Positions 1 through 64,000 of a stretch of DNA of 64,000 nt are shown here, piece by piece. Below the pieces are notes generated by a model. That model had not been told where the DNA came from. It made no database searches and worked only from the letters and a program-made list of their open reading frames with translations. Location: the NCBI RefSeq assembly GCF_016522075.1, contig NZ_JAEHFW010000002.1, positions 310,001 through 374,000 on the forward strand, in the 5' to 3' direction. Origin of the DNA: Mucilaginibacter segetis. Its GTDB lineage: Bacteria; Bacteroidota; Bacteroidia; Sphingobacteriales; Sphingobacteriaceae. Numbering within the stretch: position 1 is the stretch's first letter; every line of letters starts with the position of its first letter. Both the position numbers and the translations under genes were made by a program.

Positions 1-526
1 AATTTTTTTGACGGGTGCCATCCTGCTCTGCATCGGCGGCGAAGCCGGGGGCGGCAATAATTGTCCATTCCGGTTTAGCTGCGGCATTTATAAGTTGTGG
101 TCGTAAAAATAAATGATGTGCAAACAGATTTTGGTAAGCGGTCTCAGTAATTACACGGATATCAATATGATATTTTTCGTTAGCACAGGCGCTGGCATCG
201 CGTACAAATACTTCGCGACCTGTTAAATAAACAGATACCTTATTATATAAAGCATCAAATTTATCCGGACTGAATTTAATATTTACATCGCCCCACCAAA
301 CATTATCACGAGTGATATCATCCTCCACAATAAATCTGTCTTTTGGTGAACGCCCTGTAAATTCACCGGTATCAATGGCAAGTGCACCGGCTTCCGTTAA
401 TACCCCTTCGCTTTTTTTTATGGCAGCTTCTATTAATTGTGCCGGATTCAACTGGTAGTGAATACTTAAATTATCCGGCATGCCCAAATACCCCAGATCG
501 GGTATCTGATAACTATGTTTGTTCAT
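1..526 (-). CDS. pckA: Phosphoenolpyruvate carboxykinase (ATP), N-terminal part, cut by window edge
   Basis: Gluconeogenic enzyme that converts oxaloacetate and ATP to phosphoenolpyruvate, ADP and CO2 in the cytoplasm. Reading the minus strand from the ATG at 526 gives an open frame of 175 residues to the window edge, about a third of the usual 530-540. It contains GALAIDTGEFTGRSPKDRF (near residue 50), the substrate-binding signature of ATP-type PEPCK, followed by NVWWGDVN and a FVRDA segment, all collinear with the family. The start is supported by a TAnnTTTG box about 25 bases upstream and by the typical start-to-signature distance. The family assignment is recognised by eye; the catalytic P-loop lies outside the window. 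Confidence 0.93.
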   Translation of the reverse strand, partial: MNKHSYQIPDLGYLGMPDNLSIHYQLNPAQLIEAAIKKSEGVLTEAGALAIDTGEFTGRSPKDRFIVEDDITRDNVWWGDVNIKFSPDKFDALYNKVSVYLTGREVFVRDASACANEKYHIDIRVITETAYQNLFAHHLFLRPQLINAAAKPEWTIIAAPGFAADAEQDGTRQKN

Positions 527-550
527 TAAAGGTAATACAATTGGTTGGGG

Positions 551-582
551 CAAACTTACCTTTTTATAAAACTATTTTACAA
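551..582 (-). promoter_or_regulatory. Putative pckA promoter
   Basis: On the minus strand TAAGTTTG (551-558) matches the Bacteroidota -7 consensus TAnnTTTG. A TTG lies 21 bases upstream (580-582), close to the -33 position. The predicted start of transcription is about 15-20 bases before the pckA ATG. Sequence match only. Confidence 0.45.
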
Positions 583-681
583 CTTTTTTGCGCAATTTTT
601 TACATAATGTAAATTTTACACACCATTTAAATAGTTGACTATCAATAGTATACTATACCATTAAATTTTACACCTAATACA

Positions 682-1017
682 CTAACCTCCGGCTTTTTTG
701 GCCTTGTAATTATCGGCCTGTAACAAAGTGAGCACCTTGTCTCTAAAATCGCCCTGTATCAATATTTCACCCTCTTTAACAGAGCCGCCAACACCGCATT
801 TTGTCTTCAGTTTTTTGCCGATAGCTTCCAGGTCTGCAGTAGCGCCAATGAATCCACTTATACGGGTTACCAGCTTGCTCCCACCCTTACGGTCGAGGTA
901 TATTTTAAGATTTTGCTGTTGTGGCGGTAACGTTTGCTGCTCCTCCCCAGTTTCTTCCTGATATTCAAAATCCGGATCGGTAGAGTACATAATGCCAGTA
1001 AATTTCTTTTTTACCAT
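682..1017 (-). CDS. SUI1/eIF1-like translation initiation factor (YciH family)
   Basis: Small cytoplasmic protein of the SUI1/YciH family, related to eukaryotic eIF1, which in eukaryotes controls start-codon fidelity; its role in bacteria is poorly defined. The 111 residues match the usual ~110. Residues ~35-105 form the SUI1 domain: [15 protein letters not shown], then [17 protein letters not shown] (the family's most conserved stretch) and IQGDFRDKV. The Gln/Glu-rich N-terminus (~20-35) is probably disordered. The ATG lies two bases after the stop of the upstream lipid kinase gene, so the two are very likely one transcript. Nothing unusual in the sequence. Confidence 0.9.
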
Positions 1018-1019
1018 AA

Positions 1020-1913
1020 CTATTTGTTTTTATAGGAAACGCCTACAATTACTTTTAGTGTTGCGGGCACAATATCAATCTTCAGGTTTGTACCTGCAAC
1101 CTGCGGCTCGCCGTCTAAATGTATAGCGCCATCCGCTTTGCGGCTAACTTCAATATGCTTGCCTTGTATGATCTCAACATACGAGGTTTTATTGGCCGTT
1201 TTGGTGATCATACGCAGGCCCATCTCCGGGAAACGATATAGCGGAAAAGGCTTAATGATACATACATCCAGTAAACCGTCCTGAACGGATGCCTCCGGCG
1301 AAATATGCGCATTGTTGCCATACTGTGAGGAATTGGCAAAGCTCAGCATAAAGGCTTCACGCTCGTAAGGCTTACCATCTATCAGTAGTTGATACGTTTG
1401 GGCTTTATAACTTGCAATTTCCTGTATTGATGATTTAAGATAATTATAAAAGCCACGTGTTTTACTGCCCTGGGCAAAAACATGGCTGATGTGCGCATCA
1501 AACCCCATACCGGCCATATTAAAAAACCACTGATCATTCATTTTTGCGGCATCAATAGTGATGGTACGCCCGGCATTAAATGTTTTAAATGCACCTTCCA
1601 CATTCATGGGGATGTTTAAAAAACGTGACAAGCCATTGCCTGATCCATAAGGGATTATGCCCAATACGGTATCGGTACCTGCAATAGCCGAGGCTATTTC
1701 ATTAATGGTTCCATCGCCGCCAACCGCTACAATGATATCATACTCATCCGCCGCTGCCTTAGCCAGCGAGCGGGCGTGTAATACGCCCGAAGTAAATTCT
1801 ACGTCGGTTTCAAAAGCTGACGGATCAACATATTTTTGTATAAGCTCCGGCACTTCATCTTTCTTCTTCCCTCCCGATACCGGGTTAATAATAAATAACG
1901 CTTTCCTTTTCAA
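1020..1913 (-). CDS. Diacylglycerol/lipid kinase (YegS/DagK family)
   Basis: Soluble lipid kinase that phosphorylates diacylglycerol or a related lipid at the membrane, using ATP. The 297 residues match the family. The N-terminal catalytic domain shows [11 protein letters not shown] (residues 7-17), the nucleotide-binding [14 protein letters not shown] (~63-76) and [13 protein letters not shown] (~87-99); the beta-sandwich C-terminal half contains HLDGEPQ near 266, as in the family. The reading frame begins with TTG at 1913; no in-frame ATG lies close by and the family N-terminus ([11 protein letters not shown]) fits this start, so a TTG start is proposed. It leads the operon with the SUI1-like gene. 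The exact lipid substrate cannot be told. Confidence 0.9.
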
Positions 1914-1933
1914 CTATATAGGGTTTCAGCCGC

Positions 1934-1941
1934 CAAAAGTA
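1934..1941 (-). promoter_or_regulatory. Putative -7 box for the lipid kinase operon
   Basis: The minus strand reads TACTTTTG, a match to TAnnTTTG, about 20 bases before the proposed TTG start at 1913. It lies back to back with the metK promoter box at 1973-1980, so this is a divergent promoter region. No clear -33 element seen. Confidence 0.4.
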
Positions 1942-1972
1942 AATGTATTTTCCGCTTTGTGAAAAATTGTTT

Positions 1973-1980
1973 TATTTTTG
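1973..1980 (+). promoter_or_regulatory. Putative metK -7 promoter box
   Basis: TATTTTTG is a perfect TAnnTTTG. It ends about 10 bases before the first paired base of the SAM-II-like aptamer, so transcription would begin just upstream of the riboswitch. No convincing -33 element at the right distance. Confidence 0.55.
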
Positions 1981-1987
1981 CCACCCG

Positions 1988-2058
1988 AAAGTGGACTGAT
2001 TTTACTGCCCGGCATAGTTCCGGAAAGGATTGCAACCACGTAAAAAAGTGCTAACCCC
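1988..2058 (+). ncRNA. SAM-II (SAM-alpha) type riboswitch before metK
   Basis: The leader reads as a SAM-II aptamer, an S-adenosylmethionine-binding H-type pseudoknot. P1 pairs GTGG (1991-1994) with CCAC (2036-2039). The conserved loop element CTGATTTTA (1996-2004) and ATTGCAA (2029-2035) are present, followed by an A-rich stretch and GTGCTAA (2048-2054), which match the known aptamer. The pseudoknot can form from GCA (2032-2034) with TGC (2049-2051) and GG (2027-2028) with CC (2055-2056). An extra hairpin, CCGG (2009-2012) with CCGG (2020-2023), sits inside loop 1. The position before a SAM synthetase gene fits feedback repression. How it acts on the start codon 64 bases downstream is not obvious. 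Confidence 0.82.
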
Positions 2059-2121
2059 GCCCCTTTTACAACGTTCAAAAAAATCCATATCTTTCGGTTT
2101 AACGTTTATTAAAAAAACAAT

Positions 2122-3372
2122 ATGCCATATTTATTCACCTCGGAATCGGTATCTGAAGGGCACCCGGACAAGGTAGCCGACCAGATATCTGACGCATTGA
2201 TCGATAATTTTTTAGCTTTTGATCCGGAGTCAAAAGTTGCCTGCGAAACTTTAGTGACTACCGGGCAGGTAATATTAGCCGGGGAGGTAAAATCCAAAGC
2301 CTATTTAGATGTACAAAAAATCGCACGCGAGGTGATCAATAAAATTGGTTATACCAAAGGCGACTATATGTTCGACGGCAGCTCATGCGGGGTACTATCG
2401 GCCATACACGAGCAATCACCGGATATTAACCAGGGTATTGACCGTACTGCTAAAGAGGAACAGGGCGCCGGCGACCAGGGTATGATGTTTGGTTATGCTA
2501 CCAGCGAAACTGCTAACTATATGCCTCTGGCACTGGATATTGCTCATGCTTTATTAATTGAACTGGCTGCCATCCGTCGCGAGAATACCGACATCCAATA
2601 TCTACGCCCTGATGCGAAATCACAGGTAACACTGGAGTATGATGATAACAACACGCCTATCAGGATTGATGCTATCGTAATATCAACCCAGCATGATGAT
2701 TTTGACGAAGAGAAAGCGATGCTGGAAAAAATCAGCAAGGATATCATCAGCATATTAATACCGCGGGTTAAAGCAAAATACCCAAAATACGCTCACTTTT
2801 TTAACGACGAAATTAAATATCACATTAACCCCACCGGTAAATTTGTTATAGGAGGGCCACATGGTGATACCGGCTTAACCGGCCGTAAGATCATTGTAGA
2901 TACCTATGGTGGTAAGGGAGCACATGGTGGTGGTGCTTTTTCGGGGAAAGACCCTTCAAAGGTTGACCGTTCCGCGGCTTACGCCACACGCCATATTGCA
3001 AAAAACCTGGTTGCAGCCGGTGTTTGTTCCGAAGTTTTGGTGCAGGTATCCTACGCTATTGGCGTTGCTAAACCAATGGGTATATATGTTAACACTTACG
3101 GAACAAGCAAACTTGGTTTAAGCGATGGCGATATAGCTAAAAAGGTAGAGGCGATATTTGACATGACCCCTTACGCTATTGAAACCCGTTTTAAACTGCG
3201 CAATCCTATTTACAGTGAAACTGCTGCTTACGGGCACTTTGGTAAACCAAGCCAAACGGTTACCAAAACTTTTACCAGTCCGGACGGGCAAACTACTACA
3301 ACAGAAGTAGAATTATTTACCTGGGAAAAACTGGATTATGTAGATAAGGTAAAAAGCGCCTTCGGTTTATAA
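2122..3372 (+). CDS. metK: S-adenosylmethionine synthetase
   Basis: Makes S-adenosylmethionine from methionine and ATP, with release of phosphate and pyrophosphate, in the cytoplasm. The 416 residues are slightly longer than the ~385-400 of E. coli, common in Bacteroidota. It begins [20 protein letters not shown] (residues 5-24), the ATP/methionine-binding signature; DQGMMFGYA (~118-126) and [18 protein letters not shown] (~270-287) are the other two family signatures. The ATG at 2122 directly precedes this N-terminus. Expression is probably controlled by the SAM-II-like leader. It is transcribed alone and ends at a hairpin terminator around 3399-3429. Confidence 0.98.
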
Positions 3373-3398
3373 TTTATAGTACATTATATAATACATAC

Positions 3399-3429
3399 AA
3401 AAGCGGCTTGTTAACAAACCGCTTTTTTT
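3399..3429 (+). terminator. Rho-independent terminator of metK
   Basis: AAGCGG (3401-3406) pairs with CCGCTT (3419-3424) around a TTGTTAACAA core that can extend the stem, followed by a run of T. On the other strand the stem overlaps the stop codon of the converging CGNR gene, so it may serve both. Confidence 0.8.
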
Positions 3430-4058
3430 GTTGCCCGCTTTTTTGGCGCAGCAATACGGGTGTGGTAATATTTTTTGGCCTTACTAATACTGCCACAGGT
3501 TTCGGTACAGCACCACTTACGGTGACCTTTGGCGCTGGTATCTAAAAACAACCATCCGCAGCCGGGGCATTCTTTTAGCAGTTTTAGCTTATCGGATTGC
3601 AGCAGATCATACGCCGATTTAATGATCATCCAAAACTGCCGCTCAAATTCAGCTTCGGGGTTGTTCCAGGCCAAGCGGATCCCTGCCTTATCAGATACAA
3701 AGTAAGTTTGTGTTAACGCCTCCTTTACCCATGCATTAAATTGCTGCATTACCCTTTCAGCAACAGGCTTACCTTTTGCCAGTAAGGAGAAAAGCCTGTA
3801 TAACATTTCACGGGCATCAATTATTCGTTTATAACAACACTTTACGGTTCCGGCGTAGCAGTATTCGTTTAGTTTTGTTTCGCGCAGTTCGTTGTAGGTA
3901 AGCAGCTCCATTTCGTAACACCATATCAAATATTCCGAATAATCTCTTAAATATTCTGTGGGCATTTCCTTTTTTCTGGTTTGCACGGTATTAATAAAAT
4001 CCAAGCACAAAAAACCGCCGATGCGTGGCAGATTCTGAATATTTACTTTTTTTCTCAT
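3411..4058 (-). CDS. ABATE-domain/CGNR zinc-finger transcriptional regulator
   Basis: Putative DNA-binding regulator with an N-terminal ABATE (stress-linked, ligand-binding) domain and a C-terminal CGNR-type zinc finger. The ABATE start GGFLCLDFINTV lies near residue 15. The zinc-finger region (~165-200) has CPGCGWLF, then CCTETCGS; zinc ligands C..C and C...C are present. The signature Cys-Gly-Asn-Arg reads Cys-Gly-Ser-Ile here, a deviation in the motif that gives the family its name. The frame is open up to a GTG at 4094, but the ATG at 4058 gives the usual distance to the ABATE motif and is chosen (215 residues). It diverges from an EamA-type exporter, the commonest arrangement for a local regulator and its target; that link is inference. 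Confidence 0.75.
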   Translation of the reverse strand: MRKKVNIQNLPRIGGFLCLDFINTVQTRKKEMPTEYLRDYSEYLIWCYEMELLTYNELRETKLNEYCYAGTVKCCYKRIIDAREMLYRLFSLLAKGKPVAERVMQQFNAWVKEALTQTYFVSDKAGIRLAWNNPEAEFERQFWMIIKSAYDLLQSDKLKLLKECPGCGWLFLDTSAKGHRKWCCTETCGSISKAKKYYHTRIAAPKKRATKKAVC

Positions 4059-4173
4059 ATAATTATTAGTGAATTTTTTACGTATAGAGGCCACTTATGC
4101 AGTAATAAAATTTTTACTTTTACTATTGCAGGGCGTTTTAGCGGTAATAAAAAAATCCTGTTTTTTTTTTAAA

Positions 4174-5103
4174 ATGACATCAAAAAATACTGCGCCGCGT
4201 TGGCTGATCGTCTTCGCTTTTTTTAATATTTATATAATATGGGGATCTACCTATCTGGCGGTAGCCTATGGGTTAAAAGGTTTCCCCCCATTTATTTTAG
4301 TTGGCCTTCGCTACTTTTTTGCCGGTATAATTATACTGGCTTGGTGTTTGTTAAAGGGTGAAAAACTCCCTGCTAAAAAATTTATTTATAAGCATGCACT
4401 AAGCGGCTCGTTAATGCTGGTAGGCGGTACCGGCATGATAGCCTGGGCCGAACAATATATCAGCTCTGGGCAGGCGGCAGTTTTAATAGCTACCGAACCA
4501 TTAATGTTTTTATTGATCGATCGTAAACGTTGGTCGGAATATTTTTCAAACAAGTATATTCTTAGCGGGCTGCTTATAGGGTTTACAGGTATATTTTTGT
4601 TTTTAAAACTTGGCGTTGCAAGCACGACCACCTCGCCAATGGCAACACTTGCCGCTGTTATTACCTTATTAAGTGCCGTTTTATGGGTTTTAGGATCGTT
4701 AATTACTAAAGAAAGCAAGGGCAGAAGTTCATCAGTGATGAATGCCGGAGTACAATTGCTGGCCGCGGCCGCAGTGTGTGGCATTATCGCTTTATGTAAA
4801 GGCGAATATACAGAATTTTCTTTAAAAAACATTGGGCTTGACGCCTGGGGCGGGCTTGTTTTTTTAATTGTTATGGGGTCGCTGGTGGCTTATATCTCTT
4901 TTGTATGGCTAATTAGTATAAAACCACCCGCCATTGTAAGTACGCATACCTATGTAAATCCGGTGGTGGCGGTTGTGCTTGGCTGGCTGCTGATGCATGA
5001 AAATGTAAACCGGGCCCAGGTCATCAGCCTTTTTATTATTTTATTAGGCATACTATTGGTAAACATTCCGGGTTACCGGAGCCGTAAAAAGGCAGTAGCA
5101 TAA
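4174..5103 (+). CDS. EamA/DMT-family transporter (drug/metabolite exporter)
   Basis: Inner-membrane transporter of the drug/metabolite superfamily with two EamA repeats, about ten membrane helices. First repeat: IIWGSTYLAVAYGLK and PPFILVGLRYFFAG; second repeat ends with STHTYVNPVVAVVLGWLL and a conserved glutamate (LMHENV), followed by a final helix and a basic tail RSRKKAVA. The frame is open from 4069, but the stretch before the ATG at 4174 is AT-rich, includes T10 and overlaps the divergent gene's promoter region; the protein from 4174 (309 residues) has the normal family N-terminus. Substrate unknown; RhtA/YdcZ-like amino-acid or metabolite export is possible. Divergent from the CGNR regulator. 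Confidence 0.88.
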   Translation: MTSKNTAPRWLIVFAFFNIYIIWGSTYLAVAYGLKGFPPFILVGLRYFFAGIIILAWCLLKGEKLPAKKFIYKHALSGSLMLVGGTGMIAWAEQYISSGQAAVLIATEPLMFLLIDRKRWSEYFSNKYILSGLLIGFTGIFLFLKLGVASTTTSPMATLAAVITLLSAVLWVLGSLITKESKGRSSSVMNAGVQLLAAAAVCGIIALCKGEYTEFSLKNIGLDAWGGLVFLIVMGSLVAYISFVWLISIKPPAIVSTHTYVNPVVAVVLGWLLMHENVNRAQVISLFIILLGILLVNIPGYRSRKKAVA

Positions 5104-5123
5104 AAAGACCGCTTATAGCGGCC
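5102..5123 (-). terminator. Terminator of the GH26 gene
   Basis: On the minus strand a short GC-rich hairpin (CCGC at 5109-5112 with GCGG at 5118-5121, five-base loop) is followed by TCTTTTT. It lies 27 bases after the GH26 stop codon and just after the stop of the converging EamA gene. Confidence 0.6.
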
Positions 5124-5149
5124 CTTTAAAAAAACTGACACTGCTTTAT

Positions 5150-6598
5150 TTATTGCCAGCCCGTCATTTCATCCAGCGTGAACACATTACCCGCGTTATA
5201 TAACCCGGATATAGCCGAATTTGAATTTTGTTGTTGCGTAAGCTCGGCCCAACCCAGTAAATATACCCACCTTGGCTGTGAAGCCAGTAAGCTTGACGTA
5301 GGCAGCGTACCGCATTCGCCAATGGCTATAGGTTTGCTGCCCGCTTTATTCAGTAAAAGGTTATATTTTGTGGTGGTAAACCCGGTGCCATCGCTGCCGT
5401 AATTATCCAGCGCCAGTACATCCCAGTATGATGAACCCGGATCGTAACTATTCAGATCACTTGATAAGCTGCCGAAATCCTGCAGGTTCCAAACCCATAT
5501 CAGGTTGGTTAATCCTTTGGTATTTACCAGATAGTCATGCGTTATTTGATACAATTTGGCGGTACCGTTTGGCCCCGGGCGCCCTGCCCACCAAAAAACG
5601 CCCTGGTTCATTTCATGAAACGGGCGGAATAATACCTCTACCCCGTTATTTTTCAGGTCCTGCAAATAAGTAGCAATCAGGTCGAGCCTTGCTTTCCAGT
5701 TATTATTCAGCGTTGTTCCATTGGTAATCAGTTCGTTCCATTGACTATCGCTTAAATGGCTTTTTACACCACCGTCCCACTGGCAGGGCTCAGCCTGTGT
5801 TGGCGGGCAGGCATGAAACATTAAGGCAATGAGCGCCCCGCTGTTCCACCGGGTTTTAGCAGTACTGGTAACCAGACTGCGCCATTGGGCCATAGTTGAT
5901 GTTCCCTGAAACGGCTGAAACGAAAAATCTTCGCCCCATAACCCCGGATATTTATTGGAGATATCTTTCATAGGTTGCCAGTATTGCATTCCCTGTTGGC
6001 CTGCCACCGTTTTTTGCCCGGAGATGCTATATAAATAATTCAGGCTTTTGAACGACAGCGGTCCCGGCACCACCTGGTACGTAAAGTACTCCCAATCAGA
6101 AGCCGTGGCACGGTTACAGGTTACGGCCTGTGTGCCATTTTCGCTGGATATGTATTTACCGTTATTACCCCGAAGACTTATTTTTCCGTTGCCGCTCTCC
6201 ACCCAGTCAAACATTTCCCAGGTACTGTAGGATGTACGGTTGCAGGTTACCGCCTGCGTGCCGTTTTCACTGCTAAGGTATTTGCCCTGGCTTTTTAAAG
6301 CTACTTTACCGCCACCTGCATCAACTACCAAAAAGGTTTCCCAGGAGCCTGCCGCAGGCCGGGTACAGGTTACTGCCTGCGCCCCGTTTTCACCACTGAG
6401 GTACTTTCCGTTAAAGCCTCTTAAAACAATGCTTTTCCCGACAGGCGTTGCAGCCCGCGGGTTGGTGGTTTGTACTCCTGCATTTCCGGACGCCGCCGGC
6501 GCCGAAACATCCTTTGTGCAGGAACTGCTTAAACATAATCCTGCTGATAAAAAAGCAGCTATACTGTTTTTTAATAATGTAACTAATTTTTTCTTCAT
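5150..6598 (-). CDS. GH26 beta-mannanase-like lipoprotein with N-terminal fascin-like beta-trefoil
   Basis: Predicted exported endo-beta-mannanase-type glycoside hydrolase. A lipoprotein signal ends at Cys27 (LSSSC-TKD). Residues ~54-175 form three ~42-residue repeats, each with a GKY(L/I)SxENG motif and a Trp-Glu near the end: a fascin/actin-crosslinking-type beta-trefoil, probably carbohydrate binding. The GH26 domain (~183-482) has the acid/base Glu329 in RPFHEMN, WVWN (368-371) and the nucleophile Glu428 in IGECG. The same trefoil occurs at the C-terminus of the GH30 and GH16 proteins at 27.8-31.0 kb, but here it is N-terminal and more diverged. Transcribed alone; converges with the EamA gene. 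Mannan versus other beta-1,3/1,4 backbones cannot be decided from sequence. Confidence 0.87.
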   Translation of the reverse strand: MKKKLVTLLKNSIAAFLSAGLCLSSSCTKDVSAPAASGNAGVQTTNPRAATPVGKSIVLRGFNGKYLSGENGAQAVTCTRPAAGSWETFLVVDAGGGKVALKSQGKYLSSENGTQAVTCNRTSYSTWEMFDWVESGNGKISLRGNNGKYISSENGTQAVTCNRATASDWEYFTYQVVPGPLSFKSLNYLYSISGQKTVAGQQGMQYWQPMKDISNKYPGLWGEDFSFQPFQGTSTMAQWRSLVTSTAKTRWNSGALIALMFHACPPTQAEPCQWDGGVKSHLSDSQWNELITNGTTLNNNWKARLDLIATYLQDLKNNGVEVLFRPFHEMNQGVFWWAGRPGPNGTAKLYQITHDYLVNTKGLTNLIWVWNLQDFGSLSSDLNSYDPGSSYWDVLALDNYGSDGTGFTTTKYNLLLNKAGSKPIAIGECGTLPTSSLLASQPRWVYLLGWAELTQQQNSNSAISGLYNAGNVFTLDEMTGWQ

Positions 6599-6736
6599 GA
6601 GTTAAATTTGATTTAGTTGGTTTAGCATAAAGGTGGGGGTACTGTAAGTAAATAAATTATGCTATGGTCCTGAATGCTTGTAAAATAGTACCGCTAAATT
6701 ATGCCCCCGATATTAATTTGTAATACCTTTATAACC

Positions 6737-7297
6737 ATGCATCACCCTACAGAAAACCCCTGGCAGATTAGCAGTGAAAAAGAAATTTATGATAACCCCT
6801 GGATAAATGTTACCGAATACCAGGTAATAAACCCTGCGGGCAAACCCGGCATTTACGGCAAACTGCATTATAAAAATTTAGCCATTGGCATATTACCGCT
6901 TGACGAGGACATGAATACTTATTTGGTTGGCCAGTACCGCTTTGTACTTGACCAGTACAGTTGGGAAATGCCGGAGGGCGGAGGTCCTTTAAGGACCGAT
7001 CCCCTTGAATCGGCCAAACGCGAACTGCTGGAAGAAACCGGATTAAAAGCCGGCGAATGGACCGAGATACAACGCATGCACCTGTCCAACTCGGTAAGCG
7101 ATGAACTCGCTATTATTTATATTGCCCGGGGCCTGCAGCAATTTGACCCCGAACCAGAAGATACCGAGCAACTGATAATTAATAAGGTGCCCTTTATAAA
7201 AGCTTATGAAATGGTACAGAACGGTGAAATAACCGATTCGCTTACTGTAGCCGCTATATTAAAAGCACGTTTAATGCAACTGGAAAACCGTTTGTAA
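6737..7297 (+). CDS. Nudix hydrolase, ADP-ribose pyrophosphatase-like
   Basis: Cytoplasmic Nudix hydrolase, probably splitting ADP-ribose or a related nucleoside diphosphate sugar. The Nudix box runs through EGGGPLRTDPLESAKREL and LEETGL (residues ~75-98). RExxEExGx is intact, but the Glu expected eight residues before the REL is Thr; a Glu lies four residues before it instead. The frame is open from 6701, but the ATG at 6737 (186 residues) follows AT-rich promoter-like sequence and gives the family N-terminus (NPWQISSEKEIYDNPWI). It is followed 42 bases later by a PlsC-type gene on the same strand; the two may be co-transcribed. Confidence 0.86.
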   Translation: MHHPTENPWQISSEKEIYDNPWINVTEYQVINPAGKPGIYGKLHYKNLAIGILPLDEDMNTYLVGQYRFVLDQYSWEMPEGGGPLRTDPLESAKRELLEETGLKAGEWTEIQRMHLSNSVSDELAIIYIARGLQQFDPEPEDTEQLIINKVPFIKAYEMVQNGEITDSLTVAAILKARLMQLENRL

Positions 7298-7339
7298 CCT
7301 AACTGTTTATCATATCTCAAAAAAATTTAAATTTGCGGG

Positions 7340-8080
7340 TTGATGAAAAAGTTTTTAGGCTACATTTTATCGCCGTTTGCGATTGTGGCATTTTTTTTAA
7401 TGCTGATCATTTTTCAACCCATACAATGGTTTGCTTATAAATTTATGGGATACGGTGCCCATAAAAAAGTGGTTGATGTACTGAACATTTGTTTGGTAAG
7501 TACTTTTTATATTTTAGGTAATACAGTAAAATTTACCAATAAACAGGATTTGCCTATAGGCCGCTCCATCATTTTTATAGCTAACCACCAAAGCTTGTTT
7601 GATATACCGCCGATGATCTATTTTTTGCGAAAGTATCATGCAAAATTCATATCAAAGGTGGAGCTTACCAAAGGTATCCCCTCTATCTCCTATAACCTTA
7701 AAGTAGGCGGTGGGGCGAATATAGACCGGAAAGATCCACGGCAATCTATTACCGAGCTGGTAAAGTTCGGTACACGGATGAAGGAGAACAAATGGTCGGC
7801 AATGATATTCCCGGAGGGCACACGCTCTAAAGACGGACACGTAAAAACCTTTCAGTCGGCAGGCGTGGCCACCCTGTTAAAAAAATGCCCCGACGCATTG
7901 TTGGTACCCGTTGCCATTAAAGATTCATGGAAGATGATACGCTATGGGCTTTATCCGTTAAATACTTTTACCCCCATGAGCTGGGAAGTTCTGGAACCTA
8001 TTGAACCCGGTAAAACCTCTGTTGATGAACTGGTAAAAGAGGTGGAGAACCGCATAAGGGCGGTGGTTGATGGAGAATAA
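7340..8080 (+). CDS. 1-acylglycerol-3-phosphate acyltransferase (PlsC family)
   Basis: Membrane-bound acyltransferase that adds the second acyl chain to lysophosphatidic acid in phospholipid synthesis. A hydrophobic anchor spans residues ~5-30. The catalytic motif I is NHQSLFDIPP (HxxxxD, ~83-92), motif III is FPEGTRSKDG (~156-165) and a late VPVAIKDSWK corresponds to motif IV. Length 246 is usual. ATG at 7340. It follows the Nudix gene by 42 bases and ends shortly before a REP-like palindromic repeat pair (8098-8169). Confidence 0.9.
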   Translation: MMKKFLGYILSPFAIVAFFLMLIIFQPIQWFAYKFMGYGAHKKVVDVLNICLVSTFYILGNTVKFTNKQDLPIGRSIIFIANHQSLFDIPPMIYFLRKYHAKFISKVELTKGIPSISYNLKVGGGANIDRKDPRQSITELVKFGTRMKENKWSAMIFPEGTRSKDGHVKTFQSAGVATLLKKCPDALLVPVAIKDSWKMIRYGLYPLNTFTPMSWEVLEPIEPGKTSVDELVKEVENRIRAVVDGE

Positions 8081-8097
8081 GGTTTCCGGCCTTGTGC

Positions 8098-8169
8098 TCA
8101 TCCTTCGATAAACTCAGGATGACCCTGTGCTAACAAAAAAAGTACATGTATTGGTGAGCTTGTCGACCA
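8098..8169. repeat. REP-like pair of short palindromes
   Basis: Two imperfect palindromes share a core in opposite orientation. The first (8098-8122) has arms TCATCCT/AGGATGA around TCGATAAACTC. The second (8152-8169) has arms TGGT/ACCA around GAGCTTGTCG, nearly the reverse complement of the first core. They lie between converging genes. From memory, the GAGCTTGTCGA core with variable palindromic arms is a dispersed repeat in several bacterial genomes; it may also act as a terminator. Confidence 0.5.
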
Positions 8170-8176
8170 TATAAGC

Positions 8177-9022
8177 TCATTCCAGATCAGCAGCGGCAAA
8201 AGTATTCCCCTGACTTAAATCTCCGGTCTCGTAACCCTTTTTAAACCAATACATACGTTGGGCGCTGGTGCCATGGGTAAAACTGTCGGGTGTAACACGC
8301 CCCTGGTATTCCTCCTGCAGGCGGTCGTCGCCAATTTGGTGAGCAGCGTTCAAAGCCTCCTCTATATCGCCCGGATCAAGCACATTTTTCATGCTCTGCT
8401 CATAGTGCGCCCATACGCCAGCATAAAAATCGGCCTGTAATTCTAACTTAACCGATAGCTTGTTATACTCCGTTTCACTTAACTGGTTACGCGCCTGATC
8501 CATTTTGGCGGTTACCCCAAGCAAATCCTGTACATGATGGCCCACCTCATGAGCTATAACATAGGCTTGAGCAAAATCGCCGGCGGCACCAAATTTGTTT
8601 TCCAACTCATCAAAAAAAGAAACATCAATGTACACCTTTTGGTCGCCCGGGCAATAAAACGGCCCGGTTGCCGATTGCGCGAAACCGCATGCGGTGGTTA
8701 CACCACCATCAAAAAAGTGCATTACAGGTTCCTGATAGGTTTTGCCCATATCGTTAAACAGCTTTGTCCAGATGTCTTCTGTATCGGCCAAAACCACACG
8801 TGCAAATTTTTTAGAATTAGTTTCGGGCCCTGCAGACCGGGTATTTTCCTGCGGGCTATTGTCCTGCATTTGATTAACGATCTGCGAAGGATCAACCCCG
8901 GTAAAAAAGTAGATAGCCGCAGCTATAATGCCTATAATGCCGCCACCAAAGGCTAAACCCCGGCCACCGCCGCTGCTGCCTTCTTCAACATTGCCGCTTT
9001 CGCGCCTGCCAAACCATTGCAT
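8177..9022 (-). CDS. Neutral zinc metallopeptidase, YpfJ family
   Basis: Membrane-anchored putative metallopeptidase of the YpfJ/KPN_02809 family, biological substrate unknown. The N-terminus MQWFGRRESGNVEE is typical of the family and fixes the ATG at 9022 (281 residues), although the frame stays open to a TTG at 9064. A glycine-rich segment and one membrane helix follow (~20-42); the rest is extracytoplasmic. The zinc motif HEVGHH lies at residues 158-163, and ELQADFYAGVWAHY (~190-203) supplies the third ligand. GTSAQRMYWFKKGYETG near the C-terminus is a family hallmark. It lies close to two other peptidase genes on the same strand, 84 bases downstream of the M28 gene. Confidence 0.9.
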   Translation of the reverse strand: MQWFGRRESGNVEEGSSGGGRGLAFGGGIIGIIAAAIYFFTGVDPSQIVNQMQDNSPQENTRSAGPETNSKKFARVVLADTEDIWTKLFNDMGKTYQEPVMHFFDGGVTTACGFAQSATGPFYCPGDQKVYIDVSFFDELENKFGAAGDFAQAYVIAHEVGHHVQDLLGVTAKMDQARNQLSETEYNKLSVKLELQADFYAGVWAHYEQSMKNVLDPGDIEEALNAAHQIGDDRLQEEYQGRVTPDSFTHGTSAQRMYWFKKGYETGDLSQGNTFAAADLE

Positions 9023-9105
9023 ATTGTATGTGATTAAGTTCAGCCATTTAACATTAAGGCCCAAACAATTGTTTGAGCCTTATTTTAGTTATACTAAGCG
9101 TATTA

Positions 9106-10398
9106 TTATCTTTCCAGTTTACCTACACGCGTTGGTGTGTCTTCGCCGGAAACTATGGTGCGTGAGCTTAATGCTATGGCACGTATAGTTGCAATAATGT
9201 TTTTTACATCCAGTGTGCTGTATTCATCCGTTACGTGGTGATAATGCTTATCCACGTCGATCTGATCGGTAGAGATGGTATGCGCCGGAACACCTAATCT
9301 TGCCAGGGTAGCGTTATCGCTGCGGTAGAACAGGTTTTGTGCGGGATATGGATCGGGATAAAATTTGAATGCCGTGCCTTCCAGGTTCTTTTGCAGGATC
9401 TTGCCAAAATCCGAACGTTCATACCCGGTAATAAATGCCGAGTTATCACCAAATTTAGAATCCTTACCTATCATCTCAATGTTGAACATGGCTACTACCT
9501 TATCCGGATCGAGCTGTTTGGAGAAGTATTGTGAGCCATAACCGCCAATTTCCTCTGCTGTGAATGCTACAAATATGAGTGTACGGGCATTATTGTTTAG
9601 CTTTTTATAATATTTAGCCAGGCTGATAACGGCAGTAGTACCAGAAGCGTCATCATCTGCGCCGTTGGCAATACTGTCGCCTTCAACAGGTTTAACAATC
9701 CCCAGATGATCATAATGCCCCGAAAACACTACGTATTCATCAGGTTTTGTTTTACCGGGAATCATACCGGCAACATTAAATAATGGCAGCTCCTGGGATC
9801 TTACTTCGCAGCTTACCTGAAAAGATTTTGGGCTGGTTGACGCAAGCACAAATACCACCGGGGGCGCATCATTTACTTTAGCTGATACCCTACCCTCTAT
9901 TCCTCTTGCATGAATTTGCTTAAAAATGGAAGTTAAAGCAGTATCCAGCAGTATCAAAGATTTTTTACCGCTACGCATGGCAGCCGAGTATTCCTTACGA
10001 AAGTTAGCCATATCTGCAATAGTGATCATCTGCACATCACTATCGTTATTCCAACTGAATGAAGAACCTGCGGATACTGATACATTTTCCTCGGGAATAG
10101 CCACGCCATCAAAAACTACTTTAGGGTTTACAGGCGTAGTACGTGTCATACTAAAATTCTGACGGAAACCCGTAGCGCCTGCTAACGGCTGCAGTCCGGC
10201 AGCTTTAAATTCACCTTCAATAAAGGTTGCGGCCTTATCAATTCCGGGCGAAAAAGTTGCCCTTCCCTGCATGTCATCGGCACTAAGGGTTTTGATGATG
10301 CGGTCTACATCATCAGCTTTTATCATTTTGTTTACATCCTGCGCGAAGCTGCAAACCGACAGGGCCAAAAAAGCGGCCGATACTAAATATTTTTTCAT
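9106..10398 (-). CDS. Secreted M28-family aminopeptidase
   Basis: Exported zinc aminopeptidase of family M28 (Zn-carboxy/aminopeptidase fold). A signal peptide covers residues 1-19 (cut after SFA-Q). The two-zinc site is visible: SGHYDHLG (His and Asp), NGADDDASG (bridging Asp), FTAEEIGGYGS (catalytic Glu and ligand Glu), a later Asp in the FYPDPYPAQN region and a His in DVDKHYHH. Between signal and catalytic domain is a PA-like insert (~90-200). Length 430 is normal. It starts six bases after the M61 peptidase gene ends, so the two are one operon; both probably feed peptide use in the periplasm. Confidence 0.9.
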   Translation of the reverse strand: MKKYLVSAAFLALSVCSFAQDVNKMIKADDVDRIIKTLSADDMQGRATFSPGIDKAATFIEGEFKAAGLQPLAGATGFRQNFSMTRTTPVNPKVVFDGVAIPEENVSVSAGSSFSWNNDSDVQMITIADMANFRKEYSAAMRSGKKSLILLDTALTSIFKQIHARGIEGRVSAKVNDAPPVVFVLASTSPKSFQVSCEVRSQELPLFNVAGMIPGKTKPDEYVVFSGHYDHLGIVKPVEGDSIANGADDDASGTTAVISLAKYYKKLNNNARTLIFVAFTAEEIGGYGSQYFSKQLDPDKVVAMFNIEMIGKDSKFGDNSAFITGYERSDFGKILQKNLEGTAFKFYPDPYPAQNLFYRSDNATLARLGVPAHTISTDQIDVDKHYHHVTDEYSTLDVKNIIATIRAIALSSRTIVSGEDTPTRVGKLER

Positions 10399-10404
10399 GT
10401 GCTG

Positions 10405-12276
10405 TTATTTAACTTTTGATGATAACCATTTATCGCGGAAATCCTGTTGTTTTTTAGTTAACTCTTTACCTGCTTTTTCATAAGTAACCACCTCAAGGTA
10501 CGGATTTTCGGCCAGGGTAAGTGTGGTTTCGTGTTCGCCGGTACGGTTCTTATAGGTAATGCTCATTTTATCTCCGGGTTTTTTTGCAGCTACTGCTTCG
10601 TTTAAGCCGTCCGCATCCACTTCTTTACCATCAGCCTTTAATATTACATCATCAGCATCAATACCTGCTTCGTAAAGCGGAGTACCTATTTGTGTAGGCG
10701 AAGTAATGGCCACACCCTCGTTACCCGACCCGGTACGCGCCTGGCCGGAGCGGCCACGGCCACGGCTACCACCTATCGGCCCTATCCATGCTTTACCCGG
10801 TGCTGATTTTTGCAGTAAAAATCCGGCGTTGGCTAATAAAGCGGCGTAATCATTTTTTTCTGTTCCGTAGATGTAACGTTTAAAAAAATCCGCAGCGAAA
10901 GCCGGGTCATTAGTTGTTTTTGCTAACACAGCCTGCAAGTCGGCAACGTTGTATGATTTTTCTGTTTTACCATGAGCTAACCATAACTGGCGCATAAAAT
11001 CATCAAGTGTAAGATTAAACTCGCTGCGCAGTTTTAAATCGAGCGCCAAAGCGGTAGCTCCACCGTAAGAATAATAACTGGTGAATATGTTGCCGCTGTT
11101 CAACTGATCAACCGCTACACCTGCATCCGCATAAACCGCGTAACGGCTGGCTTGTATAGGTGTAAAGTATTTAGCTCCGGGTGTGTTAAGCACAGAGTTT
11201 ACTAAACCCGCCAATGTACGGGTATATTGCTCCGGTGTATGGAAACCCGCACGGGTTAAAACAAGTTCTCCGTAATATTGGGTAAAACCTTCGGCACACC
11301 AAAGCTCATTACTCATGTTAGCGTGCTCGAAATTAAAAGGCTCCAAAGTTGTGGGTCGGATACGCTCTACGTTCCAGCTATGGAAATATTCATGAGCGAA
11401 AGTACCCAGTAACCTTACTTCGTTACCTTCTACTTTGTTTATGGGCTGTACAATAACAGTTGAGTTACGGTGCTCCATGCCATCGCCTGCGGTGCTTGGG
11501 TGCACATCCTGTAAAAAGGTGTAATTGCCATAATCATAGGTTGGCAGTTCGCCGTAAACGGCTTTTTCTTCTAAAACTACCTTTTTAACCATCTCCGCAA
11601 AGTTGTTGATCACGGGCTGGCTGTCATCGGAGTGGGTGGTGAGTCTGATGTTCTCCACCTTTCCATCGGTATTAGTAACCGTCCATTTTACTTCCTTATA
11701 GTCCGAAAGTTCGGTAGGGCTGTCCATCATGTATTGCAGATCGCGGGCATAGTAAACACCGTTGCCCATTGGCTTTAATTGTGTGGCTACTTTCCAGCCA
11801 TATCTATCCAGATCGTTAAACTTAAATTCAACGGGGCGCTTGTCCATACCATAGGCCCACATAAAACTGGCAGGCATGTTCAAGTGGGCGTGACTGGGTT
11901 CGATACTTGCGTAGGTACCATCTGTCCAGTTACCAAAAAGGGTATAAGCTATTTTTACCATAGCGCCATGTTGCGGAATCTCGTATACGTCGCCTTCGAG
12001 TTGTTTAATATCTAACGGCTTATTATTATCGCCATAAGCCTTTACATTATAAACATTTTTACCAAACTCATGGGTGGCATACCTACCCGGAGATGAACGG
12101 CTCATGCGAACACGCAACGGCCCGGCAGGCACCTGTGGTATAGTCATGGTTATTTCGGCCTCGTGGTGTACCGCATTAGGGAACGATACCGTATAAAATA
12201 TAGCGTTTTGGGTTGATTGTGCCATAGTGGCGGAAGCCAGCAAACAGGCGGCTCCAAACAAAAACAATTTCTTCAT
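10405..12276 (-). CDS. M61-family peptidase with PDZ domain (glycyl aminopeptidase-like)
   Basis: Exported zinc peptidase of family M61. Signal peptide 1-19 (ATMA-Q). After an N-terminal beta domain, the gluzincin core has HEYFH at residues 295-299 followed by SWNVERIRP, and the third ligand Glu in ELWCAEGFTQYYGE (~325-338). A PDZ domain covers ~520-600 (GTPLYEAGIDADDVILKADG). A Gly/Arg-rich linker (GGSRGRGRSGQARTGSG, ~504-520) joins them. 623 residues is usual. First gene of an operon with the M28 peptidase; divergent from the DUF1365 gene. Confidence 0.9.
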   Translation of the reverse strand: MKKLFLFGAACLLASATMAQSTQNAIFYTVSFPNAVHHEAEITMTIPQVPAGPLRVRMSRSSPGRYATHEFGKNVYNVKAYGDNNKPLDIKQLEGDVYEIPQHGAMVKIAYTLFGNWTDGTYASIEPSHAHLNMPASFMWAYGMDKRPVEFKFNDLDRYGWKVATQLKPMGNGVYYARDLQYMMDSPTELSDYKEVKWTVTNTDGKVENIRLTTHSDDSQPVINNFAEMVKKVVLEEKAVYGELPTYDYGNYTFLQDVHPSTAGDGMEHRNSTVIVQPINKVEGNEVRLLGTFAHEYFHSWNVERIRPTTLEPFNFEHANMSNELWCAEGFTQYYGELVLTRAGFHTPEQYTRTLAGLVNSVLNTPGAKYFTPIQASRYAVYADAGVAVDQLNSGNIFTSYYSYGGATALALDLKLRSEFNLTLDDFMRQLWLAHGKTEKSYNVADLQAVLAKTTNDPAFAADFFKRYIYGTEKNDYAALLANAGFLLQKSAPGKAWIGPIGGSRGRGRSGQARTGSGNEGVAITSPTQIGTPLYEAGIDADDVILKADGKEVDADGLNEAVAAKKPGDKMSITYKNRTGEHETTLTLAENPYLEVVTYEKAGKELTKKQQDFRDKWLSSKVK

Positions 12277-12412
12277 ATTGTGATGATGATCTGATACAGG
12301 GGGTTAAATTACCATTAAATGTGTAAAAGTAATCTATCAATTTTATTACAAGTGAAATTACATGGAACGGGCCATTCATCCGGAATATGAATTTTAACGT
12401 ATATTTAAACCT

Positions 12413-13237
12413 ATGGCAAACGCCGCTTTTAATTCCTGTTTATATAAGGCTAAAGTAATGCACCACCGCATGGCACCTAAAGTACATAGGTTCCATTACG
12501 AGGTATTTATGTTTTACCTTGATCTGGATGAGATTGACACGTTGCATAACAAGCTTAAACTGATGAGCCGTAACCGGTTCAATTTATTCAATTTCAGGGA
12601 TAAGGATCATTTACAGCTGCCTCGCGAAAATCCTGATACTAATAAAACTACACGCCAGCATTTAAATGATTATTTACTGGCCAACGGTATAGCCATTGCT
12701 CCAAAACGTATTATGGTGCTTACCAACCTGTGCACTTTAGGCTATCAGTTTAATCCGGTGTCGTTTTATTTTTGTTACGATGAGCAGGATAAACCTGTAT
12801 GTTCTGTAGTAGAGGTTTGTAATACCTTCCGCGAAATGAAACCCTATTTTTTAGGGTCAGCTACTAAAACAGGCGATACTTTTAAACTAAATACCGAAAA
12901 GTATTTTTATGTGTCACCGTTTATTGACATGGATACGCATTTTGATTTTGACCTGCATATTCCCGGCGAAAAGCTGCAGATAAGGATAGATGATTATGAC
13001 AAGCAAGGCAACCGCTTTTTTATAAGCACCTTAACCGGAAACCGTAAGCCCCTTAATGATACCAACCTGCTAAAATATTTTATCAGCTTTCCGCTGATTA
13101 CGCTGAAAGTTATCGGGCTTATACACTGGCAGGCGCTTAAACTCTGGTTTAAAAAAATACCTTATCATAAAAAAGCAGATGATAAAGATTTACAACAGGA
13201 GGTTTATCGCCCTTATAAATCAAATTATATAACTTAG
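12413..13237 (+). CDS. DUF1365 protein, lipid-modification cluster
   Basis: Family of unknown biochemical function that almost always sits next to cyclopropane-fatty-acid-synthase-like genes and FAD oxidoreductases. The N-terminus shows the family pattern: LYKAKVMHHRMAPKVHRFHY (residues 9-28), then FYLDLDEID. Further conserved segments are TNLCTLGYQFNPVSFYFC (~103-120), a DFDLHIPGEKLQIRIDDYD stretch and SFPLITLKVIGLIHWQALKL near the C-terminus. 274 residues is normal. It precedes a CFA-type methyltransferase by 67 bases. The partner FAD oxidoreductase often adjacent to it lies instead at 34.7-36.0 kb. Confidence 0.85.
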   Translation: MANAAFNSCLYKAKVMHHRMAPKVHRFHYEVFMFYLDLDEIDTLHNKLKLMSRNRFNLFNFRDKDHLQLPRENPDTNKTTRQHLNDYLLANGIAIAPKRIMVLTNLCTLGYQFNPVSFYFCYDEQDKPVCSVVEVCNTFREMKPYFLGSATKTGDTFKLNTEKYFYVSPFIDMDTHFDFDLHIPGEKLQIRIDDYDKQGNRFFISTLTGNRKPLNDTNLLKYFISFPLITLKVIGLIHWQALKLWFKKIPYHKKADDKDLQQEVYRPYKSNYIT

Positions 13238-13304
13238 TAAAAACCTATTGCCAATTATAATTCGTACATCCTATAAAATAACGACGTATACAGATACTTT
13301 ACCA

Positions 13305-14543
13305 ATGGCCGATTCTATCACATTAGTCAAAAAAAACAGTTTTTATCAGGATCTGGTTCTCCGTTTTTTAAACAAAATGGAGAAAGGCACTTTATACCTG
13401 ACCTTACCGGGAGGCGATGTAATGATGATAGGGAACGGCGAGGGGAATGTGACTGCCAATATAGTGGTCAATAATGTGGAGTTTTATAAACGCCTTATCC
13501 TGTTTGGAGACATTGGCTTTGGAGAGGCATATGTTGACGGAGTATGGGATACGGATAACATTACTAATGTTATAAAGTGGGTTTTGCTGAATGTGGAGAG
13601 TGCGCCCGGGCTTTCGGGTAGTAAAACCCAAACCTTAGCGCTTAACCTGCTAAAGTGGCTTAACAAGCTAAGCCATATTAAAAGGGCCAATACGCTTAAC
13701 GGATCGCGCAAAAATATATCGGCGCATTACGACCTGAACAATGATTTTTTTGCCAGTTTTCTGGACCCGACCATGACCTACTCCAGCGCATATTTTTATC
13801 GGGATGGTTTAAGTTTAGAAGAAGCCCAGCTTGCTAAATATGACAGGTTGTGTAGACAGCTGCATTTAAAACCTGCCGACCATGTACTGGAAATAGGTAG
13901 CGGATGGGGTGGCAATGCTATTTATATGGCCCAGAAATATGGCTGCAAGGTAACATCGCTCACCATATCGCAGGAGCAGCATAAAATGGCGGTTGAACGT
14001 GTTGAGGCTGCGGGGCTTAGCCATAAGGTTAAAATATTATTACAGGATTACCGGCTGATGGAGGGTAAGTTTGATAAAATTGTATCGGTGGAGATGCTGG
14101 AAGCCGTTGGTCATAAATACATGGATGTGTATTTTAAAAAATGCCATGATCTGTTAAAAAAGAGCGGGATACTTGCCTTGCAGGTGATCACTTCGCCCGA
14201 TTCGAGATACGATAGTTTAAGAAAAGGTGTGGACTGGATACAAAAGCACATTTTCCCGGGTTCGTTACTTCCATCTGTAGGGGCAATAAACGGTGCCGTT
14301 AACCGCACCGGCGACATGACCATGGTAGACCTGAAAGATATAGGTATGGATTACGCCAAAACTTTAAAGTTATGGTATGATCAGTTCAATCAGAATTTAG
14401 GCAAGGTGCGCTCACTCGGATTTGATGATACCTTTATACGTAAATGGAACTATTACCTGTGCTATTGCGAAGCGGCCTTTGCCATGCGCAATATCAATGT
14501 AATGCACCTGGTATATACCCGCCCTAACAACGTGAGTTATTGA
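13305..14543 (+). CDS. Cyclopropane-fatty-acyl-phospholipid synthase-type methyltransferase
   Basis: SAM-dependent methyltransferase that adds a methylene or methyl group to unsaturated acyl chains of membrane phospholipids. The N-terminal lipid-binding domain spans ~1-110. The family signature SAHYDLNNDFFASFLDPTM (~138-156) and TYSSAYF follow, then SAM motif I VLEIGSGWGG (~193-202) and SLTISQEQ. C-terminal residues include MHLVYTRP. The frame is open from a TTG at 13248, but the ATG at 13305 gives the ordinary N-terminus; 412 residues then fits the family. The 3' end overlaps the converging MFS gene by seven bases. A second, shorter CFA-type gene lies at 37.1 kb. Confidence 0.9.
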   Translation: MADSITLVKKNSFYQDLVLRFLNKMEKGTLYLTLPGGDVMMIGNGEGNVTANIVVNNVEFYKRLILFGDIGFGEAYVDGVWDTDNITNVIKWVLLNVESAPGLSGSKTQTLALNLLKWLNKLSHIKRANTLNGSRKNISAHYDLNNDFFASFLDPTMTYSSAYFYRDGLSLEEAQLAKYDRLCRQLHLKPADHVLEIGSGWGGNAIYMAQKYGCKVTSLTISQEQHKMAVERVEAAGLSHKVKILLQDYRLMEGKFDKIVSVEMLEAVGHKYMDVYFKKCHDLLKKSGILALQVITSPDSRYDSLRKGVDWIQKHIFPGSLLPSVGAINGAVNRTGDMTMVDLKDIGMDYAKTLKLWYDQFNQNLGKVRSLGFDDTFIRKWNYYLCYCEAAFAMRNINVMHLVYTRPNNVSY

Positions 14544-15910
14544 TCTTTTACAGGCTGCTTTACAACTTTCGCGGGCTTACGCTCCCTGAAACGGCTAAAG
14601 AAGATAACAGCCATTACGCACAAAACGCAGCCACATATCCCGTTAAGCCGCAAGCCAAAGTCATTACCCGGGTCTTTACCGTACACGGTTAAAAAAGCAA
14701 AGAGGGCAATGCCAAATGTTTGGCCAAACTTTACAAATAAGTATTTTACCGCAAAAAACATCCCTTCGCGGTTTTCTCCTGTACGCCTGGCATCGTTCTG
14801 CGCAATTTCGGCCAGTATAGCATTAGGTAAAATACCCAATGAGGCCAGCGGGAACGATGCACTGATAACCAATATATAAATTTGAGCAGTGGGCGACAGG
14901 GGTAATTTGCCAAGAAAAAATATCGCCACAAAAATTAAACTCAACAAGCCAAAAGAAAACAGCACGATTGGCTTCTTACCGATTGTTTTGGACAGGTAAT
15001 TTACCAGCGGATAAAATAACAGCGATACCAAAACCATAGTACCCATTAAGATTCCGCCATCAGACTCGGGCAGGTGCAACAGCACAGTTATAAAAAACAA
15101 CAATCCGCTTGATATGATGCTAAGGGCCATGTAGTACGAAAAATCGGATATGAGGTAATACTTAAAATTACGGTTGCGGAAAGTTTTACGAATGGCGGTT
15201 AAAAGCGGCAGATGAGATGGTATACTGCTGGAGTATTTTTTTTCATTAATGACCAATACCGGCACCAGCATTACCAGGCCGCCAAAAAGGGCCAAGCCCC
15301 AAATGGTATATTGCACGGCATTATCACGGTTAGTAATGTGAAAAACATGCTCTACCACATCCGCGAAATTATTTACCAGGGCAGAAAGTATAATGCCGAT
15401 TACAAAGCCTACCTGCTGTAACGAAGAAAGTTTTACCCTTTCGGCTCCGGTGTTAGTTAGCTCGGGCAGCAAGGCATTATAGGGGATAATGTAGGCTGTT
15501 GCTCCCATAAAAAAACAAATCAGGGTTAAGGTTAGCCACCATGCATTATAAACGCTTTCGCCTTTCACCAGCGGATAAAATGTGAGGCAGCAAAATACCA
15601 CAGCAGGCAAAACAGCCCATTGCATATAAGGTATGCGCCTGCCCCGCTTGTTATTACTTTTATCGCTGAGGGAGGCTATAAACGGGTCAAAAAAAGCATC
15701 TACCAGGCGGCCTGATGCAGTGATGATGGACATGATATTGAACAACCCGAACAATAATAGCTGTGGAATAAGTGGCTGAAGGCCTGCATTTGATGGCGGG
15801 AGGTAAAAGTACGGGAGCATCACAATAATAATATTGGTCATCACGCTCCAGCCTATCATCCCGCAGGCGTATGCAAGTTGTTTGGAAAGGGGCAGTTTCT
15901 CAAGGGCCAT
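14537..15910 (-). CDS. MFS transporter, glycoside-pentoside-hexuronide:cation symporter type
   Basis: Inner-membrane carrier with about 12 helices and the MelB/GPH pattern: VDAFFDPFIASLSDKSNNKRG (split over ~71-91) with the conserved loop Asp residues and GRRIPYM. No close hint of substrate. The frame runs to a TTG at 15919; the ATG at 15910 (457 residues) is chosen because ALEKLPLSKQLAYACG is the usual N-terminus. GPH-type carriers of unknown substrate recur beside CFA-type and DUF1365 genes, so a role in the lipid pathway is possible. It converges on, and overlaps by seven bases, the CFA gene. Confidence 0.85.
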   Translation of the reverse strand: MALEKLPLSKQLAYACGMIGWSVMTNIIIVMLPYFYLPPSNAGLQPLIPQLLLFGLFNIMSIITASGRLVDAFFDPFIASLSDKSNNKRGRRIPYMQWAVLPAVVFCCLTFYPLVKGESVYNAWWLTLTLICFFMGATAYIIPYNALLPELTNTGAERVKLSSLQQVGFVIGIILSALVNNFADVVEHVFHITNRDNAVQYTIWGLALFGGLVMLVPVLVINEKKYSSSIPSHLPLLTAIRKTFRNRNFKYYLISDFSYYMALSIISSGLLFFITVLLHLPESDGGILMGTMVLVSLLFYPLVNYLSKTIGKKPIVLFSFGLLSLIFVAIFFLGKLPLSPTAQIYILVISASFPLASLGILPNAILAEIAQNDARRTGENREGMFFAVKYLFVKFGQTFGIALFAFLTVYGKDPGNDFGLRLNGICGCVLCVMAVIFFSRFRERKPAKVVKQPVKDQ

Positions 15911-15969
15911 CAACTGCAATATGCGAATATTAAGTTGATAAGCTAAAAATTTTAACTGCTTTTATCTTC

Positions 15970-16746
15970 CTACAAACCCGAATAATAGTCGTATCCCCGC
16001 TCGGCCCAGTAATCAGGCGGGCGCTTGTTGCTAAAATTGATGCTGCCAATTCGTTTTAAATTTTTAATGCCATACTTTACCGGGATAATGAGCCTTACCG
16101 GTGCCCCGTGATTTGCCGGAACAGGTTTACCATTCATTTCATAAGCCAGAATAGTTTGCGGATGTACCGCGCTTGGCATATCCAAACCTACATAATAACC
16201 TTTATCAGGTGTGGTTAGGCCTACATAGGCCGCCCTGGTATCTCCTGCCAGGTTAAAATGCTCTATAAAGTCAATAAATTTTAAGCCACCCCAATATTGT
16301 ATCTGATCCCAACCCTCCACACATTTAAAATCGTAAACTATCTCTGTTTTTGGCAAAGCCCTGATTTGATCCATACTGATGTTAAGTACTTCACCAGAAA
16401 GCCTTTTAACTTGCAGCATATAGTTATCAAGGTTTGGTGTACCGCCCGAGCCTATATCACTGTTATGGCGTACATTTTTAGCCGCCCGTTCTTTTGGATA
16501 GGTTTTTACCAGATGATTATTACTAAAAAAGTTCCGGAAAAAAAGTTCGGTTTTATTTAGTGCCCTGCGTAATGGCTTATGTGCGCCCGCAGTTACTCCC
16601 TGTTCCTCTGCCGGTGAATGGTAAAGCCACTGCCAACCTTCGTAAGCAGCGCCCGATAATACAGCAAATATCCCAAACGAAATAAAGTTGCGCCTTTTTA
16701 TTTTTTGGTCAACGGTAAGTTCCTTTTTTTTATGTTTAGTTTCCAT
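15970..16746 (-). CDS. SUOX-fold molybdopterin-dependent oxidoreductase (MsrP/YedY-like)
   Basis: Molybdenum enzyme of the sulfite-oxidase fold, membrane-anchored on the periplasmic side. A basic N-terminus (KKKELTVDQKIKRRNF) precedes one hydrophobic segment (~22-42). The Moco domain spans ~100-255; VYDFKCVEGWDQIQYWGG (~136-153) contains the Cys that binds molybdenum, and PANHGAPVRLIIPVKYGIKN (~207-226) is the second family signature. 258 residues. It overlaps the upstream cytochrome b561 gene by 11 bases and is last in the DUF1223-b561-SUOX operon, an arrangement like MsrPQ, which repairs oxidised methionines in the cell envelope. The exact substrate is not known. Confidence 0.88.
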   Translation of the reverse strand: METKHKKKELTVDQKIKRRNFISFGIFAVLSGAAYEGWQWLYHSPAEEQGVTAGAHKPLRRALNKTELFFRNFFSNNHLVKTYPKERAAKNVRHNSDIGSGGTPNLDNYMLQVKRLSGEVLNISMDQIRALPKTEIVYDFKCVEGWDQIQYWGGLKFIDFIEHFNLAGDTRAAYVGLTTPDKGYYVGLDMPSAVHPQTILAYEMNGKPVPANHGAPVRLIIPVKYGIKNLKRIGSINFSNKRPPDYWAERGYDYYSGL

Positions 16747-17434
16747 CTTTAGCGGGAGTTGATTGGGTTGCCGGTTTAGGTTTATCGTTAACTATTTCGA
16801 AGCCGGAGATAACAGAACGGAAATTGTTCCAGCCAGCCAGGATAACCTGTATAACATGTACCAAAAAGAATAACACGTAGCCAATAGTTAATATAAAATG
16901 TATTATGCGTGCGGTATGATAACCACCGCAAAGCCATGTGAGGTAATAAAACTGTACCGGCTTATATATGGCAAGCCCGGTAATAAGAGAGCCGAAACCC
17001 ATGACAATTATAGCAGTATAAGCTATACGCTGGGCGGCATTGTACTTTTTTTGAGGTGGGGCCATTTTGCGGATATGCAGATCATGCAGCAGCACCAGCC
17101 ATGCCTCTTTAAATGAATGGCGATTAGGCAGAAGTTCGCGCCAGGCACCTGATATAAGGGTATATAAAACATACACCAAACCGTTTATGGCAAAAATCCA
17201 CATAAATAAAAAGTGAAACGCCATCCCTTCGGCCAGACGATGCGGAATATTTAACGCCGTATAAAATCCGTCCGGAAAAAAGTTAAAAATGGTCGCACCA
17301 AATATGGAAAGGCTATACTCATCATTAGCCCAGTAGATCAGCATTCCGCTCCATATCATTACAGTAAGGATGGGGAAATTAACCCAGTGGGTCCATCGCA
17401 TCAGCAGGGAGTGCTTTTCTTTTATTCTTTTCAT
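16736..17434 (-). CDS. Cytochrome b561-type membrane subunit
   Basis: Inner-membrane di-haem cytochrome of the Ni/Fe-hydrogenase cytochrome b / b561 type, which would pass electrons from the quinone pool to the adjacent molybdoenzyme. Four or more helices are seen. Candidate haem ligands: His in LMRWTHWVNFPIL (~11-23), PHRLAEGMAFHFLFMW (~64-79), TARIIHFILTIGYVLFFLVH (~165-184). 232 residues. It begins 27 bases after the DUF1223 stop and overlaps the molybdoenzyme start by 11 bases, so subunit coupling is likely. It plays the role MsrQ has in MsrPQ but belongs to a different cytochrome family; this reading is inference. Confidence 0.85.
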   Translation of the reverse strand: MKRIKEKHSLLMRWTHWVNFPILTVMIWSGMLIYWANDEYSLSIFGATIFNFFPDGFYTALNIPHRLAEGMAFHFLFMWIFAINGLVYVLYTLISGAWRELLPNRHSFKEAWLVLLHDLHIRKMAPPQKKYNAAQRIAYTAIIVMGFGSLITGLAIYKPVQFYYLTWLCGGYHTARIIHFILTIGYVLFFLVHVIQVILAGWNNFRSVISGFEIVNDKPKPATQSTPAKDGN

Positions 17435-17461
17435 TTTATCGGGAGAGGTTTTGGTATGTTA

Positions 17462-18274
17462 TTAATTACTGGCAATATCCGTAGTATTGAATGCAGAGCG
17501 TGATGCCGCTAAAATTTCGCCGCTGGCACTGTTTTGTACAAAGCCGATGATTTCATATTCACGGGCCGAAAAATTAGCAGGCAATGTGATCGTTGCAGTT
17601 CCGGATCTTTTACCTTCCAAAGTTACGTTTTCAATTTCACGTACAATTTGCACATGCGTTAAAGTACGGCCACCGTTTTCGCCCCTTTTTACATTTGATA
17701 CCGCCTTTTTTTGCACTACAGCTAAAAGCAATGCGGCATTACCCGGCGCGCCTTCGGTAGTGTATTTTACGGTTGCCTGTTTGTTTGTGGCATGCACCTC
17801 GGTTATAACTAACGCTGCATTTGTTGATTTTCTTAACCCGGCAATTATAGCATTGTGCAATGTACCTGTTGAGGATCCTACAAATTCTTTTTGCCCGTTA
17901 ACTACAGCCTGCGGTGTATAAACCGATCTTAAATTAAGCCATTGCGCATATTTGCTTTGCCTTTGTGAATACTCCGCTTTACTGAAAACATCTTTCCAGC
18001 CCAGGCGGTTCCAGTAATCAACATGATAAGCTAAAATATAAACCGGCTTACCTGCGTATTCCTTTTGCACACGTGCTACCAGTTCATCAGCAGGGGGGCA
18101 GCTTGAGCAGCCTTCGGAGGTAAAAAGTTCTACTACCGCAAAGCCATTATCATCGGCAGCATTTGCGGAAACTTTATTTTTATCACCGGCATCTTTTTTT
18201 GTTAAAATAGCCGCTGAAACTAATCCTGCAATAACCAGGCATCCCGCGAGCATTAATATTTTTATCGTTTTCAT
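17462..18274 (-). CDS. DUF1223 secreted thioredoxin-fold protein
   Basis: Exported protein of the DUF1223 family, a thioredoxin-like fold of unknown function. Signal/anchor segment at ~7-25. The redox motif is FTSEGCSSCPPADELVA (~51-67), a CxxC; then YHVDYWNRLGWKDVFS (~84-99) and YTPQAVVNGQKEF (~119-131) are family signatures. 270 residues. First gene of the operon with b561 and the molybdoenzyme, read from the motif-containing promoter at 18304-18329 and divergent from the ECF sigma gene. The neighbourhood points to a role in envelope thiol or sulfur redox chemistry. Confidence 0.87.
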   Translation of the reverse strand: MKTIKILMLAGCLVIAGLVSAAILTKKDAGDKNKVSANAADDNGFAVVELFTSEGCSSCPPADELVARVQKEYAGKPVYILAYHVDYWNRLGWKDVFSKAEYSQRQSKYAQWLNLRSVYTPQAVVNGQKEFVGSSTGTLHNAIIAGLRKSTNAALVITEVHATNKQATVKYTTEGAPGNAALLLAVVQKKAVSNVKRGENGGRTLTHVQIVREIENVTLEGKRSGTATITLPANFSAREYEIIGFVQNSASGEILAASRSAFNTTDIASN

Positions 18275-18303
18275 GTCCTTTTATGTTTACTTACGCCGGG
18301 TTA

Positions 18304-18329
18304 GTCGGCCATCGGTAAAAAACCTTACA
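18304..18329 (-). promoter_or_regulatory. Predicted ECF-sigma promoter of the DUF1223 operon
   Basis: Minus strand: TGTAAGG (18323-18329), 15 bases, then CGAC (18304-18307) followed by T. The two boxes lie at -35/-10 distance, about 30 bases before the DUF1223 ATG. The same pair of boxes precedes the sigma gene and the MxKDx gene. Confidence 0.65.
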
Positions 18330-18440
18330 AATAGTTTAATTTTATTGAAGATTAATTTATACCATAAATATACAGGTAAATCCCTTTGATATATACGTAT
18401 AAAAAGGCAAGCACAATTGTAAAACTAATGTGATGTTTTT

Positions 18441-18465
18441 TGTAAGGTTTAGTTATTTAAACGAC
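18441..18465 (+). promoter_or_regulatory. Predicted autoregulated promoter of the ECF sigma gene
   Basis: TGTAAGG (18441-18447), 14 bases, then CGAC (18462-18465), 20 bases before the sigma ATG. The spacer is one base shorter than in the two sister sites, which could make this promoter weaker. Divergent from the site at 18304-18329. Confidence 0.62.
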
Positions 18466-18485
18466 TAAGTACCCGATTTACTACA

Positions 18486-19073
18486 ATGGATAAAACAAAA
18501 AGAGCGGAAACACACGAACTGCTTAAACCGCAAGAATGGGTTAATATGTATGCCGATTATTTATACGCATACGCAATTACACGGATACAAAACCAGGAAC
18601 AGGCGCGCGATCTGGTGCAGGAAACCTTTTTATCTGCCCTGGAAGGGATGCATAGGTTTGAGGGAAAAAGCTCGGAACGCACATGGCTTACAGCCATACT
18701 AAAAAATAAGATAATTGATGTTTATCGTAAACGATCATCAGGGTTGCAAATGATAGATGTGAATAGGGCCGAAGATGAACAAGGTGATTTTTTTTCGGAA
18801 ACTACCGGCCATTGGAATAATGAACATGCCCCCCAACCTTTCGGCATCGACCACAGCGACCCTTTAATGAGCAAGGAATTTAACCGCATTCTTCAACAGT
18901 GCATGCAAAAGTTACCCGCGCTTTGGTTATCGGTTTTCAGCATGAAACATATGGACGATGAACTTACCGATACAATTTGCGCAGAACTAAAAATAAGTGC
19001 CTCAAACTTTTGGGTGATCATACACAGGGCAAAAGTGAACCTGAGGGCCTGCCTTCAAAAAAATTGGATATAA
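18486..19073 (+). CDS. ECF RNA polymerase sigma factor (TIGR02943-like)
   Basis: Extracytoplasmic-function sigma factor. Sigma region 2 at ~20-90 (ARDLVQETFLSAL, RTWLTAILKNKIIDVYRKR) and region 4 at ~130-190 (LPALWLSVFSMKHMDDEL, ISASNFWVIIHRAKVNLR). Between them is a long linker with GHWNNEHAPQPFG, the pattern of the sigma subfamily modelled as TIGR02943, which usually sits beside a small zinc anti-sigma. 195 residues. The next gene, three bases downstream, encodes a ZAS-type anti-sigma. The promoter-like motif upstream is repeated at neighbouring genes, which suggests autoregulation and a local regulon for redox stress. Confidence 0.9.
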   Translation: MDKTKRAETHELLKPQEWVNMYADYLYAYAITRIQNQEQARDLVQETFLSALEGMHRFEGKSSERTWLTAILKNKIIDVYRKRSSGLQMIDVNRAEDEQGDFFSETTGHWNNEHAPQPFGIDHSDPLMSKEFNRILQQCMQKLPALWLSVFSMKHMDDELTDTICAELKISASNFWVIIHRAKVNLRACLQKNWI

Positions 19074-19076
19074 GCC

Positions 19077-19352
19077 ATGAATGAATTAAATAAAATAAGG
19101 TATAACTGCAAGCAGGCTACTTTTTTAATAGAGAAAAAACTGCTGGGTAAAATAACCCTGAAAGAAAGCGTTGAACTGCGCATACACCTTATTGGCTGCG
19201 ATGCCTGTAAATTATATGCCAAACAAAGCGATAAAATTAATAGGATGATGCAGCGAATGTTTAAGACGGTTGCCGGCAAACCTGTTACCATGGATGAGAA
19301 ATTTAAAATAGAGTTACAAGAACGTATAACTGATAAATTAAATAGTGATTGA
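19077..19352 (+). CDS. ZAS-type anti-sigma factor (zf-HC2-like)
   Basis: Small soluble protein of 91 residues with no membrane helix. It shows the zinc-binding anti-sigma pattern: Cys10 in YNCKQATFLIEKK, then His41-x3-Cys45-x2-Cys48 in HLIGCDACKLYAKQ. In ZAS proteins, oxidation of these Cys residues expels zinc and frees the sigma factor, so the pair would respond to thiol oxidation. It follows the sigma gene by three bases and the stop is directly followed by the third copy of the promoter-like motif. Partner and signal are inferred from position and family. Confidence 0.82.
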   Translation: MNELNKIRYNCKQATFLIEKKLLGKITLKESVELRIHLIGCDACKLYAKQSDKINRMMQRMFKTVAGKPVTMDEKFKIELQERITDKLNSD

Positions 19353-19353
19353 C

Positions 19354-19379
19354 TGTAAGGTTTAACCATAAGAGCCGAC
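19354..19379 (+). promoter_or_regulatory. Predicted ECF-sigma promoter of the MxKDx gene
   Basis: TGTAAGG (19354-19360), 15 bases, then CGAC (19376-19379) followed by A. It starts two bases after the anti-sigma stop codon and lies 29 bases before the ATG at 19409, so the MxKDx gene would be expressed from its own promoter as well as by read-through. Confidence 0.65.
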
Positions 19380-19408
19380 AAACCAGGCAAAACGTTAAAC
19401 TTAAAAAC

Positions 19409-19777
19409 ATGAAAATTACAAGCAAATCAATTTTATCAGGAGTTGTTTTAACAGGAATCGCGGCTTTAGGTTTTGGCCTGAATACTGACGCAAGGGCTAC
19501 CAGTCATTCAAATACCTATTCAACCGTTGCCGCTTTAGATACCGGCAAGATGAAAATGGATAAGATGGAGAAGGATAAAATGAAGGCTGACAAAATGGAG
19601 AAATCTAAAATGGACAAGATGGACCATGACAAAATGAAAGCCGGGAAAATGGAAAAATCCAAAATGGACAAGATGGAAAAAGATAAGACGAAGACCGGGA
19701 AAATGGAGAAAAAGAAAATGGACAAAATGGAGGGGGATAAGATGGGAAAAGACAAAATGGAAAAAGGCAATAAATAA
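19409..19777 (+). CDS. MxKDx pentapeptide-repeat secreted protein
   Basis: Exported, very basic low-complexity protein of 122 residues. Signal peptide ~1-29 (LSGVVLTGIAALGFG; cut near DARA-TS). From ~48 to the end it is an imperfect pentapeptide array of the type M-x-K-x-K/D, some 16 Met-Lys units, with almost only Met, Lys, Asp, Glu. It fits the family described as pentapeptide MXKDX repeat protein (TIGR02953). The frame is open from 19349, but the ATG at 19409 begins the signal peptide and lies after the predicted promoter. Function unknown; the Met richness suggests a metal-binding or an oxidant-scavenging (methionine sulfoxide) role beside a molybdoenzyme like MsrP, which is inference. 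Confidence 0.82.
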   Translation: MKITSKSILSGVVLTGIAALGFGLNTDARATSHSNTYSTVAALDTGKMKMDKMEKDKMKADKMEKSKMDKMDHDKMKAGKMEKSKMDKMEKDKTKTGKMEKKKMDKMEGDKMGKDKMEKGNK

Positions 19778-19808
19778 TTGGGAGGTTGTTTTTGTTTTTG
19801 ATGAGGAT

Positions 19809-19838
19809 GGAGGCAGCCCCGGCTCCTCCTCCTTTCAT
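19809..19838 (+). terminator. Weak hairpin between the MxKDx and peroxiredoxin genes
   Basis: GGAGG (19809-19813) can pair with CCTCC (19825-19829) with further G/C pairs inside, followed by a T-rich stretch. It may reduce transcription into the peroxiredoxin-like gene. The fold is imperfect. Confidence 0.35.
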
Positions 19839-19868
19839 TTTCACCAACCGACATTAATTTAACAACAC

Positions 19869-20447
19869 ATGAAAAAATTTATACTATTTGCACTTAGCGC
19901 TGCCTTTTCGCTGAACGTTTCGGCACAAAAAGGATTGACAACAGGCGTTAAAGCTCCCGCATTTACTGCAACAGATAATTCCGGAAAAAAGATCGACCTT
20001 AAAGCTTTACTTAAAAGTTACAAGTCTGTAGTGCTGTTTTTTTACCGGGGCGAGTGGTGCCCCTATTGCAATAAACATATACAGCAATTACAGGATTCGC
20101 TGCAACTACTAACAGCTAAAGGCGCATACGTTATTGGTGTTACACCCGAAACCGGTGATAACATTAAAAAGACCATTGATAAAACTCATGCTTCTTTTTC
20201 TATAGTTCAGGATAAGGGGTACGCTATTATGAAAAGTTATGATGTTAACTATGTTCTGGATGAAGCAATAGTTAATAAGTACAAGGGTTTCGGGCTTGAT
20301 CTGAATGCTGCTAATGGCAATGCCGAACATGTTTTACCGGTACCGGCGACCTATGTTATTAATAGCTCGGGTATTATCTCCTTTGTACATTTCGATAAGG
20401 ATTACCGCAAGCGTGCAACGGTTAGTGATATACTAAACGTGCTTTAA
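19869..20447 (+). CDS. Exported peroxiredoxin-like/thioredoxin-fold protein
   Basis: Exported AhpC/TSA-type protein. Signal peptide ~1-19 (SLNVSA-Q). The thioredoxin fold has FFYRGEWCPYCNKHIQQL (~57-74) with a CPYC motif of the peroxiredoxin-like-2 type, then VIGVTPETGDN and a VPATYVINSSGII segment with the cis-Pro. 192 residues. It lies 92 bases after the MxKDx gene and probably belongs to the same redox-stress unit. Whether it is a peroxidase or a thiol-disulfide oxidoreductase cannot be settled: the classical PxxxT/SxxC peroxiredoxin motif is not intact. Confidence 0.82.
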   Translation: MKKFILFALSAAFSLNVSAQKGLTTGVKAPAFTATDNSGKKIDLKALLKSYKSVVLFFYRGEWCPYCNKHIQQLQDSLQLLTAKGAYVIGVTPETGDNIKKTIDKTHASFSIVQDKGYAIMKSYDVNYVLDEAIVNKYKGFGLDLNAANGNAEHVLPVPATYVINSSGIISFVHFDKDYRKRATVSDILNVL

Positions 20448-20489
20448 TTTATAATTATTCCCTTAATTGAGTATCAATTTTATTATTTT

Positions 20490-20526
20490 GCCCAAAGTTC
20501 AGAAAAGTACTTTGGGCTTTTTCTTT
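20490..20526 (+). terminator. Terminator after the peroxiredoxin-like gene
   Basis: GCCCAAAG (20490-20497) pairs perfectly with CTTTGGGC (20510-20517), twelve-base loop, followed by a T-rich tract. It lies only 11 bases before the next ATG (20537), so it could also act as an attenuator in that gene's leader. Confidence 0.7.
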
Positions 20527-20536
20527 TGAAGGGATC

Positions 20537-21046
20537 ATGAAGAAATTACTTATCTTATTCTTTTTGTATGCAGGTGACGTTTTTGCACAAACCGACAGTT
20601 TACAAACCAAACAATTTACAATAAGTGGCAATGTGGAGACGGAAAGCGTGATCACGCTGGACTCGCTACAGCAATATCATGTTAAAGCTATAGGCGATTT
20701 AAATATCACTGATCATACCGGCAAGTTTAAACACCGGGATAACATGGTAAGAGGCGTATTATTAAAGGATATTTTATCACACACAAAATTTAAGGCGGAT
20801 AGCCCCAAATTGTTAAGCCGCATTTACTTTGTTTGCACCGCTGCCGACGGTTATAGCGTAGTGTATTCCTGGAACGAGTTATATAACACTGCTGTGGGCG
20901 ACCATGTATTTATTATCACCGGAAAAAATAAGGTTAAGGCCGCGGACATGCCAGAAAGCATCCAAATGGCATCAACCAGTGATTATAAAACCGGGCGAAG
21001 ATATATCCACAATCTTGTTTCTATAGATGTAAGGCAAATAAAGTAG
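20537..21046 (+). CDS. Small SUOX-like molybdopterin-fold secreted protein
   Basis: Exported protein of 169 residues with signal peptide ~1-17 (YAGDVFA-Q). The rest resembles the oxidoreductase molybdopterin-binding (sulfite oxidase) fold in reduced form: MVRGVLLKDILSH (~69-81), FVCTAADGYSVVYSWNELYN (~99-118) and GRRYIHNLVSIDV at the end. It lacks the FKCVEGW-type Cys loop of the enzyme at 15970 and is too short for a full enzyme, so binding of Moco is uncertain. It converges on modC with a five-base gap, which supports a molybdenum link. Could be a Moco-binding accessory or a degenerate family member. Confidence 0.7.
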   Translation: MKKLLILFFLYAGDVFAQTDSLQTKQFTISGNVETESVITLDSLQQYHVKAIGDLNITDHTGKFKHRDNMVRGVLLKDILSHTKFKADSPKLLSRIYFVCTAADGYSVVYSWNELYNTAVGDHVFIITGKNKVKAADMPESIQMASTSDYKTGRRYIHNLVSIDVRQIK

Positions 21047-21051
21047 CGCCG

Positions 21052-21672
21052 CTATTGCTCCAGATCAAGTTCATCGGTGCTTATTCCGTCAAGTTCCTGC
21101 GGATTGTGGCTTACAATTAAAGCGGTAATATCTAATTCAGCAAACAAGGTTTTTAATTGCATAATAAGGCCCGACTTTGTTTTAATATCCAGCGCCGAAA
21201 AAGGTTCATCCATTAATAACAGCTTAGGTTTAATTGCCAGGGCACGCAATACTGACAGGCGCTGCTGCTGCCCGCCAGATAAATGCGCGGGTTTCTCTTC
21301 TTCAAAATTCTCCAGCATACCTATAGCCAGCAGACGGTTTATCCATTCCGCATCGGTAGTGGCGTATTCCAAATGCTGCTTAACCGTCATGTTGGGGAAC
21401 AAGGCATAATCCTGAAAAACAAAACCAATATGGCGCTGCTGTGGCGGCAGGTTGATTTTTTTAGCGTCATCAAACCAAATAATGCCATCAACTATGATCT
21501 TTCCGCTATCAGGTGTAGCCAATCCAGCTATCATTTTTAATAGTGTTGTCTTTCCCACACCCGAGGGGCCTGTAATCCGCAGGATAGCTCCTTCAGGAAT
21601 TTCCTTACTTATTTGCAGCGTATTTAAACCTTTATAAGCCTTTAGCTTTTTCTCAACAACTATTTCAATCAT
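21052..21672 (-). CDS. modC: Molybdate ABC transporter ATPase
   Basis: ATP-binding subunit of a molybdate/tungstate importer. Walker A GPSGVGKTTLL (~33-43), Q-loop in FVFQDYALF, signature LSGGQQQRLSVLRAL (~127-141), Walker B LLLMDEPFSALD (~148-159) and the switch His in IVSHNPQEL. Length 206: it stops after the ATPase domain and has no C-terminal molybdate-binding (MOP/TOBE) domain, unlike the ~350-residue E. coli protein; short versions are common in Bacteroidota. It overlaps modB by four bases. Confidence 0.88.
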   Translation of the reverse strand: MIEIVVEKKLKAYKGLNTLQISKEIPEGAILRITGPSGVGKTTLLKMIAGLATPDSGKIIVDGIIWFDDAKKINLPPQQRHIGFVFQDYALFPNMTVKQHLEYATTDAEWINRLLAIGMLENFEEEKPAHLSGGQQQRLSVLRALAIKPKLLLMDEPFSALDIKTKSGLIMQLKTLFAELDITALIVSHNPQELDGISTDELDLEQ

Positions 21673-22340
21673 TCTAAAGGACTTTTGGATTGATATTTAT
21701 TATACATAAAAACACTTATCACCATGATAAATGTAATAGCAAATAATACCAATGAATAATTATTAGCGGCTTTGTAATCCATTTGCTCTACCGAATCATA
21801 AACGGCGATAGAGGCCACACGGGTAACACCCGGAATATTTCCGCCAATCATCAGCACCACACCAAACTCGCCAAGTGTATGGGCAAAAGTAAGTACCGCA
21901 GCTGTTAGTAAAGATGGCTTTATATTGGGTAATAATATATGTACAAAGGTTTGCCACCGTGTTTTCCCTAACGTATACGAGGCCTGCGACAAGGATAACG
22001 GTAATTGCTGAAAAGCAGACTTAACCGGGCTAACCATAAAAGGCATACTATAAATAACTGATGCCAGCACCAGGCCCTGAAAAGAAAAAACGAATCGAAC
22101 ATCAAACGTTTGCTGTAACCATTTGCCTAAGCCATTTTGCGGACTAAAACCCAGCAACAGATAAAATCCTAATACTGATGGCGGAAGCACCAGAGGCATG
22201 GTAATAATAGCCTCTATTAATATTTTGAACCACGATCTTTTTTTTGACAGCCACCAGGCAAGCGGCAAGCCAACAAGCAACAGTATCAGTGTAGTGATAC
22301 CCGCAAGTTTTAATGTAAGCCATACTGGTGACAGATCCAT
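21669..22340 (-). CDS. modB: Molybdate ABC transporter permease
   Basis: Inner-membrane permease, 223 residues, about five to six helices. It has the ModB-type start (LSPVWLTLKLAGITTLILLL), PLVLPPSVLGFYLLLGF (~50-66), and the EAA loop SYTLGKTRWQTFVHILLPNI (~121-140) that docks on the ATPase; HTLGEFGVVLMIGGNIPG (~155-172) is a ModB hallmark. Start ATG at 22340, 11 bases after modA. The order modA-modB-modC on one strand is the classical operon. Confidence 0.9.
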   Translation of the reverse strand: MDLSPVWLTLKLAGITTLILLLVGLPLAWWLSKKRSWFKILIEAIITMPLVLPPSVLGFYLLLGFSPQNGLGKWLQQTFDVRFVFSFQGLVLASVIYSMPFMVSPVKSAFQQLPLSLSQASYTLGKTRWQTFVHILLPNIKPSLLTAAVLTFAHTLGEFGVVLMIGGNIPGVTRVASIAVYDSVEQMDYKAANNYSLVLFAITFIMVISVFMYNKYQSKSPLE

Positions 22341-22351
22341 TTGTATTCGTT

Positions 22352-23116
22352 TTATTGAACGTGATAGCCGTAAGCCGCAAATATCTTTTTAGCGGGTACA
22401 CTTAAAATGTACCGGTAAAATTTGCCGGCAGCTAAATTGTGTTCCGCATGTTTAAGCATTACCATCCCCTGCTTTATAGGCTGGTAACTCTCCGGCGCCA
22501 CCAGTTTATAGTACAGCCGGGTTTTATTAGCGGGCGCTTTAACCAGGGCCAAGGTGGTAAAACCTGCCTGTACGACACCTGTAGTTATATAAGTATTTAC
22601 CTGAGTTATGCTTTCACCAAACACTATTTTAGGACGCAGTTTATTGTATATCCCCAAACCGGTTAATGTTTGCTTTGCCGCTTTACCATAAGGTGCAATT
22701 ACCGGGTTACCAATGGCAATTTTGCTGATGCCACTGCCCGAGAGTAAGCCGCGTACATCATTAAAGTTTAAATTTTGAGTGCTGCAAATAATAAGCGTGC
22801 CAAACGCATAAACCACAGGTTTTTGTAAGGCAACTCCTTTTTTGAACAGCGTTTGAGGAAAATTAACATCAGCAGATAAAAAAACATCGTAAGGCGCACC
22901 GTTGCTGATCTGGGCGGTTAAATTGCCGGATGAGCCAGAAATAGCGTCAACGCTTATTCCTGTACGCTTCTTAAAATCCTTTTGCAGTTCCTTCATTACC
23001 GGTTGCAGGTTGGCTGCTATGGCAACTTTTAGATTTTGAGCGGCTCCGGGTAAATAAAAAAAGGGCACAAGTATTATTGTTATCCACAGTTTACAGTTAA
23101 TTTCTGCTCTTCTCAT
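22352..23116 (-). CDS. modA: Molybdate-binding periplasmic protein
   Basis: Solute-binding subunit of the molybdate importer. Signal peptide in the first ~27 residues (LWITIILVPFFYLPGAAQ). The mature part opens with LKVAIAANLQPVMKELQKDF, then ISGSSGNLTAQISNGAPYDV and FLSADVNFPQTL, all ModA hallmarks for oxyanion binding. The frame extends to 23161; ATGs at 23128 and 23116 are both possible and 23116 (254 residues) is chosen because it leads straight into the signal peptide. It transcribes away from the GH16 gene at 23246. It supplies molybdenum for the molybdopterin enzymes encoded 1-7 kb away. Confidence 0.9.
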   Translation of the reverse strand: MRRAEINCKLWITIILVPFFYLPGAAQNLKVAIAANLQPVMKELQKDFKKRTGISVDAISGSSGNLTAQISNGAPYDVFLSADVNFPQTLFKKGVALQKPVVYAFGTLIICSTQNLNFNDVRGLLSGSGISKIAIGNPVIAPYGKAAKQTLTGLGIYNKLRPKIVFGESITQVNTYITTGVVQAGFTTLALVKAPANKTRLYYKLVAPESYQPIKQGMVMLKHAEHNLAAGKFYRYILSVPAKKIFAAYGYHVQ

Positions 23117-23202
23117 TTTATCATACATCCTTGTTCTGCAAAATACGCATATTGCTAACAACCCGGCAAATGCTCGTAATTAATATCCCGATATAAATAC
23201 AT

Positions 23203-23210
23203 TATATTTG
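23203..23210 (+). promoter_or_regulatory. Putative -7 promoter box of the GH16-GH5 pair
   Basis: TATATTTG matches TAnnTTTG and lies 36 bases before the GH16 ATG at 23246, which also argues against the upstream TTG at 23213 as a start. No good -33 box seen. Confidence 0.42.
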
Positions 23211-23245
23211 TTTTGCTTTTACCAATTATCAGCAAATTCATCTTT

Positions 23246-24100
23246 ATGAGAATTTATTACGCTTTAAGCGGTGCCGCTATTATTTTAAGTCTTGCAGCGT
23301 GTTCAGGAAGTAAAAATAATCCGGAACCCAAAACCCCAACTGTTGTGCCCAAGGTGCTTCCGGAGGATAAAGGCTGGACCTTTGAAACTACACCATACTT
23401 TTCGGATGACTTTGACTACACCGGAAAACCGGATAATTCCAAATGGACCTATGATGTTGGCGGCAGCGGCTGGGGCAATAATGAACTGGAATATTATACC
23501 GATGGCGCTAATGCGGACGTAGCTGACGGCAAACTAACCATCACTGCTAAAAAAGAAAATTTTGGTGGTAAAAATTATACCTCTACGCGTTTGGTATCTA
23601 AAGGCACAGGCAGTATGCTTTATGGCCGTGTGAAAGTAAAGGCAAAACTGCCTTCGGGCGTTGGCACCTGGCCGGCAATATGGATGCTACCCGATACTTA
23701 TGCATATGGCGACTGGCCAAAATCGGGGGAGATAGATATTATGGAAATGGTGGGTTACGATCCCAATAATATACATTTTACCGTGCACAACGCTTTGTAT
23801 AATGGCACCAATGGCAAGGGAAATAATATGATAATACCCACAGCAAGTACGGATTACCATATTTACCGTACCGACTGGACCCCATATGCCATCAGGGGGT
23901 ATTACGATGACACGCTGGTTTATACTTATATAAACAGCGGCGACGGTTCCCCGGCCTGGCCATATGATCAAAAATTCCACCTGTTATTGAACATTGCAGT
24001 GGGCGGTAACTGGGGCGGCGTGCAAGGTGTTAACGATGGCGCGTTTCCTACCACGATGGATGTGGATTATGTTCGTTTTTATAAAATGATAGATAAATAA
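23246..24100 (+). CDS. GH16 beta-glucanase (laminarinase-like) lipoprotein
   Basis: Predicted exported endo-beta-1,3-glucanase-type enzyme. A lipoprotein signal ends at Cys19 (LSLAAC-SGS). The GH16 jelly-roll fills ~50-284, with WPAIWMLP (~142-149) and the catalytic motif GEIDIMEM: nucleophile Glu162, acid/base Glu167. WGNNELEYYTDG (~76-87) is the typical substrate-side loop. The ATG at 23246 is chosen over a TTG at 23213 (284 residues). The GH5 gene starts 15 bases downstream, so both are co-transcribed. The second GH16 at 29.7 kb carries an extra trefoil domain, this one does not. Preference for beta-1,3- over mixed-linkage glucan is inferred. Confidence 0.9.
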   Translation: MRIYYALSGAAIILSLAACSGSKNNPEPKTPTVVPKVLPEDKGWTFETTPYFSDDFDYTGKPDNSKWTYDVGGSGWGNNELEYYTDGANADVADGKLTITAKKENFGGKNYTSTRLVSKGTGSMLYGRVKVKAKLPSGVGTWPAIWMLPDTYAYGDWPKSGEIDIMEMVGYDPNNIHFTVHNALYNGTNGKGNNMIIPTASTDYHIYRTDWTPYAIRGYYDDTLVYTYINSGDGSPAWPYDQKFHLLLNIAVGGNWGGVQGVNDGAFPTTMDVDYVRFYKMIDK

Positions 24101-24115
24101 TTTCCTTAAAATTTC

Positions 24116-25345
24116 ATGAAAAAACTAAGTATCCTTCTTTTAATTATTTGCACTGCCGTATTTGCTTCACAAGCACAAAAAAAGTTTATAACCGTCAAAG
24201 GGAAAGAAATAATAGGGCCCGACAATAAACCCTTTTTAATACGAGGAACCAATTTGGGCAACTGGCTGGTACCGGAAGGGTACATGTTCAAATTCAAAAG
24301 TGTTAATTCGCACAGGCTGATAAATGAGGCTATTTCAGAACTGATAGGTCCGGAAGAGGCTAACGTTTTCTGGCATAAATTCCAGGACAATTATATTACC
24401 GAGGCCGATATCCATTTTTTAAAAGAGTCGGGAATGAACTCTATCCGTATCCCTTTTAATTACCGCCTGTTCACTAACGAAAGCTACATGGGTGAAAATA
24501 ATCCTAACCGCGGTTTTGAATTACTTGACAGGGTAATAGGCTGGTGTAAAAAAGAGAATTTATATGTGCTTTTAGATATGCATTGCGCACCAGGTGGCCA
24601 AACCGGAGATAATATTGATGACGGTGTAGGCTATCCGTTTTTGTTCGAGAGTGCTGCCAGTCGTAAATTAACAGCCGATATATGGCGCCGTATTGCCGAT
24701 CATTATAAAAATGAAACCATTGTAATGGGTTATGATCTGCTGAATGAGCCTATCGCGCATTATTTTGATGTAAAAAAATTAAACCCTTACCTGGAACCTG
24801 TTTATAAACAAATTACAGCGGCTGTTCGGTCGGTTGATAAAAATCATATTGTTTTTATAGGCGGTGCGCAATGGGACAGCAACTTTAATGTATTCGGTGC
24901 TCCTTTCGATAGCAAAAGTGTTTACACTTTCCATAAATACTGGACGGAACCCGTGCAAAAAGTAATACAGGATTATGTTGACTTTCGTGATAAATATAAC
25001 GTACCTATTTATGTGGGTGAAACGGGAGAAAACACTGACGAGTGGGTGAAAGATTTCAGGATACTTTGCGAGAAAAACAACATCGGCTGGCATTACTGGC
25101 CGTATAAAAAACTGGATAATACGCGTGGAATAGTAACCTTTAAAGAGCCGGAGGGTTATGACTCGGTTATTGCCTATACCGAAAAACCACGTGCCAGTTT
25201 CGAGGAGATCCGCAAGGCTGCACCCGCCGACAGGGAAATGATAAAACGTGCTTTGGACGGATTTCTGGAAAATTGCAAGTTTGCCAACTGTACACCCAAT
25301 AAAGGGTATATCGAAGCCCTGGGGCTTAAAGTACCGGCTAAATAA
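24116..25345 (+). CDS. GH5-family glycosyl hydrolase (glucanase-like)
   Basis: Exported retaining glycoside hydrolase of family 5. Signal peptide 1-20 (FASQA-Q). The TIM barrel shows RGTNLGNWLVPEGYM (~43-57), RIPFNYRLF (~111-119), DMHCAPGGQ (~154-162), acid/base Glu211 in YDLLNEP and nucleophile Glu302 in VGETGE. The pattern RGTNLGNWLVPEG resembles exo-beta-1,3/1,6-glucanase-like members. A short C-terminal piece with two Cys (ENCKFANC) follows the barrel. 409 residues. It is co-transcribed with the GH16 gene and ends about 30 bases before a perfect 15-bp inverted repeat. Confidence 0.88.
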   Translation: MKKLSILLLIICTAVFASQAQKKFITVKGKEIIGPDNKPFLIRGTNLGNWLVPEGYMFKFKSVNSHRLINEAISELIGPEEANVFWHKFQDNYITEADIHFLKESGMNSIRIPFNYRLFTNESYMGENNPNRGFELLDRVIGWCKKENLYVLLDMHCAPGGQTGDNIDDGVGYPFLFESAASRKLTADIWRRIADHYKNETIVMGYDLLNEPIAHYFDVKKLNPYLEPVYKQITAAVRSVDKNHIVFIGGAQWDSNFNVFGAPFDSKSVYTFHKYWTEPVQKVIQDYVDFRDKYNVPIYVGETGENTDEWVKDFRILCEKNNIGWHYWPYKKLDNTRGIVTFKEPEGYDSVIAYTEKPRASFEEIRKAAPADREMIKRALDGFLENCKFANCTPNKGYIEALGLKVPAK

Positions 25346-25374
25346 ATGTATAAAATACCGTTAATAGGATGTAA

Positions 25375-25409
25375 TTTATAAATGCTTATCTTGCATAAGC
25401 ATTTATAAA
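25375..25409. repeat. Perfect 15-bp inverted repeat before the 7TM regulator gene
   Basis: TTTATAAATGCTTAT (25375-25389) and its exact reverse complement (25395-25409) flank a five-base spacer. It lies 30 bases after the GH5 stop and 53 bases before the 7TM-DISM start. There is no T-tract on the plus side, so it is either a hairpin that protects or ends the GH5 mRNA or a dimer operator. AT-rich, which lowers the weight a little. Confidence 0.75.
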
Positions 25410-25461
25410 CCAAAGTTCTGCCGCGCCCTTCTGTGCGCTTGCAGAAGTTTTTTAACATAGC

Positions 25462-27363
25462 ATGTATAAACTTTACTGCGGGTTGCTCTGCCTTGTTTTG
25501 TCTGCCTTTACATTAAGCAGTATAGCACAAACAGTGGTACCAGTGGCCGATACCGCCAAACAACATGTTTTCAGGTACGGTGAGATAGAGTATTTTAAAG
25601 AAGCGGGTAACACGCTGAATATTAAAACTGTAAGCAGCGCAGAATTTAATAGTAAATTCAAAAAAAATAACGAACCTACGCCGCAGCTTCGGGATGTAAA
25701 TGCTACCTATTGGTATCGTATCAGGTTAGATCAAAATACCCTTACCAAAAACAACTGGATTCTTGAGTTTTTTGATCAGACCATTGACAGCATAACCGTA
25801 TACTCGCCTACCAAAAAAAATAATTACACCACCACCCTTCTGGGTAGTAACCGTCCTTTTTCCGAAAGGTTATACAATCACAAAAACTTTAGCCTTAACC
25901 TTGATAACGACATTGACGGAATTAATACCTATTATTTTCGCATCAGGTCACATCAATCTGCCAATATCATTATTGTACTGCGTTCGGTTAGCTGGTTCAT
26001 CAGCTACGCGCTCGACGAATACTTTTGCTTTGGCATATTTTACGGTATGATCCTGGTTTTCGGCCTGTACAATTTCATGATGTTTATTGCTATGCGGCAG
26101 CGGCAGTATTTGTATTACATCGCCTATAACCTTAGCATCGGCCTTTATGAAATGTGTACCGATGGTATTGCTTATCAATACCTTTGGCAAATGGCACCTC
26201 ACTGGAACCATTATGCCTATGGCATAGCCCTGTTTTTCGCCAGCATTTTCGCTATGCTTTTCGCCCAAAGCCTGCTCAATTTAAAGGAAAATGCCCCCCG
26301 GTTTAACAGGCTGATAACGGGTTTGATAATTATACGTACCCTGTTCTTTTTACTGTGCCTTACTGTAAATAAAAATTGGTTTAGTTACAAGATCATTGAA
26401 TTTATACCATTATCAGTGGCATTTGTAAGCGGATGCTATGTTTTATACAAGGGGTATCGTCCGGCGAGATTTTTTGTAATTGGCTATAGCTTTTTATTTA
26501 TCGGTTTTATTATTAAAACGCTGATAGCGCTTAATATTTGGTGGCTGCCGGTTACCGCACTTAATTTTTACAGCTTAAGCTTTTGTTTTATCATGGAAAT
26601 GCTGTTCATCACCTTTGCCATTGGCGACAGGGTGCGATTGCTGAAACGCGACAAAGATCAAACGCAGCAACGCATGATCAAACAGTTACAGCAAAACGAG
26701 GAGTTGAAGGATCTGCTGAACAAAAACCTGGAAGAGCAGGTTGCCGAACGCACTAAAGAGCTGGTGGAAAAAAACTCGCTCATTGAGTCGCAAAATGACG
26801 AATTGTTATCGGTAAATACGTTATTACAACAACAGGCTGAAGAGATATCCCGCATGAATGTATTGCTGGAGAAAGACAACCTATCCTTGCATAATGATAT
26901 TGAGAAAGTAACATACGACAGGGTAATGTCTGCCGAGGTGGATTTTGAGGAGTTCAGTAAAATATACCCGGATAACGAAACCTGCTTTAAATTCCTGTCC
27001 GATCTGAAATGGGAAAAAGGTTATGCCTGTAAGAAATGCGGGAACACTAATTACAGCAGCGGCCATTTGCCTTACAGCCGCCGTTGTTCTAAATGCGGAT
27101 ACGAAGAGTCAGTTATTGCCTATACTATTTTACATGGCACGCGAATACCTATTAATAAAGCTTTCTACATGATATTTTTAATGTACTCCACTAAAGGGAA
27201 AATATCATCGCACAAACTGTCAGAAATACTATCTATAAGGCAAAGTACCTGCTGGTCGTACACTTCACGTATAAAAAAAGCGATGGAAAGCCGTAAAAAA
27301 GAGATCAAAAACGCAGGCAGTAAAGGTTGGAGTAAATTGGTTATTGAGAATAACACCGACTAA
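25462..27363 (+). CDS. 7TM-DISM membrane sensor fused to IS1595-type transposase zinc ribbon and helix-turn-helix
   Basis: A 633-residue membrane protein with sensor-like and DNA-binding parts. Signal peptide 1-22. Periplasmic 7TMR-DISMED2-like beta-sandwich ~30-170. Seven hydrophobic helices ~180-390 (7TMR-DISM_7TM). A long coiled coil ~395-480 follows, as in histidine kinases or adenylate cyclases of this class, but no kinase follows. Instead ~495-615 matches the N-terminal part of IS1595/ISXO2 transposases: zinc ribbon Cys523-x2-Cys526 and Cys542-x2-Cys545, then the LHGTRIPINKAFYMIFLM segment and a helix-turn-helix-like part ending SYTSRIKKAMES. The DDE catalytic domain is absent. It may be a membrane-tethered transcription regulator of the flanking glycoside hydrolase genes (inference). 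No frameshift in the junction. Confidence 0.85.
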   Translation: MYKLYCGLLCLVLSAFTLSSIAQTVVPVADTAKQHVFRYGEIEYFKEAGNTLNIKTVSSAEFNSKFKKNNEPTPQLRDVNATYWYRIRLDQNTLTKNNWILEFFDQTIDSITVYSPTKKNNYTTTLLGSNRPFSERLYNHKNFSLNLDNDIDGINTYYFRIRSHQSANIIIVLRSVSWFISYALDEYFCFGIFYGMILVFGLYNFMMFIAMRQRQYLYYIAYNLSIGLYEMCTDGIAYQYLWQMAPHWNHYAYGIALFFASIFAMLFAQSLLNLKENAPRFNRLITGLIIIRTLFFLLCLTVNKNWFSYKIIEFIPLSVAFVSGCYVLYKGYRPARFFVIGYSFLFIGFIIKTLIALNIWWLPVTALNFYSLSFCFIMEMLFITFAIGDRVRLLKRDKDQTQQRMIKQLQQNEELKDLLNKNLEEQVAERTKELVEKNSLIESQNDELLSVNTLLQQQAEEISRMNVLLEKDNLSLHNDIEKVTYDRVMSAEVDFEEFSKIYPDNETCFKFLSDLKWEKGYACKKCGNTNYSSGHLPYSRRCSKCGYEESVIAYTILHGTRIPINKAFYMIFLMYSTKGKISSHKLSEILSIRQSTCWSYTSRIKKAMESRKKEIKNAGSKGWSKLVIENNTD

Positions 27364-27458
27364 ACACACCCGTTACTTACTGCCATTTACATTTAAGCTT
27401 GTATATTGTAATTGCCTATAGTGTGATATTCTCAACACCTATTTTTTTTAAAAATTAA

Positions 27459-27563
27459 CTGTGAATTAAGCGTATCACAACTATTTTTTAAATTTCTTAA
27501 AATCCGTTTTAACGTCCCTTAAAGCGGTTTGCTGTATTTTTTGCCTGTGAAGCAAGCGTATCA
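27459..27563 (+). repeat. Two 19-bp direct repeats upstream of the GH30 promoter
   Basis: CTGTGAATTAAGCGTATCA (27459-27477) and CTGTGAAGCAAGCGTATCA (27545-27563) are identical at 17 of 19 positions and 86 bases apart (about eight helical turns). The second ends 46 bases before the -33 box. The layout is that of an activator binding twice upstream of a promoter. Confidence 0.6.
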
Positions 27564-27609
27564 AATAAATTATAATCAATTAATTATCAATTGTTTATGA
27601 AACTTTTTA

Positions 27610-27642
27610 TTTGATTGTAACGTAAAAATTACTTTAAATTTG
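27610..27642 (+). promoter_or_regulatory. Promoter of the GH30-GH16 operon
   Basis: TTTG (27610-27613), 21 bases, TAAATTTG (27635-27642): a full match to the Bacteroidota -33/-7 consensus. Predicted leader of about 160 bases before the GH30 ATG. Confidence 0.6.
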
Positions 27643-27809
27643 TACCACCAATATAAACCGGCATCTGCCTGCCATACGAAAAACTAATTACAAAAGCCCC
27701 ATTGCTCAACAGCAGTGCTAGCCTTTTAATTTAAATGGCAGTTAATGCTGATCTTATATTCTACTATGCCTATAGATATGCAACCAACTACAAAATCAAA
27801 TAAACAATT

Positions 27810-29681
27810 ATGAAAATCAGTTACAAATTAAAATTGCTGGCGGCTATTATTGCAATACCCGCATTGCTGATGTACGCCTGCAAAAAGGATGTCGGCGGAC
27901 AAACTGCTATAAATGCTGCTGGCGGCACCCCAGCACGCGCCGCCAACGAAGTGGTAAATGCCTGGTTAACCACCTCTAATAAATCAAGTTTGCTGGCACA
28001 AAGCAGCTTTAATTTTGCCGCGGATGCAGGAACCAACTCCACTACAATTACCGTAGATGAAAACACAACTTACCAGGGTATTGATGGTTTTGGTTTTACA
28101 CTTACCGGGGGCAGCGCCGGATTGCTTAACGGATTAGGAGGCAATCAAACCAATGTACTGAATGAGCTGTTCGGAACCGGAAACGGCCAAATCGGTATCA
28201 GTTACCTGCGCATAAGTATAGGAGCATCCGATCTGAGTTCATCAGATTTTACATACAACCAAACCGCCGGAGATGTTAATATGAATAATTTTAGCCTGGC
28301 GCCTGAGATGCAGGACATGATCCCTATTCTGAAAAAGATTATTGCCATTAATCCTACCATAAAAATATTAGCCACCCCATGGACGGCTCCTACATGGATG
28401 AAAGTAAATACTACCGGGAATAAAGGGTATACAGGCGGAAGTCTTAACACTGCCTATTACGATGCTTATGCCCGGTATATTGTAAAATATATACAAGCCA
28501 TGCAGGCGCAAGGCATAACCATTGATGCAATAACTCCTCAAAACGAACCTCTTAATCCATACAACAACCCAAGTATGGTGATGCAGGCTAATGAGCAGGT
28601 AACGTTTATTAATAACAACTTAGGGCCGCAGCTGCATAACGCGGGTCTGAACACCAAAATAATAGCGTATGATCATAATGCCGATGTACCAAGTTACGCT
28701 ACAACGGTTTTAGCAGGTGCCGGCCAATATGTTGACGGTTCAGCATTTCACTTATACGCAGGGGATATAAGCGCGTTAGCAGGTGTACATAACGCTTATC
28801 CTAACAAGAACGTTTACTTTACAGAGCAATGGGTTGGCGCGCCAAGTAATTTTGGCGGCGATCTTTCGTGGCATGTAAACAACCTGATTATAGGGGCAAC
28901 CCGCAACTGGAGCCGTAACGTGCTGGAATGGAACCTTGCATCAGATCCGAACAATTACCCGCATACTAACGGAGGCTGCAGCAACTGTTTAGGAGGTATA
29001 ACCGTAAGTGGCACCTCAATAACCCGTAATGTAGGTTATTACATTATTGCCCACGCCTCTAAATTTGTAAGACCGGGCGCTGTACGTATAGCCTCTAATG
29101 TGGCAGGCAATATCCAAAATGTGGCCTTTAAGAACAGTGATGGCTCTAAAGTAGTTATCGCGCTGAATACCGGCAGCAGTTCAGTAAGCTTTAAGCTAAA
29201 ATGGGGTGCCGAATCCTTTACCTATAGCCTGGCAGCGGGCGCAGTGGTAACCTTTAAATGGTCGGGTACGCAATCAAGCGGTAGCGGCGGTAGTTCCGGT
29301 GCTCCAATCGGGCAAACTATTACATTAAAAGGTTTCAACAACCAATATGTATCATCGGAGAATGGCACGCAACCCATGAATTGCAACCGCGCTACGGCAC
29401 AGGGCTGGGAACAGTTCACTGTAGTTGATGCCGGCGGCGGCAAAATAGCACTGCAAAGTCAGGGAAAGTATGTATCATCAGAAAACGGAACACAAGCCAT
29501 TACCTGCAATCGCACCAGTATTGGCGACTGGGAAAAATTCGACTGGGTGCCTACGTCTGACGGAAAGGTAACCTTCAGAGGAAACAACGGGAAATTCATC
29601 TCGAGCGAGAATGGAACGCAACCCATGACCTGTACACGGGCGTCCGCTTCCGGCTGGGAAGCATTTGGCGTAAACCAATGA
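27810..29681 (+). CDS. GH30 glycosidase (beta-1,6-glucanase-like) lipoprotein with C-terminal fascin-like trefoil
   Basis: Predicted surface or exported enzyme, probably endo-beta-1,6-glucanase. The lipoprotein signal ends at Cys24 (LLMYAC-KKD); the Lys-Lys-Asp after Cys resembles the surface-export signal of Bacteroidota lipoproteins. GH30 catalytic part ~70-485: [26 protein letters not shown], acid/base Glu246 in TPQNEP, nucleophile Glu339 in YFTEQWVG. A Gly/Ser linker (~489-497) leads to a fascin-type beta-trefoil of three ENGTQ repeats (~500-623). That trefoil is almost identical to the one on the next gene. 623 residues. First gene of a two-gene operon with the trefoil GH16; together they suit beta-1,3/1,6-glucan such as laminarin or fungal wall. 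Confidence 0.9.
29307..29678 (+). repeat. Fascin-like trefoil segment, copy 1 (GH30)
   Basis: 124 codons encoding the C-terminal trefoil. Same length as copy 2 at 30585-30956; the two protein segments differ at only 9 of 124 positions by direct comparison, and the DNA is close to identical over long stretches. Points to recent duplication or gene conversion. Confidence 0.9.
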
Positions 29682-29723
29682 TCACTATAAAACCAATCAA
29701 ATACTAACTATAAATCAATTATT

Positions 29724-30959
29724 ATGAAAAAGCAATTCTTTAACTTTCTGAAAAGCGCCGGAATAGTGCTGGTGCTTGTCTCCTTGGCGCTCTCTTGTAA
29801 AAAGGATGTGGGGCAATCGGCTGCGGAACAGGTGAAGGTTTCATCTGCCACAGAAAACAGCACCACGCCAAGAGCGGCCACGCTGGTTTGGTCTGATGAG
29901 TTTAATGGCAGCAGCGTTGATGGTTCCAAATGGAACATTGATAATGGCAACCCAAATGTGAATAACGAGAAAGAGTATTATTCATCAGGCAATGTGGCCG
30001 TAACAGGTGGAAATTTGGTTATTACCGCAAAAAACCAGAGCATGGGCGGGCAGCCTTACACTTCGGGTAAATTAACCACTTCGGGTAAATATTCGGTAAA
30101 ATATGGCCGTATCGAGGCCCGTATAAAACTTCCGGCCTTCCAGGGAAGCTGGCCCGCTTTCTGGATGTTGGGCAATAATATCGGATCAGTAGGCTGGCCA
30201 CAGTGCGGTGAGATAGATATTATGGAACAAACTAACACCAGCAATACTATTTTGGGTACAATGCACTGGAATGCTAACGGGCATGTTTATTATGGCAACA
30301 GTACTACCGTGGGCAGTGTACAGGATTACCATGTGTACGCCGTGGAGTGGGATGATAGCAGTATACGTTGGTATGTAGACGGTAACCTTTTCAACACCGG
30401 CAATATTGCTAATAATATTAATAATACCGAGGAATTTCATTTACCGTTCTTCCTGATACTGAACCTTGCAGTTGGTGGCGATCTGCCGGGCAATACCATT
30501 AACAACGGCGCGTTACCTGCAAGCATGTATGTGGACTATGTGAGGGTCTACTCATTATCGGGCGGTTCAACTTCCAATCCGCCTATCGGCCAAACCGTGA
30601 CCTTAAAAGGTTTTAACGGAAAGTATGTATCATCAGAGAATGGCACGCAAGCTATGACCTGTACACGGGCTACCGCGCAGGGTTGGGAACAGTTCACTGT
30701 AGTTGATGCCGGCGGTGGCAAAATAGCACTGCAAAGCCAGGGCAAATATGTATCATCAGAAAACGGAACACAGGCTATTACCTGTAACCGAACCAGCATT
30801 GGCGACTGGGAAAAATTCGACTGGGTGCCTACGTCTGACGGGAAGGTAACCTTCAGAGGAAATAATGGGAAATTCATCTCGAGCGAGAACGGCACACAGG
30901 CTATGACCTGTACACGGGCGACCGCATCAGGGTGGGAAGCATTTGGTATTAACCAATAA
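29724..30959 (+). CDS. GH16 beta-glucanase lipoprotein with C-terminal fascin-like trefoil
   Basis: Second GH16 enzyme of the island. The lipoprotein signal ends at Cys25 ([10 protein letters not shown]). GH16 domain ~52-280: WSDEFNG (56-62), WPAFWMLG (143-150) and GEIDIMEQ with nucleophile Glu163 and acid/base Glu168. After the linker SGGSTSNPP comes the fascin-type beta-trefoil (~288-411), three repeats each with a GKYVSSENG-like motif; it probably holds insoluble glucan. 411 residues. Separated from GH30 by 42 bases and followed by a strong terminator. Confidence 0.92.
30585..30956 (+). repeat. Fascin-like trefoil segment, copy 2 (GH16)
   Basis: Partner of 29307-29678: same 372-base length, reading frame and end point relative to the stop codon. 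A more diverged third copy encodes the N-terminal trefoil of the GH26 protein at 6.0-6.5 kb on the minus strand. Confidence 0.9.
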
Positions 30960-30975
30960 AAAATACTTATTTTTA

Positions 30976-31007
30976 AGCCTGCCCTTAAACCGGGGCAGGC
31001 TTTTTTT
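30976..31007 (+). terminator. Rho-independent terminator of the GH30-GH16 operon
   Basis: AGCCTGCCC (30976-30984) pairs perfectly with GGGCAGGCT (30993-31001), eight-base loop, then seven T. It lies 17 bases after the GH16 stop. Confidence 0.9.
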
Positions 31008-31017
31008 ATTTACCTGA

Positions 31018-31908
31018 ATGAAAAGACCAATTATTATTTGCCTTGGTATTTTATTAAATGCCGGACTGTTATTTGCCCAGGCAATTCAAAAAAAAGTGCA
31101 GTTAAACCTTTCTACAGGCTATCAGCAACAGGATTTGAAATGGTCAATAGCTGGAAACCAAGCGGGGCAAAATCCTAATATCTACTCTGAACTGCAATGG
31201 AAAAAAGTGGGCGGGCAATTAATAGCAGGCGAACTGCAATGGAACTTTTATAAAAAACTATCCTTAACAGCTGGCTTTTCGCATGTTTATATCGGTTCGG
31301 GTACGGTATCTGATAATGATTACAATGGCGACAACCGCACCAACCGCGTATACAGTGAATTGTTTAATGCGGATAAAGGTTTTACCCGGTCATGGTCGGC
31401 AGGAGTGGGATATATGATATTTAATACGCAAAATTTTAGTTTAATCCCTTATGCCGGATATGGTACCAATAAACAATCTTTATTTTTACTTGATCGCTCG
31501 GGAGATTTTCCGGATCTGAACAGCACTTATAATACAGATTGGAAAGGGCCTTTCCTGAAAGCTACCGCTACAGCCAAACTTGCTGCTCGCTTAAAGCTGA
31601 CCGCTGATATTACCTACAACCAGGCCGATTATAAATCGAAAGCCGACTGGAATCTTATACAAACATTTCAGCACCCGGTGAGCTATCGGCACACCGCTAA
31701 AGGTTATGGTATTACTGCCAACGCGGGCTTAGGATATGCTATTTCCCGCAATATAGGCATGCACTTATCCGGAGGTTATTTTAGCTGGCAAACAGGCAAG
31801 GGGGTAGATGAGTTATTCCTGGCATCCGGCGGATCTGAAAAAACGCAGTTAAATGGCGTGGATCACAGCGGTTACAGGGTTGCCCTTGGAGTAGAACTGG
31901 GCTACTAA
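31018..31908 (+). CDS. Outer-membrane beta-barrel protein, omptin/Protochlamydia-OMP-like
   Basis: Exported protein of 296 residues. Signal peptide ~1-20 (GLLFAQ). The mature chain alternates aromatic and polar residues with repeated turns and ends in Tyr (VALGVELGY), typical of outer-membrane barrels. Segments VQLNLSTGYQQQDLKWSI and YSELQWKKVGG near the N-terminus recall the Protochlamydia outer-membrane protein/omptin-like families; the omptin catalytic residues could not be placed, so protease activity is not claimed. It starts 11 bases after the GH16 terminator, so it probably has its own promoter or depends on read-through. Confidence 0.6.
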   Translation: MKRPIIICLGILLNAGLLFAQAIQKKVQLNLSTGYQQQDLKWSIAGNQAGQNPNIYSELQWKKVGGQLIAGELQWNFYKKLSLTAGFSHVYIGSGTVSDNDYNGDNRTNRVYSELFNADKGFTRSWSAGVGYMIFNTQNFSLIPYAGYGTNKQSLFLLDRSGDFPDLNSTYNTDWKGPFLKATATAKLAARLKLTADITYNQADYKSKADWNLIQTFQHPVSYRHTAKGYGITANAGLGYAISRNIGMHLSGGYFSWQTGKGVDELFLASGGSEKTQLNGVDHSGYRVALGVELGY

Positions 31909-31916
31909 CAAAAAAT

Positions 31917-31951
31917 AGCGCTGACATATGGTTTATCCCACATATCAGCGC
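31917..31951 (-). terminator. Terminator of the SPFH gene
   Basis: GCGCTGA (31918-31924) pairs with a TCAGCGC (31945-31951) arm, extended by ATATG/CATAT with a bulge. On the minus strand the stem is followed by TATTTTTT. Lies between two converging genes. Confidence 0.6.
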
Positions 31952-31967
31952 ATATTTAAATTTTCTT

Positions 31968-32870
31968 TTACTTATCGCTTAGCATTACAGGCGTTTTGCT
32001 GTTACCCATAATAATAACCTTTGCATTTTGTGATAACGCGATCTCTTTTTGAGCCTTAATAGCCTCGTACTGCAATTGCTTATCAGACAAGCCTGTTGAA
32101 AGTATTTTTTGATAATCGGCTATACCTTGTGCCTCTACGCGTTTACGATCAGCTTCCTGACGTTCCTTTTGCAAAACGAACTGCATTTTTTGAGCATCCT
32201 GTTCGGCTTGTATCTTTGATTCAATGCTCGCCCTTACTGATGCGGGTAGGGATATGTTACGCACCAATATTTGCTGTAGCTCCAGCCCTCTTTTAGCAAA
32301 GCTTTTTGATATGGTACTGGTAATTTTATCCTGAAACTCCTGCCTCTTAGTAGAATAAAGGTCAACAGCCGGATAAGCTACAGCATTATCACGAATTGCT
32401 GTGCGCGATACGGTACGTACAATTTTATCTACGTAGTCCATGCCAATGTTCTGTAATATAAACGGAGCCTTTTGCGGATCAACCTTATACAGAACGGAAA
32501 GATCAACAGTAACTTCCAAACCATCGGAGGATAATATCCTGATAGCGTCATCGCCCTGTACTTCGCCTTCACTTTGTACAGCGCTCATGGTATAGTTTTG
32601 TGTTTGTACATTAAACAGGGTAATATCAACCATAGGGTTAATAACGTGAAGGCCGCTTTCCAAAACATTGTTTTGTACTTTACCAAACAGCACCTGTACG
32701 CCAACCTTACCAGGATCTATCACCTTAATAGTAGAAAATAACAAGCCGAGTACAACCACCACTATACCTACCGAGGTAACTATTCCACCAAAACGATTAC
32801 CCGGTTCAGGTGAACGTTTTACCATTATCCCGACAATAAATACGATAATACCAATAATTGCTATAAACAT
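31968..32870 (-). CDS. SPFH/Band-7 (prohibitin-like) membrane protein
   Basis: Membrane scaffold protein of the prohibitin/HflK-HflC type that forms large ring assemblies and often modulates membrane proteases. Two N-terminal hydrophobic helices (~2-18 and ~28-46), then the SPFH domain (~47-215; DPGKVGVQVLFGKV, HVINPMVDITLFN), then a coiled coil rich in Lys/Glu/Gln (ESKIQAEQDAQKMQF onward, ~213-270). 300 residues. Transcribed on its own, with a small membrane protein and rhodanese gene upstream on the same strand. Client unknown. Confidence 0.88.
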   Translation of the reverse strand: MFIAIIGIIVFIVGIMVKRSPEPGNRFGGIVTSVGIVVVVLGLLFSTIKVIDPGKVGVQVLFGKVQNNVLESGLHVINPMVDITLFNVQTQNYTMSAVQSEGEVQGDDAIRILSSDGLEVTVDLSVLYKVDPQKAPFILQNIGMDYVDKIVRTVSRTAIRDNAVAYPAVDLYSTKRQEFQDKITSTISKSFAKRGLELQQILVRNISLPASVRASIESKIQAEQDAQKMQFVLQKERQEADRKRVEAQGIADYQKILSTGLSDKQLQYEAIKAQKEIALSQNAKVIIMGNSKTPVMLSDK

Positions 32871-32941
32871 GTTAGTAAGTGTTAATTTTATTATTAGAGT
32901 AACATATCCGGCAATTATTACTAAAAATCGGCAAAAATCGA

Positions 32942-33130
32942 CTATTTCGGTTTCTGAGTTTCCTTAACCTGTTTTATCAGCTTAATTTTTAGTACAACCA
33001 AAATGGCACCTGCAAACAACGCGGCCAGCAAAAACTCATAGCGTGCATGCTCAAAACCCCAATATGCAGTTAGCATACAAAAGAAAATGGCCAGATTATA
33101 AAACACATTAAGCGCTAGCTTTTTACCCAT
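32942..33130 (-). CDS. Small two-helix membrane protein, unknown function
   Basis: 62 residues. Two hydrophobic helices (~9-24 and ~32-49) with a basic tail (KIKLIKQVKETQKPK). It starts six bases after the rhodanese stop, which supports it as a real co-transcribed gene. I recognise only a resemblance to short DUF-type membrane proteins (DUF6358-like) of Sphingobacteriaceae and propose no function. Confidence 0.7.
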   Translation of the reverse strand: MGKKLALNVFYNLAIFFCMLTAYWGFEHARYEFLLAALFAGAILVVLKIKLIKQVKETQKPK

Positions 33131-33136
33131 AATTAA

Positions 33137-33451
33137 TTAATACACGTTTATAGTCGGATCTATTTCGGCTTGCCAGGCTAATATGCCGCCTTTTAAGTTA
33201 AAAAGGTTAGTAAAACCTTGCTGCTCCAGTTGCATTATAGCTGCTGCGCTGCGTTTACCGCTACGGCACATTACTACAACCGGTTTATTTTTTTCAACTT
33301 TATCAGTTTCTATCAATATACCACCAAGGGGAATAGAGAGCCCGCCTATATTTGAAGTTTCATATTCAAAATCTTCACGAACATCTATCAGTTGGAAATC
33401 TTCACCTGCGTTTAATTTCTCTTTTAGTTCCTGTACGCTTATTTCTTTCAT
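33137..33451 (-). CDS. Rhodanese-like domain protein
   Basis: Single-domain sulfurtransferase-type protein of 104 residues. ISVQELKEKLNAGEDFQLID (~4-23), then DVREDFEYE and the active-site loop VVMCRSGKRSAAA (~58-70) with the persulfide-bearing Cys. C-terminal GGILAW is typical. No signal peptide, so cytoplasmic. It precedes the small membrane protein by six bases. Sulfur donor and acceptor unknown. Confidence 0.9.
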   Translation of the reverse strand: MKEISVQELKEKLNAGEDFQLIDVREDFEYETSNIGGLSIPLGGILIETDKVEKNKPVVVMCRSGKRSAAAIMQLEQQGFTNLFNLKGGILAWQAEIDPTINVY

Positions 33452-33576
33452 ATTAAATAGAATTAATCCGTCAAAGGTAACTTTTTCCGCACCAAATATT
33501 TAAGTAAGTTTTGTAACAATCACTTACTACCGGCGTTTTAATTATGTTTGTATATAAATTATCAGCAATACGTTAA

Positions 33577-34695
33577 ATGAAGAAAGTAACCCGGTTTTTT
33601 TGGTTTTGCTCTGGTGCGCACATCGGTACATTAAAAAAATACCCCATAGAACATAATAAATTCGTGGGCGTGGGTGCCACTATATTCTTTACCGCGCTAT
33701 TCGCTTCCTTATCGGGCGGATATGCCATGTATTTCGTTTTCAGCGGCAATCCGTTCGCTGTTATATTTGCCATATTGTTTGGCCTGATATGGGGTACGGC
33801 AATTTTTAACATGGACCGTTACATTGTATCGAGCATCAATAAACAGGGAAGTGTTAACTCGCAGATATTGCAAGCCACGCCTCGTATACTTTTGGCTATA
33901 ATGATAGGCATTGTAATATCCCGACCGCTTGAATTAAAAATTTTCGATAAAGAGATACGTCAGAAACTAAAGACCGCCTACCTAAAAGGGCAACGCACTA
34001 AAATAGATACTCTGCAAAAAACCTATCAGCAAAAATATGCGCAGGAACTGGGCAAAAATAACGACCTGAAGCAAGAGAAGGACTCCTTAGAAAAAGACAT
34101 TAACCGTTCCCGTTTTCTGTTAAATCAGGAAGTTTTCGGGGATAAAACTAATCAAACTTCGGGTATAGTAGGTTATGGCACTTATGCCAAACAAAAAGCC
34201 GATGTACTTAAAGAAAAGGAAGATCGCCTGAAAACCGTTACTGCTGACCTGGATAAAATGGACCAGTACCTGAGTGACCGCAAGGATTATGAAGGAGTAA
34301 ATGGCACCCGTTTATTTACTGAAACCCAATTAGACAGCCTGGCCAACGTGGCGGGGTTTGCTGATCGTAACTGGGCGCTGGGCCAACTTTCTTACAACAA
34401 TAAAGGCACGCGCGATCTGGATACTTACCTGGCCATAGCATTTATAGGCTACTTGTTTATTTTATTTGAATGTTTACCCGTATTTGTTAAGCTGATGTCT
34501 CCGCGCGGGCCTTATGATAAAGCCCTGGCCAAGATAGCTGAAGCGAATACTTACGCCGCTGAAAAAGACCGGGAACGCGACATGCTGGTTACCGACAAGA
34601 CCTACGCTCACAGTGTAGATGTAGAATTTGAAAACCGAAAGCAGATCATAACAGCACAGGCAGCTTATGACCTGGAACACCAAACTTACGATTAA
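33577..34695 (+). CDS. DUF4407 membrane protein
   Basis: Membrane protein of the DUF4407 family, function unknown. N-terminal motif FWFCSGAH (~7-14), then helices at ~29-50, ~55-75 and ~102-119 with the conserved NMDRYIVSSI between them. A long Lys/Glu-rich coiled coil (~130-235) lies on one side of the membrane and a fourth helix at ~285-305 is followed by KLMSPRGPYDKAL. 372 residues. It converges on the FAD oxidoreductase gene with a 14-base gap. Nothing in the neighbours suggests a role. Confidence 0.82.
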   Translation: MKKVTRFFWFCSGAHIGTLKKYPIEHNKFVGVGATIFFTALFASLSGGYAMYFVFSGNPFAVIFAILFGLIWGTAIFNMDRYIVSSINKQGSVNSQILQATPRILLAIMIGIVISRPLELKIFDKEIRQKLKTAYLKGQRTKIDTLQKTYQQKYAQELGKNNDLKQEKDSLEKDINRSRFLLNQEVFGDKTNQTSGIVGYGTYAKQKADVLKEKEDRLKTVTADLDKMDQYLSDRKDYEGVNGTRLFTETQLDSLANVAGFADRNWALGQLSYNNKGTRDLDTYLAIAFIGYLFILFECLPVFVKLMSPRGPYDKALAKIAEANTYAAEKDRERDMLVTDKTYAHSVDVEFENRKQIITAQAAYDLEHQTYD

Positions 34696-34709
34696 GTAAA
34701 AGCGATCAA

Positions 34710-35972
34710 TTATTCGTAAATACGTTTGTGCAGTAACTGTGAGCAAAGCTGCACGGCACTGGTAAAAGCATCTTCATGAAAACCATATTTAAAATAACTG
34801 CCGCAATAGTAAACCGGCCCGCTTTGATTCAATTTCCATAATTCATCCTGGGCGTTTATTGCCGGAACATCAAATAAAGGGTGCTCATAATCTATCTCCT
34901 TTATTATCTTTTTTTCATCAATATTATTATTCGCGTTGATGGACACGAAATAGTTTTTTTTGTCGGATACGCCCTGTAGTTTGTTCATCCAATAAATGGT
35001 GCTGGGGTTTAGTTTGCCATTCTGCATTTGCACGCGGTAATTCCAGCTGCTCCACGCTAATTTTGTTTTGGGCATAATGCTTTCATCAGTATGCAGTATA
35101 GCTTTATTATATTGGTATTTGAATTTAGATAACAAGCGTTGCTCATCTGCAGTGGGCGCATCAAGCATGGCTAAAGCCTGGTCTCCGTGCGTCGCAATGA
35201 TCACCCTGTCAAAAACTTCCTGTGTACCGTCGGAAGCATGAACGGTTACCTTTTCGTTAGCACGTGTGATTTTTACCGCTTTGCGGTTAACCTGTATCTT
35301 ATCTTTAAAAGGCTTTATCAGAATTTCGCGGTATGACTGACTACCCTTAACCGGGGTGTACCATTGGTGCTGAGTGTCCAATCCTAAAAAGCCGTGATTT
35401 AAAAAGAAACGGATCAGTGTAACTGCGGGGAAATCCAACATCTGCTCCATTGGGGTCGACCATACTGCGGCACTCATGGGCACCAGGTATTTCCAAAGCA
35501 TATCCTCCCCGTAGTTAAACTCTTTTATATATTGACCAATGGAATAATTAGCGTATGTAGGATCGTCAAGTATGTTTACACTTTCCCTGTTAAAACGCGC
35601 TATTTGCTTTAGCATTTTAAGATAAGAAATATTGAAGATGTTCTTACGCTGGGCAAATAGGTGGTTAATGCTACTACCGCTATATTCCAGCTTTTCGGGC
35701 AAGTACTGCACACTAAAAGACATGTCAGTTTTTTTTACAGGTGCGTCTATTTCGGCAAATAACTTACATAAGTTAGGATAGGTTTTATAGTTAAACACCA
35801 TAAAGCCGGTATCAACATAAACAGGGTGGCCATCTTCATCAACAGTTATCGTATTAGTATGACCGCCTATGTAATTGTTTTGCTCGTAAATAGTAATATC
35901 GTTATTGTGCTGCAAAAAATGTCCGCAACCCATACCTGCTATGCCTGTACCTATGATGGCTGTTTTATACAT
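34710..35972 (-). CDS. FAD-dependent oxidoreductase (amine-oxidase/UfaO-like) of a lipid-modification operon
   Basis: Flavoenzyme of the NAD(P)/FAD-binding amine-oxidase superfamily. FAD-binding GTGIAGMGCG (residues 8-17) and the acidic end of the second strand (ITIYEQNNYIGGH, ~30-42); C-terminal PVYYCGSYFKYGFHEDAF (~388-405) is typical of the subgroup that neighbours CFA-type and DUF1365 genes. In Rhodobacter a related oxidase (UfaO) takes part in making furan fatty acids from methylated unsaturated acyl chains; equivalence here is inference. 420 residues. Last gene of the minus-strand run, one base after the alpha/beta hydrolase stop. Confidence 0.82.
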   Translation of the reverse strand: MYKTAIIGTGIAGMGCGHFLQHNNDITIYEQNNYIGGHTNTITVDEDGHPVYVDTGFMVFNYKTYPNLCKLFAEIDAPVKKTDMSFSVQYLPEKLEYSGSSINHLFAQRKNIFNISYLKMLKQIARFNRESVNILDDPTYANYSIGQYIKEFNYGEDMLWKYLVPMSAAVWSTPMEQMLDFPAVTLIRFFLNHGFLGLDTQHQWYTPVKGSQSYREILIKPFKDKIQVNRKAVKITRANEKVTVHASDGTQEVFDRVIIATHGDQALAMLDAPTADEQRLLSKFKYQYNKAILHTDESIMPKTKLAWSSWNYRVQMQNGKLNPSTIYWMNKLQGVSDKKNYFVSINANNNIDEKKIIKEIDYEHPLFDVPAINAQDELWKLNQSGPVYYCGSYFKYGFHEDAFTSAVQLCSQLLHKRIYE

Positions 35973-35973
35973 A

Positions 35974-37113
35974 TTATTTGGTTATGGTGTTTAAAAAAAA
36001 CAGCGTAGCATAGGTTGATAACTGCCCGCCCGGCCCGTTCATATTAAAATCGAAGCCGTGCGTTGCCCAGGGCAACTTAAGCCAATAATGTGGTACATCA
36101 TAATGCTTTAACTTCGCGTTTAATCTGCGGCTATGTTCCGGAGAAACCAACACATCATTACCACCATGAATAATTAGTGTAGGAACCGTTTCCTGGTTAA
36201 CAAACTCTAACGGGGAGCAGGCAACATACTTGCCAGGTACTGCGTTGTAAGTTCCGCCAATGTAATCTTCCATCACTTTGCGTGAATCCATAATTAACGG
36301 ATTGGAAGGAATAGAGTACCCCCAAACCATATCGGCAGGGCCGTAAAAATCCACAACGCCCCTTAATCCCGGAAATTTTTGTGTATATGCAGCAAGCAGC
36401 GCTATCTGTGCTCCTGCCGAACGCCCCAGCAACACAAATTTATTGGTATCAATATGCAGTTCATCAGCATGATGTTGTAAATAGCTGATAGCTGCCTCAA
36501 CATCCTCTATCGGCGCCGGAGTTTGATATTCTGGTGCCAAACGATAATTGATGGCAGCCACATTATATCCCCGTTGGGCCAAGTAGGTATTCAGCTCTGG
36601 CAGTTGGCGGCTATCGCCGCTGCTCCATGATCCACCATGTATGACCAGCACACATGGGCGCTTACCCGAAATTTCAGACTGATAAAAATCAAGCGTTAGC
36701 GAAGTATCCTGATATTTTACGTAGGTAAATGTTTTAAACGGCCCCTTATCTCCAACAGTAAACAATTTAAAAAAGTTGCCCGGACCTTCTTTAGGTAAAA
36801 CATCCGGCGAGCTGTTGGCATACATGCTTCTAAAGGCATATAACATATTACTTTTTATATCCCTTGCAATAATTGCCGTTCTCACAATTGGTGACAGGTA
36901 TAATAAAATAGCCAATACACCCACTAAGTTACCTGCAACACGGTAATGGTTAACCCATACACCCAAAAAAGTTAAAATGGACGTTATAGTTACAAATATG
37001 AGCGGGAAATCAGTAACCAACACAGCCAGCAACCATACATAATAAGCCGGCGCCTTAAATACCGAAAGCAGGGAGATCAGGAAAAATATAAAAAGTAATA
37101 TCAGTCTGGTCAT
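35974..37113 (-). CDS. Alpha/beta hydrolase (HSL-like esterase/lipase) with membrane anchor
   Basis: Serine esterase with two to three N-terminal hydrophobic segments (~3-70) and a catalytic domain ~130-375. VIHGGSWSSGDSRQL (~157-171) supplies the oxyanion hole (HGG), AAINYRLAPEYQTPAPIED (~184-202) is a hormone-sensitive-lipase-like signature, and LLGRSAGAQIALL (~229-241) holds the nucleophile Ser. Asp and His are likely in HGGNDVLVSPEHS and WATHGFDF. 379 residues. Its start overlaps the stop of the CFA-type gene by four bases (ATGA), so translation is coupled. Possibly acts on modified acyl chains; not proven. Confidence 0.85.
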   Translation of the reverse strand: MTRLILLFIFFLISLLSVFKAPAYYVWLLAVLVTDFPLIFVTITSILTFLGVWVNHYRVAGNLVGVLAILLYLSPIVRTAIIARDIKSNMLYAFRSMYANSSPDVLPKEGPGNFFKLFTVGDKGPFKTFTYVKYQDTSLTLDFYQSEISGKRPCVLVIHGGSWSSGDSRQLPELNTYLAQRGYNVAAINYRLAPEYQTPAPIEDVEAAISYLQHHADELHIDTNKFVLLGRSAGAQIALLAAYTQKFPGLRGVVDFYGPADMVWGYSIPSNPLIMDSRKVMEDYIGGTYNAVPGKYVACSPLEFVNQETVPTLIIHGGNDVLVSPEHSRRLNAKLKHYDVPHYWLKLPWATHGFDFNMNGPGGQLSTYATLFFLNTITK

Positions 37114-38144
37114 ACGCCGGCCTTATGAAATAAATAATGACTTACCATCCACTCATTCCCTTTATTATAGCTCCACAACTCGGCGCAGGCTAAATAAAAT
37201 AAACGCCAGTACACCCACCACTTTACCGCGTTGGCTTTACTGTAGGTATCTTCAAATATGTGCATTATTTGTTTTTTATGGCTGTCCATATTCTTGAGCC
37301 AAGCCTCTGCAGTTTTAGCATAGTGGGTACCGTTTACATGCCAATGCTGCTCCACCAGCAAGTCATCGTTAAAATAAAACATCAGGTCGTCGCTGGGCAT
37401 AATTCCCCCGGTAAAAAAGTATTTGCTCATCCAGTCTGTCTCATCCTTCACCTCAAACAAGTACGCGTACTCTTTATGGGTAAAAATATGAATAAATAAC
37501 TTTCCATCGGGTTTCAGAAATGAGGCCACCTTTTTCAAAAGCAACTGGTAATTGCGCATATGTTCAAACATCTCTACTGATACCACCCGGTCAAATTTAT
37601 CCGAAATTTCAAAAGTATTCATGTCAGCAGTTAGCACGGTTAGGTTATTAATGCTGCGCAACTTTGCCTGTTTATCAATATGCTTTTTTTGCGTGCGGGA
37701 GTTAGATACTACCTTAAAATTGCTTTCCGGATATTTTGCGGCCATGTAAAGCGATAAGGAACCCCATCCGCATCCCAGCTCTAACACATCCTGGCCATTT
37801 ACCAATTCGGCGCGCTGACAGGTAAGCTCCAGCATATCAACTTCAGACGTATCAATGTCCAATACACCGTTTTTCCAGTAACCACTGGAGTACTTCAGGT
37901 TTTTGCCTAAACAGTATTCATAAAATTCCGTTGGTACTTCGTAATGCTGTTCGTTTGCATCGGCTGTGTTTACGGCAATTGGCGAAGCTTTTAAGCGGGC
38001 TATCAATTTCATCAGATGCGCCTGCTGGGCTTCCACATTGCCCATATCCTCATCTATCAGTCGTTGTCTCAACAGGGTACGTATTCCTCTGCGCAATAAA
38101 AAATCGGGGACTTTGTTTTTTTCTACTAATTTATCGTACCACAT
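37110..38144 (-). CDS. CFA-type SAM-dependent methyltransferase, short form
   Basis: Cyclopropane-fatty-acid-synthase-like methyltransferase of 344 residues, lacking the N-terminal lipid-binding domain of the longer paralogue at 13.3 kb. QHYEVPTEFYEYCLG (~66-80) corresponds to the family's HYD.N motif, then KYSSGYW. SAM motif I is VLELGCGWGSLSLYMA (~119-134). The C-terminal part has KWWVYWRLFYLACAELW. It probably methylates unsaturated acyl groups; the short form resembles the partner of the FAD oxidoreductase in UfaM/UfaO-type clusters. Overlaps the hydrolase gene by four bases; 118 bases separate it from the DUF1295 gene upstream. Confidence 0.86.
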   Translation of the reverse strand: MWYDKLVEKNKVPDFLLRRGIRTLLRQRLIDEDMGNVEAQQAHLMKLIARLKASPIAVNTADANEQHYEVPTEFYEYCLGKNLKYSSGYWKNGVLDIDTSEVDMLELTCQRAELVNGQDVLELGCGWGSLSLYMAAKYPESNFKVVSNSRTQKKHIDKQAKLRSINNLTVLTADMNTFEISDKFDRVVSVEMFEHMRNYQLLLKKVASFLKPDGKLFIHIFTHKEYAYLFEVKDETDWMSKYFFTGGIMPSDDLMFYFNDDLLVEQHWHVNGTHYAKTAEAWLKNMDSHKKQIMHIFEDTYSKANAVKWWVYWRLFYLACAELWSYNKGNEWMVSHYLFHKAGV

Positions 38145-38262
38145 TCCGGGCTTATATTGTATTATTGGTTTATAAGGGTTAGTTTAAAGTATACGTTTTG
38201 ATAGCCTCGACGGATTTTTTAATGTTATTTTATAATTCGCGCCCACCACGGTATTCCAACTT

Positions 38263-39057
38263 CTATTTCTTTTTAGGCAGCGGTATAAACACACTGGTGC
38301 TTGCCTGATATTTTTTATACGCCTCCCCTTTTGAACGTACAGATTGCTGCTCGGTAGCGGGTATGCCTGTTACTTTTAATAATAGATATAAAATAACAGC
38401 CGGGCTTATTATAGCTAAATAACCATAAGGAGATGCGAGCGCAAAAATGAAATAAGACGTCCACATGAGCCATTCAAAAAAGTAATTGGGATGACGCGAA
38501 TAATACCACAAGCCTGTGTCACAAACCTTACCTTTGTTTGATGCATTCTTTTTAAAATTGGCCAGTTGTTTATCGGCTATGGCTTCCCCTGTTACACTTA
38601 ACAGCCACAAAGCTACCCCGGCATATTCCAACACAGATAATTCCGGATCGGTATTGATGGCGCTGATAAAAAAAGGAATAGCTAACAATACATTTGATAC
38701 CCCCTGCATCTGAAAAAACCAAAAGAACTTTCGTTCGGCGTTGGGTTCCCACTCGTTGCGCAATTGCTTGTAACGGCCTTCTTCTTCATCTAAATGTTTT
38801 ATGATGCGCACCGCCAAGTGCGTACCCAAGCGCAAGCCGCCCAGTATTACCATACCGCAAATAAACAGCCGGCGGGTTTCAAAACCGGGCGCGAACAAAA
38901 GCAGGATTATACCAATAACCGGAAAATTGTACGACCAGAAAATATCTACCACGCCCGCATTTTTTATTTTATGCGCCCATAGCCAAACAAACCCCATAAT
39001 GCCGCAACAGGCAATTAATGCGTATAATACCAAAGCTAAAAGTGAATGTTCATCCAT
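38263..39057 (-). CDS. DUF1295 membrane protein (steroid-reductase-like fold)
   Basis: Integral membrane protein of 264 residues, about six to seven helices, DUF1295 family (related to 3-oxo-5-alpha-steroid 4-dehydrogenases and isoprenylcysteine methyltransferases). The family motif GLWYYSRHPNYFFEWLMW (~183-200) binds a nicotinamide or SAM-type cofactor. In related clusters it may reduce or modify lipids. Its start overlaps the DUF1475 gene's end by eight bases. Often found with CFA-type genes, as here. Confidence 0.85.
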   Translation of the reverse strand: MDEHSLLALVLYALIACCGIMGFVWLWAHKIKNAGVVDIFWSYNFPVIGIILLLFAPGFETRRLFICGMVILGGLRLGTHLAVRIIKHLDEEEGRYKQLRNEWEPNAERKFFWFFQMQGVSNVLLAIPFFISAINTDPELSVLEYAGVALWLLSVTGEAIADKQLANFKKNASNKGKVCDTGLWYYSRHPNYFFEWLMWTSYFIFALASPYGYLAIISPAVILYLLLKVTGIPATEQQSVRSKGEAYKKYQASTSVFIPLPKKK

Positions 39058-39388
39058 TGCGTTTGCTAAAAAATTCTTTTAGTCCCTCGTTGGGCTTTAA
39101 CCTGAAAAGCTGTATCAAAACAAAAGCGCAACTGGCAATACTACCCAGTGCTACTAATAAAATAAGCCATATAATTTTTGCGGGAATACTTCGCTCCTTA
39201 TAGCAAACCCATATGTATATAACCGATACATTAGCATAAAAATCCCATAGGGTAGCACGCATCCAGGGGATAGAGCCCAGGTAATCCCACTGTTTAAACA
39301 GGTTGCTTTGCATGCTGGTGCTTATTACAATATAACAAACCCATACAAAAACGATACTGAAAATTATTTTTAATGTGGTGATCATCAA
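39050..39388 (-). CDS. DUF1475 small membrane protein
   Basis: 112-residue membrane protein with three helices (~5-22, ~50-64, ~70-95). The pattern SIPWMRATLWDFYANVSVIYIW (split over ~39-60) followed by YKERS fits DUF1475. Overlaps the peroxiredoxin gene upstream by four bases and DUF1295 downstream by eight, so it is translationally coupled in the lipid operon. Function unknown. Confidence 0.75.
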   Translation of the reverse strand: MMITTLKIIFSIVFVWVCYIVISTSMQSNLFKQWDYLGSIPWMRATLWDFYANVSVIYIWVCYKERSIPAKIIWLILLVALGSIASCAFVLIQLFRLKPNEGLKEFFSKRNG

Positions 39389-39921
39389 TTCTTTTGCGCT
39401 GCCTTAATAAACTTTAAGGCATCATCAGCATGCTCTTTACCCTGTAGCATTGCTGCATGGGTGTATACCACCTTGCCTTTTAAATCTACAACAAACGTTT
39501 CACGACCGGGCATGAACATTTTCTTTTTAACACCGAACATATTGTAGACCTTGTTATCCGGATCGCTTAATAATGTGAACGGCAATTTATAATGGTCGGC
39601 AAAGCTTTTATGACTTTCAACAGTGCCTCCGTTTATTCCGATAACTTTTGCCCCGGCCTTTGTAAACCCATCAAAGCTATCGCGGAAAGCGCAGGCTTCC
39701 TTTGTACAAACCATGCTTTCATCCTTTGGGTAAAAGTAGATCACCAAGATATGCTTGCCGATCTCCTGATTGATATTGAAAAGTTTCCCGTCCTGATCAT
39801 ATAATGAAAATCGGGGCACCATATCACCCGTCTCTATGTGTTTTTGCGCGCTCAGCTTTAAGCTAAAAATACAATTTACCGCCAATATCAACAGCAAATA
39901 CTTAAATGTTATTTTGTACAT
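39385..39921 (-). CDS. Exported peroxiredoxin (BCP/AhpC-TSA type)
   Basis: Thiol peroxidase with an N-terminal hydrophobic export segment (~7-25). The peroxiredoxin domain runs ~31-175: PRFSLYDQDGKLF, then YFYPKDESMVCTKEACAF (~62-79). The peroxidatic Cys and a second Cys five residues later (VCTKEAC) are the atypical 2-Cys BCP pattern. 178 residues. First gene of the run leading to CFA-type and FAD-oxidase genes, overlapping DUF1475 by four bases. An antioxidant at the head of a lipid-oxidation operon suggests peroxide as by-product or substrate. Confidence 0.88.
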   Translation of the reverse strand: MYKITFKYLLLILAVNCIFSLKLSAQKHIETGDMVPRFSLYDQDGKLFNINQEIGKHILVIYFYPKDESMVCTKEACAFRDSFDGFTKAGAKVIGINGGTVESHKSFADHYKLPFTLLSDPDNKVYNMFGVKKKMFMPGRETFVVDLKGKVVYTHAAMLQGKEHADDALKFIKAAQKN

Positions 39922-39962
39922 GTTTTATATACGTTGATAAGGACAATAAACGATTTAAAACC

Positions 39963-39970
39963 CAAAAATA
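39963..39970 (-). promoter_or_regulatory. Putative -7 box of the peroxiredoxin-DUF1475-DUF1295 operon
   Basis: The minus strand reads TATTTTTG, a full TAnnTTTG, about 40 bases before the peroxiredoxin ATG. The -33 region has no clear TTTG at 19-21 bases. Confidence 0.42.
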
Positions 39971-40012
39971 AATTTTTTGGTATCCTGCAACTTAGGTATC
40001 GGCTTTTTAAAC

Positions 40013-40041
40013 AAAAAAAGGCCGGACGCAAACGCCCGGCC
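40013..40041 (-). terminator. Terminator of the TIM-barrel epimerase gene
   Basis: GGCCGG (40020-40025) pairs with CCGGCC (40036-40041), the stem extending by CG pairs inside. On the minus strand it is followed by seven T. It lies 20 bases after the stop of the gene at 40061. Confidence 0.85.
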
Positions 40042-40060
40042 CTTTAGTATCGGCAAATAT

Positions 40061-40933
40061 TTATACCAAATTCTTTTTGATGTAATTATAGCTTTGAGTG
40101 ATGCTGTCAAACGGATCGCCCGGGCAAATATCCTGTTCGTTAAAGAAGTATTTCATTCCTGCTTTGCCGGCATGGGCAAATATCTTTTTAAAATCAATAA
40201 CACCATTACCTACCTCGGTAAACATTTGTTTCGGAGTATTATCCATATCCTTAACATGCCATAGCGGGAAACGTCCCGGATAACGGTTAAACATGGTTAT
40301 AGGATCTTGTTTTGCTTTATACATCCAGTAAATATCCATTTCCATTTTTACCAGGTCAGGATCGGTATGTGTAAGCAGCGCTTCGTACGGAAGCTTGCCA
40401 TCCTCCTTTATAAATTCAAAATCGTGATTGTGATAGCAAAGCTGTATGCCCGCTTTTTTACATATCTCGCCACCCTTGTTTAACCTTTCGGCAACTTCGC
40501 GATAATGACTAATAGGACCCCTTTCGTTATCCAGTAAATAAGCGCATACCATATATTTAAGACCAACTGCTGCGGCATCATCAACTGCTTTTTGCCAATC
40601 GTTTGATATGGTGCCCTTGGCATCCAATTTTTCACCAAGCATATAGTGGCTGCTCGGCATAATCAGGCCATTATCTTTTAAAACCTTTGAAAACTCCGCA
40701 GGCTCCATTCCGTAAAATTTTTGAGTGCCGGTGTAAGTAGCACCCTCCACAGAGTTAAACCCGATTTTTGCAACTCTTTTTAATGCAGCTATTGGATCGG
40801 CCTGCATAGCATCACGCACTGTATACAATTGTAAACCGATGTATTTTTTGTTACGTGCAAAAAGCTGTGGGGCAACTAACAGCCCTGCAGACAGCATAGC
40901 CGTATTTTTAAGGAACGAACGTCTGGTAGTCAT
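40061..40933 (-). CDS. Tat-exported sugar phosphate isomerase/epimerase-type TIM barrel
   Basis: Exported xylose-isomerase-like TIM-barrel protein (AP-endonuclease 2 superfamily). The N-terminus MTTRRSFLKN carries a twin-arginine signal, then a hydrophobic stretch to ~26 (LLVAPQLFA). The barrel shows IGLQLYTVRDAM, CYHNHDFEF (metal ligands), EMDIYWM and HVKDM, typical of the exported epimerase-like family. The frame starts at 40972, but the ATG at 40933 begins the Tat signal (290 residues). Related proteins take part in 3-keto-glycoside breakdown together with DUF1080 and Gfo/Idh/MocA proteins, all present in this window. Monocistronic by layout. Confidence 0.85.
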   Translation of the reverse strand: MTTRRSFLKNTAMLSAGLLVAPQLFARNKKYIGLQLYTVRDAMQADPIAALKRVAKIGFNSVEGATYTGTQKFYGMEPAEFSKVLKDNGLIMPSSHYMLGEKLDAKGTISNDWQKAVDDAAAVGLKYMVCAYLLDNERGPISHYREVAERLNKGGEICKKAGIQLCYHNHDFEFIKEDGKLPYEALLTHTDPDLVKMEMDIYWMYKAKQDPITMFNRYPGRFPLWHVKDMDNTPKQMFTEVGNGVIDFKKIFAHAGKAGMKYFFNEQDICPGDPFDSITQSYNYIKKNLV

Positions 40934-41013
40934 TTTTTTTGATTTTAATTGGTTTGTGTAAAAGTAACGCATTGACCATATATTAACAACAGACGTCCAA
41001 TTTTTTTAAAGGT

Positions 41014-42246
41014 TTAATTTGAAGCGGGTTTGGGTTTGTTGCCTTTGTATCGATTCGGCCTTCTGCGCTTATCGCCATATGCTCCTCCATGCGGGCGCTC
41101 CTGCTTAACAGGTTGTATCCCTGCAAGCACTTCCGGCAACTCCTTTTGGCTAATAGGCCTGTCTATTAATTGTTCTATATTTTTCAATCTTTTCAGATCG
41201 CGGTCGTTCACAAAGGTAATGGCAGTACCGGTAGTTGCCGCGCGCGCCGTACGACCAATACGGTGTACATAATCTTCCGGGTCGCCGGGCACATCATAGT
41301 TAACCACAAGGTCAATTCCTTCTACATCTATTCCTCTTGACAGGGCATCAGTACCAATAATAACCGGCAATAACTTGTTTTTAAATTTAAGCAGTATCTC
41401 TTCACGCTCACCCTGCTGCAGATCGGAGTGGAAGGCTTCTGCATGAACATGCGCTGCCTTTAGCTCCTTGTAAAGCGATTTTACGATCTCCTTACGGGAT
41501 GCAAATATAATGGCGCTTGCATAGGCGCTATCTTTAAGCAGTAATTTTATCAGCGGTGTCTTTTGCTGATCGTGCAGGCGGTAAACTTGCTGATCAATAC
41601 CGGCTGCAGGCTGCGAAATAGCGATATTTATTTGCTGAGGATCGGTAAGTATCGCTTTTGCCAGGGTACGTATACGTCCGGGCATAGTGGCCGAAAATAA
41701 AAGTGTTTGTCTTTTTTTAGGCAGATAACTGATGATCCGCATAATATCGTCCTGAAAGCCCATATCCAGCATACGGTCGGCCTCATCCAATACTAAATGG
41801 GTAATATGATTTAACTTAAGTACCCCCGAAGTGAGGTGGGCTATAAGCCTGCCGGGCGTAGCAATAATAATATTTACATTATTTTGAATACCACGTCGTT
41901 GTTGCTCATAAGCCATGCCATCGCCGCCGCCAAATACCGCCAGCGAGCTGATGCCTGTAAAATAGGCTAAGCCTTCTACCTGTTGATCTATTTGTTGGGC
42001 AAGTTCCCGTGTAGGTGCAAGTACCAGTGCCGATATCTGATGTTTATGAGTGTTACTTATATAATTAAGCACAGGCAGCAAGTATGATGCTGTTTTGCCG
42101 GTTCCGGTTTGCGCGCATGCTATCAGGTCTTCACCATTAAGTATAATTGGTATAGTTTTTTCCTGGATGGGTGTTGGAGTAGTATACCCCATACTTAATA
42201 CGCCCTCGAGTAATTGTTCGTTGAAATTAAAGTCGTGAAATGTCAC
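41014..42246 (-). CDS. DEAD-box RNA helicase (RhlE-like)
   Basis: ATP-dependent RNA helicase for ribosome assembly or RNA decay. Q-motif F(N)FNEQLLEGVLSMGYTTPT..Q (~6-27), Walker A AQTGTGKT (~44-51), PTRELAQQ, DEAD in VLDEADRMLD (~150-159), SATMP, and motif VI HRIGRTARA (~326-334). The basic tail DKRRRPNRYKGNKPK binds RNA. 410 residues. The start is GTG at 42246, with no better ATG; the family N-terminus fits. Transcribed alone. Confidence 0.93.
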   Translation of the reverse strand: MTFHDFNFNEQLLEGVLSMGYTTPTPIQEKTIPIILNGEDLIACAQTGTGKTASYLLPVLNYISNTHKHQISALVLAPTRELAQQIDQQVEGLAYFTGISSLAVFGGGDGMAYEQQRRGIQNNVNIIIATPGRLIAHLTSGVLKLNHITHLVLDEADRMLDMGFQDDIMRIISYLPKKRQTLLFSATMPGRIRTLAKAILTDPQQINIAISQPAAGIDQQVYRLHDQQKTPLIKLLLKDSAYASAIIFASRKEIVKSLYKELKAAHVHAEAFHSDLQQGEREEILLKFKNKLLPVIIGTDALSRGIDVEGIDLVVNYDVPGDPEDYVHRIGRTARAATTGTAITFVNDRDLKRLKNIEQLIDRPISQKELPEVLAGIQPVKQERPHGGAYGDKRRRPNRYKGNKPKPASN

Positions 42247-42417
42247 AATATTGTTAAAGGTGAGCCTGCAATATATAAATTTTTGTTGTTTAAACCTACT
42301 TTAAAGCCTTTATGTTTTGCTTACTTGTACTTTTGCCACTACCGCCGCCAGCGTCAAAAACAATTTTTGATTTATTCGCTTATCAACGGTAATTATTTAG
42401 AGCTCGCTTAGTTTACT

Positions 42418-43425
42418 ATGATTAAACTTTTAACCAGCGCTGTAAAAACATTTATATGCGCAATAGTTTTACTTTTTTTTACAGCCCTTAATGCACATGC
42501 GAGCTCCATAGCCCACCTGCCAAAAGCTGATACTACCGATACGGCACGCATTACCACGCGCACTATTAACCGAAATTTTGATGACATCTTTAAACAGAAT
42601 CTGAGGCCGTCTTTTTTAGGTAACGAATATTTTCAGCCCGAAAAAACAATGCTCGTGGGCGATATAAATGCCCATTTTATATTATTTGATACACCTGCCT
42701 CACGTTTCTTTTTTGATGTTGCCGCACGAATTAAGGTAAGGCTGCTGAGTGAATATGGTGCTCCTGTAAAGTCTCCGAGTTATATGCCCGGCGGCACTCT
42801 CTATTTCAGAGCCAACCGCGACATTTATAAGCCGCAGTTTTTATCGCTCTCCTATACGCATCACTCCAATGGTATACGTGGCCCGACTTTAAAAGCTGAC
42901 GGGAGTTTTAATCGTGACAGCGGCAAATTCAGCACTAATTTTTACTCACTGAATTACACTATAGGTAAACGTACAGATAAGGAAAATATCATTATTAACA
43001 GGTTTGCTACAGCCGGCATTGAAGTTCATGCGGGGCTTTTTGGTGTAGGTGTTGCCGAAGGATTAACCGACCACTATGGATTTGTACGGCTGAACGGCAG
43101 CTATTTGTTTAACATAGCAAAAAAATATGCTGACCCCATTGACCCGGGTAAAACCGAAAAGGTATTTGATAACTGGCAGCGCATACAATTTGATGTGAGT
43201 TACATTGCTGATAAATATAATGATTACGACGCTTTCAATTTAAAAAAACGGTTAAACATTGGGCTAAAATATTATTATCAGTTGCCATTCATGCAAAATG
43301 CGTCGGTTGTGGTGGGTGGTGGTTACCGCGGGCAGGACGATTATAATATATTTTTCGAAGATAGTTATGGTTATGTAACCATCGGCATAGCCTCCGGGTT
43401 CTCCTTTATTTTCAACAAAAATTAA
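42418..43425 (+). CDS. Outer-membrane barrel with phospholipase A1 (OMPLA)-like motif
   Basis: Exported protein of 335 residues. Signal peptide ~1-28 (ALNAHAS). The rest is a beta-barrel pattern with regular aromatic/polar alternation, ending in GFSFIFNKN. The segment SYTHHSNGIRG places His148 and Ser150 as in the HxSNG active site of OMPLA; Asn165, 15 residues after the Ser, could be the third triad member (12 residues in E. coli, so an insertion is implied). The match is motif-level only. A phospholipase of the outer membrane or an inactive barrel are both possible. No operon partner. Confidence 0.55.
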   Translation: MIKLLTSAVKTFICAIVLLFFTALNAHASSIAHLPKADTTDTARITTRTINRNFDDIFKQNLRPSFLGNEYFQPEKTMLVGDINAHFILFDTPASRFFFDVAARIKVRLLSEYGAPVKSPSYMPGGTLYFRANRDIYKPQFLSLSYTHHSNGIRGPTLKADGSFNRDSGKFSTNFYSLNYTIGKRTDKENIIINRFATAGIEVHAGLFGVGVAEGLTDHYGFVRLNGSYLFNIAKKYADPIDPGKTEKVFDNWQRIQFDVSYIADKYNDYDAFNLKKRLNIGLKYYYQLPFMQNASVVVGGGYRGQDDYNIFFEDSYGYVTIGIASGFSFIFNKN

Positions 43426-43567
43426 TTTACCGGACCGGATTTTTTCATTCTGTAATATTTTAATTGATATATGTGCGTTAATTTAGTATCATAAAAAATT
43501 ATGTTACTTTTACCATTGTAACCACATGCAGGTGCCCCCTTGATCTGCTAAAACATTTTAACACTCA

Positions 43568-44239
43568 ATGAAAAAATTGCTATTAGGCATGCTGGCTGTA
43601 ACAGCATTACACTATTCTTCTTCGGCTCAGACTAAAGGCTGGACAACACTTTTTGACGGAAAAACTACTGATGGCTGGCACGCTTACAACAAGCAGGGAG
43701 CAGGTGCATGGTCAGTTGTTGATGGCGCATTGCAACTGGATCCGAACGCCCCTGATCAGGCCGACCTGGTAACCGACAAGGAGTACGAGAATTATGAACT
43801 TGCTTTAGACTGGAAGATCGCCGAAGGCGGAAACAGCGGTATTATTTTTGGTGTTCATGAAGATCCGTCGTTAGGTGCCACTTACCTGAGCGGAATAGAA
43901 ATGCAGGTACTGGATAATGAAAAAGCTGAAGACAATAAAAAAGCGAATCATCTTGCCGGATCGTTATATGACATGAAAGCACCGTCAAAATCAGTTGCCA
44001 AACCTGCTGGGGAATGGAACGCGGTTAAAATACGTAAAGATAACGGGCATCTTACTTTTTGGCTTAACGGTTCAAAAATAATTGATGTGCAAATGGGCAG
44101 TGCTGAATGGCAGGAGTTGCTGAACAACAGCAAATTCAAAACCTGGAAAGATTTTGCCAAATATCCGAAAGGACATATTGCGCTTCAGGATCACAGCGCA
44201 GTTATAGCGTTCCGTAACATCAAACTCAAACAATTATAA
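43568..44239 (+). CDS. DUF1080 (3-keto-disaccharide hydrolase-like) secreted protein
   Basis: Exported concanavalin-like beta-sandwich of the DUF1080 family. Signal peptide ~1-20 (SSSA-Q). GWTTLFDGKTTDGWHAYN (~24-41) is the family N-terminal motif; NSGIIFGVHEDP (~94-105), an EWNAVKIRKDNGHLTFWLNG stretch and HIALQDHSAVIAFRNIKLK (~202-220) are the others. Some members hydrolyse 3-keto-glycosides. 223 residues. It precedes the GMC oxidoreductase by 46 bases; a dehydrogenase making a 3-keto sugar and a hydrolase splitting it would be a sensible pair. Confidence 0.85.
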   Translation: MKKLLLGMLAVTALHYSSSAQTKGWTTLFDGKTTDGWHAYNKQGAGAWSVVDGALQLDPNAPDQADLVTDKEYENYELALDWKIAEGGNSGIIFGVHEDPSLGATYLSGIEMQVLDNEKAEDNKKANHLAGSLYDMKAPSKSVAKPAGEWNAVKIRKDNGHLTFWLNGSKIIDVQMGSAEWQELLNNSKFKTWKDFAKYPKGHIALQDHSAVIAFRNIKLKQL

Positions 44240-44285
44240 TAAATTCCCCCCTGATAAACTATTCAGATAACCCGTATAATAATTA

Positions 44286-46019
44286 ATGGAAGATTTGCAG
44301 ATCAAAAAATCAGGCACAACCTATGATGTAGTTATAGTAGGTTCTGGTGCCGGTGGTGGTATGGCCGGCTATGTTTTGGCCAATGCCGGTGTAAAAGTTT
44401 TAATGTTAGAGGCCGGTCCGTTCTTTGACCCGGCAAAAGATTCGCTTCAGCTAAAATGGCCCTGGGAATCGGCACGCAGAGGTGCAAGCACAACCCGTCC
44501 CTTTGGCGATTTTGACGCCGCTTATGGTGGCTGGGAAATTGAAGGCGAGCCCTATACAACAAAAGACAATACTGAATTTTACTGGTTTCGCTCACGCATG
44601 CTGGGCGGGCGCACCAATCACTGGGGCAGGATATCCTTACGTATGGGGCCACATGATTTTAAAGCCAAAGATGGCCTTACTGATGACTGGCCAATAACCT
44701 ATGATGAGGTAAAACCTTATTACGACCGTGTTGACCGTATGATAGGTGTTTACGGCACAGTTGAAAACTTAGAGAATGAACCCGATGGTATATTTTTACC
44801 ACCTCCCAAACCCCGTCTTAATGAACTTTTTATAGTAGACGGTGCTAAAAAATCTGGTGTTAAAATCATACCGGGCCGCGGGTCGATATTAACCGAGGCC
44901 TTGCCCGGCAATAAAGACAGGGGCGCATGCTTTTTTTGTGGCCAATGCGGCAGAAGCTGTAAAGTATATGGCGATTTTTCCTCATCATCCTGTTTAGTTA
45001 TCCCAGCCATTAAAACCGGTAATTTAACAGTAATACCTAATGCTATGGTGCGTGAGGTTCTTACAGATAAAAATGGTTTGGCTACCGGTGTATCTTATGT
45101 AAATAAGGACGATATGCAGGAATACCAGGTAAATGCCAAAACTGTAGTACTGGGAGCAAGCGCAGGTGAATCCGCGCGTATATTGCTAAACTCAAAATCT
45201 GCAGCGCATCCGGGTGGTTTAGCTAACAGCAGCGGTGTAGTGGGCCATTATATTCACGATTCTACCGGATCGGGCGCGGGTGGCTTTTTACCGCAATTAA
45301 TGGACCGCAAGCGTTATAATGAAGATGGTGTTGGTAGTGTGCATATCTATTCGCCCTGGTGGCTTGATAATAAGAAACTGGATTTCCCTCGCGGCTACCA
45401 CATTGAATACGGCGGCGGCATGCACATGCCAAGTTACGGTTTTGGTTTCGGCATGCAATACATGAACGGTGCAGTACCTGCGCGCGATGGCAAAATGAAG
45501 GATGCTGGTGGTTATGGCGCATCGTTAAAAGATGATTACCGCCGTTTTTATGGCACACAGGTGGGTATGGCCGGCCGTGGTACCGCCATTGCACGTTACG
45601 ATAACTATTGTGAGATAGACCCGAATGTGGTTGATAAGTTTGGTATTCCTGTTTTACGTTTCCATTATAAATGGAGTAATGAGGAAATTAAACAGGCTAA
45701 ACACATGCAGGATACCTTTGAGGAAATATTGCATAATATGGGTGCGATACATGGTGGAAAACAAGGTCCTGAAACCAACTACGGACTGGAAGCTCCCGGC
45801 AAGATCATCCATGAGGTAGGTACAGTACGTATGGGCGACGATCCGAAAAAATCGGCGCTTAATAAATGGTGCCAGGCGCACGACTGTAAAAACCTTTTTG
45901 TGGTTGACGCGGCTCCGTTTGTACAACAGGGCGATAAAAACGCAACCTGGACCATTCTGGCATTATCCATGCGCACAGCAGAATATATTTTATCACAACG
46001 TAAAAAATTAAATGTATAA
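44286..46019 (+). CDS. GMC-family FAD dehydrogenase, sugar 3-dehydrogenase-like large subunit
   Basis: Catalytic flavoprotein of the GMC family, probably a periplasmic sugar (glucoside 3-) dehydrogenase. FAD-binding GSGAGGGMAGYVLA (19-32), LEAGPF (41-46), MLGGRTNHWGR (105-115). Cys215, 218, 221 and 225 (CFFCGQCGRSC) plus Cys236 form an iron-sulfur-type cluster motif comparable to that of FAD-glucose dehydrogenase complexes. C-terminal HEVGTVRMGDDPKKS holds the family's late motif. 577 residues. There is no signal peptide; export by hitch-hiking on the Tat-signal subunit encoded six bases downstream is the known mode. The cytochrome partner is not in the window. Confidence 0.88.
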   Translation: MEDLQIKKSGTTYDVVIVGSGAGGGMAGYVLANAGVKVLMLEAGPFFDPAKDSLQLKWPWESARRGASTTRPFGDFDAAYGGWEIEGEPYTTKDNTEFYWFRSRMLGGRTNHWGRISLRMGPHDFKAKDGLTDDWPITYDEVKPYYDRVDRMIGVYGTVENLENEPDGIFLPPPKPRLNELFIVDGAKKSGVKIIPGRGSILTEALPGNKDRGACFFCGQCGRSCKVYGDFSSSSCLVIPAIKTGNLTVIPNAMVREVLTDKNGLATGVSYVNKDDMQEYQVNAKTVVLGASAGESARILLNSKSAAHPGGLANSSGVVGHYIHDSTGSGAGGFLPQLMDRKRYNEDGVGSVHIYSPWWLDNKKLDFPRGYHIEYGGGMHMPSYGFGFGMQYMNGAVPARDGKMKDAGGYGASLKDDYRRFYGTQVGMAGRGTAIARYDNYCEIDPNVVDKFGIPVLRFHYKWSNEEIKQAKHMQDTFEEILHNMGAIHGGKQGPETNYGLEAPGKIIHEVGTVRMGDDPKKSALNKWCQAHDCKNLFVVDAAPFVQQGDKNATWTILALSMRTAEYILSQRKKLNV

Positions 46020-46025
46020 GGCATC

Positions 46026-46670
46026 ATGAACAGACGCGAATCCCTAAAAGCAATTGGCTTAGGCACCTTATCAACAACGGTATTACTTGGTGCCTGCAAT
46101 ACGCCAGATAAAACTGATAAAACCGCCGCCGATGCGAAACCTGAAGCAGTTCCCGGAAGGCAACCGTATGAAGTGGCCCGTGAAAACAAATTAAAGGCCG
46201 ATACTTTTTTTACTGATCACGAAATGGCAACTATTGCCGTATTAGCGGATATCATCATTCCGAAAGATGAAAAATCAGGAAGTGCGACAGATGCAAAGGT
46301 GCCTGATTTTATTGAATTTATAGTAAAAGATATACCTGATCATCAGTTACCAATGCGCGGTGGTTTACGCTGGCTCGATATGCAATGCCTTAACCGTTAT
46401 AACAACGCGTTTATAAAATGCACTAAGGCACAGCAATTAGAATTAATTGACCAGATAGCATACCCCACAAAAGCTAAACCCGAAATGCAGCAGGGAGTTG
46501 CCTTTTTTAATCGCATGCGCGATTTAACCGCAACCGGCTTTTTTACCAGTGAAATGGGTGTTAAAGATATAGGCTATGCAGGTAATCAACCTAATAAGTG
46601 GACCGGTGTACCTCCGGACGTATTAAAAAAATACGGCATGGAACAGTTACAACATGACATGTATAGTTAG
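46026..46670 (+). CDS. Gluconate 2-dehydrogenase subunit 3-like protein (small subunit of the GMC complex)
   Basis: Small subunit of 214 residues that escorts the GMC flavoprotein through the Tat system. The N-terminus NRRESLKAIGLGTLSTTVLLGAC has a twin-arginine motif and a lipobox ending at Cys24, so it is a Tat lipoprotein. The domain (~58-190) has EMATIAVLADIIIPKDEKS, PDFIEFIVKDIPDHQ and RGGLRWLDMQCLNRY, typical of the family. The gene starts six bases after the GMC stop. A strong terminator follows at 46678. Confidence 0.87.
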   Translation: MNRRESLKAIGLGTLSTTVLLGACNTPDKTDKTAADAKPEAVPGRQPYEVARENKLKADTFFTDHEMATIAVLADIIIPKDEKSGSATDAKVPDFIEFIVKDIPDHQLPMRGGLRWLDMQCLNRYNNAFIKCTKAQQLELIDQIAYPTKAKPEMQQGVAFFNRMRDLTATGFFTSEMGVKDIGYAGNQPNKWTGVPPDVLKKYGMEQLQHDMYS

Positions 46671-46677
46671 CATATAA

Positions 46678-46706
46678 AAAAGCGCGGGAAAATTTCCCGC
46701 GCTTTT
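46678..46706 (+). terminator. Terminator of the DUF1080-GMC-subunit 3 operon
   Basis: A near-perfect inverted repeat, AAAAGCGCGGGAAA (46678-46691) with TTTCCCGCGCTTTT (46693-46706), ends in T. It lies seven bases after the stop codon and can work in both directions. Confidence 0.88.
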
Positions 46707-46991
46707 GGCTTTAATTTCTGCTATTCCCCCTGAATCTATATTAGGGCAGTTATTTTTTGTTTCTCATTCGCGGGTCGGCTGTACACCAGCACATTTCCAG
46801 TTAGTGTGAGCTGCCCGGTTTATAGCCCCGCCCTCAAGGAGTAAACAAAAGTTAACGATCATTTAAACGATAGTATCCATCCGGATTTGCGCCCTATCCC
46901 TATTAACGCCCACGTTAATATTTGCATATCATAAGCTAATTCTTCGGAGTATATTAAAAAATGAGTTAAATTGTACCGCTATATATAAGCC
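46707..46991. other. 285-bp gap before ydcF-like gene
   Basis: No gene recognised on either strand. Near the end the sequence turns AT-rich with a TTAAATTG box about 20 bases before the next ATG, which may be the -7 element of the 47-56 kb operon. The middle is mixed composition with no clear repeat. Confidence 0.5.
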
Positions 46992-47735
46992 ATGTACTTT
47001 ATACTCTCTAAATTGCTTATTGTATTTGTCTCGCCCTTTGCATGGGCGTTTTACTTGCTTATATATGCGCTTGTTACTAAAAATCAAAAAAAAAGGTACA
47101 GGATAGTTATGCTATCCGTTGCTATACTGTATTTTTTTGGCATCGGGTTCCCTGTCAGATTGTTCGCCCACGTGTGGGATGTACCTCCCCATCAACCTAA
47201 ATCTATTAAATACAGCGCGGTGATAGTTTTAGGGGGCTTTGTATCGGAAAGGGAAGATGGCACCGGACATTTTAATGATGCGGAAGACAGATTTATACAG
47301 GCTACGCGGTTATTAGCCAATGGAACGGCAAGCCATTTATTATTTACCGGAGGGAACGCAGACTTATTTCCGGATGGTTTTACTGAGGGAGCCTTTGTTA
47401 AAAATGAATTAAAAAAGCTTAACTTTCCGGATAGTGTTATAATAATTGAAAGCCACGCCCGTAATACCTTTGAAAATGCGGCGTTTTCAAAAAAAGCACT
47501 CGTTAAAGCCAATTTAAAACCGCCTTATTTACTGGTAACATCAGCGTATCATATGAGGCGTTCGTTATTGATATTTAAAAAAGCGGGATTAGCTGTAGAT
47601 GCTTATCCTTGCGATTATATGGTAAGCAAAGGAACTGTATCTTTATCGGAATTTTTGCCCGGTACCGATGCATTTGGTAAATGGAATACGTATTTTAAAG
47701 AAATAATAGGCTATGTTGTGGCCTGGTTTAAATAA
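46992..47735 (+). CDS. YdcF/ElyC-family (DUF218) membrane protein
   Basis: Membrane-anchored protein of the DUF218 family (YdcF, SanA, ElyC), some of which affect envelope integrity. Two N-terminal hydrophobic segments (~3-25, ~35-55). The DUF218 domain (~75-235) has SAVIVLGGFVSERED, LLFTGGNADLFPDG, ESHARNTFENAAFSKK and LLVTSAYHMRRSL, the family's four hallmarks. 247 residues. Begins an apparent operon with GH43 (10-base gap) and the NHL twins. Substrate unknown. Confidence 0.85.
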   Translation: MYFILSKLLIVFVSPFAWAFYLLIYALVTKNQKKRYRIVMLSVAILYFFGIGFPVRLFAHVWDVPPHQPKSIKYSAVIVLGGFVSEREDGTGHFNDAEDRFIQATRLLANGTASHLLFTGGNADLFPDGFTEGAFVKNELKKLNFPDSVIIIESHARNTFENAAFSKKALVKANLKPPYLLVTSAYHMRRSLLIFKKAGLAVDAYPCDYMVSKGTVSLSEFLPGTDAFGKWNTYFKEIIGYVVAWFK

Positions 47736-47745
47736 TTAATAACAA

Positions 47746-48732
47746 ATGAAAAAACACACACTACTTATCTTAATTACAACATTTTGCATAACTGCCTCTT
47801 TCGCCCAAAAAAGTAATAGTAAAAAAACATCGGGGAATCCAATTTTTGATGGGTGGTATGCAGACCCGGAGGCGACAGTATTTGGTAAAGAATACTGGGT
47901 ATATCCCACTTATTCCGCGCCTTATAATCAGCAAGTACATTTTGATGCTTTTTCATCACCTGATCTGGTAAACTGGACCAAACATAATGACGTGCTCGAT
48001 TCGGCTAATGTTAAATGGGCCAAACGCGCCATGTGGGCGCCTGCCATTGTTAAAAAAGATGGTAAGTATTATTTCTTTTTTGGTGCCAATGACATTCAGA
48101 ACAATGATGCTGTTGGCGGCATAGGAGTTGCGGTAGCGGATAAGCCGGAAGGGCCGTTCAAAGACTACCTGGGCAAACCTTTAATAGATAAGATTTATAA
48201 TGGCGCCCAACCGATAGATCAGTTTGTTTTTAAAGATACCGATGGCCAGTATTACATTATTTACGGTGGATGGGGCCACTGCAATATAGCCCGCTTAAAA
48301 AGTGATTTTACCGGCATTGTGCCCTTTAAGGATGGTACAATGTACCGTTCAATAACCCCGGAGGGTTATGTAGAGGGGCCGGTAATGTTCATCAGAAAAG
48401 GAAAGTATTACTTTATGTGGTCAGAAGGTGGGTGGACCGGCCCTGATTACCGTGTTGCCTATGCCATAGGTGATAATATAAACGGCCCGTTTAAAAAAAT
48501 AGGCACCATACTTAAGCAAGATCCTACCGTAGCGACAGGTGCTGGGCACCATTCTGTTATACAGGTACCCGGCAAGGACGAATGGTATATCGTTTATCAT
48601 CGTCGCCCGTTAACGGAGACCGATGCCAATCACCGCGTAACCTGTATTGATAAAATGACCTTTGATGCAAACGGACTTATTAATCCGGTTAAGATAACTA
48701 ACAAAGGTGTCGCTCCAAAAAAATTGAAATGA
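47746..48732 (+). CDS. GH43-family glycoside hydrolase (arabinofuranosidase/xylosidase-like)
   Basis: Exported inverting glycoside hydrolase, five-bladed propeller. Signal peptide 1-20 (TASFA-Q). Catalytic residues: base Asp40 in GWYADPEATVF, pKa-modulating Asp158 in GAQPIDQFVF, acid Glu210 in EGYVEGPVMF. The end with HHSVIQVPGKDEWYIVYHR is typical. 328 residues. Lies 10 bases after the ydcF-like gene and 13 bases before the first NHL giant gene, so likely co-transcribed. Pectin/arabinan side chains are the usual substrate; not certain. Confidence 0.9.
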   Translation: MKKHTLLILITTFCITASFAQKSNSKKTSGNPIFDGWYADPEATVFGKEYWVYPTYSAPYNQQVHFDAFSSPDLVNWTKHNDVLDSANVKWAKRAMWAPAIVKKDGKYYFFFGANDIQNNDAVGGIGVAVADKPEGPFKDYLGKPLIDKIYNGAQPIDQFVFKDTDGQYYIIYGGWGHCNIARLKSDFTGIVPFKDGTMYRSITPEGYVEGPVMFIRKGKYYFMWSEGGWTGPDYRVAYAIGDNINGPFKKIGTILKQDPTVATGAGHHSVIQVPGKDEWYIVYHRRPLTETDANHRVTCIDKMTFDANGLINPVKITNKGVAPKKLK

Positions 48733-48745
48733 TGAATCAGGAACG

Positions 48746-51700
48746 GTGAAAAGGGCCTTAAATATCATTGTATTCCTGCTCCATGTTATAGGGATCAGTG
48801 ATATTTATGCCCAATCTCCGGTTATTAGCTATCCATCACCACAATCTTATATGGTAGGTACAGCAATATCCCCCCTTGTCCCTGAAAATACAGGCGGAGC
48901 CGTACCACCAAATATATTTGCAGACGTTACCACTTTTGCAGGTAACGGAACAACAGGCAAAGCTAATGGGCCGCGAACACAAGCGAGCTTTAATGCACCT
49001 CATGATATAAAAATAGATGCTGCCGGCAATTTATATATTGCTGATGCGGGAAATAACCTTATCCGTAAGATCACACCTGACGGCATTGTCAGTACCGTTG
49101 CCGGAACCGGAATCGCTGGTTTTGCGGACGGACCGGTCGCGACAGCTACCTTTAACACGCCAAAAGGTATTACAGTTGATAAAAATGGAAATATCTTTGT
49201 GGCTGATACCAAAAACCACCTTATACGCAAAATAGATGTCAATGGCATAGTAAGCACCCTTGCAGGTAATCCGGGTGTTAGCGGAGCCAGCAACTCACAC
49301 GGAAGCTTTGCAACTTTTAATTTACCAACAGGTATAGCAGCAAGCGATATAGGCTGGTTGTTTGTAGCCGACTACGGCAATCAAATGGTACGGCTGGTAG
49401 CACCCGATGGCAATGTTAGCACATTAGCCGGCAACGGTACAAAAAGCTGGATTGACGGAAAGGGCGATGCAGCAACGTTTATAAGCCCGAACGCAATCAC
49501 AGTTGGATCTGATGGTATTATTTATATGGCCGATAATTCCCATATCAGAACAATAGATATTGATGGTAATGTTATTACAATTGCGGGCAGTTTTTTTAAT
49601 GGAAACTATGATGGCACCGGCAAAGCATCCAGGTTTGATATACCTGCGGGAATCGTAAGAGACGGCGCCGGTGTTTTGTTTATAGGCGATCAAAACAATA
49701 ACTATATCCGCAGAATGGATCCTGTCGGCGCGGTTAATACAATAGCCGGTTCAACGCGCGGTTCAACAAACGGGGTAGGTACTGCAGCAACTTTTAATGC
49801 GCCGGCGGGTGTAGCAATTGATGCCGAAGGCAATTTATATATCGCTGATGAAGGGAATAACCTTATCCGTAAAGTGGTAACAACCGGATATAGCATAAGC
49901 CCTGAGCTACCGCCGGGTTTAATTTTCGATAGTAAAACAGGAATAATAAGCGGTACTCCTACCGCAACGATACAGGCTAACAACTACAGCATAACCGCTT
50001 ATAATACTGCAGGCAGAAGCGTTACCACAGTAAGTATAGAGGTAAGATCAGCAAATTTACTGTCACAAAAAATTACTTTTGGCCCCTTACCTAACAAAAC
50101 CACCGGCGATCTGGATTTTGATCCAGGCGCCACCACCAGTAACCCTACGATACCTATTACCTATACCAGCAGCGACCTTTCTGTAGCATCAATAGCTAAT
50201 GGTAAAATTCATATTGTTGGAGCAGGTATTGTTACCATAACTGCAATACAGATGGGGAATATTAACTATAAAGAAGCCGAGCCGGCGTCGCAACAATTAA
50301 CTGTTATACAAGGCCCCGATCTAAAAAAGCCCGGTGTAACACCAAAGCCTGGCCCACTTACCCTGCCGCTTGATCAGTTTGGGAGTTATACTATTAAACT
50401 CGACGATATTGCAACAATTACCCCCGGAGAAAACACACCGCCATTAAGTATTAAAATAAAACCCGCAATAGTAGATTGTAGCAATTTAGGCTTACAAACC
50501 ATTAAGGTAAGCGCCGGTTACGGCCCCGACCCTGCAGACCCTTTAAACTCGGAATTTAACTATCCCTCAGGTTTATCGTATGATGCGCTGACAGGTAATA
50601 TTTATATATCCGATCTGGGTAATTTCAGGGTGCGTAAATTTAGTCCGGAAGGGAGGGTAACTACATTAGCCGGTAACGGAATAATTGGCAGTAGTGATGG
50701 CACCTCCCTCAATGCCAGTTTTAGCCGCGATCTGTTATCGCTTGCCAATGATGATAGTGGCAATACTTTTGTTTGTGATGTATTAAATATGCTGGTACGA
50801 AAAATAACGCCCGATGGCCTGGTAAGCACCTTTGCTACCAATGCTTTAAAAGCGGCCAATTCGGGTAGCTTTTTTGTAGTTCAATCCATCGCCATTGACC
50901 GTTTCAACAATATTTTTGTTGCAGATAAATCAAGGATTTTAAAGGTAACCCCCGACGGGAAAACAGTGACCGTATTTGCCGGAAACAGTTTGCAAAAAAA
51001 TGTGGATGGCGTAGGTGTTGCAGCGGGGTTTAGTGGAATTTTCGGATTGGCATTTGATAAGAACGGCAATTTATTAGTGAGTACCAGCGATAACGACTAT
51101 GCCAATACTATCCGGAAGATAACACCACTGGGTGTGGTAACTACAGTTTTTCAAACAACTGCATCTGCATTGCGATTTTCAAGTTTGGTTGTGGATAGTA
51201 ATGGAAATATCTTTGTGGCGTCGGCTTCGCACAAAATATATAAGGTAACAGCCAACGGTGATTTCTCAATATTTGCAGGCAATACCAGCGGATACGCAGA
51301 CGGCAAGGGGGCAGCAGCCAAATTCAACAATCCGATAGGAATTACCATTGACGGTAATGATAATTTATACATTGCTGACACTGACAACCAACTTATCCGA
51401 ATGATTACCCCACAGGGAATTGTTACCACCATAGCCGGGAACCACCAAGCCGGCTTTTTTGATAATGCTGCCGAAAGTAATGCCACCACTAAAGAAGTTC
51501 ATGTAAATATTATCAGTCCTGTTAAATTTATCAGCACATATAGTGATGTCAGCATTCCGGTTGCCGCGGCTTGTCCTGCCACGTTACCTGACTATACTAA
51601 GGACGCGGCGGCATCCAGTACCTGCGCAAACAATATTCAGTTTATGCAATCGCCTGCGGCCGGAACAATGTTAGCGACTGACCAGCCCGTTAATGTAACT

Positions 51701-52588
51701 TTAACTGCTACAGACAACCTTAACCAAACCGCTACGGCTACTTTTAGCGTAACGGCTATTTTAGTGAAGCCGCCAAGTGTTAAAATCACCCAGCAATCCG
51801 GTTCGTTGTGCGAGGGATCACCGGTTACTTATATTGCAGAAAGCGAAAATGCAGGCAAAACGCCAACTTATCAATGGAAGATAAACGGAGTAAATAGGTA
51901 TTCGGGAGGGCCATCATTCCTCGTAACATCAATAAACAACGGCGATAAAATAAGCTGTATAGTAACCAACAATGATGCATGTACACCGGTTGCATCGACG
52001 CCATCAAATATTATAACAGCAAATGCGGCAGCCAACATAAGTGCATCGCTACAAATAACCTCTTCGGTAAGTCAGGCAATATGCCCCGGGGTTGAGGTAA
52101 CATTTACAGCAATACCTGCAAACTTGCAAAGCACCACGGCAGCATCATTCCAATGGAAAGTGAACGGGCAAAATGTGGGTACTAACAATGCCGAATTTAC
52201 TACTAACCGACTGGCAAGCGGTGACCTTGTTACCTGTGTAATGACAGTGAGTGAAAAATGTATCGCTAACCCGGTAACCCCATCAAACATTATAACGGTT
52301 AATGTAAGGTCTGACCTGGAATGTGCTATTAAAATTAATAATACATTTACCCCTAACGGCGATGGCGTAAATGATTATTGGGAAATACCGGAACTTTCTA
52401 ATTACCCCAATTGTGATTTCTATATTTACAACAGATATGGAAAGGTCGTCTATCACTCCATTGGATATACCAAGGCGTGGGATGGCAATTATAAAGGAAA
52501 ACTTTTAACGGCCGGAACGTATTATTATGTTATAAACTTAAAGAACGGTGGTACCCCCCTGTCAGGCCCGTTAACCATATTAAGATAA
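48746..52588 (+). CDS. NHL-repeat/Ig-like giant secreted protein with T9SS type B C-terminal domain
   Basis: Secreted or surface protein of 1280 residues. Signal peptide ~1-22 (SDIYA-Q). NHL beta-propeller repeats ~60-380 (LYIADAGNNLIRKITPDG-type units), a putative-Ig (He_PIG-like, SPELPPGL and GIISGTPT) at ~385-432, a BIG-like part ~445-525, a second NHL block ~595-915, an HYR-like piece ~920-1005, two Ig-like domains ~1010-1190 and finally a CHU_C gliding-motility domain (FTPNGDGVNDYWEIP, then IYNRYGK and GTYYYVI). The CHU_C domain is the type B signal of the type IX secretion system. The start is GTG at 48746, fixed by the signal peptide. Propellers suggest ligand or sugar binding; the role is unknown. 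Confidence 0.88.
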   Translation: MKRALNIIVFLLHVIGISDIYAQSPVISYPSPQSYMVGTAISPLVPENTGGAVPPNIFADVTTFAGNGTTGKANGPRTQASFNAPHDIKIDAAGNLYIADAGNNLIRKITPDGIVSTVAGTGIAGFADGPVATATFNTPKGITVDKNGNIFVADTKNHLIRKIDVNGIVSTLAGNPGVSGASNSHGSFATFNLPTGIAASDIGWLFVADYGNQMVRLVAPDGNVSTLAGNGTKSWIDGKGDAATFISPNAITVGSDGIIYMADNSHIRTIDIDGNVITIAGSFFNGNYDGTGKASRFDIPAGIVRDGAGVLFIGDQNNNYIRRMDPVGAVNTIAGSTRGSTNGVGTAATFNAPAGVAIDAEGNLYIADEGNNLIRKVVTTGYSISPELPPGLIFDSKTGIISGTPTATIQANNYSITAYNTAGRSVTTVSIEVRSANLLSQKITFGPLPNKTTGDLDFDPGATTSNPTIPITYTSSDLSVASIANGKIHIVGAGIVTITAIQMGNINYKEAEPASQQLTVIQGPDLKKPGVTPKPGPLTLPLDQFGSYTIKLDDIATITPGENTPPLSIKIKPAIVDCSNLGLQTIKVSAGYGPDPADPLNSEFNYPSGLSYDALTGNIYISDLGNFRVRKFSPEGRVTTLAGNGIIGSSDGTSLNASFSRDLLSLANDDSGNTFVCDVLNMLVRKITPDGLVSTFATNALKAANSGSFFVVQSIAIDRFNNIFVADKSRILKVTPDGKTVTVFAGNSLQKNVDGVGVAAGFSGIFGLAFDKNGNLLVSTSDNDYANTIRKITPLGVVTTVFQTTASALRFSSLVVDSNGNIFVASASHKIYKVTANGDFSIFAGNTSGYADGKGAAAKFNNPIGITIDGNDNLYIADTDNQLIRMITPQGIVTTIAGNHQAGFFDNAAESNATTKEVHVNIISPVKFISTYSDVSIPVAAACPATLPDYTKDAAASSTCANNIQFMQSPAAGTMLATDQPVNVTLTATDNLNQTATATFSVTAILVKPPSVKITQQSGSLCEGSPVTYIAESENAGKTPTYQWKINGVNRYSGGPSFLVTSINNGDKISCIVTNNDACTPVASTPSNIITANAAANISASLQITSSVSQAICPGVEVTFTAIPANLQSTTAASFQWKVNGQNVGTNNAEFTTNRLASGDLVTCVMTVSEKCIANPVTPSNIITVNVRSDLECAIKINNTFTPNGDGVNDYWEIPELSNYPNCDFYIYNRYGKVVYHSIGYTKAWDGNYKGKLLTAGTYYYVINLKNGGTPLSGPLTILR

Positions 52589-52602
52589 ATAAAAGCAGAT
52601 CT

Positions 52603-55600
52603 GTGAGAAGTGTGTTACATTATATGCTATTGGTAATTGTTTTATCAACAATAAGAATGGGGTATGCGCAGGCGCCAAGGTTTCGCGATCCATCGCCACA
52701 GGTGTATACCATTAATACGCCAATTACACCTTTAGCTCCTGATAATCGAGGTGGTAGTGTACCACCAACCATATTCGGACAGGTTACTACCTTTGCAGGC
52801 AACGGCACTACAGGCTTCGTAAATGCAAATGGAAGGAACGCCAGCTTTAACACACCGAGAGATGTAAAAATTGATGCCGCCGGAAATTTGTATGTAGCTG
52901 ATGCCGGAAATAACGCGATAAGAAAAATTACTCCCGATGGAACAGTAAGCACTTTTGCAGGGAATGGCACTGCAGGTTACGCTGATGGATTGGGCAATAC
53001 CGCACAATTTTCGAGGCCAACGGGTATGACCATAGATCCGGACGGCAACCTGTTTGTGGTGGATCAGGGTAACCAACTCATTAGAAAGATATCTCCGTTA
53101 GGTTTAGTTAGAATATATGCGGGTGTGCCAGGAACAAGGGGAATAACCAATAATACTTTTGATAATCCCATATCTATATCTATTAATAATGCCGGGCTTT
53201 TATACGTCACCGATTTTAACAACTTGCGGATAAGAGAGGTTCATGACGGATATATTACTGCATTTGCCGGTGGCGGGCCCTCCGGTAACCTTCCAAGTAA
53301 TGGTACAGGTCCGCAAGCCAGTTTTTCATCGTTGTGGGGAATAGCCATAGCGCCCGACAATAACTTTTATGTAACAGACAGCCATTATATAAGAAAACTT
53401 ACCCCCACACCTATAGTAAGTACCTTTGCCGGACAGCCATTGCCAAGCGCATATGATGGCTTTGGCACAAGCGCTACCTTTACCAGTCCGAAAGGCTTAA
53501 TTTTCGACCAGGCTCAAACTGGTTTTGTTGCCGATGCAGGTAATCAACTCATTCGCAGGATAGACGCTAACTCTTTTATATCCAAAATCGCAGGTGGTAC
53601 AAGGGGTTCTGCAGATGGCATTGGCGCTGGGGCTTCGTTTAACGATCCGTCAGGTGTTTGTTTTGATAATAATGGAAACCTGTATGTGGCGGATGCAGGA
53701 AATAACCTGATAAGAAAAATTTCCTACACGGGATATTCTATTTCACCTGCATTGCCACCAGGCTTAAATTTTGATGCAACAACCGGGATTATAAGTGGTA
53801 CTCCAACACTGGCATCACCGGCAACTAATTACACTATAGCAGGTTACAACCTTTATGGAAAAAGTGTTTATACCGTAAACATTCAGGTTAACGAAGCCAG
53901 CCGCACACCTCAAACCATCACATTTGGGCCATTACCACAAAAAAAACAAACCGACCCGGATTTTGAACCGGGCGCTTACAGTAATACCAATCTTCCTATT
54001 ACCTATACCACAAGCGATATTAGTGTGGCATCTATTGCTGATGGTAAAATACATATCGTTGGCCCCGGCACGGTAACTATTTATGCAGATCAGAAGGGGG
54101 ATATAAATCATAGTGACGCACCTACTGTTTCCCAGGTGCTTGTAGTAACCGCTGTACCGCCTGATCTTAAATATCCAACTATCACACCAAAGACAGGACA
54201 AATACTATTACCGCTTGATGGAACAGGAAACTATACCGTTAAAGTAAGCGATGTTGCTACCGTTACAGGCGAAACTGATTTACCCGAGCCCATTGTTAAA
54301 TTAAAAGATAGTACATTTAGTTGTATTGATATAGGCCCGCAGGTTATTACCGTAAGTGCGGGATACGGGCCCGACCCGATAGACCCTTTAACCGCGCAGT
54401 TTAATTATCCGTCAAACATCACCTACGATGCTTTCGGTAACTTGTATATATCTGATTTAGGTAATTACCGGGTGAGGAAAATAGCTCCCAATGGAAAGGT
54501 TTCAACACTTGCGGGCAGCGGCGCGCCCGGAGATGCGGACGGCAAAAGCCAGGAAGCTCGTTTTAGTCGTGATTTATTATCGATTGCTACCGACTCGCAC
54601 GGTAATGTCTATGTATGCGATGTGGCCAATTTTAAAGTAAAAAAGATAACCCCGGCCGGTGATGTAAGCACCTTCGCCTATGAAGAACTTAAATTTTTTA
54701 CCAGCGAACAGGCCTTTGAGGCAAAATCAATCGCCATTGATAAAAACGATAATATATTTGTAGCCGATAATAACATTATTATTAAAGTATCTCCTGATGG
54801 CAGCTCGGCGACCCTTTTTGCAGGCAGCGGGCGATTTGATACAGCTGACGGTACGGGCAGCGGCGCCAGTTTTAATGGTATAACAGGTTTGTTTTTTGGT
54901 GCAGATGGTATATTGTATGTTAGTTCATCCGATCAGCAATATGTAAATACCATCCGAAAGGTTACACCTGCCGGCGTGGTAACTACTTTGTTCAGACGAA
55001 CCGACCCGCTTTTAAGATTTACACGCCTGGTGGTTGACAGTAAGGGCAACATTTTTGTAGGATCGGAACAAACAGAGATCTATAAAATAACGCCAGATGG
55101 CACATTCTCCATATTTGCGGGTGGCGTAGCAGGCTATGCGGATGGTACAGGTACCGCGGCAAAACTTTATAATCCCGCAGGTATCACTATTGATCCGTCG
55201 GATAACCTTTATATAGCGGATATGAATAACCATCGTATCCGGAAGATCACTCCAACAGGCGTGGTAACTACCATAGCAGGCAGCGGGGAAGCAGGTTATT
55301 TGGATAATACAGACAAAACCAACACAGCGAGTAAAGATGTAAATATTATTATAACCAGTCCTATTACTATTACCAAAACTTATGCTGCGGCTATTATTCC
55401 TTACATTGATGCCTGCCCGGCGGTAGTTCCGGATTATACCGTTGACGCTACAGCCAAAAGCGCATGCAGTACCAATTTTCATTATACGCAAAGCCCGGCA
55501 GCGGGTACTGTGATAAATAACGGGCAAACCGTTGCTGTTACGTTAACCGCTAATGACGACCTTAGCATATACGATATGGCATCTGTAACTTTTAACGTAA

Positions 55601-56439
55601 CTGCAATTAAACTGCCTACACCTATCGTAAAAGTTACTCCCGAGTCTCCGGCTTCCTGTGCGGGAGCTTCAATTACTTTTACCGCTGCAGCACAGAATCC
55701 CGGTAATAATCCAACTTATGAATGGTCGGTTAACGGGGTTAATGTATATACGGGAGGTCCGCAATTCATGAGCAATACTTTAGCTAATAATGATCAGATC
55801 ACCTGTATTGTTGTTAACAATGATGGCTGTGCGCCCCTACCTTCGGCGCCGTCAGCACCGGTTACGCTTACGGTAAGTGAAGTAACCGACGCGTCAGTTA
55901 ATATTTCTGCATCAATAACGGACGCCATCTGCCCCGGCACTCCGATTGATTTTACTGCAACCACACCTAACTCAGCAATAAGCGGTACTACAATTACTTA
56001 TCAATGGAAAGTGAACGGGATAAATGCAGGGCATAACAGTGCAACATTCAGCAGCAGCACATTAAGTAACGGTGATAATGTTACCTGCACTATAACAGCT
56101 AATGGGAATTGTTTGGCTAACCCCACGGTTGAGTCAAACACTATAACTATAAGCGTTTTAACCAACAGCGAATGCGCAATTGTTATACCCAATACCTTTA
56201 CGCCAAATAACGATGGAATAAATGATTACTGGCAAATACCCATATTGCAAAGCTATCCTAAAAGCACAGTATATATTTATAACCGTTATGGCAAACTTAT
56301 CTATCAGTCTGTTGGGTATAGCAAACCCTGGGATGGCAACTATCTGGGAAAGGCCTTGCCTGCGGGCACCTATTATTATGTAATTGACACACACATTCGT
56401 AACAACGTAATATCAGGCAGCGTAACTATTTTAAGATAA
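52603..56439 (+). CDS. Paralogous NHL-repeat giant secreted protein with T9SS type B domain
   Basis: Tandem paralogue of the previous gene: 1278 residues, same domain order, starts 14 bases after it. Signal peptide ~1-22 (MGYA-Q). NHL units are visible from ~65 (LYVADAGNNAIRKITPDG) and again at ~600-915; He_PIG (SPALPPGL, GIISGTPT), BIG-like, HYR-like and two Ig-like domains follow. The C-terminus has FTPNNDGINDYWQIP and GTYYYVID, the CHU_C domain. Again a GTG start (52603). The twins differ over most positions while keeping the layout, so the duplication is old. Both would be exported by the type IX system to the cell surface or outside. Confidence 0.87.
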   Translation: MRSVLHYMLLVIVLSTIRMGYAQAPRFRDPSPQVYTINTPITPLAPDNRGGSVPPTIFGQVTTFAGNGTTGFVNANGRNASFNTPRDVKIDAAGNLYVADAGNNAIRKITPDGTVSTFAGNGTAGYADGLGNTAQFSRPTGMTIDPDGNLFVVDQGNQLIRKISPLGLVRIYAGVPGTRGITNNTFDNPISISINNAGLLYVTDFNNLRIREVHDGYITAFAGGGPSGNLPSNGTGPQASFSSLWGIAIAPDNNFYVTDSHYIRKLTPTPIVSTFAGQPLPSAYDGFGTSATFTSPKGLIFDQAQTGFVADAGNQLIRRIDANSFISKIAGGTRGSADGIGAGASFNDPSGVCFDNNGNLYVADAGNNLIRKISYTGYSISPALPPGLNFDATTGIISGTPTLASPATNYTIAGYNLYGKSVYTVNIQVNEASRTPQTITFGPLPQKKQTDPDFEPGAYSNTNLPITYTTSDISVASIADGKIHIVGPGTVTIYADQKGDINHSDAPTVSQVLVVTAVPPDLKYPTITPKTGQILLPLDGTGNYTVKVSDVATVTGETDLPEPIVKLKDSTFSCIDIGPQVITVSAGYGPDPIDPLTAQFNYPSNITYDAFGNLYISDLGNYRVRKIAPNGKVSTLAGSGAPGDADGKSQEARFSRDLLSIATDSHGNVYVCDVANFKVKKITPAGDVSTFAYEELKFFTSEQAFEAKSIAIDKNDNIFVADNNIIIKVSPDGSSATLFAGSGRFDTADGTGSGASFNGITGLFFGADGILYVSSSDQQYVNTIRKVTPAGVVTTLFRRTDPLLRFTRLVVDSKGNIFVGSEQTEIYKITPDGTFSIFAGGVAGYADGTGTAAKLYNPAGITIDPSDNLYIADMNNHRIRKITPTGVVTTIAGSGEAGYLDNTDKTNTASKDVNIIITSPITITKTYAAAIIPYIDACPAVVPDYTVDATAKSACSTNFHYTQSPAAGTVINNGQTVAVTLTANDDLSIYDMASVTFNVTAIKLPTPIVKVTPESPASCAGASITFTAAAQNPGNNPTYEWSVNGVNVYTGGPQFMSNTLANNDQITCIVVNNDGCAPLPSAPSAPVTLTVSEVTDASVNISASITDAICPGTPIDFTATTPNSAISGTTITYQWKVNGINAGHNSATFSSSTLSNGDNVTCTITANGNCLANPTVESNTITISVLTNSECAIVIPNTFTPNNDGINDYWQIPILQSYPKSTVYIYNRYGKLIYQSVGYSKPWDGNYLGKALPAGTYYYVIDTHIRNNVISGSVTILR

Positions 56440-56472
56440 AAACGGCCATAGGTTTAAAAGCCCATGACCGTT
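56438..56472 (-). terminator. Terminator of the Gfo/Idh/MocA gene
   Basis: Arms at 56441-56452 and 56461-56472 form a 12-bp stem on the minus strand with two G-U pairs and an eight-base loop, then five T. It lies between two converging genes. Confidence 0.65.
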
Positions 56473-56499
56473 AATAAAATGTGTTTTAATTAATGTGTG

Positions 56500-57894
56500 T
56501 TATACTATTTTCATGTTTTCCGCATCCCAGTGTATTACCTTGTTTTCAAAGTAGCTATCGTTACAGGCAAGGCAGGGTGCAGCGGCCCTAAAACCAAATA
56601 CCGCGTCTTCTACTACCGGCATACCATTCCGTACAGCATCCATAAAATTAGCGAAGTGGTCGTTGGAAGCATTATACCCCTCCGGTGCCCGGTAAGTAAG
56701 TCCCGGAATATTAGGTTCCTGCTGGTCGGCCTGCGAATAGCGTTTGTTATAATCATCCATCAGTGCTTTTTGCTGGGCTTCGGTAAACGTGTATAATGAA
56801 TCCCAACCGCCTATGCCCGGAGCAACCGGCATCTTACTTTTACGGATAGTAAACCCGTCGCCTTCACCACCCAGATCCATCACCCCCTCCGATCCTACAA
56901 TCTTTGTGGTACTATGATCACCTTCGCCGCTTATAAAATTAACGCGGAGCGTAACCTGAAATGCCGGATGCTCTTTCGTTTCTCCGTAATGGATAACCGC
57001 ACTCATTACATCTGGCACGTTACGGCCGTCTTTCCAGTACGCCAGGTCGCCAATGGAGTATATTTTTTCAGGCCCTTTGGAACTGGTAATAAAATGTATC
57101 CCGCTTAACAGGTGCACAAACAGATCGCCTGCCACGCCTGTACCGTACTCGCGGTAGTTGCGCCATCTGAAAAAACGCTTACTGTCATAATCGTATTTAA
57201 CAGGTGCGTTAGCCTGAAAACGTGCCCAATCAACTGTTTGTACCGATGCGTCAAAAGGAATAGTATACTGCCAGGCACCCAAAGCGCTTTGGCGGTTAAA
57301 TGACGCCTCAATGGAATTTATTTGTCCTATCGCGCCGGCCTCGTATAGCTCTTTTGCCTTTTTATATGCAATGCTGCTTACCCGCTGGCTGCCCACCTGA
57401 AAAACAGATTTGGTTTGCTTTTGAACCTTGATCTCCTCAAGTCCCTGGCTTATTTTATGCACCATTGGTTTTTCGCTGTAAACGGCCTTGCCTTTGTGCA
57501 TGGCATCAATTGCTATGGCGCTGTGCCAATTATCGCTGGTGGCAATAATAACCGCATCCACATCTTTACGATCAAGTATCGCACGATGATCGTCGGTAGT
57601 AAAAATATCTTTCCCGAAAACCTCCTTGGCACGCTCAAGCCGTCCTTTATACAAGTCGCAACATCCCACCAGTTCAACACCGGGCACAGTTAAGGCAGCA
57701 CGAGTATCATTAAACCCCATTATCCCCATGCCAATGGTGGCAATGCGGATCTTATCGTTTGGCCCAACACGCTTTTCAGCGCGCAATATTCTTAATTCGT
57801 TTTCTTCCCTTGCCGCCAGACTGGTTAGCGACGCGGAAGTAAGTAATACCGAAGTACCCAGATGTTTTAGAAATTTTCTGCGATCAGTTGACAT
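56500..57894 (-). CDS. Tat-exported Gfo/Idh/MocA-family oxidoreductase
   Basis: NAD(P)-dependent sugar oxidoreductase of the glucose-fructose oxidoreductase superfamily, exported folded. DRRKFLKHLG at residues 4-13 is a twin-arginine signal. Rossmann motif IATIGMGIMGFND (~53-65), then EKPMVHKIS (~139-147) with the conserved Lys. The large C-terminal alpha/beta domain is typical of the planctomycete/Bacteroidota Tat subgroup. 464 residues. Such proteins keep a tightly bound cofactor and may act on 3-keto sugars or glycoprotein glycans. Monocistronic, converging on the NHL operon. Confidence 0.88.
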   Translation of the reverse strand: MSTDRRKFLKHLGTSVLLTSASLTSLAAREENELRILRAEKRVGPNDKIRIATIGMGIMGFNDTRAALTVPGVELVGCCDLYKGRLERAKEVFGKDIFTTDDHRAILDRKDVDAVIIATSDNWHSAIAIDAMHKGKAVYSEKPMVHKISQGLEEIKVQKQTKSVFQVGSQRVSSIAYKKAKELYEAGAIGQINSIEASFNRQSALGAWQYTIPFDASVQTVDWARFQANAPVKYDYDSKRFFRWRNYREYGTGVAGDLFVHLLSGIHFITSSKGPEKIYSIGDLAYWKDGRNVPDVMSAVIHYGETKEHPAFQVTLRVNFISGEGDHSTTKIVGSEGVMDLGGEGDGFTIRKSKMPVAPGIGGWDSLYTFTEAQQKALMDDYNKRYSQADQQEPNIPGLTYRAPEGYNASNDHFANFMDAVRNGMPVVEDAVFGFRAAAPCLACNDSYFENKVIHWDAENMKIV

Positions 57895-58113
57895 TGTTTT
57901 TTAATTAAGATTACTAATTGGTTAAAAATTCAGCTACAGGCATAGCTATCAGGTTTATTATAAGGCAATTTAATAAAAAAAATAGAACGATAGATTTATA
58001 TTGAGCATCACGAACGTTTTATTTTTATTGAACATAAAAAAACTTTTTAATATAATTTAAAAAGTTTAAATTGCATTCTGTTAGCCTGCATTAAACCACT
58101 ATAATTTTACTTT

Positions 58114-60018
58114 ATGAAAAAAATATTTTTACTATTTATCGCCTGTTTTTGTATAGCTCCGGCATTTAGCCAAACGGCAAAAAGCGACATCGCTATAATC
58201 CCTGAACCGGTGAAGACAACTACTCATTCGGGGCAATTTGTACTCCCAAAAATAGTAACCATACAATCGGGCTCGGGACAGGAAATGAACCCTGTGTTAG
58301 ATGTTTTGAAACAGAAAATATCAACTGCTACAGGTAGGGCTATCTCTATAAAATCAAAACTCACAACAGCCGCCATTAAGTTAGTACTTACCAAAAAAGC
58401 TGATACTTTAATTGGCAACGAGGGGTATTACTTGTCGGTTAAGCCTAAGGGAATTATTATTACGGCCAATAAACCTGCCGGGCTGTTTTATGGTGTACAA
58501 ACTTTATTGCAGTTGATGCCTAAAGAAATTGAAAGTTTACAGATTGCCAAAAATGTAAAATGGACCGTACCTGCGGTTGATATTACGGATTACCCCAGGT
58601 TTAAATGGAGGGGGCTGATGTTTGATGTTGCCCGTCACTTTTTTACCAAGCAGGAAGTAATGCATTACATTGATGATATGGTGCGTTATAAATTCAACTT
58701 ACTGCATCTGCATTTAACTGACGATGAAGGCTGGAGGGTTGAAATTAAAAGCTTGCCGCGCTTAACTACCGTTGGCGCTTATAATGTTAAAAAGGTTGGA
58801 CAATTTGGATCCTTCACTCCGCCAAAACCGGATGCGCCACGCACTTATGGTGGTTTTTATACACAGGATGACATACGCGAACTGGTTAAATATGCTAAAG
58901 ACCGATTTGTAAACATTATGCCCGAGGTTGATGTGCCGGGGCACAGTTTGGCCGCTGTAGTTGCTTATCCTGAGCTATCATGCACGCCCGGCGCAGAAAA
59001 TTATGTGGTACGGTCAGGAGAGCATATCATGGATTTTAAATCGACAGGTTTAACCGCCCTGGTAGATAACACCTTATGCCCCGCAAATGAAAAAGTTTAC
59101 GACTTTTTAGATAAGGTAGTAACAGAACTTGCCCAGCTATTCCCTTTCGATTATATACACATGGGTGGCGACGAATGCGCTAAGAATTTTTGGGAGCAAA
59201 GCGACGCTGTAAAGGCGCTGATGGCCCGGGAAAATCTTACCACTATGGAACAAGTGCAAAGCTATTTTGAAAAAAGGCTGGAAAAGATAGTAGAATCAAA
59301 AGGTAAAAAATTTATGGGCTGGGATGAGATATTGGAAGGTGGCTTAGGCCCCAACGCGGCGGTTATGAGCTGGCGCGGTATAAAAGGCGGTATTGAAGCC
59401 GCTAAGTTAGGCCACGAGGTGGTAATGAGCCCTACTACCTTTGCCTATTTGGATTATATGCAGGCCGACAGGATAACAGAACCACACGTTTACGCTACCC
59501 TGCGTTTAAGTAAATCGTATCAGTTTGAGCCGGTGCCCGATAGTGTTGATGCAAGTTTAATACTTGGCGGACAAGCCAATTTGTGGACCGAGCAGGTTTA
59601 CAATTTCAGGCAGGCAGAGTATATGACATGGCCACGCGGATTTGCCATAGCTGAGACGCTTTGGTCGCCAAAAGAAAAGAAAAACTTCGCCACGTTTTTC
59701 CCGAAGGTGGAGAAGCAATTTGAAAGATTTAACGAAGCGGAGATCAAATATGCCCCAAGCGTCTATGATCCCATATTTACAGCGGGCATGAATGCCGACA
59801 GCTCCCTAAATGTTACCCTGAGTACAGAAGTACCTGGATTAGACATCTATTATAGTTTTGACAACTCCTTTCCGGACAGGTTTTATCCTAAATACACCGG
59901 AACTATCACGGTACCCGAGGATGCTACCCAGTTAAGAGTGATAACCTACCGGGGTAAAAAACCAATTGGACGAATGTTAACCATGCCGATAGATGAGTTA
60001 AAGAGACGTGTCAGATAA
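58114..60018 (+). CDS. GH20 beta-N-acetylhexosaminidase
   Basis: Exported exo-beta-N-acetylglucosaminidase/hexosaminidase. Signal peptide 1-20 (APAFS-Q). GH20b alpha/beta domain ~27-155; catalytic TIM barrel ~158-500 with HLHLTDDEGWRVEI (198-211), PEVDVPGHS (270-278), and the catalytic pair Asp353-Glu354 in HMGGDECAK. WTEQV (~502) closes the active site. The C-terminus (~545-625) resembles the chitobiase C-terminal beta-sandwich (IYYSFDNSFPD). 634 residues. Acts on chitin- or glycan-derived chito-oligosaccharides, which fits a fungal-wall diet. Alone in its transcript; a strong hairpin terminator follows. Confidence 0.93.
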   Translation: MKKIFLLFIACFCIAPAFSQTAKSDIAIIPEPVKTTTHSGQFVLPKIVTIQSGSGQEMNPVLDVLKQKISTATGRAISIKSKLTTAAIKLVLTKKADTLIGNEGYYLSVKPKGIIITANKPAGLFYGVQTLLQLMPKEIESLQIAKNVKWTVPAVDITDYPRFKWRGLMFDVARHFFTKQEVMHYIDDMVRYKFNLLHLHLTDDEGWRVEIKSLPRLTTVGAYNVKKVGQFGSFTPPKPDAPRTYGGFYTQDDIRELVKYAKDRFVNIMPEVDVPGHSLAAVVAYPELSCTPGAENYVVRSGEHIMDFKSTGLTALVDNTLCPANEKVYDFLDKVVTELAQLFPFDYIHMGGDECAKNFWEQSDAVKALMARENLTTMEQVQSYFEKRLEKIVESKGKKFMGWDEILEGGLGPNAAVMSWRGIKGGIEAAKLGHEVVMSPTTFAYLDYMQADRITEPHVYATLRLSKSYQFEPVPDSVDASLILGGQANLWTEQVYNFRQAEYMTWPRGFAIAETLWSPKEKKNFATFFPKVEKQFERFNEAEIKYAPSVYDPIFTAGMNADSSLNVTLSTEVPGLDIYYSFDNSFPDRFYPKYTGTITVPEDATQLRVITYRGKKPIGRMLTMPIDELKRRVR

Positions 60019-60038
60019 AGACGTGTGATTTAAATTTT

Positions 60039-60071
60039 AAAGGCTGCACCAAAAAAGTGCAGCCTTTGTTT
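60039..60071. terminator. Bidirectional terminator between GH20 and DoxX genes
   Basis: AAAGGCTGCAC (60039-60049) pairs perfectly with GTGCAGCCTTT (60057-60067), then TTTGTTTT on the plus strand. Lies between converging genes; the minus-strand side is A/T-rich too. Confidence 0.85.
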
Positions 60072-60077
60072 TAAGTG

Positions 60078-60455
60078 TTATTTTGCCGCGAACAGCGATA
60101 TATAATTTTTACGGTAATAATAGGCCAGGAACAGATCGCCTAACAATAAGAACAAACCGGCCGGCAAACCGCTTGGCGACAAATAAGCGTGAAAAAGAAC
60201 AATATTAATGATAATAGGAAACAACACCACAGCTACTAACGTATTGTAACGACCTATTAAGAGTAAAAAGCCGCCTATTAACTCAATTACCTTTACTAAA
60301 GGCATAAGGTAAACAGCAGCTGCCAATCCTTCATTAAAAGTTTTTACACCCCCTTCCATAGGTGGTACAGGCATCAACTTAAATAAATAAGTTATTGAGG
60401 CAAAAAGGAATAAAAGCCCCATTAATGTGCGTACAACAATTACTGCAATTTTCAT
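60078..60455 (-). CDS. DoxX-family membrane protein
   Basis: Integral membrane protein of 125 residues with four helices (~6-22, ~45-60, ~63-82, ~94-112). VVRTLMGLLFLFASITYLFK at the start and VIELIGGFLLLIGRYNTLVAV fit the DoxX family. The family is linked to redox stress and to quinone pools in some bacteria, but the function here is unknown. Third of a run of small genes on the minus strand (SRPBCC 31 bases upstream, VOC further). Confidence 0.85.
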   Translation of the reverse strand: MKIAVIVVRTLMGLLFLFASITYLFKLMPVPPMEGGVKTFNEGLAAAVYLMPLVKVIELIGGFLLLIGRYNTLVAVVLFPIIINIVLFHAYLSPSGLPAGLFLLLGDLFLAYYYRKNYISLFAAK

Positions 60456-60486
60456 GATAATTTGGTTTTATTTGATAGGTTAAACT

Positions 60487-61029
60487 CTATATTTTTTCTA
60501 AAATTTGCTTAAGCTTGTTTAAACTTAACTCCAGATCGCTGCCAAGCATTTTATCCATATTTATAAATAGCATCATCACGTTCATGGGGTAAGGCATCTT
60601 ACTTTTAAATCGCCATTTTACGCTGGTTTTATCTGGCGCAACCGTTTCCGTAGCAATGCAGCTATCTGCTATTCCTGAAAATGGCCTTATAAATTCAATG
60701 CGTATGTCTATTTGCTTATTATCGGTTATTTTTTGAATTACCTGTTCGCCTTTACCTGCCTGTTTATTTTTACTATCCCAGGCATATGCAAACCCTACGG
60801 TGCCGTCAATTCCTCTGTAGTTCTTTTGCATAGCCGGATCAATCATCACCCACTTGCTATAATTATCCTGGTTTTTTATGTACTTAACGTATTCAAATAC
60901 TACAGCAACAGGCTTATTTATAATCACTTGGCGTTCAATTTCGTATTCATTTTTTGTAATAAGCGCAAGTACCAAAACAAGTAGAATTATTACCGCAATA
61001 ACCGTTAATATAATAGTTAAAATGTTCAT
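60487..61029 (-). CDS. SRPBCC-family (START-like) protein with membrane anchor
   Basis: 180 residues. One N-terminal helix (~2-24: ILTIILTVIAVIILLVLVLA), then an SRPBCC fold (~28-178) with EYEIERQVIINKPVAVVFEYVK, GTVGFAYAWDSKN and TVAPDKTSVKWRF, typical of polyketide-cyclase/START-like ligand-binding proteins. The ligand is unknown. Part of the small-gene group 60078-62074; 12 bases after the true end of the frameshifted DoxX-like gene. Confidence 0.85.
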   Translation of the reverse strand: MNILTIILTVIAVIILLVLVLALITKNEYEIERQVIINKPVAVVFEYVKYIKNQDNYSKWVMIDPAMQKNYRGIDGTVGFAYAWDSKNKQAGKGEQVIQKITDNKQIDIRIEFIRPFSGIADSCIATETVAPDKTSVKWRFKSKMPYPMNVMMLFINMDKMLGSDLELSLNKLKQILEKI

Positions 61030-61041
61030 AGCTAAGTATTT

Positions 61042-61412
61042 TTATAATGTATTATACTTCTTCCACGTAAAATAAACAGCAAACATTACAGCCACCATTA
61101 TTAACGGCGGCAATAACAAGCCCAAATCATCGCCAACAAAGCTTCGGGATGCAAATGCTCCAATAAAGTTAATAGTAAATCCGGCAAAGGCCCACGCTTT
61201 ATAGTTTTAAATTGATTTTGAATGATTGCGAGCGCACCTGATATTTTAGCCGCCCCGGTAATTACCATCAGGTGAACAGGATATCCGAGGTGCTGCATTA
61301 CCTCACGCCCGGTTTTTTCTTTAGCTATACCTGCGGCACCATCCATCAGCATTGCTATAACGAAAAGCGCAGTTAATACCCAATAAATTATTTTTACTCT
61401 TTTAGGTCGCAT
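61042..61412 (-). pseudogene. DoxX-like membrane protein gene with a frameshift
   Basis: The intact frame from ATG 61412 gives three good DoxX-like helices up to IIQNQFK and then drifts into GPLPDLLLTLLEHLHPE, which is not family-like. In another frame, starting right after an AAAA run (61205-61208 on this strand), the sequence reads KAWAFAGFTINFIGAFASR and continues with a hydrophobic helix to a stop at 61042-61044 (ending KKYNTL), exactly as expected for the last helix of DoxX-like proteins. A one-base loss in the A run would explain it. This could be a true inactivation, phase variation or a sequencing error. Spacing to the SRPBCC gene (12 bases) then becomes normal for an operon. Confidence 0.82.
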
Positions 61413-61437
61413 TTTATAAGTACAGTTTATGAATTAT

Positions 61438-61848
61438 TTATTTTTCGTTGGTAAAAGCGCCCCACATTATTCCGAACTTATCAATAAAACTACCCATAGT
61501 TCCGGCATAAAATTGCTCAATAGGGTGAAATGTTTTACCACCTGCCGAAAGCTTATTAAATTGTTCATGGAGTTCGCTTATTGAATCACAAATCAGCATC
61601 AAAGAGATGGAGTGCCCCTTTACTTCGGGTTCAAGAGAAGGCATTTCAGACCCCAGCAATGTTAGTTCAGCATTCTCCAAACTGGCATGTAAAATATTGT
61701 CTTTCAAATGTGGAGGAAACATATCTGCCATGGGCGAATCTTTAACCACCTGGAGCTTCAGCTGTCCTCCTAAACAATCCCGGTAAAACGCCATCGCCTC
61801 ACGGCAATTTCCATTAGCAAAATGAATGTAAGCGGTAATTTTTGGCAT
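61438..61848 (-). CDS. VOC-family (PhnB-like glyoxalase) protein
   Basis: 136-residue protein of the vicinal-oxygen-chelate superfamily, PhnB-like. It opens with ITAYIHFANGNCREAMAFYRDC (~4-25), then LGGQLKLQVV, and a last conserved pair GSFIDKFGIMWGA (~119-131). Some of the metal ligands of true glyoxalases are absent, as in most PhnB-like members, so a binding role is possible. First or second gene of the small-gene unit transcribed towards DoxX. No further clue to substrate. Confidence 0.87.
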   Translation of the reverse strand: MPKITAYIHFANGNCREAMAFYRDCLGGQLKLQVVKDSPMADMFPPHLKDNILHASLENAELTLLGSEMPSLEPEVKGHSISLMLICDSISELHEQFNKLSAGGKTFHPIEQFYAGTMGSFIDKFGIMWGAFTNEK

Positions 61849-61864
61849 GATGATCTATAGTTTT

Positions 61865-62074
61865 TCAGATTAGTACTTCACAGTAGTGGCCATTTAGATG
61901 TAAAACCTCAATTATTCGCTGAGTACAAAATTGCGCTCCCTCAATTCTCAATATATTGTCGCAATCCTCCAGATCAAAGTTCACCCTGCAAACCGGAAAA
62001 TCACGCTTTATTAATTCAACAAGAAGCCGTGACCGGTTAATATCTTGAACGTTTGTTTTAAATACTTCAACCAT
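61865..62074 (-). CDS. Small conserved-looking protein (69 residues), unknown
   Basis: Starting from the ATG at 62074 the protein has 69 residues: MVEVFKTNVQDINRSRLLVE at the start, then FPVCRVNFDLEDCDNILRIE. It resembles small HMA-like (ferredoxin-like fold) proteins common in Bacteroidota, but lacks a CxxC metal motif at the N-terminus. The frame stays open to 62191, but the earlier part overlaps the AraC gene start and the direct repeats. It lies 16 bases before the VOC gene, so it probably leads that unit. Function unknown. Confidence 0.62.
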   Translation of the reverse strand: MVEVFKTNVQDINRSRLLVELIKRDFPVCRVNFDLEDCDNILRIEGAQFCTQRIIEVLHLNGHYCEVLI

Positions 62075-62120
62075 TTTAAAATATTGCCTTACAAATATGC
62101 GCCGGACGCAGGCAATCAAA

Positions 62121-62160
62121 GGGGTGTAATTACGACAATCTAAGGGGTTGATTGCGACGC
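62121..62160 (+). promoter_or_regulatory. Direct repeat, candidate operator at the AraC promoter
   Basis: AAGGGGTGTAATTACGAC (from 62119) and AAGGGGTTGATTGCGAC (from 62142) match at most positions with one base gap, 23 bases apart, about two helical turns. The second copy covers the -33 box. This is the layout of an AraC-type operator, probably autoregulatory and possibly shared with the divergent gene at 62074. Confidence 0.5.
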
Positions 62161-62178
62161 GCTTTAGCCATATTTTTG
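62148..62178 (+). promoter_or_regulatory. Promoter of the AraC-type regulator, possibly leaderless
   Basis: TTG (62148-62150), 20 bases, TATTTTTG (62171-62178). The box ends only four bases before the ATG at 62183, so transcription could start at or next to the start codon. Confidence 0.45.
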
Positions 62179-62182
62179 ATAT

Positions 62183-63169
62183 ATGAAACACATATCAGTA
62201 CTTATACCGCAGGGCGAAACCAGCCTCAGTAATATTGAGGCCACTTATAAAATGTTCACTAAAGTAAATGAAGCTTTAGAGCGTGTAAATAAAGCCCCAT
62301 TGTTCAAAATTCAACTGATAGGGCTTAACAAATCCACCACTCTTAGTAATGGATTATTTACCATAAAACCGGAACTCACTATAAACGAAGTTTTCCATAC
62401 TGATTTGATCATTATCCCCGCGGTACATGGCAACGTAAACAAAGTTTTAACTGATAACAGCGACTTTACGCCATGGATAATAAAACAATACCATAACGGT
62501 GCCGAAGTAGTATCGTTATGCATCGGCGCTTTTATATTAGCAGCAACCGGTTTATTAAAAGGCCGCAGCTGCACTACACACTGGCTCGCGGCTGATGAGT
62601 TCAGTAAGATGTTCCCAGATGTAAACCTGATGCCTTATAAAATAATTACCGATGAGAGCGGCATTTACACCAGCGGCGGAGCATACTCATCATTGAATCT
62701 GATACTTTATCTGGTTGAAAAATTTGCAGGTAGGGACATGGCAATTACCTCATCAAAAATATTCGAGATTGATTTTGAACGCAATACGCAATCATTATTT
62801 ATGATCTTTCACGGGCAAAAAGACCATACCGATGAGGTGATAAAAAAAGCGCAGGAATATATTGAACAGCATTACTCTGATAAAATTACGGTAGATCAGT
62901 TAGCTTCTGCATTTGCAATAAGCCGCAGACACCTGGAGCGCAGATTTAAGAAGGCAACTTCAAATACAGTAGTAGAATATATGCAGCGTGTACGTATTGA
63001 AGCAGCCAAAATGGGGCTCGAAAAAATGCGCGAAAATGTTAACGAAGTAATGTTTAATGTGGGCTATACCGATACCAAAGCCTTCCGTACCATATTTAAA
63101 AAACTGACGGGACTGTCTCCCGTGGAATATCGGAATAAGTATTACAAAGAAGCGATTTCAGTAGCCTGA
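62183..63169 (+). CDS. AraC-family regulator with DJ-1/PfpI (GlxA-type) domain
   Basis: Transcription regulator of 328 residues. N-terminal DJ-1/PfpI-like domain (~3-185): VSLCIGAFILAATGLLKGR (~111-129) has the Cys of the nucleophile-elbow region and TTHWLAADEF follows. C-terminal AraC DNA-binding domain (~215-322) with two helix-turn-helix motifs: DQLASAFAISRRHLERRFKK and VNEVMFNVGYTDTKAFRTIF, ending LTGLSPVEYRNKY. ATG at 62183. Divergent from the group of small genes (unknown, VOC, DoxX-like, SRPBCC, DoxX), which are its likely targets; direct repeats lie in the shared gap. Confidence 0.92.
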   Translation: MKHISVLIPQGETSLSNIEATYKMFTKVNEALERVNKAPLFKIQLIGLNKSTTLSNGLFTIKPELTINEVFHTDLIIIPAVHGNVNKVLTDNSDFTPWIIKQYHNGAEVVSLCIGAFILAATGLLKGRSCTTHWLAADEFSKMFPDVNLMPYKIITDESGIYTSGGAYSSLNLILYLVEKFAGRDMAITSSKIFEIDFERNTQSLFMIFHGQKDHTDEVIKKAQEYIEQHYSDKITVDQLASAFAISRRHLERRFKKATSNTVVEYMQRVRIEAAKMGLEKMRENVNEVMFNVGYTDTKAFRTIFKKLTGLSPVEYRNKYYKEAISVA

Positions 63170-63268
63170 TATGATGTGTCTGCACTTATCTTCTATTACA
63201 TAAATTAAACGTGACATTACACCTACTTAATACGCCGTTGATAGCTTTACTGCAAATTATAGCTTGTA

Positions 63269-63916
63269 ATGGCGACTTCACTTTTAACCTTCTTTATACC
63301 GCAGAATAAGGTTTTCTTCGGCCTGTTCAACCAAGCATCTGCTAACAACATAGAAATGGCCGATATGCTGTATAAAGCAGTAAGTGCGGAAGTACCGCAT
63401 GAAGAAACATTATTGTTCAACCAGATAAATCGCTTAAAAATTAAGGGTAATGAATTAAAGCATCAGGTTTACCTGGAATCTGCTAAAGCTTTTGTTTCTC
63501 CTTTTGAACGTAATGATATGTATGCTTTGGCGTCGTCCATAAACAGTATATGCGATCACATCCATGTATCGTCGCGTCGTATCAGCCTTTACCGGTCAGA
63601 CTACATCAGCACACCATCTGTAAAAGAGCTTTGCGGCCTGGTTATTGAAACCTGCATGGAACTGGACAAGGCAGTAAGGGGTTTGGACAACCTGATAAAT
63701 TCAGATTTGATAATAGCATGCTGCAACAAAATCAAACAACTTGAACATTATGCCGACCAGGTTTGTGGAAAAGCAATATCTTCAATTATGATAAACGAAA
63801 CCAACTCCGTTGAACTTATCAAATACACAGAAATTCTATCGGCTCTTGAAATAACTACCGATAAATGCGAAGATGCGACCCCTGTAATAGAAAGCATTAT
63901 TATTAAAAACAAATAG
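63269..63916 (+). CDS. DUF47 (PhoU-like) phosphate-transport accessory protein
   Basis: All-helical protein of 215 residues of the DUF47/PhoU-like family, which usually regulates a low-affinity Pit-type phosphate carrier encoded next to it. FFIPQNKVFFGLFNQASANN (~9-28) is the family start. FVSPFERNDMYALASSINSI (~71-90) is the strongest signature, followed by ICDHIHVSSRRI. The end of the window comes 84 bases after the stop, with no sign of the next gene yet; a pit gene is expected just beyond the edge (inference). Confidence 0.9.
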   Translation: MATSLLTFFIPQNKVFFGLFNQASANNIEMADMLYKAVSAEVPHEETLLFNQINRLKIKGNELKHQVYLESAKAFVSPFERNDMYALASSINSICDHIHVSSRRISLYRSDYISTPSVKELCGLVIETCMELDKAVRGLDNLINSDLIIACCNKIKQLEHYADQVCGKAISSIMINETNSVELIKYTEILSALEITTDKCEDATPVIESIIIKNK

Positions 63917-64000
63917 TCACCTCTTTATTCATACTAAGCCGCTCAAACCAGGCTAAATATTCGCTTATCATTTTTTTATTACTAAAATTACGTATGTTGT

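Follow-up and report, generated by a model that had tools for sequence, protein, structure and literature searches.

The window, a 64,000-nucleotide stretch of the Mucilaginibacter segetis genome, carries an open reading frame that appears to join a membrane receptor to the DNA-binding half of an IS1595-type transposase. Is such a fusion a local accident, or is it a regulator, and in the latter case which genes would it control and through which DNA sites? The features that bear on this question are collected in Table 1. Open reading frames and gene labels were called mechanically.

Table 1 Features of the fused regulator gene and its surroundings (window coordinates)
Feature	Position	Strand	Basis
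GH16, upstream of regulator	23213..24100	+	profile
GH5, upstream of regulator	24116..25345	+	profile
Probable regulator promoter (TTAATAGG ... TATCTTG)	25361..25393	+	ten upstream regions compared by eye; overlaps hairpin 25375-25409
CDS, fused membrane regulator, 633 aa	25462..27363	+	ORF, profile matches, homologue alignment
Probable signal peptide, residues 1-23 (...SSIAQ)	25462..25530	+	sequence reading; invariant Q23
7TMR-DISMED2 periplasmic sensor domain, residues 41-173, RetS periplasmic fold	25582..25980	+	Pfam; Foldseek 3jyb
7TMR-DISM_7TM, seven membrane helices, residues 186-390	26017..26631	+	Pfam; AlphaFold2
Signalling helix / coiled coil, ~residues 391-490, extends membrane helix 7	26632..26931	+	alignment; AlphaFold2
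IS1595-type zinc ribbon, residues 503-547, Cys523/526/542/545	26968..27102	+	Pfam; homologue alignment
IS1595-type helix-turn-helix, residues 560-616, predicted DNA-binding helices	27139..27309	+	NCBIfam; AlphaFold2
Predicted operator site 1, AAGCGTATCA	27468..27477	+	conserved motif, no binding data
Predicted operator site 2, AAGCGTATCA, 86 bp from site 1	27554..27563	+	conserved motif, no binding data
Fixed-position element ATCAATTGTTTA (family form ATCA[AG]TTATTTA), 32 bp past site 2 start	27586..27597	+	promoter comparison
Bacteroidota-type -7 promoter box TAAATTTG, 81 bp past site 2 start	27635..27642	+	promoter comparison
GH30 glucanase, first gene of predicted target operon	27810..29681	+	profile
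GH16, predicted target operon	29724..30959	+	profile
Outer-membrane beta-barrel (Pom, PF17251), end of predicted target operon	31018..31908	+	profile; conserved neighbour

Domain composition and predicted structure

The gene is read as one intact, stop-free frame. The signal peptide likely ends at Q23, since this residue is invariant in the homologues. The receptor part matched two Pfam profiles well over their cut-offs, 7TMR-DISMED2 at residues 41-173 (2e-28, 99.4 bits, cut-off 22) and 7TMR-DISM_7TM at residues 186-390 (4e-44, 151.5 bits, cut-off 29). The zinc ribbon profile Zn_ribbon_IS1595 (PF12760; residues 503-547) scored 23.3 bits with the whole protein, below its cut-off of 25.4, and 26.6 bits, above the cut-off, when the C-terminal part was scored alone. 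This profile and the NCBIfam profile transpos_IS1595 (NF033547) were both matched by all of 22 diverse C-termini of the family, so the zinc-ribbon match is not the chance result of one sequence. The transpos_IS1595 match aligns residues 560-616 with profile positions 2-59 of 215 and thus covers only the region that precedes the catalytic domain. Pfam gave no match to the DDE catalytic domain (PF12762) in the 633-residue protein, and neither Pfam nor NCBIfam revealed a histidine kinase, a receiver, an AraC domain or any other output domain in it. The original prediction, made without database searches, was of a 7TM-DISM sensor fused through a coiled coil to an IS1595-type zinc ribbon and helix-turn-helix (HTH), with no DDE domain and no stop or frameshift at the junction. 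The profile matches at both ends, the single reading frame and the AlphaFold2 models confirm it.

The C-terminal 130 residues were modelled by AlphaFold2, with a family alignment, at a mean pLDDT of 90, as two short helices, the four-cysteine ribbon and then a three-helix HTH with a long third helix. The full-length model (pLDDT 72) consists of a beta-rich periplasmic domain and seven long helices, and helix 7 is one continuous helix (366-444) that enters the coiled coil. A single-sequence search of solved structures gave no match for the periplasmic domain; the fold search with Foldseek matched it to the jelly-roll sensor domain of RetS (3jyb; E 3.4e-5, TMt 0.73). For the DNA-binding part, Foldseek found no significant match among solved structures, and a second structure aligner returned homeodomains and Lrp-type HTH proteins at Z 5-7, which is middling by the notes of that aligner. 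Searching solved structures by sequence with the C-terminal profile gave only ribosomal-type zinc ribbons and similar entries, at E values of ~0.1 or worse. From its domains and the model, the product is predicted to be a membrane protein with a periplasmic sensor and a cytoplasmic DNA-binding end.

Occurrence of the fusion in Bacteroidota

The M. segetis genome contains a single copy of the fused gene. Full-length relatives were found at 58 loci in Mucilaginibacter, Pedobacter, Olivibacter, Solitalea and Cyclobacteriaceae. A genus-wide search gave a match in 129 of 150 genomes, the weak matches covering the receptor part only. In a sample of the phylum, matches at E < 1e-60 were obtained in 11 of 392 genomes, including two further families (codes f8 and f9) that retain the fusion at 32-41% identity. 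Across 19 full-length homologues the most conserved region of the protein is the C-terminal part, in which Cys523/526/542/545 are invariant, as are P563-I564-N565-K566 and the QxTCW helix. Judged from these comparisons, the fusion is no local accident: it defines an old family that has been conserved in Sphingobacteriaceae and in further families of Bacteroidia. Two outcomes had been named that would refute the prediction, namely the lack of a profile match in the C-terminal part and the restriction of the fusion to one genome as a recent insertion. Neither came about, as the profiles match and full-length orthologues exist in several families. One record labelled Beijerinckiaceae (L048) has a typical Bacteroidota locus of regulator, SusC, SusD and GH30, and is most likely a mislabelled or misbinned contig.

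Origin of the DNA-binding tail

The N-terminal zinc ribbon and HTH region of IS1595 transposases, about 120 residues long, is homologous to the tail of the fused protein. A search with the tail profile yielded two kinds of proteins, the fused family (~620-700 aa) and ordinary transposases (~300-340 aa). A tree built from 120 alignment columns places the fused proteins in a single clade with two stand-alone proteins (support 97/89). This clade is sister to the transposases L183, L184 and L133, and the larger enclosing group also holds other transposases (support 100/99). The nearest transposases match the DDE domain profile, and both L183, a near relative, and the more distant L194 are transposons flanked by perfect 8-bp target duplications. 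The most economical interpretation of this short alignment is that the domain was captured from a transposase once. Mobility would be marked by several copies, terminal repeats and an 8-bp target duplication; by its single genome copy and its orthologous neighbourhoods across the genus the fused gene does not look mobile, its own terminal repeats lying outside this comparison.

The tail is also found on another sensor. In genome G603, which belongs to another genus of the family, a 1101-aa protein (L179:9112-12414, minus strand) combines Reg_prop repeats, Y_Y_Y and a membrane helix with the same coiled coil and tail. This protein, with a 7TM version encoded ~5 kb away, is the sole case of its architecture seen among ~600 genomes searched with the tail profile. 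Since the same coiled coil and tail follow such a different sensor, the tail behaves as a swappable output module. The stand-alone zinc ribbon-HTH proteins (L180:3084-3569, minus strand, 162 aa; L187:1197-1649, minus strand, 151 aa) contain no receptor or DDE domain and are possibly soluble regulators of the same origin.

Genome G310 has ten divergent IS1595-like gene copies (L181, L182 and L131). In the copies that were read, the first catalytic Asp region is altered, with CEL in place of DET, and the match to the DDE profile starts only at position 25. They possibly represent another domesticated or dead family.

Linkage to polysaccharide utilization loci

As first noted from the sequence, the regulator gene lies between a GH16-GH5 and a GH30-GH16 gene pair, and the profiles confirm these assignments. 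The typical gene order around Mucilaginibacter orthologues is [GH5] REG GH30 GH16 outer-membrane protein, where REG is the regulator gene, and that in Pedobacter, Olivibacter and Cyclobacteriaceae is REG SusC SusD GH30. At other loci REG is followed by GH2-type or GH3 genes, GH5, SusC, SusD, or a divergent SusC-SusD pair. A gene of a polysaccharide utilization locus (PUL; SusC/SusD or GH30/16/5/3) was present within two genes of 90 of 96 regulators versus 10 of 105 random genes, and, in a more distant set, SusC was near the regulator in 30 of 41 cases versus 8 of 107. The same home-made profiles served for both sets, and the random genes were a small set from related genomes. The loci are related, so that neither these counts nor the motif counts below are independent. 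The fused protein had been suggested to switch beta-glucan use, with recurrence of the fusion beside GH genes as a check. The fusion does recur beside PUL and GH genes in many genera, and the suggested link is thereby strengthened.

Two further observations concern the genes around the regulator. ABC-type transporter genes for a molybdate-type solute-binding protein, a permease and an ATPase (21052-23161, minus strand) adjoin the glucan locus and are kept in ~30 loci. GH30 and GH16 of the window (27810-30959) and an unlinked GH18 (L320:7202-8611) have a common C-terminal DUF7910/fascin-like repeat domain, which is possibly a common carbohydrate-binding module of the regulon.

A conserved paired motif in PUL promoters

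The intergenic region behind the regulator gene of the window contains a direct-repeat pair of AAGCGTATCA, which precedes GH30-GH16. In Mucilaginibacter the same pair stands before GH30; in Pedobacter, Olivibacter, Solitalea and Cyclobacteriaceae it stands before SusC. Its orientation follows the target gene. In a de novo count of 8-mers over 131 PUL promoters, which form 74 similarity clusters, with 2,520 letter permutations as the control, AAGCGTAT was the most widely shared 8-mer (33 of 74 clusters). The word GCGTATCA occurred in 24 of 74 clusters and its reverse complement in none, and the letter-permutation mean was 0.33. When at most three mismatches were allowed over both sites together, the AAGCGTATCA pair was present in 65 of the 131 promoters; 200 letter permutations gave 0.055 on average and never more than 3. 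Of the best-scoring pairs, 56 have a spacing of 86-94 bp, and nearly all pairs fall within 76-94 bp. In 37 of the 65 promoters a -7 box, TAnnTTTG, starts 80 or 81 bp past the start of site 2, versus 0.12% at other positions in these promoters, and the ATCA[AG]T element was found 32 bp past the start of a site in 38 cases.

The AAGCGTATCA pair is absent from about half of the 131 promoters. All SusC promoters of the f8 (G198-like) and f9 (G314-like) clades lack it and show no convincing direct repeats. The third helix of the HTH differs in the f8 and f9 tails and, as far as sequences can tell, this change together with the missing motif fits co-evolution. SusC/GH3 promoters without AAGCGTATCA share the words CAATCGATTTCGGA in the f8 clade and GCAAACGTTTGC in the f9 clade (L200, L201, L204, L205-L207); these words may serve as operators where the recognition helix of the tail is different.

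The GH16-GH5 promoter of the window itself has no clear site. The original prediction had proposed two regions for binding by the C-terminal part. One, 27459-27563, contains the conserved sites; the other, the hairpin at 25375-25409, is not kept in the compared orthologues and overlaps a conserved promoter-like stretch, and was rejected as an operator. Autoregulation through AAGCGTATCA was also rejected, because nearly all regulator upstream regions lack the site. Nor does the operator appear to be a relic of transposon ends, as the terminal repeats of the nearest transposons do not contain GCGTATCA.

The exact pair was also searched for in 251 genomes of the family, with ~50 matches versus 3 for a reversed control pattern. 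About half of the 30 matches with loci were inside ORFs, as expected by chance. Downstream of the intergenic pairs lie genes for SusC, GH30 or alginate lyase, and a GH5 gene follows in one short-ORF case. Five further matches (three coding, one intergenic and one unclear) are taken as chance; the intergenic one is located before an outer-membrane protein gene in a genome without the fused regulator. Full pairs that are not linked to a regulator gene were found in G127, where a GH30-GH16-outer-membrane operon follows, and in G057 and G143, where alginate lyase genes follow; they argue for a trans-acting factor. Unlinked single sites were found before a GH30 operon in G023 and before a GH18 gene in G026. 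Candidate alginate lyase genes with an unlinked full pair are at L317:5832 and L318:5981. The GH18 gene at L320:7202-8611 (minus strand) has one site, and the word GTGAGTTAAGCGTATCA recurs in several genomes. In the M. segetis genome, a pattern search alone returned one exact pair, that of the window, and 18 single decamers versus 6 in the control. One single site, GTGATTAAAGCGTATCA (G000:C1:786244-786260; L315:6253), is located before a SusC-SusD-FG-GAP operon, behind a DUF6377 protein, and may be due to chance or mark a second target.

Proposed mode of action and alternative explanations

Our main reading, to which we assign a probability of about 0.8, is that the fused protein is a SusR-like, kinase-free, one-protein membrane transcription factor of PULs, which uses a domesticated transposase DNA-binding domain and activates through paired AAGCGTATCA; no binding or expression data exist. 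Computation supplies the domain make-up, the ancestry of the tail, the conservation, the PUL linkage and the conserved paired motif with its fixed promoter geometry. The periplasmic DISMED2 domain, a RetS-like jelly roll, would bind a glucan oligosaccharide; this is inferred from the fold and the neighbouring genes, and a beta-glucan as the ligand is likewise an inference. From there the signal would cross the membrane along the seven helices, with helix 7 leading without a break into the coiled coil, again by inference. The zinc ribbon and HTH, paired by the coiled coil, would bind the two AAGCGTATCA direct repeats ~86-94 bp apart, perhaps in dimeric form with the intervening DNA looped out. 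DNA binding by the protein, its binding to AAGCGTATCA and its dimerisation are all inferred, and the link between protein and AAGCGTATCA is a statistical one without bench data. The position of the -7 box ~80 bp downstream of site 2 suggests that the bound tail may help RNA polymerase there; activation rather than repression is inferred. The targets would be the GH30-GH16-outer-membrane-protein operon in the window and SusC-SusD-GH30 and similar PULs in the relatives.

The fused protein might regulate the PUL without binding the AAGCGTATCA pair itself. Another factor conserved alongside it, such as a global carbon regulator, could occupy the pair, and the zinc ribbon-HTH would then recognise something else or act through protein contacts. 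Some regulator-adjoining PULs do lack the motif and there are no biochemical data to decide the matter, but the motif is the top shared 8-mer exactly beside the regulator, in different genera and with different genes downstream. Moreover, nearly all intergenic pairs of the family-wide scan come from regulator-bearing genomes, the one exception looking like chance, and the clades with a changed recognition helix are without the motif. We consider a different factor quite unlikely. One could also regard the C-terminal domain as an inactive remnant of a transposase insertion, with signalling by another route, and its sequence ancestry in IS1595 transposases speaks for this. The idea is scarcely credible: no other part of the protein is conserved so well across several families, its zinc ligands and HTH core do not vary, and the tail has been recombined onto another sensor type.

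Instead of activating directly, the protein might also repress, or it might serve as an adaptor dependent on a partner kinase or sigma factor. The sequence does not reveal whether regulation is positive or negative, and a two-component-like pair (genes of 225 and 434 aa, without a profile name) is located upstream in some Pedobacter loci. However, the protein itself has no kinase or receiver, the long distance from the sites down to the -7 box is in keeping with activation, and SusR, whose predicted operators are laid out in a similar way, activates its operons (PMC3878776). This role is not ruled out but appears rather unlikely, and direct activation through paired AAGCGTATCA remains the preferred reading.

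Comparison with known systems

The fused protein shares its receptor module with RetS and other 7TMR-DISM receptors, and its periplasmic domain matches that of RetS (3jyb). RetS-type receptors have kinase or cyclase-type outputs and are not known to carry a DNA-binding domain. Work on the ChiS family in Proteobacteria (PMC8092284) already lists proteins in which 7TMR-DISM is fused directly to a DNA-binding domain, and a 7TM receptor with a DNA-binding end is therefore not new in itself. The DNA-binding domain of these proteobacterial proteins is described as a cryptic HTH variant (PMC8092284); unlike it, by description, the tail here is a zinc ribbon and HTH of transposase origin. Our literature search, subscription papers excepted, found no paper pairing 7TMR-DISM with polysaccharide utilization, or the name of the zinc ribbon with SusC regulators. 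IS1595/ISXO2 transposases differ from the fused protein, which lacks the DDE domain, has its DNA-binding region behind a receptor, and is encoded in single copy in fixed neighbourhoods.

SusR is a membrane protein with a periplasmic sensor and a cytoplasmic DNA-binding domain that activates its operons, and this DNA-binding domain is described as unlike other known factors (PMC3878776). Predicted direct repeats are 67 or 77 bp apart for SusR-like regulators and ~21 bp apart for HTCS (PMC3878776). Like the SusR-like regulators of Bacteroides, the regulator described here is predicted to be a single membrane protein with a periplasmic sensor and a cytoplasmic DNA-binding end; genes of its family adjoin susC/susD, and long-spaced direct repeats are its predicted operators. 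Its layout is thus SusR-like, although both ends of the protein differ: the sensor combines DISMED2 with 7TM, and an IS1595 zinc ribbon with HTH takes the place of the SusR DNA-binding domain. The likeness is one of layout, and no homology is claimed. As in HTCS, a periplasmic glycan sensor and a DNA-binding output would be joined in one polypeptide, and the 1101-aa relative has the Reg_prop/Y_Y_Y sensor type of HTCS. Unlike HTCS, the protein has no histidine kinase, receiver or AraC domain, and its repeats are ~86-94 bp apart rather than ~21 bp.

This would be a bacterial case of a transposase DNA-binding domain used as the output of a membrane receptor, with a likely operator and targets at hand, and it is directly testable. 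Many glucan clusters of soil Bacteroidota, whose regulators are named only at the domain level, could gain a regulator and an operator. It is probable, in our judgement, that the coiled coil and IS1595 zinc ribbon-HTH constitute a domesticated-transposase output module, probably captured once and shuffled among 7TM-DISM, Reg_prop/Y_Y_Y and stand-alone forms, and that the proteins carrying it form a further class of PUL regulators, with its own paired operator, beside SusR, HTCS and ECF sigma.
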